64,000 nt of DNA from Microtetraspora fusca (GTDB taxonomy: Bacteria > Actinomycetota > Actinomycetes > Streptosporangiales > Streptosporangiaceae). Both the position numbers and the translations under genes were made by a program. The DNA lies in the NCBI RefSeq assembly GCF_001570365.1, contig NZ_BBYK01000038.1:170787-234786 (forward strand), given 5' to 3'. The notes under the pieces were generated by a model. The model saw only the letters and a list, made by a program, of their open reading frames with translations, searched no databases and was not told the origin of the DNA. Of the stretch, positions 1-64,000 are shown in pieces. Each line of letters starts with the position of its first letter. Position 1 is the first letter of the stretch.

Positions 1-72
1 CGGGTGTCCGAAAGACTGGTCCTGCCCCTGACCGAACCCGCCATCCTGCGGGTGTCCGAAAGACTGGTCCTG
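1..72. repeat. 48-bp tandem repeat inside the partial membrane-protein gene
   Basis: A 24-base stretch beginning CGGGTGTCCGAAAGACTGGT is present at 1-24 and again, identical, at 49-72. The period is 48 bases, i.e. 16 codons, in the frame of the minus-strand gene, and encodes a repeated GQDQSFGHP unit in its low-complexity tail. The array may continue beyond the window edge. Confidence 0.8.
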
Positions 73-699
73 GGCCTGGCCGAAGGGCGGCTCCTGCCCG
101 GGGGCGTACGCCTGCTCCAGCTGTGTGGGCGCGAAGGAGGGGCTCCCCTGCGCGCCGCCGCCCTGGACGGGCTGGACGGGCTGAATCTGGGGGGCCTGCT
201 GCGGGTTGTAGCCGCCGAAGCCCTCCTGCGGGAAGCCGCGGAACCGCTCCTCGGAGCGGGCCGACCCTCTGCGCGGCACGTCGGCGCCGATGGAGCTCCG
301 GGCGAGCAGCATCCCGACGGCGGTGAGCGCGACCTGGGGCAGCGCCAGGATCACGTACTCGATCTTGTCCCCGAACGACCCGTCGGCGAAGAACCCGATG
401 ACTGTGGCGACCAGGCCGAGCAGGGTGGCGAGGCCGAGCAGGGCCATGGTGCCGAGGTTGACCAGCCGGGCGCGAGCCGTCGGGTCACCCGCCCGGGTCA
501 CCAGCAGCACCGCGCCCGCGGCCAGCGCCGTGTTCAGGGGACTCACGAACGCCTGCAGATAAGCCATGGCCCGGCCCGCGAACGACGCCGAGCCGAAGAA
601 GAGGTGGACGGCGCCGAGGAGAACACTCGTAGCGACCACCGCCAGCATGATCCACGCGGCAGGCTCACGCAGCCGTCCGGAATCAACCCTGAGCACCAC
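1..699 (-). CDS. Membrane protein with Gln/Gly/Pro-rich C-terminal tail (C-terminus beyond window)
   Basis: The reading frame is open from a GTG pair (699 or 696) to the left window edge, 233 codons with no stop, so the gene is partial. Four hydrophobic segments are visible at roughly residues 14-33, 45-67, 75-97 and 107-127; after residue 145 the protein becomes a low-complexity tail rich in Q, G, P and F (motifs such as GGYNPQQAPQ). The arrangement of four membrane spans followed by a disordered Gln/Pro tail resembles the DUF5336 group that includes the mycobacterial 34 kDa antigenic protein, but I cannot confirm this without a profile search. A GGAAGG sequence lies about 11 bases before the first GTG. 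The gene diverges from fbiA across an AT-rich 165-base gap that probably holds both promoters. Function unknown. Confidence 0.6.
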   Translation of the reverse strand, partial: MVLRVDSGRLREPAAWIMLAVVATSVLLGAVHLFFGSASFAGRAMAYLQAFVSPLNTALAAGAVLLVTRAGDPTARARLVNLGTMALLGLATLLGLVATVIGFFADGSFGDKIEYVILALPQVALTAVGMLLARSSIGADVPRRGSARSEERFRGFPQEGFGGYNPQQAPQIQPVQPVQGGGAQGSPSFAPTQLEQAYAPGQEPPFGQAQDQSFGHPQDGGFGQGQDQSFGHP

Positions 700-864
700 T
701 ACCCCCAACGCCTTCCATAAGACACTCGGGGAAGTTTCGCACAAGAGCGACTTTGGTGTCGGTAGACACAAGAACCTCATCTTATTACAAGTGTTGCCTA
801 TGTCACATTTGGCCTCATAAGAGGCCGGTGCCGCCGTCCGCAAGCCGGGTGCGAGACTGGCCGC

Positions 865-1842
865 ATGCGCATCGTTTGCCTCGCCGGCGGGATCGGCGGC
901 GCCCGTTTCCTACGCGGCCTCAAGGCGGCCTGTGCCGCGGCCGCCCCAGAAGAGCCCGCCGAGATCACCGTCATCGGCAACACCGGAGACGACATCACCC
1001 TGTTCGGCCTTCGGGTCTGCCCGGATCTCGACACCGTGATGTACACCCTCGGTGGCGGCATCAACGAGGAGCAGGGCTGGGGCCGCACCGACGAGACGTT
1101 CACCGTCAAGGAGGAGCTGGCCGCCTACGGCATGGAGCCCCAGTGGTTCGGGCTGGGCGACCGTGACTTCGCGACCCACATCATCCGCACCCAGATGCTC
1201 GCCGCGGGCTATCCCCTGTCACAGGTCACCGAGGCCCTGTGCGCGCGCTGGCAGCCCGGCGTACGGCTGCTGCCCATGACCGACGACCGGGTCGAGACCC
1301 ACGTCGTCGTCGAGGACGAGCAGGGCAGGCGCGCCATCCACTTCCAGGAGTGGTGGGTGCGGCTGCGCGCCTCGATCCCGGCCCGTCAGATCGCCCTCGT
1401 GGGCGCGGACGAGGCGAGCCCGGCGCCCGGCGTGCTCGACGCCATACGCGAGGCCGACTTCGTGATCCTCCCGCCGTCCAACCCGGTGGTGAGCATCGGC
1501 ACGATCCTCCAGATCCCCGGCATCAGGTCCGCCCTCTGTGAGAAGACCGTCGTCGGCGTCTCCCCGATCATCGGCGGCGCGCCGGTGCGCGGCATGGCCG
1601 ACGCCTGCCTGGCCGCCATCGGCGTCGAGACGAGCGCGCAGGCCGTCCTGGAGCTGTACGGCTCGGACCTGGTCGACGGCTGGCTCGTGGCCGAGGAGGA
1701 CAAGGCCGTCTCCCTTTACGGCGTGGCCGTCGAGGCGCGTCCCCTCCTCATGGACTCCCCCGAGGCCACCAGGGACATCGCCGCCGCCGCGCTCACACTC
1801 GCCCGCGGGCTCGCCTCGCGAGCGGGCGGGGCGGGCTCGTGA
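865..1842 (+). CDS. fbiA: 2-phospho-L-lactate transferase (F420 biosynthesis)
   Basis: CofD/FbiA family, 325 residues, the usual length. It transfers the phospholactyl (or phosphoenolpyruvyl) moiety from the guanosine-diphospho-activated donor to the deazaflavin FO, giving F420-0 (or dehydro-F420-0) in the cytoplasm. The N-terminus carries the family nucleotide-binding start [14 protein letters not shown], followed by [13 protein letters not shown] and the conserved GWGRTDET and [11 protein letters not shown] blocks; the C-terminal half has the [12 protein letters not shown] motif. The ATG at 865 fits the start of the family. Its last bases overlap the GTG of fbiB by four (GTGA), so the two are translationally coupled, as in other actinobacteria. 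fbiC lies 3 kb downstream on the other strand. Confidence 0.96.
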
Positions 1843-3146
1843 CCGCGCGCGAGGACGGCGTCGTGTCCCGTATCACCATCGCCGGCGTCCCCGGCCTGCC
1901 CGAGATCCGGCCGGGCGACGACATCGCCGCCCTGGTGGCGGACGCCGTACCCAACCTGGCCGACGGCGACATCCTCGTCGTGACGTCCAAGATCGTGAGC
2001 AAGGCGGAGGGCCGGGCCCGGCGGGGCGACAGCCGTACCGAGGCGATCATGGAGGAGACCTCGCGGGTGGTCGCCCGGCGCGGCGACACGGTGATCAGCC
2101 AGACCCGGCACGGGTTCGTGATGGCGGCGGCCGGGGTGGACGCCTCGAACACCGAGCTCGGCACCATCCTGCTGCTGCCGGAGGACTCCGACGCTTCGGC
2201 GCGGCGGATCAGGAAGGGCGTGCGGGCCCGGTCCGGCGCCGACGTGGGCGTGATCGTCTCCGACACCTTCGGGCGTCCCTGGCGGCACGGATTGACCGAC
2301 GTGGCGATCGGCGCGGCCGGTGTACGGCCGATGGACGACTTCCGGGGCGCGACCGACGCGTACGGGAACCCGCTTCGGGCGACGGTGACCGCGCTGCTCG
2401 ACGAGATCGCGGCGGCGGCCGAGCTGGCCAAGGGCAAGCTCGCCGGAGTGCCGGTCGCGGTCGTGCGCGGGCTCGGCCACCTCGTGACGAGCGAGGACGG
2501 CCCGGGGGCGCGCGTCCTGGTCCGACCTCCGGACGAGGACATGTTCCGGTTCGGCTCCGCCGAGGTGGTCTTCGCCCGCCGGACGATCCGGGAGTTCTCC
2601 ACCGCCCCGGTGGATCCGGAGGCGGTGCGCCGGGCGGTGGCCGCGGCCGTCGCCGCCCCGGCGCCGCACCACACGACCCCGTGGCGGTTCGTGCTCGTGG
2701 AGACGCCCGAGGCGCGTACGGCGCTGCTGGACGCGATGCGGGACGCCTGGATCGCGGACCTGCGCGGCGACGGCTTCTCCGAGGAGTCGATCGCCCGGCG
2801 GATCAGGCGGGGCGACGTGCTCAGGAACGCCCCCTACCTGGCCGTTCCGTGCCTGGTGATGGACGGGTCGCACACCTATCCGGACGCGCGCAGGAACGCC
2901 GCCGAGCGCGAGATGTTCGTCGTCGCCGCCGGCGCGGGCGTGCAGAACTTCCTGGTCCAGCTCGCGGTGGAGGGCCTCGGCTCGGCCTGGGTGTCGTCCA
3001 CCATGTTCTGCCGGCCGGCCGTACGCGAGGTGCTCGGCCTGCCGGAGAACTGGGACCCGATGGGCGCGGTCGCCATCGGCCACGCCGCGGCGCCGCCCAG
3101 GGACCGGCCGCCGAGAGACGCCGCCGACTTCGTGGTCACCCGCTGA
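1839..3146 (+). CDS. fbiB: Coenzyme F420:L-glutamate ligase / dehydro-F420 reductase
   Basis: A two-domain FbiB of 435 residues. Residues 10-245 are the CofE-type GTP-dependent gamma-glutamyl ligase that adds the glutamate tail to F420-0 (motifs [30 protein letters not shown]). Residues 245-435 are the actinobacterial nitroreductase-like FMN domain ([46 protein letters not shown]) that reduces dehydro-F420-0. The fused form, as opposed to the archaeal single-domain CofE, is typical of actinobacteria. The start is GTG at 1839, overlapping the fbiA stop by four bases; an internal start at the VSRITIAG position (1863) is possible but would break the coupling. The gene is convergent with the next one. 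Confidence 0.96.
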
Positions 3147-3156
3147 CGGCCGCGCC

Positions 3157-3184
3157 GCCCGGGCTCAGCCGGCCGAGCCCGGGC
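3157..3184. terminator. Bidirectional hairpin between convergent fbiB and VWA genes
   Basis: GCCCGGGCTC at 3157-3166 and GAGCCCGGGC at 3175-3184 form a perfect 10-bp stem with an 8-base loop. It lies directly after the fbiB stop and overlaps the stop codon of the minus-strand VWA gene, so it could end transcription from both sides. There is no U-run, as is common in actinobacteria. Confidence 0.6.
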
Positions 3185-4928
3185 AGGTCGGGTGGCACAG
3201 CCGCCGGGCCAGCGCCGAGAGGAAGACGTCGATGATCTGGCCGGGCTGCTCGGCCACGTAGAGCTGGCCGTTGGTCACCGAGACGATCTCGTTCAGGGCG
3301 TTCCTGTCGGCGCCCGCGCCGAAGGCGACCACGATGATCTGCACCGGCCGCTCGGGGTCCCACTCCGCGCGCAGCGCCTTGACCAGCTCGGCCCGGGAAA
3401 GGCCCTCCCCGTCGTCCTTGCCAGCGGTGAGCAGGAGCAGCGAGTTGTTCATCAGGGGGTCGTAGTCCCTGGACACCTCGCGGAAGCCGGCCAGGATCGA
3501 GTCGTACAGGGAGCTGGTCCGGCCGGGGAGCGCGCGGATGCCGTCCGCGATCCGGAACAGACTGGTCCTGCGGATCTCCTGTCCCGAGTCGGGCTTGGCG
3601 ATCGAGCCGAGCCTGACCAGCTCGCGCTCGTCCGCCCGTCCGGCGAGGTGCCGGGCGAACTCCCACACGCCGATGGAGGTCTCGTCCGGGAACATCCGGA
3701 TGCCGATCTTGGCGGCCTCGATCGCCACGTCGAGCCGGGTCGGGCCGCCCGCCCTGATCGGCTCCGCGGTCTCCTTGGAGACGTCGGCGAGGACCAGGAT
3801 CCTGGTCGGCGGCGCCAGCCTGCTCCAGGCCTCCAGCGCCTCGTCGATGACCTCCGGGGTGATCGAGGGGCGCGGGTCCGGCGCGTCCGCCGGGATGTCC
3901 GGGCCGACCGGGAACGGCGGCTCCCTGCCGTCCGCGGGGCGGAAGCCGTCGCGGCGCATGGCCTCCTGCGTCTCGGCCGAGCGCAGCCAGCTCGCGAACA
4001 GCCGCGATCCCTCCGCCCGGTCCGGCTCCGCCGAGGTCACGACGTACGGATAGTCGAGGGTGATCGTGCCCTCCTTGGGGTGGAGGGCGACGGCGGGCGC
4101 GGCGCCCGCCACCTGGTTGTGCGCCCACACCGACTGCTCGGGGACGACCACGACCGGGCGCGACCAGAAGCCGGGGGCGTCGACGGCGCCGAGCATGCTG
4201 CGGTAGTCGGGGGCGGAGCCCGCCTGCGCCATCCGCACGAAGGCGGTGAGCTGCTTGCTCGCGTCCGGTCCCGTCCCGACGATGTCCCGGGCCGCGGCGA
4301 CGGCGGCGATGCCCGCGCCGGAGACCGAGGGGTCGGGGACGCGGACGACGTCCGGCTCGCGCTCCGTGGGCTCCAGCCGGCCCCGCACGGTGGCGGGGAA
4401 GAGCATGTCCCAGCTCATCGCCGTGCCTCCGGCCGCGAACCGGTGCGCGAGCGGCCGGCTGGTGGCGAACACCAGCGGAGACGTGGCGACGACCGTCTCC
4501 CCCGACGCGACTCCCTGCGCGCCCTGCTTGCGGGCCAGCCGCACCCAGGCCGACGAGTCGGCGATCCAGCCGTCCGGACGGCGCGGCAGGACCCCCGCGC
4601 GGTCACCGATCAGGGTGCGCAGCACGGGGGCCGGCGGCTGCTCGGCCACCTGGACCTTGACGCACCGCCCGTCCACCTCGGCCCCGCTCTCGTTGAACAG
4701 CCGGGCCGCGTCCATGACGGGCGGCGCGATGTCCACCGCGGCGGCCACCGCGACCACGACCGGGTCGCGGGAAGAACACGTTCCCGGCAGTGCCCCCACG
4801 AAGCGGAACACCATGCCGACCAGCAGGAGCGCCATCGCCACGGACGCCGTGAGGAGCGTGTTCCGCAGCGGGGGGCGCGGCTGGTCAGCGGGTGTCGCGG
4901 CGCGGTGACGTCCGTACGGCACGGGCAT
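3165..4928 (-). CDS. Substrate-binding and von Willebrand factor A domain protein
   Basis: About 587 residues with an N-terminal membrane anchor (TLLTASVAMALLLVGMVFRF), so the bulk is outside the cell. The first half resembles a periplasmic solute-binding fold (FNESGAEVDGRC, GTAMSWDMLFPATVRG, DYPYVVTSAEPDRAEGSRLFASWL). The second half, after about residue 365, is a VWA domain (RILVLADVSKETAE, DETSIGVWEF, NSLLLLTAGKDDGEG). The metal-ion-dependent adhesion site is degenerate: DxSxS reads DVSKE and the usual TDG reads TAG. This architecture is common in actinobacteria and its substrate is unknown. I prefer ATG 4928 because GAGAGGGG precedes it closely; a GTG at 4952 would add 8 residues. The gene sits between fbiB and fbiC, but nothing in it suggests an F420 role. 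Confidence 0.8.
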   Translation of the reverse strand: MPVPYGRHRAATPADQPRPPLRNTLLTASVAMALLLVGMVFRFVGALPGTCSSRDPVVVAVAAAVDIAPPVMDAARLFNESGAEVDGRCVKVQVAEQPPAPVLRTLIGDRAGVLPRRPDGWIADSSAWVRLARKQGAQGVASGETVVATSPLVFATSRPLAHRFAAGGTAMSWDMLFPATVRGRLEPTEREPDVVRVPDPSVSGAGIAAVAAARDIVGTGPDASKQLTAFVRMAQAGSAPDYRSMLGAVDAPGFWSRPVVVVPEQSVWAHNQVAGAAPAVALHPKEGTITLDYPYVVTSAEPDRAEGSRLFASWLRSAETQEAMRRDGFRPADGREPPFPVGPDIPADAPDPRPSITPEVIDEALEAWSRLAPPTRILVLADVSKETAEPIRAGGPTRLDVAIEAAKIGIRMFPDETSIGVWEFARHLAGRADERELVRLGSIAKPDSGQEIRRTSLFRIADGIRALPGRTSSLYDSILAGFREVSRDYDPLMNNSLLLLTAGKDDGEGLSRAELVKALRAEWDPERPVQIIVVAFGAGADRNALNEIVSVTNGQLYVAEQPGQIIDVFLSALARRLCHPTCPGSAG

Positions 4929-5001
4929 GACCCCTCTCAGACAAGGGATCACGATTGTGCCTAGCCGCCCCGTGCGGGACGCAAGTCCCTCGACGGTGAA
5001 T

Positions 5002-5019
5002 TTATAGAACTTGTTATAA
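5002..5019. promoter_or_regulatory. AT-rich dyad, possible promoter/operator for the VWA gene
   Basis: TTATAGAACTTGTTATAA matches its own reverse complement at 14 of 18 positions and is a marked AT island in GC-rich DNA. It lies 6 bases past the fbiC stop and about 75 bases upstream of the VWA gene start on the same strand. It could provide a -10 element and a regulator site for that gene. No good -35 is evident. Confidence 0.3.
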
Positions 5020-5025
5020 GAAGGG

Positions 5026-7626
5026 TCACACGACCGGCAGGATCCTCCTGACGCTCTGGCACACGCCGTCGCTGCGCTCGGCCGCGGCGATCCGCTCCGG
5101 GCTCGGCGTGCCGTACGACGTGGTGCGCTGGCGCAGCGGGCGGCCGGTGGGGGCGACCATCGCGGCGATCTCGCTGATGGTCTTGTAGGAGCCGTTCTCC
5201 GAGCCGGCCATCCGGCTGATGGTCTCCTCCATCAGCGTGCCGCCGAGGTCGTTGACGCCTCCGGCGAGCACCGAGCGGCACAGGTCGTCGCGGAGCTTGA
5301 CCCACGAGCACTGGATGTTCGGGATCGCTCCGTGCAGCATGATCCGGGCCAGGGCGTGGACGGCGCGGTTCTCGCGCGCGGTCGGCCCGGGGCGCGCCAC
5401 CCCGGCGAGGTAGATCGGGGCGCTGTGATGCACGAACGGCAGCAGCACGAACTCGCGGAACCCGCCCGTCTCCTCCTGAATGTTGCGGATGAGCCGGATG
5501 TGCCGGACCCAGTGCTCGTGCGTGTCGACGTGGCCGTACATCATGGTCGAGGTCGTCGGGATGCCGACCCGGTGGGCGGTGGTGATCACCTCGATCCACT
5601 CGGCGGCCGGAAGCTTGCCCTTGGTCAGCACCCAGCGGACGTCGTCGTCGAGGATCTCGGCGGCGGTCCCCGGCAGCGAGTCCACCCCCGCCTCCTTGGC
5701 CGCGTGCAGCCACTCGGCGATGGACAGGTTCGTCCGGGCGGCGCCGTTGACGACCTCCATCGGCGAGAAGGCGTGGACGTGCATGTCCGGGCAGCGCTCC
5801 TTGACCGCCCGCGCGATGTCGAAGTACGCGGTTCCGGGCAGGTCGGGGTGGATCCCGCCCTGCATGCAGACCTCGGTGGCGCCCGCGTCCCACGCCTCGG
5901 CCGCCCGGTCGGCCACCTCGGAGAGCGACAGCGTGAAGGCGTCGGCGTCCGTACGGCGCTGCGCGAAGGCGCAGAAACGGCAGCCGGTGTAGCAGACGTT
6001 GGTGAAGTTGATGTTGCGGTTGACGACGTAGGTGACGTCGTCGCCCACAGCCTCGCGGCGCAGGCCGTCCGCGATCCGGGTCAGCTCGTCGAGGCCCGCG
6101 TCATCCGCGCCCGCGCCGTTCTGGTCCCCGGCCAGGTCGAGCAGGGCCAGCGCCTGCTCGTCGGTCAGCGCGGCCGGGTCGCTCTCCGCGACGCGCAGCG
6201 CCTCCCGGACCTCAGAGGCCACCCGGCCTGCGGCCGCGGGGCGGGGCAGCCGCTCGCGGAGGGCGTCCCAATCGCCGTAGACGCTGTCGAAGTCGGCCCG
6301 GCGGTCGGCCGTCCGCCCCTCGGAGTCGATCGCGACGTGCAGGTCGGCGCGCCCGCTGCTCGCGGTCGCGCCCTGGAAGCCGCCGTCGGGCTCCTGCCAG
6401 GGCCGCCCCTCCGGCGTCGCGCCCTCCCGGGCCAGGCCGGTACGGGGGTCGGCCAGGGCGGCGACGTGCTCGCGCAGCCGGGGGTCGAGCCACGGCTCCC
6501 CAGCCACCACATATTCCGGATATATCGTGAGCCGTTCCTTGAGCTCGAACCCGGCGGCCGCCGTACGCGCGGCGAGGTCGTCGATCTGAGGCCACGGACG
6601 CTCGGGGTTCACATGATCGGGGGTGAGCGGTGAGACGCCGCCCCAGTCGTCGATGCCCGCGCGGATCATCAGGGTGTACTCGTCGTCCACCAGGTTCGGC
6701 GGCGCCTGGATCCTGACCTTGGGGCCGAGCACGAGCCGGGCCACGGCGATCGTCGCGGCGAGTTCCCGCAGGTCGGCGTCCGGCATGCCGCGCATCGCGG
6801 TGTCCGGCTTGGCGCGGAAGTTCTGGACGATCACCTCCTGGATGCCGCCGTACTCCCTGGCGACGCGGCGGATCGCGAAGATCGACTCGGCGCGGTCCTG
6901 AATCGTCTCGCCGATGCCGATCAGGATGCCGGTGGTGAACGGCACGCTGGTGCGCCCGGCATCCTCCAGCACGCGCAGCCGTACGGCCGGGTCCTTGTCG
7001 GGTGAGCCGTAGTGCGGCTGGCCCTTCTCCGTGAAGAGCCGCTCGGACGTGGTCTCCAACATCATCCCCATGGACGGGGAGACCGGCTTGAGCCGCTGGA
7101 GGTCCCGCCACGTCATCACGCCGGGGTTGAGGTGCGGCAGCAGCCCGGTCTCCTCCAGCACCCGCACCGCCATGGCCCGCACGTACGACAGGGTGTCGTC
7201 GTAGCCGTGCGCGTCCAGCCACTCGCGGGCCTGGTGCCAGCGCTCCTCCGGGCGGTCCCCCAGGGTGAAGAGGGCCTCCTTGCAGCCCAGCGCCGCGCCC
7301 TGGCGGGCGATCTCCAGCACCTCGTCCGGCGGCAGGAAGGGGCTGTCGAGCTTGTGCGGCGCGGCCGCGAACGTGCAGTAGCCACAGCGGTCCCGGCACA
7401 GCCGGGTCAGTGGGATGAAGACCTTCCTGCTGTAGGTGATGACCCCCGAGCGGCCCACGGCCGCCAGACCGGCGTCCCTGATCCGTGAGGCGTGGTCGAG
7501 CAAGGTCTCCAGGTGATCGCCTCGGGCGTGCAGCAGGACGACGGCCTCGGTGACGTCGAGGGCCTTGCCGTCCCGCGCCCGAGCCAGTGCGCGCCGCAGT
7601 GCGGCGTCCGTGGGGTTCGCGCTCAT
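5026..7626 (-). CDS. fbiC: FO synthase (bifunctional CofG/CofH radical SAM enzyme)
   Basis: FbiC builds the deazaflavin FO from 5-amino-6-ribitylamino-uracil and tyrosine, using two radical SAM reactions; FO then feeds fbiA and fbiB. The protein is about 866 residues, the fused length. The CofG half (roughly residues 50-400) carries its cluster motif in CRDRCGYC, and the CofH half (from about 530) carries CYTGCRFC; both have the three cysteines spaced CxxxCxxC. Other family signatures are [17 protein letters not shown] in the first half and [14 protein letters not shown] and [12 protein letters not shown] in the second. A GTG at 7635 would add three residues; neither start has a good Shine-Dalgarno site, so the message may be leaderless. 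The gene diverges from a tiny membrane-protein gene. Confidence 0.95.
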
Positions 7627-7814
7627 GGGCTGCACATTACGTCCCGGCTCAGGGACGGCAGTCGGCGGGGGCGATCATTGCTTCAGCGTCTCTTAATGAA
7701 TGGGTGCAGAACATTTCAATAGACGTGAATAGATGCACCGACACATACTTGAGGCATCACCCAACGCGACCGAGCCGCCACCGGTTCGGCCGTCACCCTG
7801 TCAAGGAGTCCGCC

Positions 7815-7913
7815 ATGAGCTGGTTCGTCGTCGCCTTCCTGATCGCCGTCGCGGTGCTCGCCCCGTTTCTCGGCACCGACACCCGAGACGGCCGCGACTG
7901 GAAGCTCGGCTAG
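7815..7913 (+). CDS. 32-residue single-span membrane peptide
   Basis: An ATG preceded by CAAGGAGTC at correct spacing opens a 32-codon frame ending in TAG. The product is one hydrophobic span (WFVVAFLIAVAVLAPFLG) followed by a short charged tail (TDTRDGRDWKLG), so it should sit in the membrane with a small hydrophilic C-terminus. The strong ribosome binding site and coherent single-helix product argue that it is real. It has its own 180-base upstream region shared with fbiC. I do not recognise the family; similar tiny membrane proteins are widespread in actinomycetes. Function unknown. Confidence 0.6.
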   Translation: MSWFVVAFLIAVAVLAPFLGTDTRDGRDWKLG

Positions 7914-7941
7914 TGCGCTGTCGTCCGCAGAGGTTCACCGC

Positions 7942-8005
7942 GATCGACGTTCACCCGATCGACGCTCGCTGGGATCGACGCTCGCCGGGATCGACGCTCG
8001 CCGGA
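7942..8005. repeat. Tandem array of about four 16-bp GATCGACGCTCGCCGG-like units
   Basis: Degenerate copies of GATCGACGCTCGCCGG follow one another: a variant ending TTCACCC, one ending CTCGCTGG, then two nearly identical units. It lies in the gene-free 211 bases between the small membrane peptide and the glycosylase gene, immediately before the left copy of the inverted repeat. Confidence 0.7.
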
Positions 8006-8021
8006 TCGGGGGAGCGGAGCG

Positions 8022-8098
8022 AAGCGGGTTTCGCGAGGACCGCACGTTCCTTCCGGCGACGTGACCGACCCGGCCAAGGTTCGTGGGCACCCCACCAG
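8022..8098. repeat. Left copy of inverted repeat flanking the glycosylase gene
   Basis: From the AAGCGGGTTTCGCGAGGACC segment through GACGTGACCGACCCGGCC to the CACCCC motif, about 75 bases match, with few differences, the reverse complement of 9190-9258. The two copies face each other and bracket 8125-9093 plus short flanks. Confidence 0.75.
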
Positions 8099-8124
8099 GC
8101 CCCGGAGAAGACCCCCGCGGGCGG

Positions 8125-9093
8125 TCAGAACGACCGGTAGTCGCGCACCGACATCCGGGGACCGCGCGCCGGCGGCCGTGGAGCACTGAGCGCGATCAGC
8201 CACGCCACCCGATGGCGCTGCCCCCGGAACGGCTCCAGGAGCTCCAGCATGGCGGCGTCGTCCACCTTCCGCCCAGTGAGCGCGTAGCCCACATGGCCCG
8301 CCAGATGAAAGTCCCCCACACTGGGCGCGTCGGGATCGCCGTGGGCGCGCTGGCGGACCTCCGCCGACGTCCACACCCCGATCCCCGGAAGCGCCCGCAG
8401 CAGGCGGTCCGCCTCGGCGCATCCGCCGGACGGCGTCGTGGCCGTCGCCTCCAGCCGGGCCGCGTACCGCGCCGCGTTCACGATCGTCCGCGCGCGTACG
8501 GCCTCGGCCCCGGCGCGGTGCCAGTCCCAGGACGGGATCCGGCGCCACACCTCGGGCGGCGGTATGACCACCATGCCCTCGGGCGCGGGGCCAGGCGCGG
8601 CCTCGCCGTACCGGCGCATGAGCCACCGCCAGGCCCGCCACGCCTCCATGCCGACGACCTTCTGTTCGAGCACGGCGGGGACCAGCGCCTCGAAGACGCG
8701 CATCGACCGGCCGACGCGCAGGCCCGGGTTTCCGGCGGCCAGCCCGGTGACGTAGGCGGCCGTACGCGCGGCGCCCGATGACGCCGCCCGTGCCAGCACG
8801 TCGGCGAAAGCCGCGACGTCGTCGTCCGCCCCGAGCAGCGAGGGCAGCGTGTCGAGCAGCCACTCCGCGCCCGGACCCCACGCCTGGCCCAGGACCTCTC
8901 CGGCCGAGGTGGTGATGCGCAGCGTCCCGGGGCCGTCAGGAGTGCGGCAGGTCCGCCAGAACGCACCGTCGGGAGTGCGGCGCCAGGACGGGTCCCCGCC
9001 GCCGTGCCGGTGCGGCGACAGCGTCAGGACCAGGTCGAGGGCGCCCGCGGGGCGCCACCGGCGTTCCCGCTGCGTCACCGCCGTGCTCGTCAT
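8125..9093 (-). CDS. DNA-3-methyladenine glycosylase II family protein
   Basis: A HhH-GPD superfamily base-excision glycosylase of 322 residues; it would remove alkylated bases from DNA in the cytoplasm. The helix-hairpin-helix is visible as LLRALPGIGVWTSAEVRQRA and the catalytic aspartate lies in SVGDFHLAGHVGYAL shortly after. Upstream segments (RVFEALVPAVLEQKVVGMEAWRAW) also fit the AlkA-like fold. The N-terminal 110 residues are less typical. The ATG at 9093 has GCGGGAGCG just before it, better than a start 5 codons upstream. No alkylation-response regulator (Ada) is adjacent; instead the gene stands alone between two copies of an inverted repeat and other repeats. Confidence 0.85.
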   Translation of the reverse strand: MTSTAVTQRERRWRPAGALDLVLTLSPHRHGGGDPSWRRTPDGAFWRTCRTPDGPGTLRITTSAGEVLGQAWGPGAEWLLDTLPSLLGADDDVAAFADVLARAASSGAARTAAYVTGLAAGNPGLRVGRSMRVFEALVPAVLEQKVVGMEAWRAWRWLMRRYGEAAPGPAPEGMVVIPPPEVWRRIPSWDWHRAGAEAVRARTIVNAARYAARLEATATTPSGGCAEADRLLRALPGIGVWTSAEVRQRAHGDPDAPSVGDFHLAGHVGYALTGRKVDDAAMLELLEPFRGQRHRVAWLIALSAPRPPARGPRMSVRDYRSF

Positions 9094-9189
9094 CGCTCCC
9101 GCCACCACACCGTCTCAACGTACTCGCCGACGGGCACCCGCCGGTCCCACGACCGGAACCGAGCCCCGGCCCGCCGGCGCTCCCGGCTG

Positions 9190-9258
9190 GCGGGGTGTCC
9201 CTTGGCCGGGTCGGTCACGTCGCCGGAAGGAACCCGCGGTCCTCGCGAAGCCCGCTTT
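9190..9258. repeat. Right copy of inverted repeat flanking the glycosylase gene
   Basis: Contains GGCCGGGTCGGTCACGTCGC and CGGTCCTCGCGAAGCCCGCT, which are the reverse complement of the matching parts of 8022-8098. The copies are about 1.1 kb apart. Confidence 0.75.
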
Positions 9259-9369
9259 GCCGGGCCTTCACTCGGTCCTCGCTCCCTTCCGCTCCGCTCC
9301 CTTGATCCCGGTGAAGGTTCGCGGACGCCAGCCGGCCGGCGGGACGTCCAAAACCCGGTGGTGTCCACG

Positions 9370-9448
9370 GCAGGTCGCCGGCCTGCCCGTCCCGGAGATT
9401 TCAGGGACCGGCAGGTCGCAGCCTGCCCGTCCCGGAGATTTCAGGGAC
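9370..9448. repeat. Two copies of a 40-bp direct repeat
   Basis: The 28-base stretch beginning GCCTGCCCGTCCCGGAGATT is identical at 9381-9408 and 9421-9448, and both are preceded by CAGGTCGC. The period is 40 bases. It lies directly downstream of the nucleotidyltransferase gene, whose stop is at 9469. Confidence 0.8.
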
Positions 9449-9468
9449 GCGAGGAGGCCGGATGGACG

Positions 9469-10572
9469 TCAGATATCGCTGGAGAACCGGACCGAGCACT
9501 CGTCCAGCGTCACGCCCGGCCAGATGCGGGCGCCGGCGGCGAGCTCGTTGCCTGGGCCGATGACGGCCCCGTCGCCGACCACCACGTCGCGGAGCACCGC
9601 GCCCGTGGAGACGCGGGCCCCCGGGCCGACGATCGAGTCGATGACGGTCGCCCCCGGCTCCACCACGGCACCGTCGCCGAGGACGCTGCCCTGGACGGTG
9701 GCCCCAGCCTCGACCGTGACCCCGGCGCCCACGACCGTGCCGCCGCCGACCTTGGCCTCGGGCGAGACCCTCGCCCCGTCCAGCAGGAGGAACTCGCCCA
9801 CCGGACCGGGCAGTGCGGGCGACTCCAGCCTGCCCAGCACGAGGTCGGCGGACCCCTGGACGAAGGCGGCCGGGGTGCCCACGTCCAGCCAGTACGACGT
9901 GTCCGAGTAGCCCAGGACCAGCTCGCCCGACTCGATCAGCCCGGGGAACGTCTCCCGCTCCACCGAGACGACCTGCCCGGCCGGGATGGCGTCGATGACC
10001 GAGCGCTGGAACACGTAGCACCCGGCGTTGATCCGGTTGGTGACCGGATTGGGGGTCTTCTCCAGGAACGCGGTGACGCGGTCGTCGGCGTCGGTCGGCA
10101 CGCAGCCGAACCGGGATGGGTCGTCCACCTCGGTCAGGTGGAGCGTGGCGGCGGCGCCGCGCTCGACGTGCACCCTGATCTGGTCGGAGATGTCGTGCCC
10201 GGAGAGGATGTCGCCGTTGAGCACCAGCACGGGGTCGTCCGCTCCGCAGGTGAGCGCCTCGGCCGCGTTGCGGATCGCGCCGCCGGTGCCGAGGGGCGTC
10301 TCCTCGGTCATGTAGACGATCTCCAGCCCCAGGCCGGAGCCGTCACCGAACGCCTCGGCGAACATCGAGGCGCGATAGGAGGTGGCGAACACGATCCGGC
10401 GCACCCCGAACGAGCGGGCCTTGGCCAGTTGGTGCGCGAGGAACGGAACCCCAGCGGTCGGCAGCAATGGCTTCGGCGTAAAAAGCGTCAAGGGCCGCAA
10501 ACGCGTACCTTGGCCTCCAACCAGAAGAATCGCCTCATAATGGGCTGACTCCGGCAAACAGCTCGTCCTCAC
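9469..10572 (-). CDS. Sugar-1-phosphate nucleotidyltransferase with left-handed beta-helix (mannose-1-phosphate guanylyltransferase type)
   Basis: 367 residues. The N-terminal NTP-transferase domain has the pyrophosphorylase signature LLVGGQGTRLRPLTLFTPKP, with LGTGGAIRNA and VLNGDILSG following; from about residue 265 the protein becomes hexapeptide repeats (GGTVVGAGVTVEAGATVQGS, GPGARVSTGAVLRD), the left-handed beta-helix found in GDP-mannose and similar pyrophosphorylases. By family and by position near fbiA-fbiB it corresponds to mycobacterial Rv3264c (manB), which makes GDP-mannose for wall glycans; nucleotide and sugar cannot be proven from sequence. The start is GTG 10572. A near-palindrome that resembles an iron-regulator box sits 8 bases upstream. 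Confidence 0.85.
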   Translation of the reverse strand: MRTSCLPESAHYEAILLVGGQGTRLRPLTLFTPKPLLPTAGVPFLAHQLAKARSFGVRRIVFATSYRASMFAEAFGDGSGLGLEIVYMTEETPLGTGGAIRNAAEALTCGADDPVLVLNGDILSGHDISDQIRVHVERGAAATLHLTEVDDPSRFGCVPTDADDRVTAFLEKTPNPVTNRINAGCYVFQRSVIDAIPAGQVVSVERETFPGLIESGELVLGYSDTSYWLDVGTPAAFVQGSADLVLGRLESPALPGPVGEFLLLDGARVSPEAKVGGGTVVGAGVTVEAGATVQGSVLGDGAVVEPGATVIDSIVGPGARVSTGAVLRDVVVGDGAVIGPGNELAAGARIWPGVTLDECSVRFSSDI

Positions 10573-10579
10573 ATTGGCG

Positions 10580-10592
10580 AGGTTAGCCTAAC
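10580..10592. promoter_or_regulatory. IdeR/DmdR-box-like palindrome upstream of the nucleotidyltransferase
   Basis: AGGTTAGCCTAAC is identical to the central 13 positions of the actinobacterial iron box consensus (AGGTTAGSCTAAC core), but the outer arms do not match. It is 8 bases upstream of the GTG at 10572, where a repressor could block initiation. A TAGGCT within it could also serve as a -10. Confidence 0.3.
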
Positions 10593-10672
10593 GATCCGCA
10601 GGACGCCGTGAGGAAACCAGATGTGCCCGACCTGAGACCTGGGCATGGAATTCCGCTGGCCAGGCAAATGCC

Positions 10673-11161
10673 ATGAATCGCGCAATCGGCCACAACGGCA
10701 GGGTGGCCGGGATCACTTTCATCCATCCCCGCGAAATCGGACCGACCCCGGGCCGCGGCTCCATACGCCACCACCCCACGGGGCCCGGCCGCCGCCTGTC
10801 CCACCTCTGGAGTAAAGGATTCGCTACACTCTGGCTCGACACGCTGGATGCGCGACCCCGGGCTCAGATCGTCGGCGCCGTCGATCGGCTGGCCGAAAGT
10901 GGTCCCGGACTGGGTCGCCCACTGGTCGACAAGCTGGGCGGCTCTCGGATCCACAACTTGAAGGAGCTGCGTCCGGGCTCTGCCGGCCGCTCCGAGATTC
11001 GGATCTTGTTCGTGTTCGACCCGTGGCGCTCAGCCATTCTCCTCGTGGGTGGGGACAAGTCCGGAGACTGGTCGGGCTGGTACCGCCGGGCCATCCCCCG
11101 GGCCGAAGAACTGTACGGGGAATACCTCAAAGAGCGCGAGGCGGAGGAGAAGGACCGATGA
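10673..11161 (+). CDS. HigB/Gp49-like type II toxin (start uncertain)
   Basis: Residues after about 45 form a compact RelE/HigB-superfamily Gp49-like domain: LDTLDARPRAQIVGAVDRL, LGRPLVDKLGGSRIHNLKEL, RSEIRILFVFDPWRSAILL and GGDKSGDWSGWYRRAIP are the usual blocks. Such toxins are ribosome-dependent mRNA interferases. The first 45 codons from ATG 10673 do not look like the family, and no ATG, GTG or TTG exists closer to the domain, so either the gene has an extended N-terminus or the natural start was lost by mutation. The stop overlaps the antitoxin start by four bases (ATGA), the coupled toxin-first order typical of higBA. Confidence 0.75.
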   Translation: MNRAIGHNGRVAGITFIHPREIGPTPGRGSIRHHPTGPGRRLSHLWSKGFATLWLDTLDARPRAQIVGAVDRLAESGPGLGRPLVDKLGGSRIHNLKELRPGSAGRSEIRILFVFDPWRSAILLVGGDKSGDWSGWYRRAIPRAEELYGEYLKEREAEEKDR

Positions 11162-11493
11162 CGAACTTTCCCAAGTGGAGCGACATCCGCGGCGACATCG
11201 TGGCCGCCTCGGGCGGAGAAGAGGCCGTGGCCGAGGCGCGGCGTCGCAACCAGGCCTACATCGACGGCGTCCGGCTGGCCGAACGCCGTAAGAACCTGGG
11301 CCTGTCCCAGACCGAGGTCGCCGATCTGATGGGGGTGACCAAGAGCCGGGTCTCCCAGATCGAACGCGGCGAGGTGTCCACCGTGGAGGCCATCGTCCGC
11401 TATGTGCAGGCCCTCGGCGGCCACCTCCAGATCTCCGCGGTGTTCGGCGATGACCTGTACATCCTGCGCGGCGCCGATCCCCACGCCGCCTGA
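11158..11493 (+). CDS. HigA-type helix-turn-helix antitoxin
   Basis: 111 residues with an XRE-type helix-turn-helix at about residues 41-95: VRLAERRKNLGLSQTEVADL then GVTKSRVSQIERGEVSTVEA. It would bind the toxin and repress the shared promoter. The ATG at 11158 overlaps the toxin stop by four bases, and GGAGGAGAAGGACCG upstream supplies the ribosome binding site. The C-terminus (LQISAVFGDDLYILRG) is typical of Gp49-associated antitoxins. The nearest upstream site with promoter potential is the 100-base gap before the toxin frame. Confidence 0.85.
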   Translation: MTNFPKWSDIRGDIVAASGGEEAVAEARRRNQAYIDGVRLAERRKNLGLSQTEVADLMGVTKSRVSQIERGEVSTVEAIVRYVQALGGHLQISAVFGDDLYILRGADPHAA

Positions 11494-11536
11494 ACTCGAC
11501 CTCTCCCGCCGCGCCTCGGTCCTCTGAGCCGCGGGG

Positions 11537-12490
11537 TCAGTCCTCCAGGTGGTCGCCGCGTACCGGTCCGGCGTGCGACTCGACCGGTACGGCGGGGGCC
11601 GACCGGCGTGCGGAGAGGCCGGCGAGGCCGGCGCACACGAGGTCGCCCACCGAGACGATCAGCCGTGAGCAGAGCGTCGCGGCGATCGCGGCGTCCTGGC
11701 TGAGCACGGGAGCCAGCGCGGCGACCATCGCGACCTCGCGCACCCCCGCACCGGCCGGGGCGATCACCACGATGAAGCCCAGGGACCAGGCCAGGGCGAA
11801 CGCGCCGACGCTGAGCAGCGCCGCCTTCGGGCCCGACGCCCCGAGCCCGTGGACGATCAGCGCGAGATGCGCGCCGTACGCCGCCCAGCCGCCGAAGGCC
11901 CAGCCGCACGCGACCAGCACGCCGCGGCGGGTCAGCGGCCGTTCCAGCGGAGCCCGGCGCAGCAGCCGGAGCCCGCGGTTGATGCACCAGTTGACCACGG
12001 ACGGGTGCAGGGCCGCCGCGAGCACCGGGATCAGCAGCAGCAGCCAGGCGAACCGGGCGACGGAGCCGCCCGCGAGCACCGGCAGGGTCACGGCGGCCGT
12101 CAGGAGGCCGCTGCCCAGATAGACGGGATAGGTGAGGAAGAAGGCCGCCGCGCTGCGCGCCCGGGGGACGCCGTGGTCGCGGCCCATCTCCATCTGCGCG
12201 AGCACCGGCCACAGCGAGCCCGGGATGTACTTACCGAGCTGACCGACGAAGAAGATCTTGGCGGCGTGCGGGAACGCCAGCGGCGAGCCGAGATCGGCGA
12301 GCAGCGCGCGCCACATCATCATGCCGCAGAGCAGCGCGGCGAGCACGGCGAGCAGCGAGCCGCCGAGCTCCGGCCACGACAGGCGGGCGAACCCCTCGGA
12401 CACCTCGGTCCACCGGCTCGCCACCGCCCACGCGCCGAAGCCCAGCGCGACGGCCAGGAAGAGCAGCCGCAGCGCCTTGCGGCCGCTCAC
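11537..12490 (-). CDS. Flippase-like polytopic membrane protein (lysylphosphatidylglycerol synthase TM / UPF0104 family), copy 1
   Basis: 317 residues, seven to eight hydrophobic segments, belonging to the MprF-TM/AglD-like family often found with wall glycosyltransferases and thought to move lipid-linked intermediates. Family blocks visible are FFVGQLGKYIPGSLWPVL and the GFIVVIAPAGAGVREVAMV segment. The GTG at 12490 is chosen because GAGGGAGGGCCG precedes it; a start 8 codons upstream has no better site. It shares these blocks with the protein encoded at 13627-14574, so the two are paralogues placed either side of a methyltransferase. Substrate unknown. Confidence 0.8.
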   Translation of the reverse strand: MSGRKALRLLFLAVALGFGAWAVASRWTEVSEGFARLSWPELGGSLLAVLAALLCGMMMWRALLADLGSPLAFPHAAKIFFVGQLGKYIPGSLWPVLAQMEMGRDHGVPRARSAAAFFLTYPVYLGSGLLTAAVTLPVLAGGSVARFAWLLLLIPVLAAALHPSVVNWCINRGLRLLRRAPLERPLTRRGVLVACGWAFGGWAAYGAHLALIVHGLGASGPKAALLSVGAFALAWSLGFIVVIAPAGAGVREVAMVAALAPVLSQDAAIAATLCSRLIVSVGDLVCAGLAGLSARRSAPAVPVESHAGPVRGDHLED

Positions 12491-12560
12491 CGGCCCTCCC
12501 TCAGCGCGCCCCACATCGCCACGCCGACGACGAGCGCACCCCGAGGGTCTCGTATGCGGG

Positions 12561-13406
12561 TCATGGCGTGCGTACCGGCTCGGGCGGTTGCGGGAGCACG
12601 GGTCCGCGCGGGCGGCGCGGCCTCCGGGTCGCGACCCACAGGTACGTCGGCACGATCGGGAGCAGCGCCTTCAACGCCGAACGCGGCGCGCGCTCCAGAG
12701 TGCCCTTGGCGGCCCGCCCGACCGCTCCGGGGAACAGCTCGCCACCAGCGAACCGCTCGGGCGAGGCCAGCACCGGGAACGTGTAGTCCCACACGTGGAA
12801 GTCCCTGAGCATCCGGCGCAGGCCGCCCCGGGTGCGGAACCGTTCGTAGTAGTTGTCCGCCCGGCCGAACGCCCGCACGTAGCGGTCGGCGGCGGCGGGC
12901 GGCAGATAGGAGAGAAACGGCAGCTTGTAGTGCGGCTCCATGACGCCGAGCCGGTTGCCGAGGCCGAGGTAGAGCACGCCGTCGTCGGCCAGCACCCGGT
13001 GCATGTCCTTGATCACGGCGTCGGGGTCCACCACGTGCTCGTAGATGTGGTTGAACACCAGCACGTCGATCGAGCCGTCCGGGAACGGCAGCGCCCCGCC
13101 GTCGGCGCACACGAACTCGACGCGCTCACCGAAGCGCTCCGCGGCCTTGCGCAGCCCGGGGACGTCGATGTCCACCCCGAACGTGCGGCTCGCGCCCGCG
13201 CGCGCCAGCTCGTCGGCGATGAACCCGGCGGAGCAGCCGATGTCGGCGACGGTCAGCCCGGCCAGCGGGCGGTCGGGGTCCTTCGCGCCCAGGAAGTGCC
13301 CGAGCACCGCGATGATCTTCGCCGCCTTGCGGCGGCGCTTCTCCTCGTCCAGCATCGCGGACTGGAACTCGGAGTACTCAAGCTGGGCGGCCCGTTGCCT
13401 GCTCAC
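12561..13406 (-). CDS. Class I SAM-dependent methyltransferase
   Basis: 281 residues from the GTG at 13406. Motif I is VADIGCSAGFIADELARAGA, followed by the acidic residue at the end of strand 2 (TFGVDIDVPGL), the CADGGALPFPDGSIDVLVFN motif and VLADDGVLYLGLGNR, the standard Methyltransf_11 layout. The C-terminal third (residues 160-281) is longer than the core fold and contains a hydrophobic/basic end. The frame stays open for 133 codons upstream, but that part is Arg-rich, lacks any domain and overlaps the promoter side of the divergent gene, so I exclude it. Located between two flippase paralogues, it likely methylates an envelope glycan or lipid intermediate. Confidence 0.8.
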   Translation of the reverse strand: MSRQRAAQLEYSEFQSAMLDEEKRRRKAAKIIAVLGHFLGAKDPDRPLAGLTVADIGCSAGFIADELARAGASRTFGVDIDVPGLRKAAERFGERVEFVCADGGALPFPDGSIDVLVFNHIYEHVVDPDAVIKDMHRVLADDGVLYLGLGNRLGVMEPHYKLPFLSYLPPAAADRYVRAFGRADNYYERFRTRGGLRRMLRDFHVWDYTFPVLASPERFAGGELFPGAVGRAAKGTLERAPRSALKALLPIVPTYLWVATRRPRRPRGPVLPQPPEPVRTP

Positions 13407-13626
13407 CTGACGCTCACCACTCCCCGGCCGCCGCGCGGCCCGATCCGCCGGGCACCGCAGGGCCCGCCGCCGCTCATCGGCCCGCTCACCGCTCTCGCGC
13501 CTCCTGCGGCGCGCACCAGTCGCTTCCCACGCCGCCCAACAGTACCGGCGTGTCCGGGGCTCCTCGGCCCGGCCTGTGGAAAACTCACCCCTACCAAACG
13601 GTAGCTTCGGGCCGTACTCTTGGCGG

Positions 13627-14574
13627 ATGCTGCGCCGCCTGCGATCGAGCCCGCTGCTCAGGGGCCTGCTGGCCCTGATCGCGCTGGGGTTCCTGGCATA
13701 CGGCCTGGCCAGGAACTGGACGGAGACCTCGGCCGCCCTCGCCCGCCTCTCGTGGTGGTCGCTGGCCGGCTGCGCCGCCGCCGTGCTGGCCGGCTTCGCC
13801 TTCATGCTGCTCGCCTGGAGGGCCGTCCTGGGCGGCCTCGGCTCGCACCTGCCGTTCCCGGTGGCCGCTCGCGTGCTCTACGTCGGGCAGCTCGGCAAGT
13901 ACATCCCCGGCTCGGTGTGGGCGTTCGCCGCGATGATGGAGCTGGCCCGCGACCACGGGGCGCCTCCCCGGCGGACGTTCAGCGCCACGGCGCTCGCCCT
14001 GGTCACCTCGCTCGGCTGCGCGCTCACCCTGGCGGCGGCCACGCTCTCCCACCAGATGGCCGGCCAGGCGTGGCAGTTGCTCGCGCTGATCCCGCTTATC
14101 CTCGTCGGCCTGCACCCCCGCGTGATGACCTGGGGCCTCAACCTCGCCCTCAGGATCGCCCGCAAGGAGCCGCTCGACCGGGTGCTGAGCGGAGCCGACA
14201 TGGCCCGGGCGGCCGGCTGGACCATGGCCGGCTGGCTCTGCTACGGCGCCCACCTGTGGTTCCTCGTCGCCGGCCTGCGCCCCGGCGGGCTCTCGCTCTA
14301 CGCCGTCGCCGCCGGAGCGTACGCGCTGGCCTGGGCGACCGGCATCCTCACGGTCGTGGTCCCGGCCGGCATCGGCGTACGCGAAGGCGCCATGGTCGTG
14401 GCCCTGGCGCCCGTCCTCGACACCCCGAGGGCGCTGGTGGTCGCGGTCGTGTCGCGGGTGGCCTTCACGCTGGGGGACGCCGCGTGGGCCGGGATCGGCT
14501 TCCTGCTCGCCCGCGCCGTCCCGCGCCCGGCCCTCCCCTCGGGTCAGGAGAGCCCGAGCAGCGTGTCGAGGTAG
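13627..14574 (+). CDS. Flippase-like polytopic membrane protein, copy 2
   Basis: 315 residues from the ATG at 13627, with an alternative ATG at 13576 adding a hydrophilic 17-residue extension. The blocks LYVGQLGKYIPGSVWAFAAM and TVVVPAGIGVREGAMVVALA parallel those of copy 1 at 11537-12490, including the following RDHG motif, so the pair arose by duplication. Eight hydrophobic segments are visible. Its 3' end overlaps the convergent glycosyltransferase gene by 31 bases. A role in moving a lipid-linked sugar across the membrane for the neighbouring glycosyltransferases is plausible but inferred only from context. Confidence 0.8.
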   Translation: MLRRLRSSPLLRGLLALIALGFLAYGLARNWTETSAALARLSWWSLAGCAAAVLAGFAFMLLAWRAVLGGLGSHLPFPVAARVLYVGQLGKYIPGSVWAFAAMMELARDHGAPPRRTFSATALALVTSLGCALTLAAATLSHQMAGQAWQLLALIPLILVGLHPRVMTWGLNLALRIARKEPLDRVLSGADMARAAGWTMAGWLCYGAHLWFLVAGLRPGGLSLYAVAAGAYALAWATGILTVVVPAGIGVREGAMVVALAPVLDTPRALVVAVVSRVAFTLGDAAWAGIGFLLARAVPRPALPSGQESPSSVSR

Positions 14575-15620
14575 GTGTTCCAGAACGGCTCGGGATCGAC
14601 GGCCTTGACCCCCTCTGCCAGCCGCCGGGGCGTACCAGGCCGGTAGAAGCGCGTGATCGCCTCGGCCAGCGCGTCGACGGAGCCCGGCTCGACGAGCAGG
14701 CCGTCCACGTCGTCCGTCACGTTGTCGGGCAGCGCGCCGACCCGGGTCGCGATGACGGGGACGCCGTGCTCGTGGCCGAGCCACACGTTCTGGCTGGCCG
14801 TGGCGGAGCGGTAGGGCAGCACGAGCGCGTCGGCCCGCGCGAACAGCCCCGGCACGTCCTCCGCCGGGACATATCCTGGCCGCAGCTCGACCCGACCGTC
14901 CAGCCCCAGCTCGCCGATGAGCGCCCTGGTCTCCTCCAAGCCGCCCCAGAACTCGCCCGCGACCGTGAGGCGCACGTCCGGTACCCGGGCCAGCGCCCGC
15001 AACAGCAGGTCGAGCCCCTTGTACGGCCGGACGATGCCGAAGAACAGCAGTTCACGGCGCGGCTCACCGCCCCGGGCGGCGGCGCCCCCGGACGCGGGCA
15101 GGTGCGGCGCGAGCGCGGACACCGCCACGGGGACCCGCGCGAGGCCGCGGGCCAGCTCCGCCTGCTGCTCCGAGTGGGCCAGGACCGCGTCCACCCGCGA
15201 CAGCAGCGCCTTCATCAGCGGCCGGTCGTACGGCTTGCTCTCGTGCGGCAGCACGTTGTGGCACAGCGCGACCACGCGCGTTCTGCGGCGCAGGCCGTAC
15301 AGGATGCCGAGGTAGGCGGGCACCTGGACGGGGCTGAGCACAGCCAGGATCACGAGGTCGGCGCTCCGCAGACGCCGCCCGCAGCGGACCCAGCCGTCGG
15401 GCCGCCGCCAGTCGAGCTCGCGGCGCGTCCCGGGGTACGGCTCGCCTTCCGGCGTGTCGATCGTCTGCTGTCCGGGATAGAGGAAGGAGGGGTACTGCGC
15501 CCGCCATGACTCGATCACCACATCGTGCCCGCAGGCCCGCAGCCGGTGGGCCAGCTCGGTGGTGTGCTGGGCGCCGCCTCCCTTGTAGGGGTAGGTCGGG
15601 CCGACGATCGCGATCCTCAT
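14544..15620 (-). CDS. Glycosyltransferase family 4
   Basis: 358 residues with the GT-B two-domain fold. The N-terminal glycine-rich entry is MRIAIVGPTYPYKGGGAQHT; the C-terminal nucleotide-sugar domain begins at LLFFGIVRPYKGLDLLLRAL and continues with FARADALVLPYRSATASQN and GVPVIATRVGALPDNV, the acceptor/donor pocket of GT4 enzymes. It is cytoplasmic and probably membrane-associated. The start ATG 15620 lies 10 bases from the stop of the next upstream gene (15631), so the two form an operon with the polyprenyl-phosphate glycosyltransferase. Sugar specificity cannot be read from the sequence. Confidence 0.88.
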   Translation of the reverse strand: MRIAIVGPTYPYKGGGAQHTTELAHRLRACGHDVVIESWRAQYPSFLYPGQQTIDTPEGEPYPGTRRELDWRRPDGWVRCGRRLRSADLVILAVLSPVQVPAYLGILYGLRRRTRVVALCHNVLPHESKPYDRPLMKALLSRVDAVLAHSEQQAELARGLARVPVAVSALAPHLPASGGAAARGGEPRRELLFFGIVRPYKGLDLLLRALARVPDVRLTVAGEFWGGLEETRALIGELGLDGRVELRPGYVPAEDVPGLFARADALVLPYRSATASQNVWLGHEHGVPVIATRVGALPDNVTDDVDGLLVEPGSVDALAEAITRFYRPGTPRRLAEGVKAVDPEPFWNTYLDTLLGLS

Positions 15621-15630
15621 CGTGCCGCCG

Positions 15631-16563
15631 TCACTCGGACCGGGAGCGGACGATCAGGTCGGCGAGCAGCGCGAGCGACCCGATCAGCAATCCCGAGATG
15701 AAGATCACGATCGTGTTGCTGGTCAGGTAGATCGTCCTGTGCGTGACCACGTCGAACACGCCCTTGAAGAAACCGATGCCGACCAGCCACAGCGCGGGCG
15801 GCATCAGGACCTTCAGCGGGTTGAAGTACATGATCATCCGGAGCACCTGGAGGATGTACCGGTAGGCGTCCGAGACGAAGCCGAACTTCGACTTGCCGGC
15901 CCGCTTGGCGTACTCGATGGGCAGGTAGTAGACGTCGTGCTGGTTCGACAGGAACGCCAGCGTGATCGTCGTGACGCAGGAGAACCCGGGCGGCAGCAGC
16001 CGCAGGTACGGCTTGGCGACCGACTTGCGGAACGCCCGCAGGCCGGAGTTCAGGTCGGGGATCTTCTGCCCGGCCAGCCGTTCGGCGACCTTGCGGATGA
16101 ACCACTTGGCCGGCACCCGCAGGAACTTGTGCGAGCCCTCCTCGGTGGTCCGGGCGCCGACGACCTGGTCGACGGTCGGGTCCTTGTCCAGGATCTCGAC
16201 CAGCTCGGGGATGCGCTCGTTGGGGTACGTCATGTCGGCGTCGGTCCACACGACGATCTCACCGCGGGCCTCCTGGGAGCCGATCCGGCGAACAGTGCCG
16301 GATCCGCCGTTGCGGTGGAACGCCTTGATCCGCATGTGCGGGAACCGCGGCGCGGCCTCCCGGAGCCGGGCCAGCGTCTCGTCGGTCGAGCAGTCGTCGA
16401 CGGCGAGCAGCTCGTACGTGTAGCCGCTGGAGTCCATGGCGGCGCAGATGCGCTCGACCTCGTCGATCACGTGGTCCTGCTCGTTGTAACAGGGCAGGAC
16501 GATCGTCACGTAAGGGTTGTCGGCGGGGATCACGGCGCTTCCAGAGGTATCGGGCGTGCTCAC
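15631..16563 (-). CDS. Family 2 glycosyltransferase, dolichol-phosphate mannosyltransferase/GtrB type
   Basis: 310 residues. The catalytic GT2 domain starts at YVTIVLPCYNEQDHVIDEVE; the metal-binding motif is in VVWTDADMTYPNERI, and the GLRAFRKSVAKPYLRLLPPG block is typical of DPM1-like enzymes. Two hydrophobic segments near the C-terminus (PPALWLVGIGFFKGVFDVV; IVIFISGLLIGSLALLADLI) anchor it, as in GtrB. Such enzymes load a sugar from a nucleotide donor onto polyprenyl phosphate; membrane GT-C enzymes then use it outside. The GTG at 16563 gives the standard N-terminus. Co-directional with the GT4 gene 10 bases downstream. A GtrA-type flippase, the usual partner, is encoded far away at the right edge. 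Confidence 0.88.
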   Translation of the reverse strand: MSTPDTSGSAVIPADNPYVTIVLPCYNEQDHVIDEVERICAAMDSSGYTYELLAVDDCSTDETLARLREAAPRFPHMRIKAFHRNGGSGTVRRIGSQEARGEIVVWTDADMTYPNERIPELVEILDKDPTVDQVVGARTTEEGSHKFLRVPAKWFIRKVAERLAGQKIPDLNSGLRAFRKSVAKPYLRLLPPGFSCVTTITLAFLSNQHDVYYLPIEYAKRAGKSKFGFVSDAYRYILQVLRMIMYFNPLKVLMPPALWLVGIGFFKGVFDVVTHRTIYLTSNTIVIFISGLLIGSLALLADLIVRSRSE

Positions 16564-16648
16564 GTCGGCAAAGGGTACTCTGCCGCGGCCACCTCCCCGC
16601 CCCCAGATCGCGATCTCGTGCGGCTTCCGCCCCCTTACGCCCGCGGCC

Positions 16649-17578
16649 TCACGGCGCGGCGACCGGCGTCACTTCCCTCGCCCAGGCCAGGCCGGACATG
16701 CCCGCGACGGCCTTCTCGATCCGCGCCGCCGCGCCGGGGTCGGCGAGCTTGATGTAGAAGGTCTCGGGGAGGTCGTCGAGCCGGTCGCTCCCGAACGGCA
16801 TCTGCCAGGAGACATGGTCACGCGCCTTCGCCGCGTGCGCCGGGTCCTCGGCGTAGATCTTCTCGATGCCGGGAAGGCGGCGGATCCGGTCGAACACGGC
16901 CTCCTTCTCGGCGTCGGTGGCCCGTCCGCGCCCTTCGCACGGTCTCGTGAACCCGTAGATGGGCGTCTCCGGACACAGAGCGACCGATACGTCCGCCTTT
17001 CCCCACCAGAAGTCGTCGCGGTACGCGATGGGGGCACCGACGCCGGGCAGGTCCGCCAGTGCGCGAAGCGGCGAACGCCAGTCCCCTCGCCCGAGAGTGC
17101 CGCCGTAGCCCTCGCGCATCAGGTCCGCGGTGAGGATGTCACCGACCCGGTGATCCTGCCGCGCGATCGCCAGCATCTCCTCCGGGGTCCTCCGGCCGTA
17201 CGACGTGACCTCGGGGAGCGAGGCGAGGGTCCGCTCGATGACCCACCTCTCCTCGTCGGTGACGGCACCGCCGCCCGCGCACCACTCCCAGACCTCGGCG
17301 CTGGTGTCCTGGCAGAGATGGAGGAGAAAGGTGCCGGTTTCGGGCCAGGGGCCGCGCGGCGGCGGCAGCGGCCACTGACCGCGCTCATCCCGTGAGTCGG
17401 ACACCGCCCCGAGCAGCAGAACGGCCACGGACACCGCCGCCGCGACCGGTTTCCACGCCCTTGAACTCCTGATCGGGGAAGCGAGTTTCCGCAGCCAAGT
17501 GGTCGCTTTCGGCTCCCGGGTGGGTTCCTTCCCGAAGGACAGCTCCTCGCTTTCCGGAGTATCCGACGACAAATCCAT
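16649..17578 (-). CDS. Orphan membrane-anchored protein with two FtsX-like extracellular domains
   Basis: 309 residues: a cytoplasmic N-terminus (1-43), one membrane span (AAAVSVAVLLLGAV), then two extracellular units resembling the FtsX ECD. Unit 1 runs from ETGTFLLHLCQDTSAEVWEW (about residue 82) to 180; unit 2 from VSVALCPETPIYGFTRPCEG (about 197) to the end, with the FtsX-like TDAEKEAVFDRIRRLPGIEK, DDLPETFYIKLADP and final AGMSGLAW blocks. Each unit has a cysteine pair. True FtsX has four membrane spans and pairs with FtsE; both are absent here. It may bind or regulate a peptidoglycan hydrolase outside the cell. AGGG precedes the ATG at 17578. Confidence 0.6.
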   Translation of the reverse strand: MDLSSDTPESEELSFGKEPTREPKATTWLRKLASPIRSSRAWKPVAAAVSVAVLLLGAVSDSRDERGQWPLPPPRGPWPETGTFLLHLCQDTSAEVWEWCAGGGAVTDEERWVIERTLASLPEVTSYGRRTPEEMLAIARQDHRVGDILTADLMREGYGGTLGRGDWRSPLRALADLPGVGAPIAYRDDFWWGKADVSVALCPETPIYGFTRPCEGRGRATDAEKEAVFDRIRRLPGIEKIYAEDPAHAAKARDHVSWQMPFGSDRLDDLPETFYIKLADPGAAARIEKAVAGMSGLAWAREVTPVAAP

Positions 17579-17623
17579 GCGGCAGACCCTAGCGCCATGA
17601 TCACTGACCCGGCCGCACGGCGA

Positions 17624-19930
17624 CTAACGCGGCTCCTGGGGGACGGTCATCCAGACGTCGGATGCGAGGCTCCAGACGGCGTCCGGCGGGCCAACGAGGG
17701 AGCGCTCGTCCTGGTGCGTACGCAGCCGCAGCACCTGGGTGGCCGTGCCGTACGGCGCGAGCTGGGCCTGGTCGGCGGCGAGCAGCACGGGTCGACGGCC
17801 GGCGGCCCGCACCTTGCCGATCACCCTGCGCACGTCGAATCCCAGGGCGACGCTCGACCCCTGGGGGTTCTTGACCCGCGCGGTGGGGAGGCCGCACTGC
17901 CCGCGAATCACCTGCGTGAACCTGTCCCCGGTGACCCGCTCGATGATCAGCACGGACGCGTCGCGCGGGATCGCCGCGCACATGCGGGCGATGCCGTCCG
18001 CCTCGCCCCGCTCGACGGGCGAGAAGGCGGTCCCGATCGAGATGACGGCGGGGGGAACCACGAACAGGAGCACTCCGGCGATCATGGCGAGGCGGGTGCC
18101 TCGTCCCGCGTGGTGGAGGCGGTCACGCCCCCAGCGCAGCCCCCAGACCGCGAGCAGGATCAGCCCGGGGATCACGACCGGCACCAGCCGCCGCGCCGCG
18201 AAGGGATGGTCGGGTGTGATCGCGGGACGCCACAGGGTCGTCACGGTCGTCCAGCCGATGATCGCGAGCGGGAGCAGCCACTCCAGGGCCCTCCCTCTGG
18301 CGAGGCGCCGCGCGAGTACCGCGGCGGCGAGCGTGGCCAGCACGACCACCGGGAGCCCGACGTACCAGACGACCCAGTAAAGGGAGTCCTCGTAGTAGAG
18401 CCGGGTGCCGTCCACCGGGAGCCGGTTGGCCATCTGGGCCTTCTCGATGAAGTCCGCGGTGAGCATGTCCTCCGACGTCACCGCCACGCGCCGCACGGTC
18501 TGCACCCAGGGCCGTACGGCGAAGCCCGCCATGACGAGCACGACCAGCGCGGCGGCCCACCCCGGCAACGCCGACGACCGGAACACCTTTGTCAGCCAGG
18601 GCAGGCGGGAGAGCCACGCCGGCCGCCGGGCCGAGCCGCCGGGCCGTCCCGGCTGATCGCCCCGCTCCGGTCCGCCGGGCTGTGCCGGGCGATCGGTACG
18701 TCCGGGGCGGGCCCGGCGGGCGGCGAGCCGGACGGCGATCTTCGGTGCGAGGGCCGCGCCCGCCGCGGTGACCACGACGACGACGGCGCAGATCGCGAGC
18801 AGCGGTAGCAGCGACCCCGAGAGGTACATCAGATAGGGACGGGCCAGCAGGTAACAGGCGGCGAAGCCGCAGAATCCGCCCACCCCGAGCCCCGCGAGGA
18901 GCGGCACGCCCAGCCGCCCGTCCGGGAACCGCCGCGCCGTCCCCGTGCCCGTCGGCGCGGGCGGCCAGGAGATGCGGCGCAGCGCGATCAGCACCCCCGC
19001 GTACGCGAGGACGGGGAGCACGTCACGCAGGCCGTCGATCCGGACGAGCAGGGCGAGGCCGAAGACGAGCCCGGCCAGCGCCGCCGCGATGCGGGCGCCG
19101 CCCCCGGTCCGGAGCCGGTGCCGCGCGTCGAGCAGCAGCGTCATGCCGCCGAACAGGAGGATCAGGGAGGGGATCTCGCTGAACGTCGTCCGCGACGTGT
19201 AGAGGATGGGCATGCTGACCGCGAAGACCAGGGCCGCGAGCGGCGCCCAGCGGGCTCCGGCCAGGCGGGCGGCGGTCCCGGCGACGACGAGCACCGCCAG
19301 TGCGCCCAGCACCGGCGGGACCAGCAGGAGCCCGGGCACCCCGCCGAGCCAGTAGCCGATCGCGTCCAGCATGGGTGGCCCCGGCATGAACTGGGGCACG
19401 ATCGCGCCGTGGAAGTCGTAGAACCCCATGCTGTCGAAGCGCAGCGCGGGGTCGAGGCCGCCGAAGCCGGCCTGACCGTACGGGATGGGCAGCGACCCGT
19501 GCCGGGCCAGCCAGATCGCGTACTGCGCGTACGTCGCGGGGTCGCGCCGTACGAAGAGCTGCTCGGAGCGCAGGAACCCGTTGAACAGTCCGGACGCGAC
19601 GGCGATGCCCGCCACGGCGGCGACGTGCCGGCCGAGGGCGGGCACGCTCTCCGGGAGGCGGCGCAGACCGAGCAGGCACAGGAGGAGGGCCGTCCCGCCG
19701 CCGAGCAGCGCCATGGGCAGCGGCCGGAACCAGCCGAGCAGCAGCAGCGGCAGGCCCGCGAGCAGCCATCCGGCAAGCGCGAGCGCGGGCACGGCGGAGC
19801 CGACGACGAGCACCCGGCCCGCCGACGGCCATGTCGTTCTCGGCCGGAGCCGGCCGAACCGTTTCGTCGGGATGACCCGAGCGTAACGGCCCGCCACGGG
19901 TGATCCGCCCACGCGCCCGGGCTCCCGCAC
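17624..19930 (-). CDS. Large polytopic membrane protein, GT-C glycosyltransferase-like
   Basis: 768 residues with about a dozen membrane spans in the first 560 residues and a soluble C-terminal domain of about 120 residues. The first extracellular loop holds an acidic motif (RRDPATYAQYAIWLARHGSL) and the TTFSEIPSLILLFGGMTLLL segment recalls the GT39/ArnT-like glycosyltransferases that use polyprenyl-phosphate sugars. The GTG at 19930 is the longest start; GTGs at 19912 and 19897 are alternatives. The gene shares a short divergent promoter region with 20011-21507. It follows the pattern of membrane glycosyltransferases near a GtrB-like enzyme, but the exact activity is unknown. Confidence 0.65.
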   Translation of the reverse strand: MREPGRVGGSPVAGRYARVIPTKRFGRLRPRTTWPSAGRVLVVGSAVPALALAGWLLAGLPLLLLGWFRPLPMALLGGGTALLLCLLGLRRLPESVPALGRHVAAVAGIAVASGLFNGFLRSEQLFVRRDPATYAQYAIWLARHGSLPIPYGQAGFGGLDPALRFDSMGFYDFHGAIVPQFMPGPPMLDAIGYWLGGVPGLLLVPPVLGALAVLVVAGTAARLAGARWAPLAALVFAVSMPILYTSRTTFSEIPSLILLFGGMTLLLDARHRLRTGGGARIAAALAGLVFGLALLVRIDGLRDVLPVLAYAGVLIALRRISWPPAPTGTGTARRFPDGRLGVPLLAGLGVGGFCGFAACYLLARPYLMYLSGSLLPLLAICAVVVVVTAAGAALAPKIAVRLAARRARPGRTDRPAQPGGPERGDQPGRPGGSARRPAWLSRLPWLTKVFRSSALPGWAAALVVLVMAGFAVRPWVQTVRRVAVTSEDMLTADFIEKAQMANRLPVDGTRLYYEDSLYWVVWYVGLPVVVLATLAAAVLARRLARGRALEWLLPLAIIGWTTVTTLWRPAITPDHPFAARRLVPVVIPGLILLAVWGLRWGRDRLHHAGRGTRLAMIAGVLLFVVPPAVISIGTAFSPVERGEADGIARMCAAIPRDASVLIIERVTGDRFTQVIRGQCGLPTARVKNPQGSSVALGFDVRRVIGKVRAAGRRPVLLAADQAQLAPYGTATQVLRLRTHQDERSLVGPPDAVWSLASDVWMTVPQEPR

Positions 19931-20010
19931 TCTCGATATGTCGGCGCGGCCGGGTAGCGTACGCCGGGAAGAACGCGGGGCACGAAGAACGCCGGGGGAC
20001 GGGGAGTCAG

Positions 20011-21507
20011 GTGTCGTGGTTGCGGCGCATCGCGCCTTGGGCTCGCCGCCACAGATGGTTCCTGGGGGTGCTCGGGCTCGGCGCCGCGCTCCGGATCGTG
20101 ACCATGCTTGGGTATCGGCCCGCGCTGTGGTTCCCGGACTCCTACAGCTACGTCGTGACGGCGATGCGGCCGAAGCCCGACCTGGTGCGCCCGGCGGGCT
20201 ACTCGATGTTTCTGCGGCTGCTGGAGCCCCTGCACGACTTCGGGTTCGTGGTGCTCACCCAGCATGTGCTCGGCCTGCTGACCAGCGTGATGATCTACGT
20301 CGCCGTGATCCGCCGTCGCAGGCCGCTTTGGGCCGGCGCGCTCGCGTCCGCGCCCGTCCTGCTCGACGCGTACCAGGTGCAGCTTGAGCACCTGCTGGTC
20401 TCCGACGCGCTGTTCACGTTCCTGGTCGTGGCCGCGGTCTTCGTGGCGCTGCGCCCCCTGACCTGGCGTACGGCCGTCGCGACCGGCCTGCTCCTGGCCG
20501 CGGCGACGCTGACGAGGACGGTGGGCCTCCCGCTGGTCGCCGCCTTCGCGGTCCTCCTGCTCTGGTACGGCTCGCGCGCCGCCGGGAAGGCCGCCGCGAG
20601 CGCGGACGACACGGGGGGCCAGGCGGGCACGGCACAAGGGTCACGGCGCGGGCTTCCCTGGCGGGTCGTCGGGGCGTTCCTGGCCGCCGCGCTGGTCCCC
20701 GTCGTCGCCTACGGGGGCTGGTTCTGGGCGGCCCATCACCGGGTGGGGCTGGTCGGGTCGAACGGCGCCTTCCTGTACGCGCGGACCATGTCCTTCGCGG
20801 ACTGCCGGGTCATGCGGCCCCCGGCCGACCTGGCCGTCCTGTGCGACGACCGGCCCCCGGCCCGCAGGCCGCCGTCGCAGGACTACGTCTGGGACCCGGA
20901 CTCGCCGCTGGTCCGCCTGCCCGGCATCACGTTCCTCAGCGAGACCGACGCGCTGGCCGGCCGGTTCGCGTGGCTGGCCATCCGCAGTCAGCCGCTCGAC
21001 TACGTGGCCACCACGGTGGACGAGTTCGCCCGGACGTTCGTGTGGGGCCGCCCGGTCTATCCCGACGCCGAGGTCTACGGATATTACGAGTTCCCCTCGA
21101 AGACCCCCGCCCCGCCCGGACGCCATCCCGCGGTCGTCGGCACCCGGTTCGCCGAGCTCTACCAGCGGGGCCCGATCTCCACCCGGGTCGTCGAGCCGTT
21201 CGCCGGGGTGATGCGGGCCTACCAGAGCGTGGTTTTTCTGCCGGGCGTGCTGCTGCTGCCCGTCCTCCTCTTCCCGCCGCTGGCGGTCGCCGCACGGTGG
21301 GCCCGGCGGCTGGTCGCCTCCCGGGGGGCGGCGTCCCGTACAGGTGACGGGTGGCGTCTGGCCTGGGCGGTGCCGTGGGCGGTCGCGGTGCTGCTGCTGC
21401 TCATCCCCGCCGCGACGGCCGAGTTCGACTACCGGTACGTCCTTCCCGCGACCCCGCTGGCGTTCCTCGCCGCCGCGCTCGCCCTGCGCCCGCGCTCCCG
21501 GCGCTGA
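20011..21507 (+). CDS. Polytopic membrane protein, GT-C glycosyltransferase-like
   Basis: 498 residues starting at GTG 20011, which has GGGGAG four bases upstream; the open frame runs 37 codons further upstream without a good site. About ten membrane spans. The first loop has the acidic motif YRPALWFPDSYSYVVTAMRP, and the second hydrophobic region contains QVQLEHLLVSDALFTFLVVA, both reminiscent of GT39/GT83-like membrane glycosyltransferases. A soluble loop (about residues 255-390) lies between the later spans and includes a cysteine pair (ADCRV, VLCDD). It diverges from the larger relative at 17624-19930. Likely acts on the outer face of the membrane on a glycan or protein; unproven. Confidence 0.65.
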   Translation: MSWLRRIAPWARRHRWFLGVLGLGAALRIVTMLGYRPALWFPDSYSYVVTAMRPKPDLVRPAGYSMFLRLLEPLHDFGFVVLTQHVLGLLTSVMIYVAVIRRRRPLWAGALASAPVLLDAYQVQLEHLLVSDALFTFLVVAAVFVALRPLTWRTAVATGLLLAAATLTRTVGLPLVAAFAVLLLWYGSRAAGKAAASADDTGGQAGTAQGSRRGLPWRVVGAFLAAALVPVVAYGGWFWAAHHRVGLVGSNGAFLYARTMSFADCRVMRPPADLAVLCDDRPPARRPPSQDYVWDPDSPLVRLPGITFLSETDALAGRFAWLAIRSQPLDYVATTVDEFARTFVWGRPVYPDAEVYGYYEFPSKTPAPPGRHPAVVGTRFAELYQRGPISTRVVEPFAGVMRAYQSVVFLPGVLLLPVLLFPPLAVAARWARRLVASRGAASRTGDGWRLAWAVPWAVAVLLLLIPAATAEFDYRYVLPATPLAFLAAALALRPRSRR

Positions 21508-21927
21508 CCGGCTCCGTACAGAGCCGTACGGAGCCGCGCGACCGCCTCATGGTGCTTCGGCCGGCCGCTGTGGACCGCTGGGGGCGGCTGATCGACGCGG
21601 GCTCCGGTCCCGCTCTCGGGCGATTGCGCGCTGACCTGGAAGATTCCTGAGAGTCCGGTATTCGTCAAGTATTTGACATACCCCGAATTATCTATGTTTG
21701 AGTATGCTTCGCGCTGGATCACCCCAGTCGAAGCAAAAGACAGGTCACGTCCTAAATCAGCGATCTCCCCGCTCGTTCACATGTGCGTGGCCTAGCCTTC
21801 GGCGAAGAGCTGTCATGCTCTCGGTCAAATGGCCGTAAAGCGAGGAGGAACACGTGTGCGTGCGAAGCAGTAGTCGGACCAGCTGTTCGCCCACACGTCC
21901 AGCGCGCCTCGCGTCGAGGAGGGGCGC
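21508..21927. other. 420-base gene-free stretch with an AT-rich promoter-like core
   Basis: I see no convincing gene. Around 21658-21715 the base composition drops sharply: TTGACA at 21673-21678 is a consensus -35 and TATCTATG follows; TCAAGTATTTGA at 21666-21677 is a short dyad overlapping it. The downstream half leads into the GAGGAGGGG site of the LCP gene. This is the probable promoter of 21928-24252, leaving a 5' leader of about 220 bases. A 33-codon frame at 21549-21650 has no ribosome binding site and is unlikely. Confidence 0.45.
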
Positions 21928-24252
21928 ATGAACGACCGGCGTCAGCCTCCGGACATGCCGACGAACGACCAGCGGGTCTGGGGACGCGAGGACACGGGAC
22001 CGCGCTATGTCCAGGGGGATCGGCAGGACCGCCCGGACCGGCGGGACCGTCAGCCCGGCGGCCCCCGCGGGCGCGACGGCCGTCCCTCCCGGCAGGAGGG
22101 GTACCAGGACTCTCCTCGCGACGCCTACGGCCAGGACACCCACGACGCGCAGCGCGGCCGTCGCAGGGGTGGCGGCAGGACCGCCGAGCGGCCCGTTCCA
22201 CAGGATCACGGGTACCACGACCAGGGATACGGTGACCCCGGACAACGCGACCAGCGGTACCAGGAACCCGGTCACCAGGGCCAGGCGTATCAGGATCCCG
22301 GCTATCAGGACCGGGCCCACCAGGGCCAGGGTTACCAGGATCAGGGGTACCGGGACCCGGCCGGCCAGGACCGGGGATATCAGGACCAGGCGTTCCGGCA
22401 GGACGAGTACGACGAGCCCGAGCGCGGCCCGTGGGGTGAGCGCGAGCCCGACGACGACTACCTCGACGACCCGCCGAAGCGGCGCTGGGGACGGCGTTCC
22501 AACGTCGACCCGTGGGACGAGCCCGACGACGAGCCGCGCCGCAAGCTCTGGGGGCGCCGCAAGTCCGACGACGAGGACGCCACCACCGACGAGGGCGACG
22601 ACGGCGAGCCGGACGGCGGCCGGGGTCGCGCCAAGCGCGGCAAGCGCGGCGAAACCCACGAGATGGGCGCGGACGACGACGCTCCCCGGCGGGGATCACG
22701 CCGGGGCGGGGGCGGCGACGGCCGTCCCGGCGGTCCCTCCGGCGGCGGTCCGAGCGGTCCAGGCGGTCCGGGTTCGCGCCGCCGCGACTCGGGCGGCGCC
22801 AAGCGCGGCCTCGGCGTACTGGGCTGGACCAGCATCGCCATGACCACCGTCCTGGTCGCCGGCACGCTGACCGCGTACAAGGTCTACCGGGACACGTTCG
22901 GCATGATCCATGTCGGCGACTCGACCGACGACCTGGACAAGACGCGCCCGGTCAACGCGACCGGCGCCATCAACGTGCTGCTCGTCGGATCCGACACGAG
23001 GTCCGGTGACAACAAGAAGTACGGCCAGCACATGCAGAACGACGGCGAGCGCACCGACACGATCATGTTGCTGCACATCGCTCCCAACCGGGACGGCGCG
23101 ACATTGGTCAGCTTCCCTCGCGACTCCATGGTCCTGATCCCCGAGTGCCGCGACGTCAGGACCAAGGCCGTCGTCGGGCAGCACCTGGGTATGATCAACT
23201 CCGCGTTCTCCAGCGGCGGCATGATCTGCACCCGCCGAACCATCGAGACGCTCACCAAAATCCCCATCGACCACTGGGTGAAGGTCGACTTCACCGGCTT
23301 CAAGAACATCGTGAACGCCCTGGGCGGCATCGAGATCTGCCTGCCGAAGGACGTCAACGACAAGAAGGCCAAGCTGGTCCTGAGCAAGGGCAAGCACATC
23401 GTCAGGGGCGAGACCGCCCTCGCCTACGTACGGGCTCGCTACGCCCTCGGCGACGGCGGCGACATCAGCCGGATCGAACGCCAGCAGGTCTTCATCTCCC
23501 AGGTGGTGAAGAAGGCGACCAGCAGCGGCATGCTCACCGACCTGAGAAAGCTGCAGAAGTTCATCGCCGCCACGGCCGACTCCGTCACGATGGACGACAA
23601 GCTCAACGGCGACGCGCTCATCCAGATCGCGATGAGCGCCTCCAAGCTCAGCGCCAAGGGGTTCAAGGGCACCAAGGTGCCCTGGGAGCCGTACGTCGCG
23701 GACAAGAACCGCGTCCAGTGGAAGCAGCCGGCCGCGGAGAACCTGTTCGCCGGCATCAGAGGCGACGTGGAGGTCACCGCCTCCCCGAGCCCGGCCGCCA
23801 CCGCCTCCGGCGGCGCCACGCCCGCCGCGCCGACGGTGACCAAGCCCGAACAGGTCAAGGTCCAGGTGTTCAACGGCACCAACATGGATGGCAAGGCCAA
23901 GGAGGTGGCCGAGGCGCTGGCCGCCGAGGGCTTCCGCGTGGTCGGCGTCGGCGACGCCCGCAAGGCGGACGGCACCGACCAGCCGACGACCATGATCCGC
24001 TACACGGGTCAGGGCTGGGACCAGGCCAAGATCCTCAGCGGCAAGCTGCAGGGCGAGGTCAAGCCCGAGACCGGCAAGCTGGCGACCGGCCCCGCGAGCC
24101 CCTTCACGCCCGAAAAGACGCCGCCCAAGCCCGGACGGATCGCCGGCCCGATCATCCAGCTCGTGGTCGGCGCGGACTGGAAGGGCGTCAAGATCCCGTT
24201 GCAGGTGGGCGACGACGCCGTGACCTCGGAGACCGACATCTGCAAGGGCTGA
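21928..24252 (+). CDS. LytR-CpsA-Psr (LCP) family ligase with long charged N-terminus
   Basis: 774 residues. Residues 1-295 are cytoplasmic and disordered, full of D, R, G, Q and Y, with YQDPGYQDRAHQGQGYQDQG-type repeats between about 100 and 160. One membrane span follows at about 296-318 (GWTSIAMTTVLVAGTLTAYK), then the extracellular LCP domain (about 345-510): INVLLVGSDTRSGD, GERTDTIMLLHI, LVSFPRDSMVLIPE, RARYALGDGGDISRIERQQ hold the family's conserved Arg and Asp residues. A LytR_C domain (VKVQVFNGTNMDGKAKEVAE) is at about 645-700. LCP enzymes transfer lipid-linked glycopolymers such as teichoic acid or arabinogalactan to peptidoglycan. GAGGAGGGG precedes the ATG. It corresponds in position to the mycobacterial LCP gene Rv3267. 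Confidence 0.92.
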   Translation: MNDRRQPPDMPTNDQRVWGREDTGPRYVQGDRQDRPDRRDRQPGGPRGRDGRPSRQEGYQDSPRDAYGQDTHDAQRGRRRGGGRTAERPVPQDHGYHDQGYGDPGQRDQRYQEPGHQGQAYQDPGYQDRAHQGQGYQDQGYRDPAGQDRGYQDQAFRQDEYDEPERGPWGEREPDDDYLDDPPKRRWGRRSNVDPWDEPDDEPRRKLWGRRKSDDEDATTDEGDDGEPDGGRGRAKRGKRGETHEMGADDDAPRRGSRRGGGGDGRPGGPSGGGPSGPGGPGSRRRDSGGAKRGLGVLGWTSIAMTTVLVAGTLTAYKVYRDTFGMIHVGDSTDDLDKTRPVNATGAINVLLVGSDTRSGDNKKYGQHMQNDGERTDTIMLLHIAPNRDGATLVSFPRDSMVLIPECRDVRTKAVVGQHLGMINSAFSSGGMICTRRTIETLTKIPIDHWVKVDFTGFKNIVNALGGIEICLPKDVNDKKAKLVLSKGKHIVRGETALAYVRARYALGDGGDISRIERQQVFISQVVKKATSSGMLTDLRKLQKFIAATADSVTMDDKLNGDALIQIAMSASKLSAKGFKGTKVPWEPYVADKNRVQWKQPAAENLFAGIRGDVEVTASPSPAATASGGATPAAPTVTKPEQVKVQVFNGTNMDGKAKEVAEALAAEGFRVVGVGDARKADGTDQPTTMIRYTGQGWDQAKILSGKLQGEVKPETGKLATGPASPFTPEKTPPKPGRIAGPIIQLVVGADWKGVKIPLQVGDDAVTSETDICKG

Positions 24253-24451
24253 GGTCAGTCCCTCACAGGGATTATTGATGTCCGTTACAGGAGTGATCCA
24301 CGAGACTTGCGTTAAGGTTGGGCGAAGCGGACGCATTCCGTGCTTCCACGTTCGCCTGACCGCACGGGACGTCCGCGCTAGCGTCTTGGACGCAGGCTCC
24401 GTCTCGAATGAGCCACCGGCCCCCGCTCGGCGAACTTGAGAGTTTCCTCCC

Positions 24452-27136
24452 GTGACTGACACGCGCCCATCCCCTCACGTACCGGGAGCGAACCCGGGCG
24501 AACCGCACGATCCCTCCGAGGACGCGCCCACCGGAGTGATCGGCCGCATCACCGGGGAGTGGCCGCCGCAGCCCGCCGCCCCCGGCGACGGCACACCCGG
24601 GGACGCCCCGGAGCCCGAGCCGCCCGCACGGCAGCGCTGGGCGGCCACGCCGTCGGGAGGCCACTTCGGCGCCTCCCAGGAGCCGCCGTCGACCGGGCAC
24701 TTCGCGTCCTTCGGCTCCGCGCCCGCGTCCCCGGCCGAATCGGCTGGCCCGCCGCCCTCCGCCGGCCCGGCAGGATGGGCGGGCTCTTCCGGCTCGGTCA
24801 GGTCTGGCGATCCGGCGGGCTCGGCCCCGGCGCCGTCCGGCATCGGACCGTCCCATCCCGGCGCCTCTGAGCCGGGCGCCGCGCGTCCGTCCGGCTTCGC
24901 GACCGGCGCGGAGCGCTCAGGCTCTCCGTCGTCCGGTACGGATTCCTCGGCGGCCCCCGCCCCGACGACCGGCCTCTCGGGAGGTCACACCGGCCCGCCC
25001 GCGTTCGGAACCGGCTCCTCGGCGGCTTCCACGTCCGGAAACGGCCTCTCGGAGGCCGCCCCCTCTGGAGACGGCTTCGCGGGAACCTCCGCGTCCGGAA
25101 ACGACTTCGCCAGCTCCCCGTCCGGGAACGGCTTCTCGGGAACCTCCGCGTCCGGAAGCGACTTCGCGGGTTCCCGGTCCGGGAACGGCCTCGCGGGAAC
25201 ACCCGCCCCCGGATCCGGTGCGCCGGAACCCGCGTCGCGATCTGGAGCGTCCGGATCCGATGCGCCGAACCGGCCCGAAGAGTCCTCCCTGTCCCCCTCC
25301 TTAGAGGCGTCGCCCGCGCCCTCAGCCGCCCAGTCGTTCGCCAAGCCCGAGACGGCGTCTCAGGGCTCGGCGGCCGAGAGCCCGGCGACGGCCCCCGAGA
25401 CCTCCGCCGACCTCGGCGCCGAGCACCGGCCCCTGCCCAAGCGCCGTCCGCGCTCGCCGAGGGCCGACGCCGCGCAGGCGACGGGAGCGCCCGAGCCGGC
25501 CTCCCAGGGCTTCGACTACTTCTCCAGCGGCCGCCCGGCGGACGCGGGAACGCCTCCCATGTCCGGACCGGCCGCCCCGTCCGAGGAGAACCTCTTCGGC
25601 GGATCCGCCCAGGGCCCGTACGCCGCGCCCACACCGGACCTGGCCGCGCCCACGGACGATCCGATCCCGAACCCCTTCGCGGCGCCTGTGCAGGACACCT
25701 CCACCGCGGCGCCGCCCATGCCCGAGCGCCTGCCGCAGCGTCAGCGCCGCGGCTCGGCCATCTACGGACAGGCGCCGACGCAGTCGATGCCGGCCGTCCC
25801 GGCGGCTCCGGCGGCTCCGCCGGCCCAGCAGCAGTGGCCCGAGCTGCCCGCGGACCCGTGGGACCCGTGGCGCCGGGCCGAGCACGAGATGCCGCAGGGC
25901 CTCGCCGTGCCGGGCACCGCGCAGCCTCCGGCCGCCGCGCCGGCCGCGCCCGCTCCTCCGGCCCCCGCTCCCGATCCGCTCCCGCTGCCCGCGTGGGCTC
26001 AGGCGCCCCAGCAGGCGTCGCCGTACGGGCCCGGGTCGGCGTCCGGGTTCGGCGAGGCGCGGCCTCCGGCCGGGTGGGAGGAGCAGGAACTCGAGGAGGA
26101 GCCCGCTCCGCGTCCCAAGCGACGCGACCCGTACCTGGACAACGTCAAGTTCCTGCTGATCGCGCTCGTGGTGACCTCGCACGCGATCCGCCCGACGGTC
26201 GGCGCGGACGCCAACCGCGCGCTGTACATCTTCATGTTCTCGTTCCACATGCCGCTGTTCGTGATGATCAGTGGCTATCTGTCGAAGAACTTCTGGAACT
26301 CGAACGCGAAGACGAACAAACTCGTCGACACGTTCCTCGTGCCGTACGTGATCGTCCAGTTCGGTTACGCCGCCCTCCGCGTCGCCTTCGGGCACAAGTG
26401 GAGCGTCTCGATCCTCGATCCGTACTGGCTCAACTGGTATCTCATCGCCCTGTTGTTCTGGCGATTGTCCACGCCCGTGTGGAAACGGATGAGATATCCG
26501 TTGCTCACCGCGTTGGTCGTCTGCCTGATCTCCGGACTGTCCCAGCTCAGCGGTGATTTCAGCATCGACCGCGTGTTCGGCCTGCTGCCCTTCTTCGCGA
26601 TGGGCCTGGTGCTCAAGCCCGAGCACTTCGACCTGCTCCAGCGCACCTGGGTCAAGATCGTCGGCGGGGTCACCCTGCTGGTCTGGGCGGTCGCGGTCTA
26701 CATCCTCGCGCCGCGCCTCAAGCTGGGCCTGTGGTACTTCAACGCCAGCTACCACGACCTGCACATGACGTGGTGGTACGGCATGGGCTTCCGCCTGGTG
26801 TTCCTGGCGGGCGTCACCGTGATCTGCTTCAGCGTCATGGCCCTGGTGCCGCGGCGCCAGATGTGGTTCTCCGAGCTCGGCACGCGCACGCTCTACGCGT
26901 ACCTGCTGCACGGCGTGCCGGTGATGATCGGCAAGGAGATGGGCTGGCTGAAGGTCTCGTGGCTGGAGGGGCCCCTCGGCGTGCTGGCCGTCCTGACCGG
27001 CAGCTTCGTGCTGGCGACTATCCTGTGCCTGCCGATCACCCGCACCCTGTTCAAGTGGATGCTGGAGCCGCGCCTCGCCTGGCTCTACCGCAGGCCCAGG
27101 AAACCGGTGGAGCCACAGCCGGAAGTTCAGCGGTAG
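24452..27136 (+). CDS. Membrane acyltransferase (acyltransferase 3 family) with very long disordered N-terminus
   Basis: 894 residues. Residues 1-560 are low complexity: Pro/Ala/Ser/Gly-rich, with a run of SGNGFSGTSASGSDF-like repeats at about 195-260. Residues 560-880 are the acyltransferase 3 (OafA/YrhL-like) core: YLDNVKFLLIALVVTSHAIR with the family histidine, MFSFHMPLFVMISGYLSKNF, then about eight more spans. These enzymes O-acylate envelope glycans. The GTG at 24452 gives the first in-frame start; there is no strong ribosome binding site (TTTCCTCCC). An alternative, shorter start cannot be excluded, because the N-terminal part has no recognisable domain, yet its codon use is coding-like throughout. 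200 bases downstream of the LCP gene, same strand. Confidence 0.8.
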   Translation: MTDTRPSPHVPGANPGEPHDPSEDAPTGVIGRITGEWPPQPAAPGDGTPGDAPEPEPPARQRWAATPSGGHFGASQEPPSTGHFASFGSAPASPAESAGPPPSAGPAGWAGSSGSVRSGDPAGSAPAPSGIGPSHPGASEPGAARPSGFATGAERSGSPSSGTDSSAAPAPTTGLSGGHTGPPAFGTGSSAASTSGNGLSEAAPSGDGFAGTSASGNDFASSPSGNGFSGTSASGSDFAGSRSGNGLAGTPAPGSGAPEPASRSGASGSDAPNRPEESSLSPSLEASPAPSAAQSFAKPETASQGSAAESPATAPETSADLGAEHRPLPKRRPRSPRADAAQATGAPEPASQGFDYFSSGRPADAGTPPMSGPAAPSEENLFGGSAQGPYAAPTPDLAAPTDDPIPNPFAAPVQDTSTAAPPMPERLPQRQRRGSAIYGQAPTQSMPAVPAAPAAPPAQQQWPELPADPWDPWRRAEHEMPQGLAVPGTAQPPAAAPAAPAPPAPAPDPLPLPAWAQAPQQASPYGPGSASGFGEARPPAGWEEQELEEEPAPRPKRRDPYLDNVKFLLIALVVTSHAIRPTVGADANRALYIFMFSFHMPLFVMISGYLSKNFWNSNAKTNKLVDTFLVPYVIVQFGYAALRVAFGHKWSVSILDPYWLNWYLIALLFWRLSTPVWKRMRYPLLTALVVCLISGLSQLSGDFSIDRVFGLLPFFAMGLVLKPEHFDLLQRTWVKIVGGVTLLVWAVAVYILAPRLKLGLWYFNASYHDLHMTWWYGMGFRLVFLAGVTVICFSVMALVPRRQMWFSELGTRTLYAYLLHGVPVMIGKEMGWLKVSWLEGPLGVLAVLTGSFVLATILCLPITRTLFKWMLEPRLAWLYRRPRKPVEPQPEVQR

Positions 27137-27196
27137 TTCCGCATGGATTAACGCGCCACATCCGGGCGCGACGGGATGAGACCCCAGAGTCGACAC

Positions 27197-28357
27197 ATGA
27201 GGGTATGTGTCGGCACGATCGTCCACCACCCCGAGGACGCCCGGATCGCGCACCGCCAGATCCGGGCCCTGCTCGACGCGGGGCACCAGGTCACCTACGT
27301 CGCCCCGTTCACCCACTGCAACGTGACGCCGTCGCCGGAGATCCGTGCGGTCGACGTCCCCCGGGCCGTGGGCCCGCGGCGTCTCAAGGCGCTCCGAGCG
27401 GCGCGGGCCGCGCTGGCGAAGGGCTGCCGGGACGCCGACCTGCTCCTCGTCCACGACGTCGACCTCCTGCTCGCGCTGCCCCGCCGCAGGCCGGTGACCG
27501 TCTGGGACGTCCACGAGGACACGCGCGGGGTGCTGGAGGGCGAGGCGTACCTGCCCGGGCCGCTGCGCCCGGTGCTGCCCCGGCTGATCGGCGCGCTGGA
27601 GCGGCGGGCGGAGCGCCGTCTGCACCTCATCCTCGCCGACGAGTCGCTGCGCGCCCATTTCCCCGGCGGCCACCCGGTGGTGCCCGACCACACCGACGTC
27701 CCCGCCACCGCGGCCGCCACCGGTGACGACCGGCTCGTCTACCTCGGTCGCGTCTCGCGGGCCCGCGGCGCCGCCGAGATGATCGAGCTGGCCCGCCGCC
27801 TGCGGCCGCACGGGATCCGGCTCGACCTGATCGGGCAGGCCGACGCCGGCGTGCGGCCGCTGCTGCGGGACGCCCAACGGGAGGGCCTGCTCGACTGGTT
27901 CGGGCACGTCCCCAACGCGCACGCGCTGCGGATGGCCGAGGGGGCGCTGGCGGGGCTGTCCCTGACGCACGACGTGCCCGGCTTCCGCGACTCCACGCCG
28001 GCGCGGGTCGTCGAGTACATGGCCCGCGGCCTGCCTGTGATCACAACGCCGCTGCCGGGCCCGGCCTCGCTGGTGACCGGGACCGGGTGCGGACTCCTGG
28101 TCCCGTTCCCAGGCGCGATCGCGCAAGATGGCGCGGGCCACGATCCCGTGGACACCGTGGAGGCGGCCGTGCGGGCCGTCCTCGCCCTCCGGGACGATCC
28201 CGCGGCGCGCGCCGCGATGGGCGCCCGGGGACACGCCGAGGCGCTGCGCCGGTTCCACTGGCCGGTACGCGCCCCCGAGTTCGTGGCCCAGCTCGAACGC
28301 TGGGCGCGGGCTCCGCACCCCGCCGCCCGCCCCAGCGGGCAGGCCCTCCCCGCCTGA
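27197..28357 (+). CDS. Glycosyltransferase (GT-B fold, GT4-like)
   Basis: 386 residues from ATG 27197, which gives the proper N-terminal strand MRVCVGTIVHHPEDARIAHR; an in-frame ATG 21 bases upstream (27176) adds seven residues. The nucleotide-sugar half begins at DRLVYLGRVSRARGAAEMIE, and the segment DVPGFRDSTPARVVEYMARG followed by LPVITTPLPG matches the GT4 donor pocket. It follows the acyltransferase gene on the same strand by 60 bases, so it may share its transcript. Donor and acceptor are unknown; context suggests an envelope glycan. Confidence 0.85.
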   Translation: MRVCVGTIVHHPEDARIAHRQIRALLDAGHQVTYVAPFTHCNVTPSPEIRAVDVPRAVGPRRLKALRAARAALAKGCRDADLLLVHDVDLLLALPRRRPVTVWDVHEDTRGVLEGEAYLPGPLRPVLPRLIGALERRAERRLHLILADESLRAHFPGGHPVVPDHTDVPATAAATGDDRLVYLGRVSRARGAAEMIELARRLRPHGIRLDLIGQADAGVRPLLRDAQREGLLDWFGHVPNAHALRMAEGALAGLSLTHDVPGFRDSTPARVVEYMARGLPVITTPLPGPASLVTGTGCGLLVPFPGAIAQDGAGHDPVDTVEAAVRAVLALRDDPAARAAMGARGHAEALRRFHWPVRAPEFVAQLERWARAPHPAARPSGQALPA

Positions 28358-28451
28358 CCAGGGACCCGGGCCGGCCGTACGAGATGTCGATGAGGCGCCG
28401 AGCGTGCGACCGGCTACCGCCCGGGGCCCCGGGCTTGTTCTACTGGGAGAC

Positions 28452-29186
28452 GTGAGCAGCCATCTCATCCAGGGACGCCGGATCGACATGCCGGTACGGA
28501 TCAGGGACGCGTCCGTGGGCGCGGCCACCTACCTCGTGCGAGCCGACGCCGCCCGTGCCGTGATCGCGTACTCGGGACTGGACGTGACCGAGGTGCTGCC
28601 CGGCAAGGCCGCCTGCACCCTGGTGTTCGTGCAGTACCGCGACGGCGATCTGGACGCCTACCACGAGTTCGGCATGGCGTTCCTGATCCGGCCTCCGGAC
28701 TCGGGCCGCCCGCCGGGACGGGGGCTGTTGGCGGGACTGAAGGACGTCCGTACGGCCGGCTCCGGCGCCTTCGTCCACTGGCTGCCGGTCGACCAGGGGT
28801 TCACGCTGGAGGCGGGCCGCCGCATCTGGGGCTTTCCGAAGGAGCGGGCCGACATCGACCTGCGGCTGGCCACGCCGTACAAGCGGTGCGTGCTGCGCAG
28901 GGACGGGCGGCTGGTGCTCGACCTGCTGATCCGCCCCGGCGTCCCGCTCCCGCCGGGCGGGCTGGCCGGGGTGGACGCCTACTCCCACCTCGACGGGGTC
29001 ACCCGGCGGATCCCCTGGAGGGCGCACGCGAGCGGGCTGCGGGCGCGGCCCGGCGGCGCCCTGATCAGGCTGGGAAACCACCCGATCGCCAAGGAGCTGA
29101 GCGAGCTCGGCCTGCCGGGCAGGGCCCTGATGACGGCGACCGCCGATCACGTGACGATGTCCTTCCAGGACGCCGTCGCCATGTGA
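28452..29186 (+). CDS. Acetoacetate decarboxylase family protein
   Basis: 244 residues from the GTG at 28452 (GGGAGAC just upstream). The family core is present: VLPGKAACTLVFVQYRDGDL, AYHEFGMAFLIR and the lysine segment RIWGFPKERADIDL. In acetoacetate decarboxylase two adjacent lysines form the active site, one as the Schiff base and the next to lower its pKa; here the second position is Glu (PKE), so classical decarboxylation is doubtful. Related proteins of the ADC superfamily catalyse aldol or dehydratase chemistry. The open frame continues 108 codons upstream but overlaps the preceding glycosyltransferase gene and is not coding there. Confidence 0.75.
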   Translation: MSSHLIQGRRIDMPVRIRDASVGAATYLVRADAARAVIAYSGLDVTEVLPGKAACTLVFVQYRDGDLDAYHEFGMAFLIRPPDSGRPPGRGLLAGLKDVRTAGSGAFVHWLPVDQGFTLEAGRRIWGFPKERADIDLRLATPYKRCVLRRDGRLVLDLLIRPGVPLPPGGLAGVDAYSHLDGVTRRIPWRAHASGLRARPGGALIRLGNHPIAKELSELGLPGRALMTATADHVTMSFQDAVAM

Positions 29187-29228
29187 TCGGGCGCGCCGCC
29201 GCCGTTCGACGTACGGTTCGCCGCGACG

Positions 29229-29930
29229 TCACCGTCGGGCGGCCAGGACGCGCGCGCCGGCGACGGCCAGGCCGACGCCCTCCAGGCACGCGCCCGCGAC
29301 CTCGAACCACTCGCTGCCGACGATGAGCCCGGCCACGTGCAGCACGGGCCAGGCGAGGACCGCGGCGGCGGCCCAGACCGGGACCACGCGGCCGCGGAGG
29401 AAGGCCAGTCCGAGCAGCAGCGTCCCGACCAGGTTGCCGAGCACGAAGAGGAGGAACACCCAAATCGTGGACGGGTCGTTCTGGGAGCCGTCGAGGACGG
29501 CCGCGTAATCCGCGGCGTTCCCCGGGTGCTCCACCATCGCGAGCGTGACGTTCCCGGCTAAGGCGATCCCGAAGTAGCAGATGTACCCGGCGCCCATGAG
29601 CAGCGCGCCGACCCAGCCGAGTTTCCGGCCCCGGTCCACGAGGAGCCCCCGGGCGCCGATGACCGCCGGGACCATGAGCAGGCACCCCAGCAGCGCGGCG
29701 ACGGTGCTGAGGCGGATCAGGCCGGGATGGGCCTCGGCCAGGGCGAGCGCCTCCGCGCCGGTGCCGTCGCCTCCCCCGGCGCGTGTGGCCCACGCGTACG
29801 CGCCGTTGGAGACGGCCAGCGCCCACGGCGCGGTGAACATCGCGAGGGCCGGCGCGATGCCGGGCCGCGGCGGGTTCGCCGTCGGCGACGTGCCGGAGGT
29901 CTGCTCGGACGGGGGCAGGGACGTTTCCAT
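29229..29930 (-). CDS. Six-span membrane protein of unknown function
   Basis: 233 residues; the ATG at 29930 has AAGGAG six bases upstream, so starts further up are rejected. Six hydrophobic segments are visible (ALAMFTAPWALAVSNGAYAW; LSTVAALLGCLLMVPAVIGA; VGALLMGAGYICYFGIALA; STIWVFLLFVLGNLVGTLLL and two more). The N-terminal 30 residues are Pro/Thr/Ser-rich and cytoplasmic or exposed. It is downstream of a smaller membrane protein gene with 19 bases between them, forming a two-gene operon opposite a two-component system. I do not recognise a named family beyond general similarity to actinobacterial DUF4386-like proteins. Confidence 0.65.
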   Translation of the reverse strand: METSLPPSEQTSGTSPTANPPRPGIAPALAMFTAPWALAVSNGAYAWATRAGGGDGTGAEALALAEAHPGLIRLSTVAALLGCLLMVPAVIGARGLLVDRGRKLGWVGALLMGAGYICYFGIALAGNVTLAMVEHPGNAADYAAVLDGSQNDPSTIWVFLLFVLGNLVGTLLLGLAFLRGRVVPVWAAAAVLAWPVLHVAGLIVGSEWFEVAGACLEGVGLAVAGARVLAARR

Positions 29931-29949
29931 GATTCTCCTTGAGACGTGA

Positions 29950-30300
29950 TCAGGCGCGGGCACGCAGCGCCGGGGCGACCAGCGCGACGCCGGCGAGGGT
30001 CAGGACGACGCCGAGCGCGGCGACGGCGCGTGCGGGGCCCGGCACGCCGTCGGCGAAGAACGCGGGCACGGCGCTGAGCCCGGCCAGGAGCCTGGTGACG
30101 ATCACGAGCACCGCGCCGGCCCGGCCGCCGCGCCAGGCGAGCACGACGCCGACCAGGGTGAGCACCCCGAGGACGGCACCCACGACGGCCACCGCGAACG
30201 GCGGGTTCTCACCGTCGCCGAACGGCATCGTCACGACGTCGACGAGACCGAGCAGACCGGACAGGATCAGCCCGGCGACGAGAGTTCGGGAGCGGTTCAC
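29950..30300 (-). CDS. Small membrane protein, four spans
   Basis: 116 residues from the GTG at 30300, which follows AAGGAGGGCCGC, a strong ribosome binding site; the 45 codons of open frame further upstream are not used. Four hydrophobic segments fill almost the whole protein (TLVAGLILSGLLGLVDVVTM; FAVAVVGAVLGVLTLVGVVL; VIVTRLLAGLSAVPAFF; AVAALGVVLTLAGVALVAPA). Likely co-transcribed with the next gene at 29930. It diverges from the sensor kinase gene, so it may be a target of that two-component system. No function can be assigned. Confidence 0.65.
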   Translation of the reverse strand: MNRSRTLVAGLILSGLLGLVDVVTMPFGDGENPPFAVAVVGAVLGVLTLVGVVLAWRGGRAGAVLVIVTRLLAGLSAVPAFFADGVPGPARAVAALGVVLTLAGVALVAPALRARA

Positions 30301-30466
30301 GCGGCCCTCCTTGGGTGGACGGATCTCTTCATGTCCGCAGTGTCCGCGCGTCGCACAGGCGCGCGGATCGGTGCCGCCCCGGGACCTCGCCACGTGCCGG
30401 CCCGGGTTCCGATCTCCGTGCTGCCACGTATTCACGGGCCCCGTCCGCCGGGCCTACGGTTGGCAC

Positions 30467-32449
30467 GTGCCGTCTCCCCGCGCCCTCGCGTACGCCGCGG
30501 CGGTCGGCGTGTGCGGGCTCGCGGGCGCCGGGGCGGTGCTGGCCGGGCTCGCCGGCGGCGGGGACGCCGTCGCCGCGTTCCTGATCGGCGCGGCGTTCGC
30601 GCTGCCTTCCGTCGTGCTCGGCGTGGTGGTCGCGGTGCGGCGGCCGGACAGCGCGGTCGGCCTGCTGCTCGTGCTCGTCGGCGCGACCGCGATGTGGCTC
30701 GGGGTCGGCCAGCTGTACTCGCTGGCGGTCGTCCGGCGGCCGGGCCTGCCGCTCACCGAGCTGTACGCGGCCGTGTCCGAGGGCGACTGGATGTTCCTGT
30801 ACGTCCCGGCCGCGCTGCTCATGCTCGTCTTCCCCGACGGCCGCCTGACGGGACCACGCCGGCGCTGGACCGCCGCCGGGTTGCTCGCCGTCGCGGCGCT
30901 GTTCACGGTGATCGCGGCGTTCGACCCCGATCCGTACCCGCCGCCCTTCCAGCACACGCCGCACCTCCTGCGGGTGGCGGAGCCGTACCTGTCGTTCCTG
31001 AACGCGGTCGGGATGGCGCTGCTGCCGGTCTTCCTCGGGCTGCTGGTCGCGTCCGCGGCCGCGATGGTGCTGCGCTACCGGCGGGCGACCGACGTGGTGC
31101 GGCGGGCGCAGCTCAAGTGGCTCGCGCTCGGCGCCTCCGTCCTGCCGCTGACGCTGCTGTTGTGCTGGGCTGGGTACCTCTTCACCGGCGGCGCCGACCT
31201 GGCCCTGATCGGCCTGGCGGCGACCGCCCTGACGGTTCCCGCGGCGACCGCGATCGCCGTGCTCCGGCACGACCTCTACGACGTCGACCGGGCGATCAGC
31301 GCCGCCGTCACGTACGGCCTGGTGACCGCGATCCTGCTGGCCTTCTCGACCGCCGCCTCGTTCGTGGTGGGTCTCGGCGCGGGCCGGGCCTCACCGGTGG
31401 CGGCCGCGGCGGCGACGGCGGTGTGCGCGGCCGCGCTGGCGCCGCTGCGCGTACGGCTCCGGCGTTGGGTGGACCGGCGCTTCTACCCGGCACGGCAGGC
31501 CGCCCTCGCCGCGGTCGAGGACCTGCGCGCCCGTACGCACGCCGGCCAGGCGCACCCCGAGCAGTTGGAGGAGACGCTGCGCGCCGCGCTGCGCGACCCG
31601 GAGCTCCGGGTCGGCTACCGGGTGCCGGGCGAGACCGGCCTGGTGGGCGCGTCCGGCGATCCCCTGCTCCCCGGCTCGGCCCACGTGGCCCCGGTGCGGC
31701 TCGGAGGGCACGACATCGGCGCGATCGTCCGCGGCTCGACCGGCAGCCGGGAGCTGCTGCGCGAGGTGGCGTCCGCGAGCGCCCTGCTCGTCGAGGTGGT
31801 ACGGCTGCGCATCGAGGTCAGCCGGGCGCTCGACGAGGCCGAGGCCGGACGCGCCCGGCTGCTGCGCGCGGGGTACGAGGAACGGCGGCGGCTCGAACGC
31901 GACCTGCACGACGGCGCCCAGCAGCGCCTGGTCTCCCTCGGCATGGCGATGCGGCTCGCCCAGCGCCACCTGACCGACGGAACGGTGGACGTCGACGGCC
32001 TGCTGGACCGGTGGGTCGCCGAGCTGGCCGCGGCCGTCGCCGAGCTGCGGCAGATCGCGCACGGCCTGCGTCCGAGCAGCCTGGACGACGGGCTCGGCGC
32101 CGCGCTCGCCCTGCTCGCCGGGACGGCGCCGGTGCCCGTGACGCTCGACGTCGCCGACGGCGACCTGCCCGACGACGTCGCCACGACGGCGTACTACGTC
32201 GCGAGCGAGGCCATGACGAACGCGGTCAAGCACGCCGCGCCCACCGCGATCGGCGTCCAGGTCAGCCGCGCGGACGACGGGGTGACCGTACGGATCAGCG
32301 ACGACGGCCCGGGCGGGGCCGTGATCCGCCCCGGCGCGGGCCTGGCGGGACTGGCCGACCGTGTCACGGCGGCAGGGGGTACGCTCCGGCTGTCCAGCCC
32401 GACCGGCGGCGGGACCCTGGTGGAGGCGGTGCTGCCATGCGCGTGGTGA
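30467..32449 (+). CDS. NarL-family sensor histidine kinase with polytopic membrane sensor
   Basis: 660 residues from GTG 30467. About eight membrane spans occupy residues 1-310, with LVFPDGRLTGPRRRW between spans, as in many actinobacterial orphan-sensing kinases. The HisKA_3 dimerisation helix has RRRLERDLHDGAQQRLVSLG with the phospho-accepting His at about residue 481; the ATPase has the N-box in SEAMTNAVKHA and G-boxes ISDDGPGGAV and GLAGLADRVTAAGGTL. TACGGT sits 6 bases before the GTG and no Shine-Dalgarno site exists, so the message is probably leaderless. It overlaps the response regulator gene by 13 bases. Signal unknown. Confidence 0.9.
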   Translation: MPSPRALAYAAAVGVCGLAGAGAVLAGLAGGGDAVAAFLIGAAFALPSVVLGVVVAVRRPDSAVGLLLVLVGATAMWLGVGQLYSLAVVRRPGLPLTELYAAVSEGDWMFLYVPAALLMLVFPDGRLTGPRRRWTAAGLLAVAALFTVIAAFDPDPYPPPFQHTPHLLRVAEPYLSFLNAVGMALLPVFLGLLVASAAAMVLRYRRATDVVRRAQLKWLALGASVLPLTLLLCWAGYLFTGGADLALIGLAATALTVPAATAIAVLRHDLYDVDRAISAAVTYGLVTAILLAFSTAASFVVGLGAGRASPVAAAAATAVCAAALAPLRVRLRRWVDRRFYPARQAALAAVEDLRARTHAGQAHPEQLEETLRAALRDPELRVGYRVPGETGLVGASGDPLLPGSAHVAPVRLGGHDIGAIVRGSTGSRELLREVASASALLVEVVRLRIEVSRALDEAEAGRARLLRAGYEERRRLERDLHDGAQQRLVSLGMAMRLAQRHLTDGTVDVDGLLDRWVAELAAAVAELRQIAHGLRPSSLDDGLGAALALLAGTAPVPVTLDVADGDLPDDVATTAYYVASEAMTNAVKHAAPTAIGVQVSRADDGVTVRISDDGPGGAVIRPGAGLAGLADRVTAAGGTLRLSSPTGGGTLVEAVLPCAW

Positions 32450-33078
32450 TCGGCGAGGACTCGGCGCTGTTCCGCGAGGGGCTGGCCCGCCTGCTCGAGG
32501 ACGCGGGGTACGACGTCGTGGCCAAGGCCCAGGACGCCCCCGGCCTGGTCGCCGCCGTCGACGCCACGGCCCCGGATCTGGCGATCATCGACATCCGGAT
32601 GCCGCCCGATCTCACCGACGACGGTGCCCGCGCGGCGCGGCGGATCCGCGCCGCCCATCCGGAGCTGGGGATCGTCCTGCTCTCGCAGCACGTCGAGTCC
32701 CGGCACTCCGTCGAGCTGGTGTCCAGCGGGCGGTTCGGCTACCTGCTCAAGGACCGGGTCCTCGACGTCGACGACTTCCTCGACGCGCTCCGGCGGGTGG
32801 CGGCCGGCGGCTCCGCCCTCGATCCCGAGGTCGTCTCCCGCCTCATCGGCGCGCACCGGGCGAGCGACCCCCTGCGCTCGCTGACCGCCCGGGAGCGCGA
32901 GGTGCTGGCGCTGATGGCCGAGGGCCGCACGAACGTCGGGATCGCCCGGAGGCTCTGGCTCACCGACCGTACGGTCGAGACCCACGTCAGCTCGATCCTC
33001 ACCAAGCTCGGCCTGTCCGGGTCCGACGAGGACCATCGCCGCGTGCTCGCCGTCCTCGTCTATCTCAACCGGTCGTGA
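32437..33078 (+). CDS. NarL/FixJ-type response regulator
   Basis: 213 residues. The receiver domain shows the acidic pair in VVIGEDSALFREGL, the phospho-acceptor Asp in LAIIDIRMPP and the conserved Lys in YLLKDRV. The LuxR-type DNA-binding domain is at about 145-205: SLTAREREVLALMAEGRTNV, then RRLWLTDRTVETHVSSILTK. The ATG overlaps the kinase gene end, so kinase and regulator are co-translated partners. Targets may include the divergent pair of membrane-protein genes, by position only. Confidence 0.93.
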   Translation: MRVVIGEDSALFREGLARLLEDAGYDVVAKAQDAPGLVAAVDATAPDLAIIDIRMPPDLTDDGARAARRIRAAHPELGIVLLSQHVESRHSVELVSSGRFGYLLKDRVLDVDDFLDALRRVAAGGSALDPEVVSRLIGAHRASDPLRSLTAREREVLALMAEGRTNVGIARRLWLTDRTVETHVSSILTKLGLSGSDEDHRRVLAVLVYLNRS

Positions 33079-33091
33079 GGAGCCGGGTCCG

Positions 33092-33115
33092 GCCGATCGT
33101 GTCTAGACGATCGGC
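33092..33115. terminator. Bidirectional hairpin between convergent response regulator and glycosyltransferase genes
   Basis: GCCGATCGT and ACGATCGGC form a perfect 9-bp stem around a 6-base GTCTAG loop. The stop codon of the minus-strand gene falls in the loop and the response regulator stop is 14 bases upstream, so it would serve both. Confidence 0.6.
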
Positions 33116-33984
33116 GGGCGGCCGAGGCGGAGCATCCGCCACGCCGTGCGCCAGGACATCGGCCGGCGCTCGCCGGCGGGCTCGCGCAGCCCCTCGCGGA
33201 AACCCCGGAACCACGCTTTGAGCGACGGCGCCGACCGCTCCCGGAGCAGGGTGAGGACGATCCAGTTGCCCAGGTACAGCGCGGCCAGTGGCCAGGGCAG
33301 GTTCCTGCGCGCCAGCCACACCCGGTTGCGGGCGTTCAGCCGGTAGAAGTCGGCGTGCCGGCTCGGGAGCACCAGCGGGTGGTACATGACGGTCTGCGCG
33401 TCGTACTCGATCCGGTAGCCCTCGCCCAGCAGCCGCCAGGCCAGGTCGGTCTCCTCGTGGGCGTAGAAGAAACGCTCCGGCAGCCCGCCGACCTGCAGGT
33501 AGGCCGAGCGCCTGATCGCGCAGGCGCCGCCGAGGAACGTGGTCACCGGCGAGGAGCGCTCCGGGTCGCCGGCGCGGAGCCGGGGGACGTGCCGCCGCTG
33601 CACCGAGCCGCCGTCGGGGTCCATCACGCGGAAGGAGATCACCGCGAGGTCGGGCTCGGCGGCGAAGCGCTCGCGGACATGCGCGACCAGCTTGTCGTCG
33701 GCGTACCATCCGTCGTCGTCGAGGAACAGCACGACGTCGCCCGAGCACTCCTGGACGCCGCGGTTGCGGCCCATGGGGATGCCCGCGTTGTGGCCGATCC
33801 GCACGGTCTTGACCGCCGCCCCGGAGCCGGGCCGCGGCCGGGCCGCGATCTCCGGCACGTCCGCGCCGTTTCCGACGATCACCACTTCGACGTCGCCGTC
33901 GGTCTGCGTGAGGGCGGACTCGACCGCCCGGTTCAGCTCGGCGACCCTGTTCCCCATGGTGAGGATGACGCACGAAATCTTCAC
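33103..33984 (-). CDS. Family 2 glycosyltransferase
   Basis: 293 residues from the GTG at 33984; a longer start at 34017 would add eleven residues without similarity. The GT2 N-terminus is VKISCVILTMGNRVAELNRA; the nucleotide-sugar Asp motif is VVLFLDDDGWYADDKLVAHV; the acceptor region has TTFLGGACAIRRSAYLQVGG and FFYAHEETDLAWRLLGEG (ED motif with the presumed catalytic base). The C-terminus is amphipathic. This resembles rhamnosyl- or galactosyl-type GT2 enzymes. It is the last gene of the minus-strand cluster that starts at 39180, so it may decorate or prime the polyol-phosphate polymer. Confidence 0.87.
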   Translation of the reverse strand: MKISCVILTMGNRVAELNRAVESALTQTDGDVEVVIVGNGADVPEIAARPRPGSGAAVKTVRIGHNAGIPMGRNRGVQECSGDVVLFLDDDGWYADDKLVAHVRERFAAEPDLAVISFRVMDPDGGSVQRRHVPRLRAGDPERSSPVTTFLGGACAIRRSAYLQVGGLPERFFYAHEETDLAWRLLGEGYRIEYDAQTVMYHPLVLPSRHADFYRLNARNRVWLARRNLPWPLAALYLGNWIVLTLLRERSAPSLKAWFRGFREGLREPAGERRPMSWRTAWRMLRLGRPPIV

Positions 33985-34131
33985 CGCGTCATCGCCTCGA
34001 CGCGTGGCAGCGAGCACACGATTTCATGATCACCGAGTCTGTACGGCCGAACCATCCCGAACCTGTCTGGTTTACTGCGCATCAAGGGTATCGGAACAGT
34101 GACCGAAGCCCCACCAAACACTCGGACGTGG

Positions 34132-34165
34132 CGGGAGGCCTCCCGGTTCCCCGATCCGCCTCCCG
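34132..34165 (-). terminator. Hairpin after the CDP-alcohol phosphotransferase gene
   Basis: CGGGAGGCCTCCCG at 34132-34145 is a perfect 14-base palindrome, and GCCTCCCG recurs at 34158-34165, allowing two alternative stems with CGGGAGGC. It lies 21 bases past the stop of 34187-34945 and about 150 bases before the next gene, so it may terminate or attenuate readthrough. Confidence 0.4.
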
Positions 34166-34186
34166 TAAACGTCGAGAAGTCCGGTG

Positions 34187-34945
34187 TCACGAGAGCCGCC
34201 GCGACGCCAGGATGCTGACGAGATGCAGCACGAGCTGGAGACCCGCGATCACCGCGCATGCGACGGTGAGGATCCGCGTCGCCGGGAACCAGAAGTCGAG
34301 CACCGCCGCCACCACCACGATCAGGGACAGCTCGACGGCCTGGATGACGCGGTGGAAGCGCAGCGCCGCGGCCACCTTCCGCGCCGCGCCGAGCCGGCGC
34401 GACTGGAAGTGCCCGGCGGACGCATCGGTGGCCGCGGTCAGCCCTGAGCGCGCCCGGGCGACGTCGACCAGGTCGGTCTCCGCCTTGATCAGGATCGCGC
34501 CGAGCGCGGCCGCGACGCCGAGCACGGTGTACCAGTCGGGCAGCACCTGCGACGCGCGGAAGCCCAGGCCGATGAGCAGCGCCGCCTCGGCGAGGTAGTG
34601 ACCCACCCGGTCGAGGTAGACCCCGGCGATCGAGGTGCGGCCGGTCCACCGGGCGAGTTCCCCGTCCGAGCAGTCGAGCAGCAGGTAGACCTGGATCAAC
34701 AGCGCGGCGCCGACGGCCGCCCAGAACCCGGGGATCGCCAGCACGGCGCCCGCGAGCACGCCGCACACGATCATCAGGCCGGTGACCTGGTTCGGCGAGA
34801 TCGGGGTCTTGGCCAGCACCCAGGTCGCGTAGATGGACAGTTTCCGCATGTACAGCAGGCCGGCCCAGTGCTCGCCGCTGCGGCGGTCCATGGTGGTCTG
34901 CGGCTGCGCGACCGCGCGCAGCTCAGCGACCGACGGCGCGGACAT
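34187..34945 (-). CDS. CDP-alcohol phosphotransferase family protein with altered catalytic motif
   Basis: 252 residues, about six membrane spans. The family motif D-x2-D-G-x2-A-R-x8-G-x3-D-x3-D is seen in DCSDGELAR plus GVYLDRVGH: every metal-binding Asp is present, but the last Asp, the catalytic base, is His. Family members transfer an alcohol phosphate from a CDP-alcohol to a lipid or polyol acceptor. Its start overlaps the end of the dehydrogenase gene by 23 bases, and a cytidylyltransferase gene is next upstream, so the three probably make, activate and transfer one phospho-alcohol. The ATG at 34945 has no obvious better alternative. Confidence 0.85.
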   Translation of the reverse strand: MSAPSVAELRAVAQPQTTMDRRSGEHWAGLLYMRKLSIYATWVLAKTPISPNQVTGLMIVCGVLAGAVLAIPGFWAAVGAALLIQVYLLLDCSDGELARWTGRTSIAGVYLDRVGHYLAEAALLIGLGFRASQVLPDWYTVLGVAAALGAILIKAETDLVDVARARSGLTAATDASAGHFQSRRLGAARKVAAALRFHRVIQAVELSLIVVVAAVLDFWFPATRILTVACAVIAGLQLVLHLVSILASRRLS

Positions 34946-35981
34946 AGTCCTCCACCCTCGTCCTGACCTCGGTCTCCGACAGGCGGAGGTGTTCGAGGAT
35001 GGTGTATCTGCCGGGCCTGGTCGACGGCGCGAGCATCACCGCTTCGGTGAACTGGTCGACCGTCAGGCCGAGGTCGCCGGGCGTGACGGGCAGCGCGTGC
35101 TGCCGGAGGCAGTCGGTGATCTGATCGAGGCGCCGGCTGTCCTCTCTCAGGAAGAAACAGAACGCCGCGCCCACACCGGCGAGTTCGCCGTGGTTGGACG
35201 TTCCGGGAAAAAGCTGATCCACGGCATGAAGGATCTCATGGTCGCCACCGCTCGAAGGACGGCTCGACCCGGCGACGACCATCGCCATCCCGCTGAGGAT
35301 CAGCGACTCGGCGAGGACGGTGAGGAACCCGTCGGACTCGATCGAGTCGGAGCGGCCCACCACCGCCTCGGCGGCCGTGCGCGCCATGGAGACCGCGACA
35401 CCGTCGATGGGCTCGCCGCGTTCGGCGTTGCCGAGGTGCCAGTCCTCGATGGCGGACAGGTTGCTCAGGACGTCGCCCACCCCGGAGCGGACCAGGGCCG
35501 GCGGCGCGTCCTGGACGAAGTCGAGGTCCACCATGATGGCCAGCGGCATCGGCACCCCGAACGAGGGCTTGCCCCCGTCGTGGACCAGGGAGGCGACGGG
35601 CGAGCAGATGCCGTCGTGCGAGAGGTTGGTGGCGACCGCGACCATCGGGATGCCGGCGAGGGACGCGGCGTACTTGGTCGCGTCGATGGTCTTGCCGCCG
35701 CCGATGCCGATGACCGCCTCGTACGCCCCCTTCCGCAGGTCGGCGCCGAGCGAGATGGCGGCGTCCACCGAGCCGTCGGCCACCCGGAAGACCTGGGCCT
35801 CTCCCAGGGTCGGAGCGATCACCTCGGCGATCTTGTCGCCCTGACTCACTCCGACCGCGACGGCGACGCGGCCCGAGGTGGCGACCCGGCTGTCGGACAG
35901 CAGCGCACCGAGTTGCGCGATCGCGCCCCGCCGTACCTCCATGATCAGAGGGGCGGGGAGCATCCTGGCCAGAATCGGCAA
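34923..35981 (-). CDS. Iron-containing alcohol dehydrogenase family, sn-glycerol-1-phosphate dehydrogenase-like
   Basis: 352 residues, the length of archaeal EgsA. The dinucleotide site is AVIGIGGGKTIDATKYAASL; metal ligands are expected in ATNLSHDGICSPVASL (Asp), SSGGDHEILHAVDQL (His) and GTSNHGELAGVGA (His), all in the places used by glycerol-1-phosphate dehydrogenase. It would reduce dihydroxyacetone phosphate, or a related keto-phosphate, with NAD(P)H. TTG 35981 is chosen as start because TAAGGAG lies six bases upstream. It reads into the CDP-alcohol phosphotransferase gene with a 23-base overlap. In bacteria such enzymes (AraM) are uncommon; here the product is probably activated by the adjacent cytidylyltransferase. 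Confidence 0.82.
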   Translation of the reverse strand: MPILARMLPAPLIMEVRRGAIAQLGALLSDSRVATSGRVAVAVGVSQGDKIAEVIAPTLGEAQVFRVADGSVDAAISLGADLRKGAYEAVIGIGGGKTIDATKYAASLAGIPMVAVATNLSHDGICSPVASLVHDGGKPSFGVPMPLAIMVDLDFVQDAPPALVRSGVGDVLSNLSAIEDWHLGNAERGEPIDGVAVSMARTAAEAVVGRSDSIESDGFLTVLAESLILSGMAMVVAGSSRPSSGGDHEILHAVDQLFPGTSNHGELAGVGAAFCFFLREDSRRLDQITDCLRQHALPVTPGDLGLTVDQFTEAVMLAPSTRPGRYTILEHLRLSETEVRTRVEDYVRAVGR

Positions 35982-36133
35982 GAGGATCTCCTTAGGCGAC
36001 GAGAGCTAGCGCGCCACCGGGCGGGATCTGCCCGGCGGAGCGACGTCCAGGGGGGTGCGTCGCGAGGCGGCGGGGCCACGTCCCCCGCGACATGACGGAG
36101 CGGGGAGCGACCTGGAGCGCGCCGGACCGCGGC

Positions 36134-36865
36134 CTAGTAATGGCACGCGATCTCGCGCGCCTTGGCCAGGTCGTCGTGGTTGTCCACCTCGACCCAGTTG
36201 ACCTTGCCGATCGGGGCGACCGAGATCTTCTCGCCCCGGTCGACCATCTCCTGGTAACCGTCCTCGTAGTAGAGCTGCGGGTCGCGCTCGAACGTGGCGC
36301 GCAGCGCGTCGGCCAGCCGCTCGGCCGCGCCGGGACGGATGAGCGTGGCGCCGATGTACTCGCCGTACGCCTCGGCCGGGTCCATCAGCTTGGTGATGCG
36401 CTTGAGGCTGCCGCCGTTGAGGGTGACCTTCATCTCCTCGTCGGCCAGGACCTTCACGTCGTCGACCGCGAGGAGGATGTCGCTGGTGGCCTCCGCCGAC
36501 AGCAGGGTCTCCTCGACCGAGACCGGGTGCACGGTGTCGCCGTTGACCAGCAGCGCGCCCTGCGCGAAGTGGTCGCGCGCGCACCACAGGGAGTAGGCGT
36601 TGTTCCACTCCTCGGCCTTGTCGTTGTGCACCAGCGTCAGCTTCACGCCGTGTCGCCGCTCCAGCTCCGCCTGGCGCTCCCGTACGGCTCCCGCCTGGTA
36701 GCCGACGATCACCACGACGTCGCGCAGGTCGACCGCGGCGAGGTTGCGCAGGGCGATGTCAAGGATCGTGGTCTCGCCGTCGACCGGCACGAGCGCCTTG
36801 GGCAGCGTGTCGGTGTACGGCCGCAGGCGGCGTCCGGCTCCGGCGGCCAGCACCATTCCCAGCAA
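36134..36865 (-). CDS. Phospho-alcohol cytidylyltransferase (LicC / inositol-1-phosphate cytidylyltransferase-like)
   Basis: 243 residues of NTP-transferase fold. The signature MVLAAGAGRRLRPYTDTLPK opens the protein, VNGDTVHPVSVEETLL supplies the metal-binding Asp, and the EEWNNAYSLWCARD and NWVEVDNHDDLAKAREIA segments are typical of phosphocholine- and inositol-phosphate cytidylyltransferases rather than hexose enzymes. It would form a CDP-alcohol. TTG 36865 is preferred since AGGAG is seven bases upstream; the next ATG (36856) is too far from it. It is followed by the glycerol-1-phosphate dehydrogenase-like and CDP-alcohol phosphotransferase genes on the same strand. Confidence 0.82.
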   Translation of the reverse strand: MLGMVLAAGAGRRLRPYTDTLPKALVPVDGETTILDIALRNLAAVDLRDVVVIVGYQAGAVRERQAELERRHGVKLTLVHNDKAEEWNNAYSLWCARDHFAQGALLVNGDTVHPVSVEETLLSAEATSDILLAVDDVKVLADEEMKVTLNGGSLKRITKLMDPAEAYGEYIGATLIRPGAAERLADALRATFERDPQLYYEDGYQEMVDRGEKISVAPIGKVNWVEVDNHDDLAKAREIACHY

Positions 36866-36997
36866 CGTGCACTCCTAGAGGTCGATCGACTGACAGTAAC
36901 CCCAAAGATTAGTTGCCTTTGTGCCCTGATCGGGTAATCCGTACGCCCGGCGGCGTTCATCCGCGGGGTTCATGCGGCGTGGGCCGTGGCCGCCGGG

Positions 36998-37657
36998 TCA
37001 GTCGCCGACGCCGAGGTCGGCCGCCTCGACGCCCGAGCGCGGCGCCGCGAGCCAGCAGGTCGCGCTCTCCCAGCAGAAGAGGCCCGACAGGTAGAGGCAG
37101 AGCAGCGCGAACATGGCGGTGACCAGGCCGAGGGCGCCTCCGACCGCGACGGCGAGCATCCGGCCGTCCCAGCCGAGCCCGGCCACCGGCAGCCAGGGCG
37201 GCGGATACACGTGCTGGCGCACGCGGTAGACGGTGTCGTAGTGGTGGAACACCACCGCGCCGAGCAGCGCGAAGGTCAGCAGCGGCGGGACGTCGTGCGC
37301 GAAGCCGACGCAGGCCACGAAGCCGTACTCGGTCAGCCGCAGGATCGGCGGGACCAGCCAGTCGAGCCGCCCGTCGTGCCGGTGGGAGCTGCCCGGCCCG
37401 GCGAGCAGCAGGGCGACCGCAGGGGCGAAGACGGCCAGGCCGTCGGTGCCCGCGATGCCGACGAGCAGCAGCACCCCGGTCACGAAGGCCCCCGCGACCG
37501 CGGGCGGCAGCGGCGGGAGCTGGCCCGCGACCAGCGCGCCCATCACCCGGGACAGCATGCCGTCGTCCCGGTAGGCGACGACCGCGCTGCGCGGCACCGG
37601 CGTCATATGTACGGAGACCATGCCCGCTCTCCCGCCCTGTGCGAGACCTGTTGTCAT
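36998..37657 (-). CDS. DUF5941-like membrane protein
   Basis: 219 residues with about five membrane spans and a short histidine/tyrosine-rich loop (VFHHYDTVYRVRQHVYPPPW). The ATG at 37657 overlaps the stop of the CDP-alcohol phosphotransferase gene by four bases (ATGA), so the two proteins are translationally coupled. In other actinomycetes a similar region is, to my knowledge, found fused C-terminally to a CDP-alcohol phosphotransferase (DUF5941); if so, this is the split form and the two chains should act together in the membrane. Function unknown. Confidence 0.6.
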   Translation of the reverse strand: MTTGLAQGGRAGMVSVHMTPVPRSAVVAYRDDGMLSRVMGALVAGQLPPLPPAVAGAFVTGVLLLVGIAGTDGLAVFAPAVALLLAGPGSSHRHDGRLDWLVPPILRLTEYGFVACVGFAHDVPPLLTFALLGAVVFHHYDTVYRVRQHVYPPPWLPVAGLGWDGRMLAVAVGGALGLVTAMFALLCLYLSGLFCWESATCWLAAPRSGVEAADLGVGD

Positions 37658-39180
37658 GTGAGAGACCTGCCGACGCGACCGGCGAGGGTGTACGCGAGCG
37701 CGACCGCGCCCCAGCCGAGCAGGGCGATGAAGGTCACCCTGGCGTTGAACACGGCCGCGGTGACGGCGATGAGCGCCATCCGCTCGCCGATGGGCAGCAC
37801 GACGACCTTCTTCGCCCACCGGGTCGCCGTGCCCAGGTCGAGCCTCCGGGACAGCCCGACCACGCGGCTCGCGACCGTTCCCGGAGGAGCGCCGCGCCCG
37901 TTGCCCCACCGGCGGGGCGACGGATCGTCCAGGCCAGGCAGGTCGGAGGCGACGGAGAGCGGGATCGGCGGACGCTCCTCGCTCCACGCCGCGTCCGCCA
38001 GCGATCCGGCGTACGAGAAGTCGATCATGTGCCGGAGCGCCTGCAGCAGCATGGCGGCGACCGCGAGCGCCCAGATGCCGCCCGGTCCGGTCGCCCCCGC
38101 CGGGACGCTCGCGGCATAGCCGATGGCCAGCCCGGCGTACACGAGGTACTCCTTCACCCGGTCGAAGGTGGCGTCGAGCCAGGCGCCGAGCGGCGAGAAG
38201 CTCCTGGTGTAGCGGGCGAGCTGGCCGTCCACGCAGTCGAGCACGAACGACAGCAGGAGCGCCACCGCACCGGCGATCTGGGCGGTCCGCTCCCCCGCCG
38301 TGAACCAGATCGCGGCCACCACGGCCAGGCCGACCGAGACGCCGGTGACCGCGTTGGGCGCCATGCCCAGCCGCGCGGCGAGCCGTACGAGATGGGGGGA
38401 CCAGGTGCTCACGCAGTAGGTGGTGAACAGGCCGTCGTCGGACTTGACCGCCGCCCGCAGCCGGGCGGCGCGCTCGTCCACCTCGGCCAGGCGGCGCACC
38501 GCCGCGTCCGCCGCCGCCTGGTCCGACGCCCGCGCGCAGTGCAGCCCGCCCAGCGGCGCGGCGTGTACGGGAATCCCGGCGCGCACCAGGCCGGCGAGCA
38601 GCAGGTCGGCCACCTCGCTGTCGCCCGCCCGGCCGAGCCCGCGGTTCTGCGCGAGGTCGGCGAGCTCCTCGGCCACGTCGGCGAGGCCGGCGAGGTGGTC
38701 CTCGCCGACCTGCAGGACGCCGCGGAAGGTGGCGTCCGGCGACTCGACCCGGTGGAAGGAGTTGCCCGCCACCGCGATCCGTCCCCGCTCGGTGCGCACC
38801 GGCGGCAGGAGCGGCCCGGCGGCGCCGGGCGCGACCAGCGCGCGCGAGCCGCGCGAGGGATGCTCCAGCACCGCGGCCAGGGCGTCGGTATGGGCGACGA
38901 GATCGCCGTACAGCACGGCCACGGGACCGCTCGCGGCGCGCGCCGCCTTGGCGACGGCGCGCAGGTCGTCGGCGAGCCCGCCCCCGGTGTCATCGGCCCG
39001 GGCGACGACCTGGACGTCGCGGACGGAGAGCATGCGCAGTTGGGCGGTGAGGCGGTCGAGGAGGGTGACGCTCCCCGACGTGAGACGGGACGCGGGTGTC
39101 GTCGCGAAGACCACGGCGACCGCGCCCGTCGAGGCGCCGGGTGTGGTGCCGGGCGTCTCCCGGGCCGCTGCTGCCGCCAT
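37654..39180 (-). CDS. CDP-alcohol phosphotransferase fused to an N-terminal nucleotidyltransferase-like domain
   Basis: 508 residues from the ATG at 39180, which follows GGGAGACCC; the frame is open further upstream but runs over the promoter of the divergent gene. Residues 15-245 look like a degenerate NTP-transferase-like domain (AVAVVFATTPASRLTSGSVT; GPVAVLYGDLVAHTDALAAV). Residues 255-500 are the membrane CDP-alcohol phosphotransferase with a complete motif: DCVDGQLAR then GAWLDATFDRVKEYL, including the final catalytic Asp. It would transfer a polyol phosphate to a lipid acceptor. It starts the minus-strand cluster and is coupled to the DUF5941-like gene. Intact motif here contrasts with the His variant at 34187-34945. 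Confidence 0.83.
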   Translation of the reverse strand: MAAAAARETPGTTPGASTGAVAVVFATTPASRLTSGSVTLLDRLTAQLRMLSVRDVQVVARADDTGGGLADDLRAVAKAARAASGPVAVLYGDLVAHTDALAAVLEHPSRGSRALVAPGAAGPLLPPVRTERGRIAVAGNSFHRVESPDATFRGVLQVGEDHLAGLADVAEELADLAQNRGLGRAGDSEVADLLLAGLVRAGIPVHAAPLGGLHCARASDQAAADAAVRRLAEVDERAARLRAAVKSDDGLFTTYCVSTWSPHLVRLAARLGMAPNAVTGVSVGLAVVAAIWFTAGERTAQIAGAVALLLSFVLDCVDGQLARYTRSFSPLGAWLDATFDRVKEYLVYAGLAIGYAASVPAGATGPGGIWALAVAAMLLQALRHMIDFSYAGSLADAAWSEERPPIPLSVASDLPGLDDPSPRRWGNGRGAPPGTVASRVVGLSRRLDLGTATRWAKKVVVLPIGERMALIAVTAAVFNARVTFIALLGWGAVALAYTLAGRVGRSLT

Positions 39181-39310
39181 GGGTCTCCCAATCCGCTGGT
39201 GATCGCTTCCGGGTCCACACCGCAACGTAACTGAGTGATCACGGGGTGGCAATGCCATTCGGCAGCGGTTCGCGAACGGCCTGCGGGTATGGTCATTCCG
39301 GGGAGGCATC

Positions 39311-40717
39311 ATGATCGCGAAATCGCGTCTGCGTACGGTCGGAGTCGTGCTGGCCGGCGGGGTCGGCCAGCGGGTGGGGCTGAACACCCCGAAGCAGCTA
39401 CTGAAGATCGCCGGCAGGACGATCCTGGAGCACACGCTCAGCGTGTTCGACGGCCACCCGGAGATCGACGAGGTCGTCGTGCTGATGACCCCCGGCTTCA
39501 CCGACGAGGTCGCCTCCCTGGTCGAGCGGAACGGGTACACGAAGGTCACCAAGATCCTCGAAGGGGGCACGAGCCGCACCGAGACCACGTGGCGCGCGCT
39601 CCAGGCGCTCGGCGACGAGGAGTGCGACGTGCTGCTGCACGACGCGGTCCGCCCGCTCGTCGAGCCGCGCATCATCAGCGACTGCGTGGCCGCGCTCGCC
39701 CGCTACGAGGCGGTGGACGTGGCCATCCCGTCGTCCGACACCGTCGTCGTGGCCGTCCCGGGGCCGCGCGGCGAGATCATCCGCGACATCCCCGACCGCT
39801 CGCGGCTGCGCCGCGGCCAGACCCCGCAGTGCTTCCGGCTGTCGGTCATCCGGGCGGCGTACGAGCGGGCCTTCGCCGACCCCGACTTCGAGAAGCTGCC
39901 CGCGACCGACGACTGCGGCGTCGTGCTGCGCTACCTCCCCGACGTGCCGATCTACATCGTGCCGGGCAGCGAGCACAACATGAAGGTCACCCACCCGGTC
40001 GACGTGTTCATCGCCGACAAGCTCTTCCAGCTCGCCGAGAGCACCGCCCCCGCGCTCACCGAGGAGGGCTACCAGGAGGCGCTGCGCGGCAGGTGCCTGG
40101 TCGTCTTCGGCGGCAGCTACGGCATCGGCGCCGACATCGTGCGGCTCGCCCGCGGCTACGGCGCGACGGTCCACTCCTACTCCCGCACCGTCAACGGCGT
40201 CCGCGTCCAGGACGCCGCCGCGGTCGAGGACGCGCTCGCCCGCGCGTACGCCGAGACGGGCCGCATCGACTACGTGGTCAACACGGCGGCCGTCCTGCAC
40301 ATGGGCAAGCTGGGCGAGGCCGACCACTCCACCATCGAGGAGACGATCGGCGTCAACTACCTCGGCCCGGTCAACATCGCCCGCGCGTCGTTCAAGTACC
40401 TGGCGGAGACGCGCGGCCAGCTCCTGCTGTACACCTCCTCGTCGTACACGCGGGGGCGGGCCGACTACAGCCTCTACTCCTCGACCAAGGCGGCGGTCGT
40501 CAACCTCACCCAGGCGCTCGCCGACGAGTGGGCGGACCAGGGCGTGCGGGTCAACTGCGTCAATCCCGAGCGCACCGCCACACCGATGCGGTTGCGCGCG
40601 TTCGGCGACGAACCCGCCGGAACGCTGCTGTCTCCGGGCGCGGTCGCCCGTACCAGCCTCGACGTGCTCATCTCCCGCCTCACCGGACACGTCATCGACG
40701 TGCGGCTCGCCAGGTGA
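39311..40717 (+). CDS. Bifunctional cytidylyltransferase / SDR reductase, CDP-ribitol synthase (Bcs1/TarI-TarJ-like)
   Basis: 468 residues. Residues 1-235 are an IspD/TarI cytidylyltransferase (GVVLAGGVGQRVGLNTPKQL, LLHDAVRPLV, RLRRGQTPQCFRL, NMKVTHPVDVFIADKL). Residues 245-468 are a short-chain dehydrogenase (VVFGGSYGIGADIVRLARGY for NADPH, TSSSYTRGRADYSLYSSTKA with Ser, Tyr and Lys). This fusion is the arrangement of Haemophilus Bcs1/Acs1, which reduces ribulose 5-phosphate to ribitol 5-phosphate and activates it to CDP-ribitol. GGGGAGG precedes the ATG. The polymerase-like gene follows 18 bases after the stop. A teichoic-acid or related poly(ribitol phosphate) role is likely. Confidence 0.85.
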   Translation: MIAKSRLRTVGVVLAGGVGQRVGLNTPKQLLKIAGRTILEHTLSVFDGHPEIDEVVVLMTPGFTDEVASLVERNGYTKVTKILEGGTSRTETTWRALQALGDEECDVLLHDAVRPLVEPRIISDCVAALARYEAVDVAIPSSDTVVVAVPGPRGEIIRDIPDRSRLRRGQTPQCFRLSVIRAAYERAFADPDFEKLPATDDCGVVLRYLPDVPIYIVPGSEHNMKVTHPVDVFIADKLFQLAESTAPALTEEGYQEALRGRCLVVFGGSYGIGADIVRLARGYGATVHSYSRTVNGVRVQDAAAVEDALARAYAETGRIDYVVNTAAVLHMGKLGEADHSTIEETIGVNYLGPVNIARASFKYLAETRGQLLLYTSSSYTRGRADYSLYSSTKAAVVNLTQALADEWADQGVRVNCVNPERTATPMRLRAFGDEPAGTLLSPGAVARTSLDVLISRLTGHVIDVRLAR

Positions 40718-40735
40718 CTGGGTACGCAGCGATGC

Positions 40736-42502
40736 ATGGGGGGATCGTTCAAGGGAAGAAACGCGCTGCTCAGCGGGGTGGTGCTCGCGTCATATCCGGC
40801 CCTGACGGCGGCCGCGCTGTATCCGGATCCGTGGGTCTTCGTGATCCTGGCGCCGTTGTCGTACGCCGCGGAGGCGGCTCTGCCGTCGGGCGCCGCCGAA
40901 CGGCTCGGCCGGCTGCAGCTCCCGGCCACGCTGCGCTTCATGATGCGCGAGATGGCGGCCGTGCTGCTGCTCGCCAGGACGGCGGGAGCGGAGTCCCCGT
41001 GGTTCGCGCTCCTCGCGGGCGGGCTGTTCCTGTTCCACTGGATGCGCGCCGTGCAGAGCGGTCTCGCCACCTATCTGAACCGGTGCCACAACCTGAAGCC
41101 GGTCGGCACCAGGAACCTCGACGTCTCCTTCCCGCCCGCTCCGCCTGAGACGCTGGTCAACTGGCGCGGCGCCCGCCTGCTGTACCTGGACGCGCTGCCC
41201 GTCGGGACCGCCGCTTGCGGCGCGCTGACCGGAATCGACTGGCTCGGCTCGGCCGGGGTGGCGGGGGCGCTCGTCCTGGAGACCGCCGCCGTGCTGGCCC
41301 TGTCCGCGTACGCGCTGCGGGCCGCTCCGCTGGCCGACCGGCGGCGCGTCATCGCGACGGTGGACGAGCGGGTCCGCGCGTACCGCCCCGAGGTGCTGCT
41401 CTACTTCTCCGGCCCGGCCGACTCCGCGTACCAGGCGACGATGTGGCTGGGCACGCTGGAGCGGATCCGCAGCCGGGTGCTGGTCGTGCTGCGGGAGCGG
41501 GATCTGCTCGGCGCGCTGGGCAGGACGACGCTCCCGGTGCTGTGCATCCCCTCGGCGGTCGACATGATGAACTTCCGCGGCCTGGACACGGCGCGGGTCG
41601 CCCTGTTCGCGTCCAATGTCGGCAACAACATCCACATGCTGCGGGTGCCCGGCGTCACCAGCGTCTTCATCGGCCACGGCGACAGCGACAAGGAGGCGTC
41701 GTTCAACCCCTTCACCAAGGTGTACGACGAGGTCTGGGTCGCCGGTCCGGCCGGGCGGGACCGCTACCGCCGCGCCGGGGTCGGCGTGCGCGACGAGGCG
41801 ATCGTGGAGGTCGGCCGCCCCCAGCTCGCGGGGGTGCGGCGGACCGGTCCGGGCCTGCCGTACCCGAGCGTCCTGTACGCCCCGACGTGGGAGGGGTGGA
41901 CGGACGACCTGTTCCACACGTCGGTGATCACGATGGGGCCCGGGGTTGTGCGCCGGCTGCTCGCCCTCGGCGTACGCGTCATCTACAAGCCGCACCCGCT
42001 CACCGGCCACCGCTCGGCGCCCGCGCGCCGGGCGCATGACGCGATCATGCGGACGCTGCGCGACGCGACGGCGGGGGACGCGGCCGTGCCCCACCTGGTG
42101 GTGACCGGGGACGAGCCGCACCTGTACGAGTGCTTCAACCAGGCCGACCTGCTGATCAGCGACATCTCCAGCGTCATCGCCGACTTCCTGGCGAGCGGCA
42201 AGCCGTACGCGGTGACGAACGTCGCCGGGCTGCCGGAGCGCGAGTTCCGGGAGCGGTATCCGACCGCCTCGGCGGCCTACCTGCTCGGCCCGGACTGCGC
42301 GGAGCTGCCCGGCGTGGTGTCACGGATCCGCCCGGAGGAGGACGTGCTCGCGGAGGCCAGGCACGAGCTGAGGAGCCATCTGCTCGGGCCGGACCGGCCG
42401 GACGCCCTCACCCGGTTCGACGAGGCGGTCACGGCCGCCCGCGCCAGAGCGGGCGCGGCGGCGGGCAGGAGCCTCGCGACGGCGGGCGACGAGGTCGCCT
42501 GA
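40736..42502 (+). CDS. CDP-polyol phosphotransferase, TagF/TarL-like polymerase
   Basis: 588 residues. Residues 1-200 contain several hydrophobic segments; the catalytic half resembles CDP-glycerol glycerophosphotransferases. Recognisable blocks are SVFIGHGDSDKEASFNPFTK (the HG motif, HGTPLK in TagF), SVLYAPTWEGWTDD, RVIYKPHPLTGHRS and DLLISDISSVIADFLASGKP, i.e. both histidine motifs and the Ser/Asp binding site. It would add glycerol or ribitol phosphate from the CDP form to a lipid-linked polymer. The gene lies 18 bases after the CDP-ribitol synthase, so ribitol phosphate is the natural substrate guess. ATG 40736 is uncertain: an ATG four bases earlier is out of frame, and no strong ribosome binding site is seen. 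Confidence 0.82.
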   Translation: MGGSFKGRNALLSGVVLASYPALTAAALYPDPWVFVILAPLSYAAEAALPSGAAERLGRLQLPATLRFMMREMAAVLLLARTAGAESPWFALLAGGLFLFHWMRAVQSGLATYLNRCHNLKPVGTRNLDVSFPPAPPETLVNWRGARLLYLDALPVGTAACGALTGIDWLGSAGVAGALVLETAAVLALSAYALRAAPLADRRRVIATVDERVRAYRPEVLLYFSGPADSAYQATMWLGTLERIRSRVLVVLRERDLLGALGRTTLPVLCIPSAVDMMNFRGLDTARVALFASNVGNNIHMLRVPGVTSVFIGHGDSDKEASFNPFTKVYDEVWVAGPAGRDRYRRAGVGVRDEAIVEVGRPQLAGVRRTGPGLPYPSVLYAPTWEGWTDDLFHTSVITMGPGVVRRLLALGVRVIYKPHPLTGHRSAPARRAHDAIMRTLRDATAGDAAVPHLVVTGDEPHLYECFNQADLLISDISSVIADFLASGKPYAVTNVAGLPEREFRERYPTASAAYLLGPDCAELPGVVSRIRPEEDVLAEARHELRSHLLGPDRPDALTRFDEAVTAARARAGAAAGRSLATAGDEVA

Positions 42503-42534
42503 CCGTCCGGGCCGCCGCCCGCCGCCTCGCGCGG

Positions 42535-43605
42535 CTATTCGCTGTAGTGATCCTGTACGGGCATCCGCTGCACGGTGGGACGCGGCTTGCTGAGCCCCGG
42601 CGGGCTGGTCAGGAAGCCGGTGCCCCATGAGACGTGCATCGTGGCGTAGACCAGCGGCAGCCGGATCAGCGCCGCCGCGGACAGCCCCTGCCCGGTGAGC
42701 GCCGAGCCGGCCAGGATCGCCGCGATGTACGCCCCCGGGACGAGCAGGCCGGGCCAGAAGAACGGCGACACGACGAGGCCGAGGGCCATCGCGAGCACCG
42801 CCGCGGGCGGCGCGAGGTAGCGCAGGTTGATGGTCCCCTGGTGGGTACGGGAGACCACCCGCCGCCACCGGCCGTAGTGGAAGTACTGCTTGGCCAGCGC
42901 CCGGACGTTCGGCCGGGGACGGTAGGACACCCGCATGCGCGGCTGGAAGTAGACCAGGCCGCCGGTCTCGCGGATGCGGTGGTTCATCTCCCAGTCCTGG
43001 GCGCGCTGGAAGTGCTCGTCGTAGCCGCCGACCCGATCCAGCGCCTCCCGGCGGAAGACGCCGAGGTAGACGGTGTCGGCGGGGCCGGCCTGGCCGCCGG
43101 TGTGGAACCGGGCGTTGCCGACGCCGATCTTGGAGGTCATCGCGCAGGCGACGGCCTGCTCGAACGGGGTGACACCCTCGGCGGCCATGATGCCGCCGAC
43201 GTTGTCCGCGCCCGTCTGCTCCAGGGTCTCGACGGCGGTGGCCAGGTAGTCGGGCGGCAGCATGGCGTGGCCGTCCACCCGGGCGACGATCGGATTGCGG
43301 GACGCGGCGATGGCCGCGTTGAGGGCGTTGGGCGTGCGGCCGGTTGGGTTCGGCACGACGACGACGCGGGGGTCGGCCGCCGCGATCGCGTCGGCGACCT
43401 CCTGCGTGCGGTCGTGCGACGGGCCGACGCTGAGGACGACCTCGATGGGGCCCTCGTACTGCTGGGCGAGGACCTGCCGTACGGCTTCAGCCAGGTGCCG
43501 CTCCTCGTTGAGCACCGGCATGATCACCGAAATCGGCGGCCAGTGGCGCGTGCGCGACTGGCTCGTTTGTGGCGAGTCGGGGAAGGGCTTCATGGCCTGG
43601 CTCAC
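42535..43605 (-). CDS. Family 2 glycosyltransferase, ExoA-like
   Basis: 356 residues. The GT2 domain begins at PPISVIMPVLNEERHLAEAV; VEVVLSVGPSHDRT and the Asp motif ARVDGHAMLPPDYLATAV follow, and DWEMNHRIRETGG holds the acceptor-side acidic residue with the QxxRW-type FHYGRWRRVVSRTHQG. Three hydrophobic segments near the C-terminus anchor it. This combination is characteristic of ExoA-like, processive or chain-initiating polysaccharide glycosyltransferases. It is convergent with the TagF-like gene and divergent, by only 47 bases, from the second LCP gene. It may decorate the polymer those enzymes make and attach. Confidence 0.85.
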   Translation of the reverse strand: MSQAMKPFPDSPQTSQSRTRHWPPISVIMPVLNEERHLAEAVRQVLAQQYEGPIEVVLSVGPSHDRTQEVADAIAAADPRVVVVPNPTGRTPNALNAAIAASRNPIVARVDGHAMLPPDYLATAVETLEQTGADNVGGIMAAEGVTPFEQAVACAMTSKIGVGNARFHTGGQAGPADTVYLGVFRREALDRVGGYDEHFQRAQDWEMNHRIRETGGLVYFQPRMRVSYRPRPNVRALAKQYFHYGRWRRVVSRTHQGTINLRYLAPPAAVLAMALGLVVSPFFWPGLLVPGAYIAAILAGSALTGQGLSAAALIRLPLVYATMHVSWGTGFLTSPPGLSKPRPTVQRMPVQDHYSE

Positions 43606-43652
43606 GCTACTGTACGTGGGGGCGGAGACGGCAACCGAAAGGTGACCGCGGG

Positions 43653-45140
43653 ATGCGTGGCGACCACGAGGAGGACTCCGGCGTTCGCGTGGGGGGCGAC
43701 GGCAACGGCGGGGTCAGGCTCGCGGCGCGGCGGGCCAAGCGTGGCCGCACCAGCCTCCGTTCACTGATCGTCTCCGGCTCCCTCTCGGCGGCGGTGCTGC
43801 TCGGCTCCGGAGCTCTGTGGGCGGTCCCCAACTACGCCATCAGCCAGGTCAAGTCGGTCGACGCGGGTACCCAGGCGTCGGCGCCGCAGGGCGCGATGAA
43901 CATCCTCCTGGTCGGGCTGGACAAGCGCGACGACCTCAGCCGCCGGCAGCAGAACCAGCTCCACCTCGGCCGCGAGGAGGGCCAGCGCACCGACACGATG
44001 ATGGTCATCCACCTCTCGGAGGACCACACGAAGGTCACGGTCGTCAGCCTCCCCCGCGACAGCTGGACCGAGATCCCCGGCTACGGCACCCACAAGATCA
44101 ACGCGGCCTACCAGTACGGCGGGGCCAAGCTCGCGGTGCGCACCGTGCAGGAGGCCACCGGCCTCAAGATCAACCACTACATCGAGGTCAACATCCTCGG
44201 CTTCATCGACGTGGTGGAGTCCCTCGGCGGCGTCACCGTCTGCACGCCGGTCCCGATCAACGACCCGAAGACGAAGCTCAACCTCCAGCCTGGCACGTAC
44301 GACCTCAACGGGGCGGACGCGCTCGCCTACGCGCGCACCCGGGCCACCGCGCGCTCCGACCTGGACCGGATCGACCGCCAGCAGCAGGTGATCTCGGCGC
44401 TCATGCAGAAGGCCCTGAGCGGCGGCACGCTGACCAACCCGGCAAAGCTGACCGGACTGGTCAACTCGACGCTCAAGACGCTGACCGTGGACGACGCCCT
44501 CAAACAGGACGTCATGGGCCTGGTCGGCCAGCTCAAGGACGTCTCGACGGACGACGTGTCGTTCGCGACCGTCCCCCTCGCCGACGTGAACTTCACGACG
44601 CCGACCAAGGAGTCCGCCGTCCTGTGGGACAAGAAGGCGGCGCGTGAGCTGTTCCAGCGGATCGACTCCGACCAGCCACTCACCGGCCCGACCGCCACGG
44701 CGTCGCCCAAGACCTCGCCCAAGGTCTCGCCCTCGGCGTCCGCGTCCCCGGCGCTCACCGTGCCGCCCCAGCGCATCTCGGTCCGCGTGCTGAACGGCAC
44801 GCTGATCACCGGGCTCGGCGCCAGGACGAAGGCGGCGCTGATCGAGGCCGGCTTCATGGTGCCCGCCGCGCCGGGCGACACCGCCAATCGCGACTTCACC
44901 ACCACCGTCGTCCGGTACGCCAAGGGGCGCGAGGACTCGGCGCGCACCGTCGCCGCCGCGATCCCCGGCGCCGAGTTGCGAGAGGCGAACGTCCAGGGCA
45001 TCGAGGTGGTCGTCGGCCAGTCTCACAACACCGTCAAGAAGGTGAAGGTCGCGGCCGAGCAGCCGACCGCCACCCCGTCGGAGACCCCCACGCCCGCGAC
45101 GTCGGCCAAGACGGCCACGGAGAACATCTGCAAGAAGTGA
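43653..45140 (+). CDS. LytR-CpsA-Psr (LCP) family ligase, second copy
   Basis: 495 residues from the ATG at 43653 (AAAGGTGACCGCGGG upstream). A short Arg-rich cytoplasmic tail is followed by one membrane span (LIVSGSLSAAVLLGSGALWA) and the extracellular LCP domain at about 82-270: MNILLVGLDKRDD, GQRTDTMMVIHL, VVSLPRDSWTEIPGYG, ARTRATARSDLDRIDRQQ. A Ser/Pro/Lys linker (about 345-370) leads to a LytR_C domain (ISVRVLNGTLITGLGARTKA). It should link a lipid-carried glycopolymer to peptidoglycan; position after the polyol-phosphate genes suggests their product. It shares domain order with the first LCP protein but lacks its 295-residue disordered tail. Confidence 0.92.
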   Translation: MRGDHEEDSGVRVGGDGNGGVRLAARRAKRGRTSLRSLIVSGSLSAAVLLGSGALWAVPNYAISQVKSVDAGTQASAPQGAMNILLVGLDKRDDLSRRQQNQLHLGREEGQRTDTMMVIHLSEDHTKVTVVSLPRDSWTEIPGYGTHKINAAYQYGGAKLAVRTVQEATGLKINHYIEVNILGFIDVVESLGGVTVCTPVPINDPKTKLNLQPGTYDLNGADALAYARTRATARSDLDRIDRQQQVISALMQKALSGGTLTNPAKLTGLVNSTLKTLTVDDALKQDVMGLVGQLKDVSTDDVSFATVPLADVNFTTPTKESAVLWDKKAARELFQRIDSDQPLTGPTATASPKTSPKVSPSASASPALTVPPQRISVRVLNGTLITGLGARTKAALIEAGFMVPAAPGDTANRDFTTTVVRYAKGREDSARTVAAAIPGAELREANVQGIEVVVGQSHNTVKKVKVAAEQPTATPSETPTPATSAKTATENICKK

Positions 45141-45158
45141 CCGGGCCGCCGGGCCGGT

Positions 45159-46406
45159 TCACACCGCCTCGGGGGCCCAGCGCTGCCGTACGGGCGTGAA
45201 GGCCGCGGCGACGGCGACCAGCAGGCATCCGGCCCCGGCCACCAGGTAGACCGCCGAGGCGCCGTAACCTTCCGCGGCGGCGGTGAGCACGGCGGCGCCG
45301 ACCGGCCCGAGGGCGTAGTGGACGGTCCAGAACGCGGACGTGACCCGTCCGAGCAGGTGGTCGGGCGTGACCTCCTGGCGCAGCGACATGCTGCAGATGC
45401 CGGCGATGGCCGTGGCGAACAGGAACGCCGTCATCATCGCCGCGACGACCGTGACGTGCCGCGTCACGCCCAGCGTGATGACGGCGATCCCGGCCAGGCA
45501 TTGCGCGCCGATCCAGCAGGGGCCGAAGCCGAACCTCCGGCGCGCGCGGCCGACGAGCGCGGACGCGGCGATCGTCCCGGCGGACGCGACCGCGAGGACC
45601 GTCCCCACGGCGGCGTCCGTCTGCCCCAGGTCCTCTTTCAGGTGGTAGATGGTGATGTCGGTCAGGCCGAGCGTGACGAAGATGAAGAAGGACAGCAGCA
45701 CGGTCAGCGAGCGCAGCACCGGGTGCCGCCACAGGAACCGCACGCCGTCCAGGAAGCCGGAGAGGGCGCCCGTCGCCGGGGCGGGGCCGCGGTCGCCGCG
45801 CGGCCTCGGCCGTACGAGGCACAGCCCGAGCGCGGAGACCGCGAAGCTCGCCGCGTCCACGCCGATCGCGACCGAGGGGCCGAACGCCCCGGCGACCACC
45901 CCGGCCAGCATCGGCCCTGCCACCCCGGCCACCGCGTACGACGCGGAGAGACGGCCGTTGGCCTCGGTGATGCGGTCCGGCTCGACCAGCGCGGGCACCA
46001 CCGTCACGTACGTGACCTGGAAGGTCATGCCGAAGCACGCGCCGAGGGGCACGATCACGTAGAGCAGCCACACCTGCGGCGCGAAGAGCCAGACGATCGG
46101 GATGAGCCCGTAGAGGACGGCCCGCGCGACGTCGCAGACGATGAGCACCGTGCGGCGGTCGAGGCGGTCGGCCACGACGCCGGCGAAGAGCCCCGTGACG
46201 ACCGACGCCACCCCGGACAGGCCGGTCAGCAGGCCCATCTGGAGCACCGAGCCCGTCACCTTGAGGGCGAGCAGCGGGATCGCGACGGCGGTGAACATGT
46301 CTCCGGCCACGGAGAGCGTCTGCGCGATCAGGAAGATCGTGAATCCGCGGTCTCTCCGCACTGGCGGCGCCTCCGATAGGTGATCGATCGATGATCGGCG
46401 CATCAC
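45159..46406 (-). CDS. Major facilitator superfamily exporter (EntS/MFS_3-like)
   Basis: 415 residues, twelve hydrophobic segments. MFS motif A is recognisable at FAGVVADRLDRRTVLIVCDV between spans 2 and 3; the second half has GRARRRFGFGPCWIG at the matching place. The family (MFS_3, with enterobactin exporter EntS) usually exports small natural products. The first ATG (46406) and the adjacent one (46403) are equivalent. It stands alone between the second LCP gene and a group of small genes; no biosynthetic cluster adjoins it. A possible link to the peptide system 6 kb away is speculative. Confidence 0.85.
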   Translation of the reverse strand: MMRRSSIDHLSEAPPVRRDRGFTIFLIAQTLSVAGDMFTAVAIPLLALKVTGSVLQMGLLTGLSGVASVVTGLFAGVVADRLDRRTVLIVCDVARAVLYGLIPIVWLFAPQVWLLYVIVPLGACFGMTFQVTYVTVVPALVEPDRITEANGRLSASYAVAGVAGPMLAGVVAGAFGPSVAIGVDAASFAVSALGLCLVRPRPRGDRGPAPATGALSGFLDGVRFLWRHPVLRSLTVLLSFFIFVTLGLTDITIYHLKEDLGQTDAAVGTVLAVASAGTIAASALVGRARRRFGFGPCWIGAQCLAGIAVITLGVTRHVTVVAAMMTAFLFATAIAGICSMSLRQEVTPDHLLGRVTSAFWTVHYALGPVGAAVLTAAAEGYGASAVYLVAGAGCLLVAVAAAFTPVRQRWAPEAV

Positions 46407-46516
46407 GTTAGCCGCCGGGCCGTCCGGGCCGCATCACATTAACGTTCCTGTTCACCCTGCTCACCGCGATGTACATCGGCGCCTCCCTCCACCCGGAGCA
46501 CTGATGCGGGAGGTCG

Positions 46517-46729
46517 TCAGTCCTGGGTGTCCCGATAGGCGGTGATCTCGATCTCGTACTCGTCGTGATCCGCCACGTTCTCGCGGTCGTACGGGTAGCG
46601 CACGCACAAAACGAGGCCGCCGACGAGCGCGAAACCGGCCAGGACCAGCACGATCCCCCAGCGCACCGATAACGGGCCCGCGCTTCTCGGAGGGATTTCG
46701 CCGCGCGCCACGTCGCCGATCCTCTTCAT
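46517..46729 (-). CDS. Small single-span membrane protein
   Basis: 70 residues with one hydrophobic segment (WGIVLVLAGFALVGGLVLCV) and an acidic C-terminus (ENVADHDEYEIEITAYRDTQ). The ATG at 46729 overlaps the stop of the preceding gene by four bases, so it is translationally coupled to 46726-47055, which in turn overlaps the DUF2079 gene. Not recognised; conserved coupling suggests a real gene. Confidence 0.55.
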   Translation of the reverse strand: MKRIGDVARGEIPPRSAGPLSVRWGIVLVLAGFALVGGLVLCVRYPYDRENVADHDEYEIEITAYRDTQD

Positions 46730-47055
46730 CCTGTTTCCGTTCGCTCGACGCCGTGGCGATACCAGAGGACCAGTTTCGCGGCGATGCCGTCCGTCTGCCC
46801 GGGCACCGGATCCAGGCCGAAATGGTCCTCAAGCTCGTACCAGAGATATTCGCTGAGATCGGCCACCCCGGCTCCGCGGGAAAGCCTGGCGAGAACAGGA
46901 CCGATGAGGCAGTCGTATTCGTCGGGCGGAAAGTCGAGCTCTTCGTCGTAGACGCCTATGGGGTCCCATTGGTTGAGGAGGTAGCGCAGTTCCTCTTGCC
47001 GTTCAACGGGGTTCACCGTACAAGTCTCGTGGATTATCGGCCTGTCGTCATCCAC
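46726..47055 (-). CDS. Conserved hypothetical acidic protein
   Basis: 109 residues from the GTG at 47055, which overlaps the stop of the DUF2079 gene (GTGGATGA); another GTG at 47016 would give 96 residues, starting at the conserved-looking VNPVERQEELRYLLNQWDPI. The protein is acidic and has the block FPPDEYDCLIGPVLARLSRG then LSEYLWYELEDHFGL, a pattern I associate with small actinobacterial proteins of unknown function. It is soluble. Coupled both upstream and downstream by overlapping stop/start codons. Confidence 0.55.
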   Translation of the reverse strand: MDDDRPIIHETCTVNPVERQEELRYLLNQWDPIGVYDEELDFPPDEYDCLIGPVLARLSRGAGVADLSEYLWYELEDHFGLDPVPGQTDGIAAKLVLWYRHGVERTETG

Positions 47056-48538
47056 ACCCGTGCTCCGCCGACAACGGATCGCACAGCACCACATAGCGGT
47101 CCCGCGAAAAGACCTCGCGATAACCGCGTCGTCGCAATAGCTGAACGTCGGCGGCCTGATCCTGGACGGAGTCGAAATGCGGCTGCTTGTCATTGAGGTC
47201 GGCCAGAATCCACGGGGCGCGCTCGGGCCGAGCGGCGGTTTTCGCGGCCCAGACGACGACTTCGGTCCGCGCGGACATGTTCGGCCCCAGCGCGCTCGCC
47301 GCCTCCACGAGGACGCCGTCCGGAATCCGCCGGATGGCCTCCTGCGCCGCGGCGAAGCGCGGCCCCGGGCGGTACCACCTCGGCGAGAACAGATTGCCCG
47401 ACGCGAAGAACGGCATGACCCCGACCGCCACGACGGCGACGACGGCGGTCCAGGGCCGGACCACGTGCCCGAGCCGCCGCCCCTTCACCATGCGGCGCAA
47501 GCGCGCTCCCCCGTCCACCGCGGCACAGAAGAGAGCCATGATGACCGCCGCGTTGTAGTGGTAGCGCGTCCCCCACCAGCCGGCGGCCCCTGGGTCCGTG
47601 GCGAGCATCCGTTCGGCGAGCAGGACCGCCGCGGGCAACACGTACGGCGAGAGCAGCGGAAGGAAGAGCAAGGGGGCGAACAGCAGGAGCAGCGTCACCG
47701 GCTTCGTTCCGGGGGTGGCGAGAACGTGCAGGACCTCCTGAGGCCGGGTCACCATGTGGACGACCGCCTCGCCGACGTCGTCGCCCCATCCGCTGTAGTA
47801 CCAGTAACGGCGCGGATCGCCGCCGAAGGCCGGGATGAGGACGTAACCGGCCAGCCAGAAGAAGCCCGCTCCGCCGAGGACCATCGCGACGCCTGTGCGC
47901 CGCCACTCGCGCAGGAAGAGGAGGCCCAGCCCGAGGCCGGCGACGAGGAGCGCCAGGTCCTCCTTGACCAGGAGCAGGGCCGTCGCCGCCGCCAGGACGT
48001 GCCACCGGCGCCCGGCCTGCAGCCGTTCGAACAGGATCGCGGTGATCAGCGGCACGAACGCGTATTCATGGAAATGGAAGTTCACCGTCTCGGCGACCGG
48101 CCAGGAAAGGACGTAGGCGATCCCCAGCAGATACGCGGCGGTCACGCCGAGCACGCGCCGCGCGTAAACCCAGAAGGGCACCACGGCCAGGGCCAGCAGA
48201 GCGGCCTGCGCCACGATGAGCGTCTCGGGGCCATTGTGGATCCAGTACAGCGGGGCCAGCGCCGCGAGAATCGGCGAGAAATGGTCGCCCAGCAGCGAGA
48301 ACGTGGAGCCGAGCTGCTCCCAGTTTCCCTTCACCGTCGAGAGGGGCGGCCCGAGCTCCGCGTACCCCCGGACGCCCTGGTCGAATATGACCAGGTCATA
48401 GATCCCGGTCCGGAACGTGAAGAACTTGACCAGTCCGAGCAGCGAATACGCGAGAAAGGCGATTACCGCCACAGCTCCCACCGCGTACCGATGGCGAAAG
48501 AATGCACGTGATCGACCCGAGAGCATGAGGTCGAGCAT
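47048..48538 (-). CDS. DUF2079 family polytopic membrane protein
   Basis: About 496 residues from the ATG at 48538 (TTG or ATG starts 12 codons upstream are possible but lie within the leader). Ten or more membrane spans. The family blocks are FFTFRTGIYDLVIFDQGVRG, LLGDHFSPILAALAPLYWIH, VNFHFHEYAFVPLITAILF and WWGTRYHYNAAVIMALF, which contain the conserved Asp and His residues of DUF2079 (GT-C related). A soluble domain of about 110 residues ends the protein. It is thought to be a membrane glycosyltransferase-like protein, function unproven. It leads a three-gene operon with two small coupled genes. Confidence 0.8.
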   Translation of the reverse strand: MLDLMLSGRSRAFFRHRYAVGAVAVIAFLAYSLLGLVKFFTFRTGIYDLVIFDQGVRGYAELGPPLSTVKGNWEQLGSTFSLLGDHFSPILAALAPLYWIHNGPETLIVAQAALLALAVVPFWVYARRVLGVTAAYLLGIAYVLSWPVAETVNFHFHEYAFVPLITAILFERLQAGRRWHVLAAATALLLVKEDLALLVAGLGLGLLFLREWRRTGVAMVLGGAGFFWLAGYVLIPAFGGDPRRYWYYSGWGDDVGEAVVHMVTRPQEVLHVLATPGTKPVTLLLLFAPLLFLPLLSPYVLPAAVLLAERMLATDPGAAGWWGTRYHYNAAVIMALFCAAVDGGARLRRMVKGRRLGHVVRPWTAVVAVVAVGVMPFFASGNLFSPRWYRPGPRFAAAQEAIRRIPDGVLVEAASALGPNMSARTEVVVWAAKTAARPERAPWILADLNDKQPHFDSVQDQAADVQLLRRRGYREVFSRDRYVVLCDPLSAEHGCG

Positions 48539-48621
48539 GTCATGATCTTGGTCCACGGCGCCGACGATCCACAAAAGTGGAAAGAAACAGCACTCTGCAC
48601 GTTTTGCCGGATTTACTGCCC

Positions 48622-48650
48622 CGCTAAACCCGACATAACATCCCAGTCAA
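48622..48650 (-). promoter_or_regulatory. Sigma70-type promoter for the DUF2079 operon
   Basis: On the minus strand TTGACT (-35, 48650-48645) and TTAGCG (-10, 48627-48622) are separated by exactly 17 bases in an AT-richer stretch, about 85 bases upstream of the ATG at 48538. Good -35, moderate -10. Confidence 0.4.
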
Positions 48651-48791
48651 GCACTATGTTCACGAAAGCCCGAGGCAAGGTTTCGCACGTCACGGTCACC
48701 GCCCCGCCGGGGGAGACGTCCATTTGACCTGCGTCCCGTTCGTCTCCGGCGGGTCGGCCGGAGGCGCTCATCGCGGCACGGCAGGAGGCTC

Positions 48792-49571
48792 TCAGAGCGC
48801 TCTGGACAGCCGGGCCTCCACCTCGCGATAGCGGGCCACGGGGATCAGGTGCACGCCGTCGAAGGCGCCCGAGTCGCGGATGCGCAACACCTGCTCGCAC
48901 GCGGCCTCGACCCCGGCGAGCCGGTCACCGGCCACGCGCTCCACCAGCTCGGCGGGGATGTCGATGTCCGGGATCGCGGCGGACAACCGGCGGGCGTGGT
49001 TCTCACTGGCGATGACCATCACCCCGGCGTAGACCGGCACGTCCACCGGGTTGGCCTCGCGCCAGCGCAGCAGCGCGTCCAGAGAGAAGCTGACCTGGGC
49101 GAACACGAAGTCGGCCGCACGCTTCCAGGCGGGCAGGGGGCGCAGCCCGGCGGCGGTGCCGACCCGGAAGGCGGGGCCGCCCGCGAAGGCCGGGTCCTCA
49201 CTGAGCGAGCGGACCTCCTCGATCATGGAGCGAACGGTGAGGTCGCTGGTCCGGTTGCCGGTCGTGGGCTTGTCGCCGTATACGAAGAGGAACTGGTCCA
49301 CCCCGTAGGCCGCCGCGGTGAGCAGGTCCCGGCGGAAGCCCAGCAGGTTGCGGTCGCGCGAGTTGAGGCAGGCGATGCTCCTTCCGCCCATCGCCTGGAC
49401 CTCGTGGGCGACGGCGACGCTGGACACCGTGGCCCGGCCGATGTGGTTGTCCGGGATCAGGAAGGAACCGGCGATCTGGCTGAGCGTGCCGATCTGGTGG
49501 CGGACGCGCGTGAGGTCGGGACGTGTCGGCGGCTCGATCTCGCAGACGACCTCGAAGGGGCGATCAGTCAT
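48792..49571 (-). CDS. Methylenetetrahydrofolate reductase family protein (MetF-like)
   Basis: 259 residues from ATG 49571; the frame is open to 49688 but those codons lack similarity. The TIM-barrel blocks are FEVVCEIEPPTRPDLTRVRH, SSVAVAHEVQAMGGRSIACL (where MetF has the folate and FAD contacts) and DQFLFVYGDKPTTGNRT, equivalent to the ALRGDPP region. C-terminal DIPAELVERVAGDRLAGVEA also fits. It is shorter than MetF (about 290). It may reduce methylene-H4folate or a related C1 carrier; many actinobacteria have such a second, divergent copy. No methionine or folate gene adjoins it. Confidence 0.7.
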   Translation of the reverse strand: MTDRPFEVVCEIEPPTRPDLTRVRHQIGTLSQIAGSFLIPDNHIGRATVSSVAVAHEVQAMGGRSIACLNSRDRNLLGFRRDLLTAAAYGVDQFLFVYGDKPTTGNRTSDLTVRSMIEEVRSLSEDPAFAGGPAFRVGTAAGLRPLPAWKRAADFVFAQVSFSLDALLRWREANPVDVPVYAGVMVIASENHARRLSAAIPDIDIPAELVERVAGDRLAGVEAACEQVLRIRDSGAFDGVHLIPVARYREVEARLSRAL

Positions 49572-49854
49572 GCCGCCAAACCTACGGAAGTCATGATCTC
49601 CGGGCCGGGCGTTTCGATGAACGAGATCGACTCGAGGTCGGTCGAACACCGGCTGTCGCCCCGTGAATATGCGCCGAGCGGAGTTCACTCCCGCACCGAA
49701 CGGCTCCCGATCTCCGTCGGCGAGTACCGGCCCCGCTGGGGCTCGATGCCACCGAAGCTCGCGGAGACCCCGTCCCGTAACGAGCCTCGGGCGTTTTCGT
49801 GCCGTGCGACATCACCACGTCAAGGCTCTGCGCTCTGGCGGTTTCAGCAGTTAC

Positions 49855-51981
49855 TCAGTGTGATTCGACGACGGTCTCGTGAAGACTCATGGTTGTTTCT
49901 TCCGGTGACAGACCGGTGTATTTTCCGGCGAAGGCCAGGATGTCCGCAGCCAGGGCGCGTTCTTTGCTCGCGGGAGAGGCGGCATGGGCGGTGTCGGGTT
50001 CTCGGCGCATGAGGATCGGCCGGTCACCGCTGGTGGCATGTTGGAGGGCCGCGCACATTTTGGTGACGTGGGCTTCCCCCGTCTGTAGATCGGTCACCGC
50101 GCCGGTGAGAAGGAATGCGGGATAGGGAACTCCCGGCGTGACGTTGTGGTAGGGGGAGTATTCGAGGAGCCATCGAAGTTCTTCGGGTCGGGAGGCGCTA
50201 CCGAATTCATCCGTCCATGTGCATCCCAGGCCGAATTTTTCGTAGCGCACCATGTCGCACAGCGGGCCCTCGGCGATGACCGCGGCATACAGGTCGGGTC
50301 GCCGCATGGCCGCGGCGGTGACCAGGAGTCCGCCGGCGGACTGGCCATAGATCGCCAGTTGGTCGCGAGTGGTCCGATCGGTATCGATGAGCCAGGTCGC
50401 GGCGTCGTTGAAGTCGCTGATCGCGCGGTGTTTGTACGGTCCGCGGCCGGCATCGTGCCACTGTTGGCCTTCCTCTCCGCCTCCGCGTACACAGGCGACC
50501 GCGTAGAGGCCGCCGGCGCCGACCCATGCGGCCGCCAGAGGGAAGAACCATGGGCGCATCGGCATGCCGAAGCTGCCGTAGCCGTACAGGAGGGTGGGTC
50601 GGGGACCCTCATGTTCTTCAGCCGAGGTGAACAGGAACAGCGTGATCTCGGTGCCGTCGGCGGCGGGATAGCGGACGCTGCGGCTGCGGATTTCCGCGGT
50701 GTGTCCGGCTGTCGTGGCGCCGGTTTCCTGTTCCGTCGTCCCGCTGATCGCGTCGTAGCGATAGATCGTCGGAGGGGTGGCCACGTCGCAGTAGCTGAAC
50801 CACGCGTGACGTCCGTGCGGGACGTTTGTCCGCAGGGACGACACGACGCCCGCGCCGGGAAGGGGCAGACCGGTGAGCAGCCGGCCCGTGTCCAGGTCGT
50901 GCAGTGTCAGGGTGGAGGTGCCGTGGCGGGCGCGTGCCACCAGCAGGAGGGGCCGCGGAAGTGCCGGGTCGTCCAGGACCAGGCACTCGTCCAAGGGCGC
51001 CTGCGGATCTTCGGCGACCAGCGTGCGCCAAGCGGCCGGGTCGGTGTCGTGCAGGCGCGCCGTACAGATGCGGCCACACGGGGCCCGGTAGTCGGTGACC
51101 AGCAGCAGATTGCCGTCCGGGAGGAAGCGTGGGAGAACCCGGGCGCCTGTGGCGCGCCCATCCACGATCTTGACGAAACCCGGGGCTTCCGGATCGACGA
51201 GCTCGGCCACGTACACGTCGTTCGGTGAGGCGGGCCCGGCCATCGCGGTGATCGCCAGATAACGGCCGTCGCCGCTGACCGTGAGCCCGTAATAGTGGTC
51301 CGGGGCGTCCTCGCCGCCGAACACCACCGCGTCGGCCTGCCAGGGCGTACCGATCCGGTGCAACCTCACCCGCCGCTGCAGACGCATGTCGCCGGGGGCC
51401 AGCTCCTCGTCGGGAACCCGGCTGACGTAGTAGAACGCGTCCCCTCCCGGCAGCCAGGCGAGTGAGGTGTTACGGGCGCGCGGCAACGGCCCGTCCACCG
51501 CTTCCCCGGTACGCACGTCCAGCACCGTGATGTCGCTGCCTGGCTGCTCGGCGACCTCCATCTGGACGGCCACGCGTTCGCCCTCGCGCGACGGCCACCA
51601 GGTGTACAGCCCGGTGTGGCCGGACGGATCGATCACTGCTGGATCGACCACCACACGTCTGTTCCCCTCGGCGTCGACGACGAGCAGGCGCCGTTGCTCG
51701 TCCCCACGGAGCTGCTCGGCGAGGAACATGACCGGACCACGCGCCATCGGCGGCTCGGACACGCCGAAGGATGACACCTGATCCAGCAAGGACGCCCACG
51801 ATCGCGTCTCCGGCCGTCCTTCGCGATACGCGCCGAAAAGACGATCCTGGGCGGCGGCCCAATCCCGCACGCGCGCGTCATCACCGTCTTCCAGCCACCG
51901 GTACGGGTCGGAAACCGGGAATCCGAACAGATCCTCCACCACATCGCTACGCCGAGCGGCAGGGTAAGAAAACCGCGCCAT
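49855..51981 (-). CDS. Prolyl oligopeptidase (S9A), candidate processing enzyme/macrocyclase of the adjacent peptide
   Basis: 708 residues, the full length of prolyl oligopeptidase, with no signal peptide, so cytoplasmic. The N-terminal cap shows DVVEDLFGFPVSDPYRWLED; a seven-bladed propeller occupies about residues 75-425; the hydrolase domain follows (TLLYGYGSFGMPMRPWF). The catalytic triad is Ser548 in IYGQSAGG, Asp631 in AVTDLQTGEAH and His666 in REPDTAHAAS, with spacing like porcine POP and fungal POPB. The enzyme cuts after proline in short peptides; relatives POPB and PCY1 also macrocyclise RiPP cores, and FlaP removes a lanthipeptide leader. It lies 84 bases after a 31-codon peptide gene with two prolines, separated by a hairpin. 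ATG has only GGGGGGCG upstream. Confidence 0.9.
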   Translation of the reverse strand: MARFSYPAARRSDVVEDLFGFPVSDPYRWLEDGDDARVRDWAAAQDRLFGAYREGRPETRSWASLLDQVSSFGVSEPPMARGPVMFLAEQLRGDEQRRLLVVDAEGNRRVVVDPAVIDPSGHTGLYTWWPSREGERVAVQMEVAEQPGSDITVLDVRTGEAVDGPLPRARNTSLAWLPGGDAFYYVSRVPDEELAPGDMRLQRRVRLHRIGTPWQADAVVFGGEDAPDHYYGLTVSGDGRYLAITAMAGPASPNDVYVAELVDPEAPGFVKIVDGRATGARVLPRFLPDGNLLLVTDYRAPCGRICTARLHDTDPAAWRTLVAEDPQAPLDECLVLDDPALPRPLLLVARARHGTSTLTLHDLDTGRLLTGLPLPGAGVVSSLRTNVPHGRHAWFSYCDVATPPTIYRYDAISGTTEQETGATTAGHTAEIRSRSVRYPAADGTEITLFLFTSAEEHEGPRPTLLYGYGSFGMPMRPWFFPLAAAWVGAGGLYAVACVRGGGEEGQQWHDAGRGPYKHRAISDFNDAATWLIDTDRTTRDQLAIYGQSAGGLLVTAAAMRRPDLYAAVIAEGPLCDMVRYEKFGLGCTWTDEFGSASRPEELRWLLEYSPYHNVTPGVPYPAFLLTGAVTDLQTGEAHVTKMCAALQHATSGDRPILMRREPDTAHAASPASKERALAADILAFAGKYTGLSPEETTMSLHETVVESH

Positions 51982-52016
51982 AAACGCCCCCCGATGCGTC
52001 GCCCCGCTATAAAGGT

Positions 52017-52052
52017 CGAGGTACTGCGGCCTGTACGCACCGCAGTACCTCG
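52017..52052 (-). terminator. Perfect 13-bp hairpin between peptide gene and prolyl oligopeptidase gene
   Basis: CGAGGTACTGCGG at 52017-52029 pairs perfectly with CCGCAGTACCTCG at 52040-52052 around a 10-base loop. It starts 13 bases after the peptide stop codon and ends 35 bases before the prolyl oligopeptidase ATG. With no U-run it is best read as a partial terminator or RNA-stabilising element that would let more peptide than enzyme be made, a common layout in RiPP operons. Confidence 0.65.
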
Positions 52053-52065
52053 ATTCGCTCAGCGG

Positions 52066-52161
52066 CTATGACTGGCCGCGGAGAATGTCTGCCTGCCAGG
52101 CGCGTGCATCGCCAACGCGGCTAGTCGGAGTGCTCCCGGAATAGGGCAGGTATCCGTTCAT
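52066..52161 (-). CDS. 31-residue putative RiPP precursor, MSDIN/cycloamanide-like
   Basis: A short gene with GGGAGG five bases before its ATG. The peptide can be read in three parts: leader MNGYLP, core YSGSTP, and follower TSRVGDARAWQADILRGQS. Fungal MSDIN precursors (amatoxins, cycloamanides) have the same logic: a ten-residue leader ending LP, a core of 6-10 residues ending in P, and a follower with VGD and LLTRG. Their processing enzyme POPB is a prolyl oligopeptidase; one is encoded directly downstream here. The only two prolines are those bounding the core (residues 6 and 12). Too small to score as a family without a search. It could instead be a regulatory leader peptide. No modification enzyme is adjacent. 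Confidence 0.7.
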   Translation of the reverse strand: MNGYLPYSGSTPTSRVGDARAWQADILRGQS

Positions 52162-52796
52162 GCAAGCCTCCCGGATTCGACGATTCGCCCGGAATGGGCG
52201 ATTACGACAACTATATCTCCACACCTGGATCAAGAAAGGCAGGCGCCACCCCCGACAGCCGGCGCCGGTCCTCCCGGCTTTTCCGCGCGTGCGGACCGAA
52301 AAGCCGACCTACATATCCGCTATCTTCCTGGCAAGATTTCCCGCAAAAGAAAAACGCATACGGGAATGCCGCGTGAAGATCGATCTCACGCAAAAGTTAC
52401 TCGGAGCCTTTCGAGATAGATCCCAGGACTGACGGAGTCCTCATATCGCGAGACCAAGAGCAATCAAGGGTCACCGCGAGCCCCCTTGCCGACGTCGGAG
52501 ACATGGGCAAGGGGCTCGCGCCAGGATCGACGGGACCGAGCCCCCTCTCCCGCCCCCCTCCTCGGGACATGCCGGCGGCGAGGGGACGCTTCGTTCACAT
52601 CGAAGAGATCACACGCGGTCGCCCGGCCCCTTCGGGGCAGACACCATCCGGCGGTGTGTGATCAGGCCGCCAACGAAAATGGCTCGCTCATGGACATGAG
52701 CAGCGGTTACGGTTGCGGCCGTCTCGGATCACTCCTCGCTGCTTTCGGTACTTCCATGGAACAGCGACGGAAAAGAACAGAAGCGTGGAGGCGCCC
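52162..52796. other. Gene-free 635-base stretch with hairpins, promoter region of the peptide gene
   Basis: The first 250 bases are clearly lower in G+C than the window. I see no credible gene on either strand: frames at 52160-52432 (+) and 52211-52393 (-) lack ribosome binding sites and coding-like third positions. TATAGT at 52210-52215 (minus) could be a -10 for the peptide gene. Hairpins: CGGCTTTT/AAAAGCCG (52275-52306), AGGACT/AGTCCT near 52430, and a 15-bp stem with one bulge (52475-52520). Confidence 0.5.
52475..52520. terminator. Strong hairpin in the gene-free region
   Basis: CGCGAGCCCCCTTGCC pairs with GGCAAGGGGCTCGCG over 15 bp with a single bulged C and a 15-base loop. It could isolate the peptide promoter from other transcripts; there is no U-run. 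Confidence 0.4.
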
Positions 52797-53228
52797 ATGG
52801 CAATGCCGAAGAAGGGCTCACGTCCCATCAGCGTCGAGGGCACCGCCTTCCGCTGGCGCATCCGGCACAAGGCCGGCCGCCGCCAAGGTGACATCTGGAG
52901 TCCCCTCACCGTCACCGTTGAGCGAGCGGAGGAGCCGGGGCGTGTTCTCGTCGTGTCGCTTCCCTGCGCCCGGGCGGACAACCCGCTCGGAGAACGGACG
53001 ATCGCGGTCCGCCCCGCCCTCGTCGCCGGATGCATCCGGCGAGCCATCGAACAGGGATGGAACCCCGGGCAACCGGGCGCGGCATTCGCCCTCACCGTCA
53101 CCGAGGACGACCTGGCCGTGCTCCTGGGCGAACCGCCTCAGTACCTGATCCCCTTCCTCTGGGGCATGATCCCTGAAGGCGGAAGCATCAAAGACCTCCC
53201 CCGTTGCACCGAAATCCGGAGCCGCTGA
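52797..53228 (+). CDS. Hypothetical protein, 143 residues
   Basis: ATG 52797 has GTGGAGGCGCCC upstream. The product is soluble, with VEGTAFRWRIRHKAGRRQGD near the start and ALTVTEDDLAVLLGEPPQYL later, and no signal peptide or membrane span. The start block recalls short actinobacterial proteins with an ITVDGRTYRWRV-like opening, which are of unknown function. Codon use is coding-like. It is convergent with a nitroreductase-like gene. Not recognised further. Confidence 0.6.
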   Translation: MAMPKKGSRPISVEGTAFRWRIRHKAGRRQGDIWSPLTVTVERAEEPGRVLVVSLPCARADNPLGERTIAVRPALVAGCIRRAIEQGWNPGQPGAAFALTVTEDDLAVLLGEPPQYLIPFLWGMIPEGGSIKDLPRCTEIRSR

Positions 53229-53280
53229 AAAGAACGCCAGCCAGGCATCGTCCGGTCTGTAGGGAAGGGCAGATACCTCG

Positions 53281-53823
53281 TCAACGCTTCCCGCCCTGCT
53301 CAGATGGTGAATGCGGATCGGCGGCATGTGCTTGCCTGCGGACCCGGAAGACCGGATACCGGTGCGCGATCGTCTCGAACTCCGACAGCGGCGCCCGCCG
53401 GTCTACGGGCATGTGGGGCCGCGCGCCAGGAGCGACGGCGAGATAGCGACGGAGCACGGGAGCTCGTTGCTCCACCGGGATCTCTTCCAGCGAGACCACC
53501 TCGCGGCCACGCCGGCGCAGGACGGCGCGGCCACCTGCGGCTCGGACGTTGCGCACCCAGTTCGCGTCCGGCCCGAGCATCGACACCAGGAAGCGCTCCC
53601 CGTCATGGTCCGCGACAGCGACCGGCAGCGATACCGGCCGTCCTGTGCTTCTCCCGACCACCTCCAAGGTGACCGCGTTTCGCGGGAAGAAGAGTCCCGA
53701 TGCGTACAGCAATGCGTCAAGGCGGTTCACCGCCCGCATGAACGCCCCCGGCCGACTGCCTTCGTACAGCTTTCGCTTGAGCGCACCGAAGTATTCGGCC
53801 AACGACGGGGTGATCCGGGTCAT
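53281..53823 (-). CDS. Deazaflavin (F420)-dependent nitroreductase family protein
   Basis: 180 residues from ATG 53823, which has CCGGAGGGTCGCG upstream; open codons further up are not used. The split-barrel DDN/FDR (DUF385) pattern is visible: VNRLDALLYASGLFFPRNAV, LEVVGRSTGRPVSLPVAVAD, ERFLVSMLGPDANWVRNVRA and a C-terminal VEQRAPVLRRYL. These proteins bind F420 and reduce quinones, nitro compounds or unsaturated lactones; the F420 biosynthesis genes of the same window make this credible. It probably is cytoplasmic or membrane-peripheral. The C-terminal 30 residues are family-atypical. Confidence 0.8.
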   Translation of the reverse strand: MTRITPSLAEYFGALKRKLYEGSRPGAFMRAVNRLDALLYASGLFFPRNAVTLEVVGRSTGRPVSLPVAVADHDGERFLVSMLGPDANWVRNVRAAGGRAVLRRRGREVVSLEEIPVEQRAPVLRRYLAVAPGARPHMPVDRRAPLSEFETIAHRYPVFRVRRQAHAADPHSPSEQGGKR

Positions 53824-54036
53824 CGCGACCCTCCGGAAGCGGTCGCAGTGAGCGGTTCCCTTGCAATGACACCCTGACTCAGCCGACGATCCGCCCCATC
53901 CGGCCGTCGCCCGTCTTGCGCTTTGACGGTGACGGGATGTCGGTTCAGCGGTTGCGACAGCCGATATCTCGGGAAGGTCATGGCTCCGGGTTTCTCCGGG
54001 CACCGCTTGCACGTAAGCCTGAAGTCACGCATTCGG

Positions 54037-54495
54037 TCATGCCTGCGATGCCGGCCGCGATCTCCTCCACAGCAGCGCGACCGCCAGGAGTCCTGCCAGG
54101 CACGGCAGCATCCCGACCCAACCGAGCAATGACGGCAGGCCCGTGTCTCCAGAGGTGTCCCTCACGAGCAGGTCGAACAGGGCGATGCCCAAGCCGAGCA
54201 CGAACATCAGGGTCGCGACGCCGCGGGCCCACCGCTTGCCCGTGCTGGCCGCCCAGATGGTGGAGAACCAGCAAATGATGCCGAGTGCTCCGACGACTGA
54301 CAGGCAGACAAGCCACGTCATGACGGCGGTGTCGATGCGCTCCTGCGCGAAGGTGGGATAGCCGGCCCGGATGTGGCCGGCCAGCACGTTGCCGGTGGAA
54401 AGGTCGATCCACGGGACGACCACCGCGACGACGGTGAGCCCGAGGCCCGCGTACATCGCGCCGATGGCTGATCGCCCATGACGGGTCTTGGTCAT
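54037..54495 (-). CDS. Four-span membrane protein under TetR control
   Basis: 152 residues; AAGGAGACAG precedes the ATG at 54495. Hydrophobic segments: IGAMYAGLGLTVVAVVVPWI, VMTWLVCLSVVGALGIICWF, ARGVATLMFVLGLGIALFDL and PSLLGWVGMLPCLAGLLAVA. It faces a TetR-family gene across a 137-base gap that carries a perfect inverted repeat, so it is the likely regulated target. I do not recognise the family; a role in tolerance to a small molecule would fit the TetR context but is conjecture. Confidence 0.7.
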   Translation of the reverse strand: MTKTRHGRSAIGAMYAGLGLTVVAVVVPWIDLSTGNVLAGHIRAGYPTFAQERIDTAVMTWLVCLSVVGALGIICWFSTIWAASTGKRWARGVATLMFVLGLGIALFDLLVRDTSGDTGLPSLLGWVGMLPCLAGLLAVALLWRRSRPASQA

Positions 54496-54556
54496 CGAAC
54501 TGTCTCCTTCAAAGTGAAGCGCACATGCCGCGCTCAGGTGGTCACAGCGCCGCTAC

Positions 54557-54606
54557 CTACACCGTAGGTATTACCTACGGTGTAGAATATAGGCCTACGG
54601 TGTAGG
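54557..54606. promoter_or_regulatory. TetR-type operator: perfect 13-bp inverted repeat plus a third half-site
   Basis: CTACACCGTAGGT (54557-54569) and ACCTACGGTGTAG (54573-54585) form a perfect dyad with a 3-base centre; CCTACGGTGTAGG repeats at 54594-54606. TAGAAT at 54583-54588 looks like a -10 for the TetR gene and overlaps the dyad. The site lies between the divergent membrane-protein and TetR genes and would regulate both. Confidence 0.8.
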
Positions 54607-54632
54607 TTGAGCAAGGCGCGAGAGGGCGACGA

Positions 54633-55355
54633 GTGGCGAAACGCACGCAGGGCAAACCGGCCGGGCTGAGCCGCCAGCGGATTGCCGCCGCAGCGGTGGA
54701 TCTCGTCGATCGCCAGGGCCTGGAATCATTCGGGGTGCGGCGCCTGGCATCCGAACTCGGCGTCGATCCGATGTCGATCTACAACCACATCAAGGGCAAG
54801 GCCGCCCTGCTGGACGCCGTCTCCGAAGCCGTCCTGACCGAGGTCTCGGCCACGGCCGCGCAGTGGCCGGACGGCTGGATGGACATCGCGCGCACGATGG
54901 CCCGCGGATACCGGGACATGGCGATACGCCATCCCCGAATCTTCCCGTTGCTGGCGACCCGAGCGCAGACCTCAGTGGTGGCCTTCGAGGCGCTCGAGCG
55001 GCTCACTGCGGCGATGCGTCGCGCCGGGATCGCGGACCAGACGATCGCGGACGCCCCCCTGGTTCTCTTCGGATTCCTCAACGGGTATCTGCTCGCCACC
55101 GTGAGCGCGGATCCCGGCGGGACCGATGAGCCCGCGACGGGCGCGACCCAACCGGCGATCGATCCGGCCCTGTATCCGGCCCTGGCCGCCCTGGCACCCC
55201 TGCAAGCGGGGTTCGGCGGTGAGGCCGAGTTCGAGCGGATGCTGGAAACGGTCCTGGCCGGCATCGCGGAAGGCGCGGCCGGAGCGCAAGCGGCGCGTTC
55301 AGGGCGAAGGCCCGCCACGGCCGCAGGGCCGACGAGCGACCATAGCGGCGGCTGA
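54633..55355 (+). CDS. TetR family transcriptional regulator
   Basis: 240 residues from the GTG at 54633. The helix-turn-helix is at about residues 13-60: GLSRQRIAAAAVDLVDRQGL, RRLASELGVDPMSIYNHIKG. The rest resembles the TetR_C (tetracycline-repressor-like) ligand domain (YRDMAIRHPRIFPLLATRA; VLFGFLNGYLLATV). It should repress itself and the divergent membrane-protein gene through the perfect dyad upstream. The last 20 residues are low complexity, and the 3' end overlaps the convergent gene at 55299-55736 by 57 bases. Ligand unknown. Confidence 0.88.
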   Translation: MAKRTQGKPAGLSRQRIAAAAVDLVDRQGLESFGVRRLASELGVDPMSIYNHIKGKAALLDAVSEAVLTEVSATAAQWPDGWMDIARTMARGYRDMAIRHPRIFPLLATRAQTSVVAFEALERLTAAMRRAGIADQTIADAPLVLFGFLNGYLLATVSADPGGTDEPATGATQPAIDPALYPALAALAPLQAGFGGEAEFERMLETVLAGIAEGAAGAQAARSGRRPATAAGPTSDHSGG

Positions 55356-55736
55356 GGGCGTGGACGATGCCTGAGAGAGCGATCCCCTGTCTGAGCATGT
55401 GAATCTGGTGATCGTGACCGATACAGGGACCGCGTTGTCGTCGATCGTCACATGAACGTCGGGGTGATCTTCGAGATGCCAGCTGTTGGCGCTGCACTCT
55501 GCGCCCGTGAGGTCCACATGATGATGGAGCGGGTCAGAGCTCTCGAATGAGAGACCCAGCAGGAACAAGACGCCGTGCTCGTTACGCTCGATACCTCCGG
55601 TTATCAGGAGCCGTTGTACGTCAGCGGCGTCGATTCCAGCCGGCCCGAGATCGTCTTGGGAAGGGAATCCAAGGGCATCGGCTGCGGCGTCGTTCATCCG
55701 TATGATGATCACTGCTGCAAAGTACGTCGGACTCAA
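55299..55736 (-). CDS. Hypothetical protein, TTG start, coupled to the next gene
   Basis: A frame of 145 codons whose TTG start (55736) overlaps the stop of 55733-56002 (TTGA). The middle (GVLFLLGLSFESSDPLHHHV, SWHLEDHPDVHVTIDDNAVP) looks protein-like, but the last 30 residues overlap the TetR gene and are Ser/Arg/Gly-rich. An internal ATG at 55697 gives a 132-residue form without a ribosome binding site. I do not recognise it. It may be a decayed or rapidly evolving gene; GC3 is lower than in neighbours. Confidence 0.35.
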   Translation of the reverse strand: MSPTYFAAVIIIRMNDAAADALGFPSQDDLGPAGIDAADVQRLLITGGIERNEHGVLFLLGLSFESSDPLHHHVDLTGAECSANSWHLEDHPDVHVTIDDNAVPVSVTITRFTCSDRGSLSQASSTPSAAAMVARRPCGRGGPSP

Positions 55737-56002
55737 GCGTTGTGGTCGAGAACCAACGGCAGGGAGTCCTCGTCGATCTCGCCCGGATCGAGATGCGCGT
55801 GGTAGTACGTGGGGACATCCGGCTCAGCCAAGGCCAGGAGGTGCACAGCAAGGGCACGGAGCCCGGCTTTGTCAGCTCGAATCAGGACCTCATCGCCCTC
55901 GACCGACACGCAGACGGAGTAGTCGGCTGGCCAAGGACGGGCAAGCCCGCCATCAGGCCGGTAGGCAGGGATCTCAACCGTGATGGTCTTGGTGGGAAGC
56001 AT
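55733..56002 (-). CDS. Hypothetical protein, 89 residues
   Basis: From ATG 56002 the product is small, acidic and soluble: TITVEIPAYRPDGGL, YSVCVSVEGDEVLIRADKAG, LRALAVHLLALAEPDVPTYY, then HAHLDPGEIDEDSLPLVL. The layout recalls short single-domain proteins that act as immunity or antidote partners in polymorphic toxin loci, but I cannot place it in a family and no toxin gene adjoins it. Start is uncertain; the frame is open to 56131. Its stop overlaps the TTG of the following gene. Confidence 0.45.
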   Translation of the reverse strand: MLPTKTITVEIPAYRPDGGLARPWPADYSVCVSVEGDEVLIRADKAGLRALAVHLLALAEPDVPTYYHAHLDPGEIDEDSLPLVLDHNA

Positions 56003-56235
56003 GTTCACGAGGTGATTTTGGTACCCAGGGCTTACCTTCCTGGAGATGGCCACCTCTGCCAGCCCTGACCCGAAAATACGAGAGCGGACGCAAGGACTAC
56101 CCCGCCCGCCTTTATCGAGGGCTATCACCACTTGGGATCACCAGTCTGCACAGGATCGTTATGAGACATCCCTTATCTCATCAACACCACCCTCTTACTC
56201 TCTTTCCTGCTATATCCCCCCAAGCAAGGACGTTG

Positions 56236-57063
56236 ATGAAGCTCTTCTTCACAGGCCTCGTGGCAACGGCCGCGGCCGTGTGCGCGGTGGCCGAACCCGC
56301 TCAGGCGGCATCCGTCGCATCCGTGCAGGCCGCTCCAGTGGACCCGGTGAAAGCCCTGAAGGCCCATCTGGTCCCGGGTAAAGGCGTAAAGATCATCGAA
56401 TCAAGCGGCATCACCCTCGATTTCACCGCCAATGACCAAGCTATGCAGGTACAGGTGAGCACCCGCACGGTCGGCACCCTGGCTTTCGGCAAGGGCAATG
56501 TAGCGGCTGCCGACCTCCGTGTCCGCATGTCCTCACGCCAGAAAGGGCCCAACCTTCCCTACCGGGTCATCGCTGAGGGCAGAAACGCCTACGTGACCAA
56601 CGCCGGCATCGCCAAGGCGCTGCCTTCCGGTCGTTCCTGGATCCAGTCGAAGGCCAGTGGGCACGAAAACGCCGTCCTCCACAAGGGCGTCACTCCAGCG
56701 GAACTGCAGTTCATGCTGAACAACGCATCAGAAGTGGCGACCGGCGAATATCAGGGCACCACCACACTCGCTGACTTCCGGCACGACAAGTCCGCTGGGG
56801 AAGGCAACGTCGAGTTCCACCTGTACTTCGATGAACACAACCTGCTCACCCGCACGGTCGTCGACACGACGGCCTACCCGGACGGCGACAGCACGGCCTA
56901 TGACCAGATGGTCTTCCACACCGATACCAAGTATTCGGGCTGGGACGCCAAGGTGAAGATCGCCGCACCGGCGGCCAGCCAGGTCATCAGCGAGAAGAAA
57001 CTCAACGCGAAGACCCGCAAGGCCGTCATAAAGGCTGGCTATCCGGAGAGCGGCCCCTTCTAA
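56236..57063 (+). CDS. Secreted protein of unknown function
   Basis: 275 residues; AAGGA precedes the ATG. A typical signal peptide (MKLFFTGLVATAAAVCAVAE, then PAQAAS as the probable cleavage site) leads to a mature domain with VDFTANDQ-like strands, RNAYVTNAGIAKALPSGRSW and TYPDGDSTAYDQM-like segments. There is no lipobox cysteine, so it is released or wall-associated. The pattern of a beta-rich domain reminiscent of LppX/LprG-type lipid-binding proteins is possible but not established. Codon usage has more A/T third positions than the neighbours. It stands alone with its own AT-rich upstream region. Confidence 0.65.
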   Translation: MKLFFTGLVATAAAVCAVAEPAQAASVASVQAAPVDPVKALKAHLVPGKGVKIIESSGITLDFTANDQAMQVQVSTRTVGTLAFGKGNVAAADLRVRMSSRQKGPNLPYRVIAEGRNAYVTNAGIAKALPSGRSWIQSKASGHENAVLHKGVTPAELQFMLNNASEVATGEYQGTTTLADFRHDKSAGEGNVEFHLYFDEHNLLTRTVVDTTAYPDGDSTAYDQMVFHTDTKYSGWDAKVKIAAPAASQVISEKKLNAKTRKAVIKAGYPESGPF

Positions 57064-57176
57064 CCTGCACCAAGAAGGAACCGATGATCAGTCGGCGTCG
57101 CCCGACAACAGCCGGACGCCGAAACATGATCTACAAGCTAACAGTGATCGTTTAGGGCTCCCTCCCAGAGACAGCG

Positions 57177-57209
57177 AACCCCGCCTCCCGAGTACGGGAG
57201 ACGGGGTTT
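57177..57209. terminator. Terminator hairpin downstream of the acyl-CoA dehydrogenase gene
   Basis: AACCCCGCCTCCCG and CGGGAGACGGGGTTT pair over 14 positions with one mismatch and a 4-base AGTA loop. It lies 15 bases past the stop of the minus-strand acyl-CoA dehydrogenase gene and about 115 bases after the secreted-protein gene, so it can terminate both. Confidence 0.7.
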
Positions 57210-57223
57210 CCACACGTCAACGG

Positions 57224-58387
57224 CTACTTCAACAGCTGGCGGGCCATGACCATGCGCTGGATCTGGTTGGTGCCCTCGTAGATCTGGGTGATCTTCGCGT
57301 CGCGCATCATGCGCTCGACCGGGTATTCGCGCGTGTAGCCGTACCCGCCGAGGAGCTGGACGGCGTCGGTGGTGATCTCCATGGCGGCGTCGGAGGCGGC
57401 GCACTTGGCGGCGCTGGAGAAGAACGTCAGGTCCTTCACCGTGGCGCCGTGCATGGCCGCCTCGGACTTGGCGGCGGCGGCGTAGGTGAGCTGCCTGGCG
57501 GCCTCCAGCTTCATCGCCATGTCCGCGATCATGAACTGCAGACCCTGGAACTCGGCGATCGGCTTGCCGAACTGCTTGCGCTCCTTGACGTACCCGATGG
57601 CGTAGTCGAGGGCGCCCTGGGCGATGCCGAGCGCCTGAGCGGCGATCGTGACGCGGGTGTGGTCGAGGGTGGCCAGCGCGGTCTTGAAGCCGGTGCCCGG
57701 GGCGCCGATCATGCGCCACTCGGGGATGCGCACGTTCTCCAGGATGACCTGCCGGGTGGGCGACCCCTTGATGCCGAGCTTCTTCTCCTTCGCTCCGAAG
57801 GAGACCCCCTCGTCGGACTTCTCCACCACGAACGCGGAGATGCCGCGCGCCCCGGCGGACGGCTCGGTCACCGCCATGACGGTGTAGTACTCGGACACCC
57901 CGGCGTTGGTGATCCACATCTTGGTGCCGTTCAGCACGTAGTGGTCGCCGTCCTTCACGGCCCGGGTCTTCATCGACGCGGCGTCGGAGCCCGCCTCGGG
58001 CTCGCTCAGCGCGTACGAGAACATCGCCTCGCCGCGGGCGACCGGCGGGAGATAGTGCTGCTTGATCTCCTCGGACGCGGACAGCAGCAGCGGGACGGTG
58101 CCCAGCTTGTTGACGGCGGGGATGAGGGAGGACGAGGCGCAGGCGCGGGCCACCTCCTCGATCACGATGACGGCGGCGAGCGCGTCCGCCCCGGCCCCGC
58201 CGTACTCCTCGGGAACGTGTACGGCGTGGAAGTCGGAGGCGACGAGGTCCTTGTAGACCTCCCAGGGGAACTCCTCGGTCTCGTCCGCCTCCGCGGCGCG
58301 CGGCGCGATCTTCTCATCCGCGAGGGCACGGATGGCTTCGCGGAGCATCTGGTGCTCCTCGGACGGCTGGTACGACTCCGCGTCCAC
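57224..58387 (-). CDS. Acyl-CoA dehydrogenase (FadE25-like)
   Basis: 387 residues, the length of short/medium-chain acyl-CoA dehydrogenases. FAD and substrate blocks are present: MFSYALSEPEAGSDAASMKT, WITNAGVSEYYTVMAVTEP, YVKERKQFGKPIAEFQGLQF, VQLLGGYGYTREYPVERMMR. The catalytic glutamate is in IYEGTNQIQRMVMAR. It introduces the alpha-beta double bond in fatty acid or branched-chain acyl-CoA breakdown. The GTG start follows AGGAGGATAAGCC, an excellent site. It diverges from a TetR gene, and its position beside purE-purK matches mycobacterial fadE25 (Rv3274c). Confidence 0.93.
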   Translation of the reverse strand: MDAESYQPSEEHQMLREAIRALADEKIAPRAAEADETEEFPWEVYKDLVASDFHAVHVPEEYGGAGADALAAVIVIEEVARACASSSLIPAVNKLGTVPLLLSASEEIKQHYLPPVARGEAMFSYALSEPEAGSDAASMKTRAVKDGDHYVLNGTKMWITNAGVSEYYTVMAVTEPSAGARGISAFVVEKSDEGVSFGAKEKKLGIKGSPTRQVILENVRIPEWRMIGAPGTGFKTALATLDHTRVTIAAQALGIAQGALDYAIGYVKERKQFGKPIAEFQGLQFMIADMAMKLEAARQLTYAAAAKSEAAMHGATVKDLTFFSSAAKCAASDAAMEITTDAVQLLGGYGYTREYPVERMMRDAKITQIYEGTNQIQRMVMARQLLK

Positions 58388-58404
58388 GGCTTATCCTCCT
58401 TTAT

Positions 58405-58439
58405 GGCATTTTGTGCATCACTATAGGACACTGAGTGCC
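58405..58439. promoter_or_regulatory. Candidate operator between acyl-CoA dehydrogenase and TetR genes
   Basis: GGCATTTTGTG (58405-58415) and CACTGAGTGCC (58429-58439) are inverted arms matching at 8 of 11 positions with a 13-base spacer that includes CACTATAGG. The region is AT-rich within the 90-base divergent gap and is where the TetR protein would be expected to act on both promoters. Confidence 0.45.
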
Positions 58440-58477
58440 ACCCGAGAAGGTGCTCTTACACGGAAGGACGGGGATAC

Positions 58478-59167
58478 GTGCCGGCTCGACGCGACATACG
58501 GCGGAGCTTGACCGCCGCCGCGCTCGACCTGTTCCTCGCCCAGGGGTTCGACGAGACGACGGTCGACCAGATCGCCGAGGCCGCGGGCGTGGCCAGGCGC
58601 ACCTTCTTCCGGCACTTCAAGGTCAAGGAGGACGCGATCTTCCCGGACCACGACGCCATGCTCCGGGAGATCGTCGCCCATCTGGAGACGGCGTCACCGC
58701 TGGTCCCGCCGCTGACGGCGGTGACAGAGGCGGCGCTGATGGTCGTGGGCACCTACGCCGCCGATCCCGAGACCTCCGTCAAGCGCTACGAGGTGACCCG
58801 GCGCGTCCCGTCCCTGCGCGAGCACGAGATCGCCGCGACCAGCCGCTACCAGCGGGCCTTCGCCGCGTTCCTCAACGAGCGCGACGGCGCGGGCGAGCCC
58901 CGGCGGCTGCGCCACGAGGTGATCGCGGCGGCCGCCGTGACCACGCACAACCACGTGCTGCGCGCCTGGCTGCGTGGCGGCGGGACCGGCGACGTGCGGG
59001 CCCGTCTGTCCGAGGCGCTGTCCGGCATCCTGGAGGGGCTGGAGCCCTGGCTGGACGACCGCGACCGGCCCCGGGACAGCGAGGACGACGACGTCCTGGT
59101 CGTGGTGACCCGCCGCGGCACCCCGCTGTGGAAGATCGCCCAGGAGATCGAAGCGGCCAGGGGGTGA
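58478..59167 (+). CDS. TetR family regulator, probable repressor of the acyl-CoA dehydrogenase gene
   Basis: 229 residues from the GTG at 58478 (GGAAGGACGGGG upstream). The helix-turn-helix is clear: RRSLTAAALDLFLAQGFDET, DQIAEAAGVARRTFFRHFKV. The C-terminal domain (YEVTRRVPSLREHEIAATSR, AAAAVTTHNHVLRAWLRGG) resembles actinobacterial regulators next to fatty-acid genes, so an acyl-CoA ligand is plausible. Divergent from the acyl-CoA dehydrogenase with a candidate operator between them. The tail (DEDDDVLVV-like acidic run) is unusual. Confidence 0.88.
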   Translation: MPARRDIRRSLTAAALDLFLAQGFDETTVDQIAEAAGVARRTFFRHFKVKEDAIFPDHDAMLREIVAHLETASPLVPPLTAVTEAALMVVGTYAADPETSVKRYEVTRRVPSLREHEIAATSRYQRAFAAFLNERDGAGEPRRLRHEVIAAAAVTTHNHVLRAWLRGGGTGDVRARLSEALSGILEGLEPWLDDRDRPRDSEDDDVLVVVTRRGTPLWKIAQEIEAARG

Positions 59168-59311
59168 ACGACGGGTTGCCCTGCAGGGAAGGGATTTCGC
59201 ACGTCAAGGGTAGCCGTCGCGGCCCGCGCCGTTGTTTGCCGAGGTGCTGACTGGGGCAGTTGACTGGCCCGATACCATGCGCACACCCCGTACAAACAGG
59301 TAGATGGGAGC

Positions 59312-60631
59312 ATGGCCGTGCCATACCGCCTGACAGTGCTCGGGACCGGATACCTGGGAGCCACCCATGCGGCGTGCATGGCCGAGCTGGGCTTCGAGGT
59401 GCTCGGTCTCGACGTCGATCTAGGCAAGATCGAGCGCCTGCGGCGCGGCGAGCTGCCCATCCACGAGCCCGGCCTGGAGGAACTGCTTCGGCGCAACCTC
59501 GCCAACGGCCGACTCAGGTTCACCACGTCCTACCAGGAGGCGGCCGAGTTCGGCGACGTCCACTTCGTCTGCGTCGGCACGCCGCAGAAGAAGGGCGAGT
59601 ACGCCGCGGACGTCTCCTACCTCGACGCCGTCGTCGAGTCCCTCGCCCCCTTTCTCGACCGCGAGTGCCTGGTCGTGGGCAAGTCGACCGTGCCCGTCGG
59701 CACCGCCGAGCGGCTCGCCGAGAAGCTGGTACGGCTCGCGCCCGCCGGGTCGCAGGTCGAGCTGGCGTGGAACCCCGAGTTCCTGCGTGAGGGCTTCGCG
59801 GTCCGGGACACCCTCAAGCCCGACCGCATCGTCCTCGGCGTGGCCTCGGAGCGCGCCGAGAAGGTGCTGCGCGATGTCTACGCGCCGCTCGGCGACATCC
59901 CGATGGTCGTGACCGACTATCCGACCGCCGAGCTGGTCAAGTCGGCGGCGAACGCCTTCCTGGCCACCAAGATCTCTTTCATCAACGCGATGGCCGAGGT
60001 GTGCGAGGCCTCCCACGCGGACGTCAAGCAGCTCTCCCTGGCGCTGTCGTTCGACGAGCGGATCGGCGGCAAGTTCCTCAACCCCGGACTGGGCTTCGGC
60101 GGCGGCTGCCTGCCCAAGGACATCCGCGCGTTCATGGCGCGGGCCGGCGAGCTGGGCGCCGACCAGGCGCTGACGTTCCTGCGCGAGGTGGACGCCATCA
60201 ACATGCGCAGGCGGGCCCGCATGGTGGACCTGGCGCGCGGCCTGGTCGGGGGCTCCTTCCACGGCTGCACGGTCGGCGTCCTGGGCGCGGCCTTCAAACC
60301 CAACTCCGACGACATCCGCGACTCGCCCGCCCTCGACGTGGCGGTGACGATCGGCCAGGCGGGCGGCCGGGTGACGGTCTACGACCCGGTCGCGCTGGAC
60401 AACGCCCGTCGCGCCCACCCGAACCTCGGGTACGCGGACAGCGCCACCGGCGCGGTCAGCGGGGCCGACGTGGTGCTGCTGCTGACCGAGTGGCAGGAGT
60501 TCGTGGTCCTCGACCCCGAGGAGCTGGGCCAGGCGGTGCGGATCCGCAACATCGTGGACGGCCGCAACGCCCTCGACGCCGAGACCTGGCGCGCGGCCGG
60601 CTGGAACTACCGCGCCCTCGGCCGCCCGTAG
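59312..60631 (+). CDS. UDP-glucose/GDP-mannose dehydrogenase family (UDP-glucose 6-dehydrogenase)
   Basis: 439 residues. N-terminal Rossmann motif LTVLGTGYLGATHAACMAEL, then VHFVCVGTPQKKGEYAADVS, GKSTVPVGTAERLAEKL and NPEFLREGFAVRDTLKPDRI. The catalytic cysteine is in GFGGGCLPKDIRAFM, and the C-terminal UDP-binding domain has LGAAFKPNSDDIRDSPALDV. It oxidises UDP-glucose (or a similar sugar) to the uronic acid, feeding envelope glycans, so it may supply the glycosyltransferases in this window. The ATG at 59312 is preceded by GATGGGAGC. A hairpin follows the stop. Confidence 0.9.
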   Translation: MAVPYRLTVLGTGYLGATHAACMAELGFEVLGLDVDLGKIERLRRGELPIHEPGLEELLRRNLANGRLRFTTSYQEAAEFGDVHFVCVGTPQKKGEYAADVSYLDAVVESLAPFLDRECLVVGKSTVPVGTAERLAEKLVRLAPAGSQVELAWNPEFLREGFAVRDTLKPDRIVLGVASERAEKVLRDVYAPLGDIPMVVTDYPTAELVKSAANAFLATKISFINAMAEVCEASHADVKQLSLALSFDERIGGKFLNPGLGFGGGCLPKDIRAFMARAGELGADQALTFLREVDAINMRRRARMVDLARGLVGGSFHGCTVGVLGAAFKPNSDDIRDSPALDVAVTIGQAGGRVTVYDPVALDNARRAHPNLGYADSATGAVSGADVVLLLTEWQEFVVLDPEELGQAVRIRNIVDGRNALDAETWRAAGWNYRALGRP

Positions 60632-60639
60632 CGAACCCG

Positions 60640-60667
60640 GCGCGGCCGGGAGGGCTCCCGGCCGCGC
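60640..60667. terminator. Bidirectional hairpin between the sugar dehydrogenase and purE
   Basis: GCGCGGCCGGGAG and CTCCCGGCCGCGC are perfect complements with two bases between them, so at least 12 bp can pair around a 4-base loop. It lies between the convergent stops at 60631 and 60677. Confidence 0.65.
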
Positions 60668-60676
60668 GGCGGTTCA

Positions 60677-61198
60677 CTAGGTGAGCGAGCCCAGCGTCCG
60701 CGCCTCGGCGCGCAGCCGCTCGCCCTTGGCGTACGCCTGGGCCTTGAGGTCGATCTGGAACGCCTCCATCCGGCTCCGCAGGGCCGGGTCGGACGCGGCG
60801 AGGATGCGTACGGCGAGCAGGCCCGCGTTGCGCGCCCCGCCGACGGCCACGGTCGCGACCGGCACCCCGGCCGGCATCTGGACGATCGACAGCAGCGAGT
60901 CCATGCCGTCGAGGTACTTCAGCGGCACCGGGACGCCGATCACCGGCAGCGGGGTGACCGAGGCCAGCATCCCGGGCAGGTGGGCCGCGCCGCCCGCGCC
61001 CGCGATGATCACCTTCAGCCCGCGGGAGGCGGCGTGGGTGCCGTACTCGATCATCTCGGCGGGCATCCGGTGCGCGGAGACGACGTCGGCCTCGAACGGG
61101 ACGTCGAACTCCCCCAGCGCCTCGGCGGCCTGGCGCATGACCGGCCAGTCCGAGTCGCTGCCCATCACGATCCCGACGGCGGCACCGGTCTCAGACAT
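60677..61198 (-). CDS. purE: N5-carboxyaminoimidazole ribonucleotide mutase
   Basis: 173 residues, class I PurE. It isomerises N5-CAIR to CAIR in purine synthesis. The nucleotide-phosphate loop is [19 protein letters not shown], the catalytic His is in [13 protein letters not shown], and [20 protein letters not shown] plus [20 protein letters not shown] complete the family pattern. Its start overlaps the end of purK by 8 bases, so the order is purK-purE in one transcript, as in mycobacteria. Confidence 0.97.
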
Positions 61199-62360
61199 CG
61201 TTCGGCCCCCTCAGGCAGTCGGCGGCGTGCCAGGCGCGGGCCCGGACCTCGTCGAGGTCGGTGCCCAGCGCGGTGACGTGCCCGATCTTCCGGCCCGGCC
61301 GTACGTCCTTGCCGTAGAAGTGGATCTTCACGCCGGGGTCGTTCGCCATGACGTGCTCGTACCGGGAGAAGACGTCCGGGTCGGGCCCGCCGAGCAGGTT
61401 GACCATGACCACGACCGGGGCGGTGAGCGACGGCGAGCCGAGCGGCAGGTCGAGCACCGCCCGCAGGTGCTGCTCGAACTGCGACGTCCTGGCCCCCTCG
61501 ATGGTCCAGTGGCCGCTGTTGTGCGGCCGCATGGCCAGCTCGTTGACGACCAGGCCCGACTTGGTGGCGAACATCTCGACGGCCAGCAGGCCGGTCACGC
61601 CGAGCTGCTGCGCGATGCGCAGCGCGATCCGCTGCGCCGCCGCGGCGTCCTCCGGAGCCAGGTCGGGCGCGGGCGCGATCACCTCGACGCAGATGCCGTC
61701 CTTCTGCACGGTCTCCACGACCGGGTAGCTGACGCCCTGCCCGTGCGGCGACCTGGCGACCAGCACGGCCAGCTCCCGCTCGAACGGCACGAACGCCTCG
61801 GCCAGCAGCGGCACCCCGGAGTCGACGACCTCCCGGGCCTCATCGGCCGACGCGCACACCCACACGCCGCGGCCGTCGTAGCCGCCGCGCACCGCCTTCA
61901 GCACGACCGGCCAGCCGTACTCCTCGCCGAACGCCTCGACGTCGGCGAGTTCCGAGACGCGCCTCCAGGCCGGGCAGGGAGCGCCGATCTCGGTCAGCCG
62001 CTCGCGCATCACCGCCTTGTCCTGCGCGTGGACGAGCGCCTCCGCGCCGGGGTGCACGGCCACGCCGTCGTCGAGGAGGGCCTGGATGTGCGCGGTGGGC
62101 ACGTGTTCGTGGTCGAAGGTGACCGCGTCGCAGCCTTTCGCGAAGTCACGGAGGTCACTCAGGTCACGGTAGTCGCCGATGCGGGTGTCCACGATGACGC
62201 GGGCGGCGCTCTCGTCGCGCGAGTTGGCCAGGACCCGCAGCTCGACGCCGAGCGCGATCGCGGCCTGCTGGGTCATCCGGGCGAGCTGTCCCGCTCCCAC
62301 GACGCCGACCACCGGGCCGACGACCGGTCGGGGGGTAGGGGGCACGTTTGGGCTGTTCAC
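61191..62360 (-). CDS. purK: N5-carboxyaminoimidazole ribonucleotide synthase
   Basis: 389 residues, ATP-grasp enzyme that makes N5-CAIR from AIR, bicarbonate and ATP, the substrate of PurE. Motifs: [20 protein letters not shown] at the N-terminus, [40 protein letters not shown] (the ATP loop) and [20 protein letters not shown] with the metal-binding Glu/Asn. The start is GTG or ATG near 62360; the family N-terminus begins about residue 18, so a shorter form is possible. Overlaps purE by 8 bases. Confidence 0.96.
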
Positions 62361-62422
62361 GACATGCCAGCCTACCGATCCCCCAGACCGGGAAGCCGCG
62401 CCCCCGGGCAGCGCGACGGCGA

Positions 62423-63355
62423 TCAGGACACCGTGACGTCGGCGAGGACCCGGCGCACGGCGACCGTGTCGAGCACACCCTTCACCGACACCCGGGTGGC
62501 GAGGAAGAGCAACTCGTGCCCGGTGACCACGCCGCCGGACGAACCACGTCCCGTGAAGGCCCGTACGGCGGCCGCCTTGTACGCGGGGCGGCCCGCCCCT
62601 GGCTTCTGGGTGACGACGATCCTCAGGGTGTGGAACACCAGCGCGCCCCCGTCGGGCAGCGGAAGCGCGTGCGCGGGCCCCTCCAGCCGGACCTCGGCGG
62701 GCCGCCGGTCGGGCCGGTCGGTCAGCTCCCGCAGCAGATCGTGCATCGGGTCACCGGAGCGCACCCGCACCCCGCTCACGCCCGCCGGGTCGGTGAGGAA
62801 GGCGAGCAGCCTGGTCGGAGCCAGCCCCGCCCGGACCCGCGCGTCCCGGTCCGGCTCCGGCGCGACCTTCCCCTCCTCCAGTTCCGGGAGCGCGCCGACC
62901 ACCGGGACGGGCCCGGCGCCGAGCCGCCACCGCCCGTCGGACCGTACGAACACGAAGTAGGCGGGCCGCGGCTCATGGGCCAGGGCCGCGAACCAGGGCA
63001 GGTCCCCGGGCTCCTCCGGCAGGTAGAACTCGGCGTCGCTGTAGGCGCCGCCGGCGGGGAGCGGTTGCCCACGCCTGGCCGCCTGGCAGGCCGGGCCGGA
63101 CAGGACGCTCTCCGTCCATGTCGTGAGGAACTCGATCTTCGCGCAGTCGCGCCGCTTCCAGGCGTCGGCGAGATCGGTGAGCGCCGCGAAGGCGGCCGTG
63201 GCGTCCTCGCGGGTGGCCGCCGCCGGTCGGGGCGTCGCGTCGCGGGACGGCCGGGCCGTCACGGCGGGGCCGCGCTCGCCGCATCCGGCCAGCAGGGCGG
63301 CCCCGAGCACGGCGGCGAGGACGGCGGAGGAGCCGATCAGGGGACGGCGCGGCAC
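62423..63355 (-). CDS. Putative lipoprotein of unknown function
   Basis: 310 residues. The N-terminus is a lipoprotein signal (RRPLIGSSAVLAAVLGAALL then LAGC, the lipobox with Cys25), so the protein is anchored to the outer face of the membrane. A Pro/Ala/Thr-rich linker precedes a large soluble domain (AAFAALTDLADAWKRRDCAK; RPAYFVFVRSDGRWRLGAGP; GVRVRSGDPMHDLLRELTDR). Such actinobacterial lipoproteins are numerous and mostly uncharacterised. It is near, but not coupled to, purK. Confidence 0.75.
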   Translation of the reverse strand: MPRRPLIGSSAVLAAVLGAALLAGCGERGPAVTARPSRDATPRPAAATREDATAAFAALTDLADAWKRRDCAKIEFLTTWTESVLSGPACQAARRGQPLPAGGAYSDAEFYLPEEPGDLPWFAALAHEPRPAYFVFVRSDGRWRLGAGPVPVVGALPELEEGKVAPEPDRDARVRAGLAPTRLLAFLTDPAGVSGVRVRSGDPMHDLLRELTDRPDRRPAEVRLEGPAHALPLPDGGALVFHTLRIVVTQKPGAGRPAYKAAAVRAFTGRGSSGGVVTGHELLFLATRVSVKGVLDTVAVRRVLADVTVS

Positions 63356-63596
63356 GGCTGAGCCACCTTTCCAGTCAAAACCGGCTCATGATCCCCGAAC
63401 CAGTCGGGAGAGTAGCCCGTCCCGCCCGCCTTGACCCCACATAGCCCGATATTTCATGAAACTTTCTTCCGGTTCTAAGAAGACCGGCCGTCCTTACCAG
63501 GTGGTGGAATCAGACCGGGGTGACCGGGACCACCGCGAGCCCCGTTACCGGTAGCCTGGTGAGAACGCAGTGCAGGCCGGGAAGGATCAGCGAGTC

Positions 63597-64000
63597 GTGC
63601 AGCTTCTCCGAGGCGTTTACGAGCGGTTCGCCGCCATCCTCCATGAGCTGATCAAGTTCGGCCTGATCGGCGGGATCGCGTTCGTGATCGACTTCGGCGG
63701 CACGAACCTGCTGCGCTTCGGCGTCGAGCTGGGGCCGCTGACGTCCAAGACCATCCCGACCGTCGTCGCTGCCACGTTCGCCTACTTCGGCAACCGCTAC
63801 TGGACCTTCCGACACCGTGAGCAGAGCGGCCTCGCCCGCGAATACGTCATGTTCTTCCTGCTCAACGGTGTCGGCCTGGCCATCTCGCTGACCGTGATCT
63901 GGTTCGTGACCTACGTCCTGGCGCTGCACGACGCGGTGAGCTACAACGTCGCGCAGGGCCTCGGTCTGGTCCTGGGCACGCTGTTCCGCTTCTGGTCGTA
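63597..64000 (+). CDS. GtrA family membrane protein (truncated by window edge)
   Basis: The frame runs from a GTG at 63597 (or 63570) to the window end without a stop, 134 codons. Four membrane spans are seen: LIKFGLIGGIAFVIDFGGTN, TSKTIPTVVAATFAYFGNRY, YVMFFLLNGVGLAISLTVIW and a last one starting at the edge; NRYWTFRHR after span 2 is the family hallmark. GtrA-like proteins are thought to flip polyprenyl-phosphate sugars, partners of GtrB enzymes such as the one at 15631-16563. GGGAAGGATC is about 12 bases upstream of 63597. Its place after purE-purK matches mycobacterial Rv3277. Confidence 0.85.
   Translation, partial: MQLLRGVYERFAAILHELIKFGLIGGIAFVIDFGGTNLLRFGVELGPLTSKTIPTVVAATFAYFGNRYWTFRHREQSGLAREYVMFFLLNGVGLAISLTVIWFVTYVLALHDAVSYNVAQGLGLVLGTLFRFWS

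Follow-up and report, generated by a model that had tools for sequence, protein, structure and literature searches.

A gene of 31 codons, encoding the peptide MNGYLPYSGSTPTSRVGDARAWQADILRGQS, is located on the minus strand at positions 52066 to 52161 of the window, i.e., of the whole 64,000-nucleotide stretch of Microtetraspora fusca DNA that was analyzed. The open reading frame (ORF) ends in a TAG stop codon and is preceded by the ribosome-binding site GGGAGG (52167 to 52172, minus strand), which is similar in most relatives. Three parts can be distinguished in the peptide, all on the same strand: the leader MNGYLP (codons 1 to 6; 52144 to 52161), the putative core YSGSTP (codons 7 to 12; 52126 to 52143), and the follower TSRVGDARAWQADILRGQS (codons 13 to 31; 52069 to 52125), a putative recognition tail. 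In M. fusca, the peptide has no prolines other than P6 and P12, which bound the six-residue core. Downstream of the peptide ORF, after 84 bases and also on the minus strand, lies the gene of an apparently dedicated prolyl oligopeptidase (POP) of 708 amino acids (49855 to 51981). It matches the Pfam families Peptidase_S9_N (PF02897; 1e-55) and Peptidase_S9 (PF00326; 2.9e-41) and has the features of an S9A POP, namely, the propeller and hydrolase domains, an intact catalytic triad (S548/D631/H666), and the S1 tryptophan (W589), with Q633 at the place of the canonical active-site arginine. An earlier note on this DNA had described the short ORF with its ribosome-binding site, the two bounding prolines, and the full-length POP with its triad, all of which were recovered here. 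A conserved hairpin (52016 to 52053, minus strand) separates the two genes. The POP gene is followed on the same strand by a divergent methylenetetrahydrofolate reductase-like gene (48792 to 49688; Pfam MTHFR, 5.7e-11), which was not seen to recur at as many as 3 of the 16 loci compared.

The peptide was searched for with a 12-row profile in 341 Streptosporangiaceae genomes, and the same 341 genomes were searched for POPs. At an E value of 0.01, 56 genomes gave a peptide match: 45 had strong matches (E below 1e-13), 3 (G071, G248, and G258) had divergent peptides in the corresponding location, and 8 had weak partial matches elsewhere (E 6e-4 to 0.0099) that were left out of the count. The peptide is thus found in 48 of 341 genomes, M. 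fusca included, although divergent copies may be missed because at most 20 to 23 candidates per genome were scored in the peptide profile searches. POPs of the same clade (70 to 100% identity) were likewise detected in 48 of the 341 genomes, and 47 genomes have both. The two exceptions are G161, in which the clade POP runs off the contig end, and G158, in which the peptide is found beside a decayed POP remnant with large deletions; in G156, a further POP piece that partly overlaps the first lies on a different contig. POPs in general are far more widespread, as 308 of the 341 genomes possess one at E 1e-150 or better, and those below the clade share about 43 to 48% identity among the matches listed. 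The peptide has 31 codons in all 48 cases, 47 of them starting with ATG and 1 with GTG, and its distance from the POP gene ranges from 64 to 116 bases (81 to 84 in 34 of 47 loci). In G158 (locus L086, positions 4000 to 4600), where the POP gene has been reduced by deletions, the peptide ORF and the hairpin remain, and W22 has been replaced by R; judged from its sequence, this locus appears to be a natural loss of the gene pair in progress.

No peptide was detected outside the family in a sample of the class, where the 6 of 394 genomes that match at E 0.001 all belong to the Streptosporangiaceae. A phylum sample of 386 genomes contained no convincing peptide outside this family; three weak partial matches were obtained there (E 7.5e-4 to 0.0022), one of which has an internal stop. 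Clade POPs were absent outside the family from 374 class genomes; two genomes of the class sample pass the POP cutoff of 1e-182 with 47 to 48% identity. Of these two, G120 was examined, and its POP has the canonical arginine. A profile of 22 peptide members had no match in Pfam and NCBIfam, nor did the M. fusca peptide in PHROGs and PADLOC, and none was obtained in plasmid sequences. When the DNA upstream of 12 housekeeping POPs was passed through a loose filter, 11 small ORFs were obtained at 7 loci, none of them similar to the peptide by eye. The earlier note had conceded that similarity by chance could account for so short a peptide. This concern is answered by its recurrence upstream of the same POP clade, and the peptide ORF and the POP gene form a conserved two-gene unit in the Streptosporangiaceae.

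The alignment of peptides beside homologous POPs that the earlier note had proposed as a check revealed a conserved LP leader (L5 in 47 and P6 in 48 of 48) and a conserved ILRG follower around a variable core. Invariant in all 48 peptides are P6, P12, R15, G17, R20, and L27, and Y7 is present in 45. In the ungapped register, I26, R28, and G29 are each found in 45 peptides and L27 in 48; the three divergent peptides, whose alignment is shifted by one residue, are the exceptions, and in most relatives the follower ends in ILRG[EQ]S. Position 22 is occupied by W in 44, by Y in 3, and by R in G158 (same register). An additional Pro14 is present in 19 of the 48 peptides. The synonymous and nonsynonymous changes, also named in the earlier note as a possible check, indicate coding selection: by the pairwise Nei-Gojobori method on 44 of the 48 peptides (the three divergent ones and that beside the decayed POP were left out), pN/pS over the whole peptide was 0.39, with 0.36 for the leader, 1.15 for codons 8 to 11, and 0.27 for the follower. 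In addition, changes were mapped onto a rapidly built tree of 46 POPs (G156 and G161, which are cut, and the decayed G158 were left out), 12 of whose 43 inner branches are weakly supported, with position counts made on 43 peptides. Codons 8 to 11 accounted for 44 of the 114 amino acid changes, and none occurred at P6, Y7, or P12. The binomial probability of such an excess in codons 8 to 11 is about 1.5e-11, under a null of equal rates that ignores unequal constraint. Follower codon 16 (52114 to 52116; I/V/T/F/S/L) underwent 13 changes on the tree, as frequent as those of the core codons. The relative whose POP is closest (93% identity) differs from M. fusca in all four of codons 8 to 11 and in 4 of the 27 others, and relatives with more divergent POPs (70 to 73%) have the cores VEAYRP and DAAYRP with both prolines and their spacing kept. 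Altogether, the 48 peptides contain 15 different cores, all of six residues. One of them, YSSTGP, found in relatives, is isomeric with the M. fusca core YSGSTP, for which the calculated mass is 592.249 Da as a cyclic and 610.260 Da as a linear hexapeptide; cyclic YRDSTP would have 719.324 Da. The segment between the prolines, hypervariable and of constant length, thus behaves like the core of a ribosomally synthesized and posttranslationally modified peptide (RiPP), and its flanks behave like a recognition sequence.

The POPs of the clade share their domains, triad, and S1 tryptophan with ordinary bacterial POPs, and the triad and W589 are kept in all 46 clade POPs compared; however, they differ from ordinary POPs around the active site. 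The canonical arginine (R643 in porcine numbering) is replaced by Q in 43 and by L in 3 of the 46, whereas R is present in 12 of 12 housekeeping POPs and in three aligned PDB sequences (1yr2, 2bkl, and 3iuj). Furthermore, the Asn after the catalytic Ser is changed to A or G in all 46, the Gly before the His to Ala in 45, and the Gly after the His to Ala in 46, and the 12 housekeeping POPs have the canonical residue at each of these sites. The three structures, all of bacterial POPs, are also the nearest solved ones by sequence, while PCY1, OphP, and GmPOPB score much lower. In GmPOPB the arginine is R663, termed highly conserved in POPs, and the variant R663Q had reduced activity yet formed the most cyclic product among the mutants listed, as described in PMC5648786. 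The loss of the arginine therefore fits a specialized enzyme, but that change by itself does not tell a cyclase from a hydrolase.

Fungal MSDIN precursors have a variable core between conserved flanks. The peptide described here has the same layout of a short leader ending in Pro, a short core ending in Pro, and a follower, and its parts measure 6, 6, and 19 residues compared with 10, 8, and 17 in the GmPOPB substrate (PMC5648786). The GmPOPB fungus, too, is described as an organism in which the specialized POP occurs along with another POP, and GmPOPB binds the recognition sequence, with no detectable binding of the leader alone in the account given (PMC5648786). Unlike MSDIN/POPB, the present system is a bacterial two-gene unit whose POP has lost the arginine equivalent to GmPOPB R663, and for which cyclization is plausible. 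The earlier note had proposed a bacterial MSDIN-like system, of which the conserved pair, the RiPP-like core, and the MSDIN-type layout have held up, and sequence homology to MSDIN precursors has not been found. The VGD on which the fungal likeness of the follower had partly been based is strain specific, D18 being present in 1 of 48 peptides and G in 40, so that homology to MSDIN by way of this motif was rejected; the other motif named, ILRG, is the conserved one. When the 22-peptide profile was run against PDB chains at E values up to 10, no MSDIN substrate was among the matches (the presence of MSDIN chains in that file is unconfirmed); the best of them were unrelated (E 1.1 to 1.7).

In the plant PCY1 pathway, a separate protease removes the leader. 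By sequence, PCY1 is more distant from the clade POP than 1yr2 (6.6e-65 versus 9.3e-98). It resembles the enzyme proposed here in being a member of the POP family that works on a core and a follower, and OphP is set against GmPOPB and PCY1, two enzymes to which the follower is important, in the account of PMC12235650. Among bacteria, POPs have been described as removing the leader in the lanthipeptide (FlaP) and clavusporin (MpcP) pathways, and ProTM32 has been proposed to do so for a P450-cross-linked biarylitide (PMC12951456 and PMC10885120, the latter describing FlaP). These systems likewise link an S9 POP to a bacterial RiPP precursor; in contrast to them, none of the genes shared by more than 3 of the 16 loci compared here is a tailoring gene, and the follower is long and conserved. 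No bacterial MSDIN-like system was found among the titles and abstract openings listed for the open literature, which contains few of the subscription journals.

Judged from the genes, then, the evidence consists of a conserved pair, coding selection, a hypervariable core between invariant prolines, a conserved intervening hairpin, and an intact triad within an altered active site. The architecture and its evolution fit what defines a RiPP, namely, a precursor with a core and a recognition sequence and a dedicated enzyme. We consider it probable (about 0.7) that the peptide is a RiPP-like precursor from which its dedicated POP excises YxxxxP. The 31-residue precursor would consist of the leader MNGYLP, a variable core of six residues with Pro at its end (YSGSTP in M. 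fusca), and the conserved 19-residue follower. The follower would bind the specialized POP encoded by the next gene, which is likely to cut after P6 and P12 and would thereby release the hexapeptide in linear or head-to-tail cyclized form. Closure of the ring by the POP is plausible, at odds somewhat below even. Tentatively, the system may be a convergent bacterial two-gene counterpart of MSDIN/POPB, in which a single POP with an Arg-to-Gln/Leu exchange both cuts and macrocyclizes, giving the Streptosporangiaceae a diverse set of cyclic hexapeptides, mostly cyclo(YxxxxP). The product would often differ between species, as expected for a signal or defense metabolite.

A narrower account, which overlaps with this one, is that the POP only hydrolyzes and yields as its product the linear YxxxxP or the conserved C-terminal stretch of 19 residues, for instance as a pheromone that varies between species. 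The sequence evidence for it is identical, and the leader removal described for FlaP and MpcP and proposed for ProTM32 (PMC12951456, PMC10885120) offers precedent. However, a recognition-like follower corresponds to the layout of the macrocyclizing GmPOPB and PCY1 as described in PMC5648786 and PMC12235650, and simple hydrolysis would hardly need so conserved a follower. Hydrolysis alone has somewhat less than an even chance.

The hairpin bears on a different account. It extends to up to 15 bp, has no U-tract, and is present between the two genes in 48 of 48 loci. Pairing was counted in 47 of these (46 distinct aligned rows), L102 being left out for its long insertion: 94.4% of the cells pair, and 16 double changes are seen in 5 pairs. 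None of 500 shuffles reached the observed value for the share of paired cells, for double-change cells, or for the covariation score; the number of pairs with a double change was reached by 16 of 500 and that of further pair types by 53 of 500. Slid versions of the alignment scored lower on every measure. Part of the stem, with four pairs that never vary, is more constant than pairing alone requires, which may reflect protein binding or processing there. The hairpin had no match in Rfam up to E 1. A genome-wide repeat or multisite operator was rejected, as 4 of 5 genomes have one site each; the strict hairpin pattern finds none in the fifth, whose own locus hairpin has one base different. Upstream of the peptide's ribosome-binding site, a conserved promoter-like block is seen at 52186 to 52235 and in relatives, with the majority sequence GTTTATcGATCgc..GGC.cGGGgA and a variant form in the window and in the nearest relative. 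In the window, this block is followed by the short inverted repeat CGCCC-attcc-GGGCG (52186 to 52200), and a sigma-70 scan gave no match.

A short ORF followed by a conserved hairpin could also be read as encoding a regulatory leader peptide, whose translation or ribosome arrest would control the POP through the hairpin and which would have no role as a product. The short ORF of constant length with its good ribosome-binding site, the compensatory changes in the hairpin before the POP start, and a conserved C terminus close to the stop codon are all in line with this. On the other hand, the hairpin lacks a U-tract, and no terminator-like site coincides with it in the window. Attenuation by alternative RNA pairing was rejected: when the ORF was compared for pairing with the 3' arm of the hairpin (48 loci) and with the 5' arm (46 loci), no signal exceeded the shuffles, and even in the best case 11 of 100 letter-shuffled sequences paired as strongly. 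Control by a leader peptide would also leave unexplained both the invariant P6 and P12 around a segment with a pN/pS of 1.15 and the altered active site of the POP, and it is improbable. In the preferred reading of a precursor processed by its POP, the hairpin probably permits an excess of precursor over enzyme. That the peptide is instead a small protein partner of the POP (an inhibitor, activator, or chaperone) and no substrate is highly improbable, since a hypervariable stretch between invariant prolines, the cut sites of the POP class, would be unexpected in a binding partner, in spite of the near-perfect genomic pairing (47 of 48 peptides and 47 of 48 POPs) and the conserved C terminus.

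Several points weigh against the excision of YxxxxP by the POP or temper it. The variability of the core is limited because most of the 15 cores are polar and resemble one another, with YRDSTP, the commonest, alone found in 16 of 48 peptides, and follower codon 16 is as changeable as the core codons. An ordinary POP could simply degrade such a peptide. The arrangement was met in a single bacterial family in the class and phylum samples. Of the genes at 16 loci of 8 to 17 kb, the POP and the frames that overlap it were the sole widespread ones. A TetR-like ORF recurs in 3 and a response-regulator-like ORF in 3, no gene for transport, immunity, or tailoring is shared by more than 3 of these loci, and a wider gene cluster was rejected. 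The co-loss at the G158 locus, where the POP has decayed and W22 has been lost from the peptide, is counted as support for the preferred reading.

Gene finders may drop precursor genes this short. If the proposed processing is true, the pair would represent a new and very small class of bacterial RiPPs, with one precursor, one protease, and no tailoring enzyme seen. If cyclization is true as well, the POP would be the first bacterial POP macrocyclase, as far as the open literature searched shows, and the short natural substrate with its 15 natural core variants would be useful for making cyclic hexapeptides. The Streptosporangiaceae would then have arrived independently at the solution used by fungi and plants.
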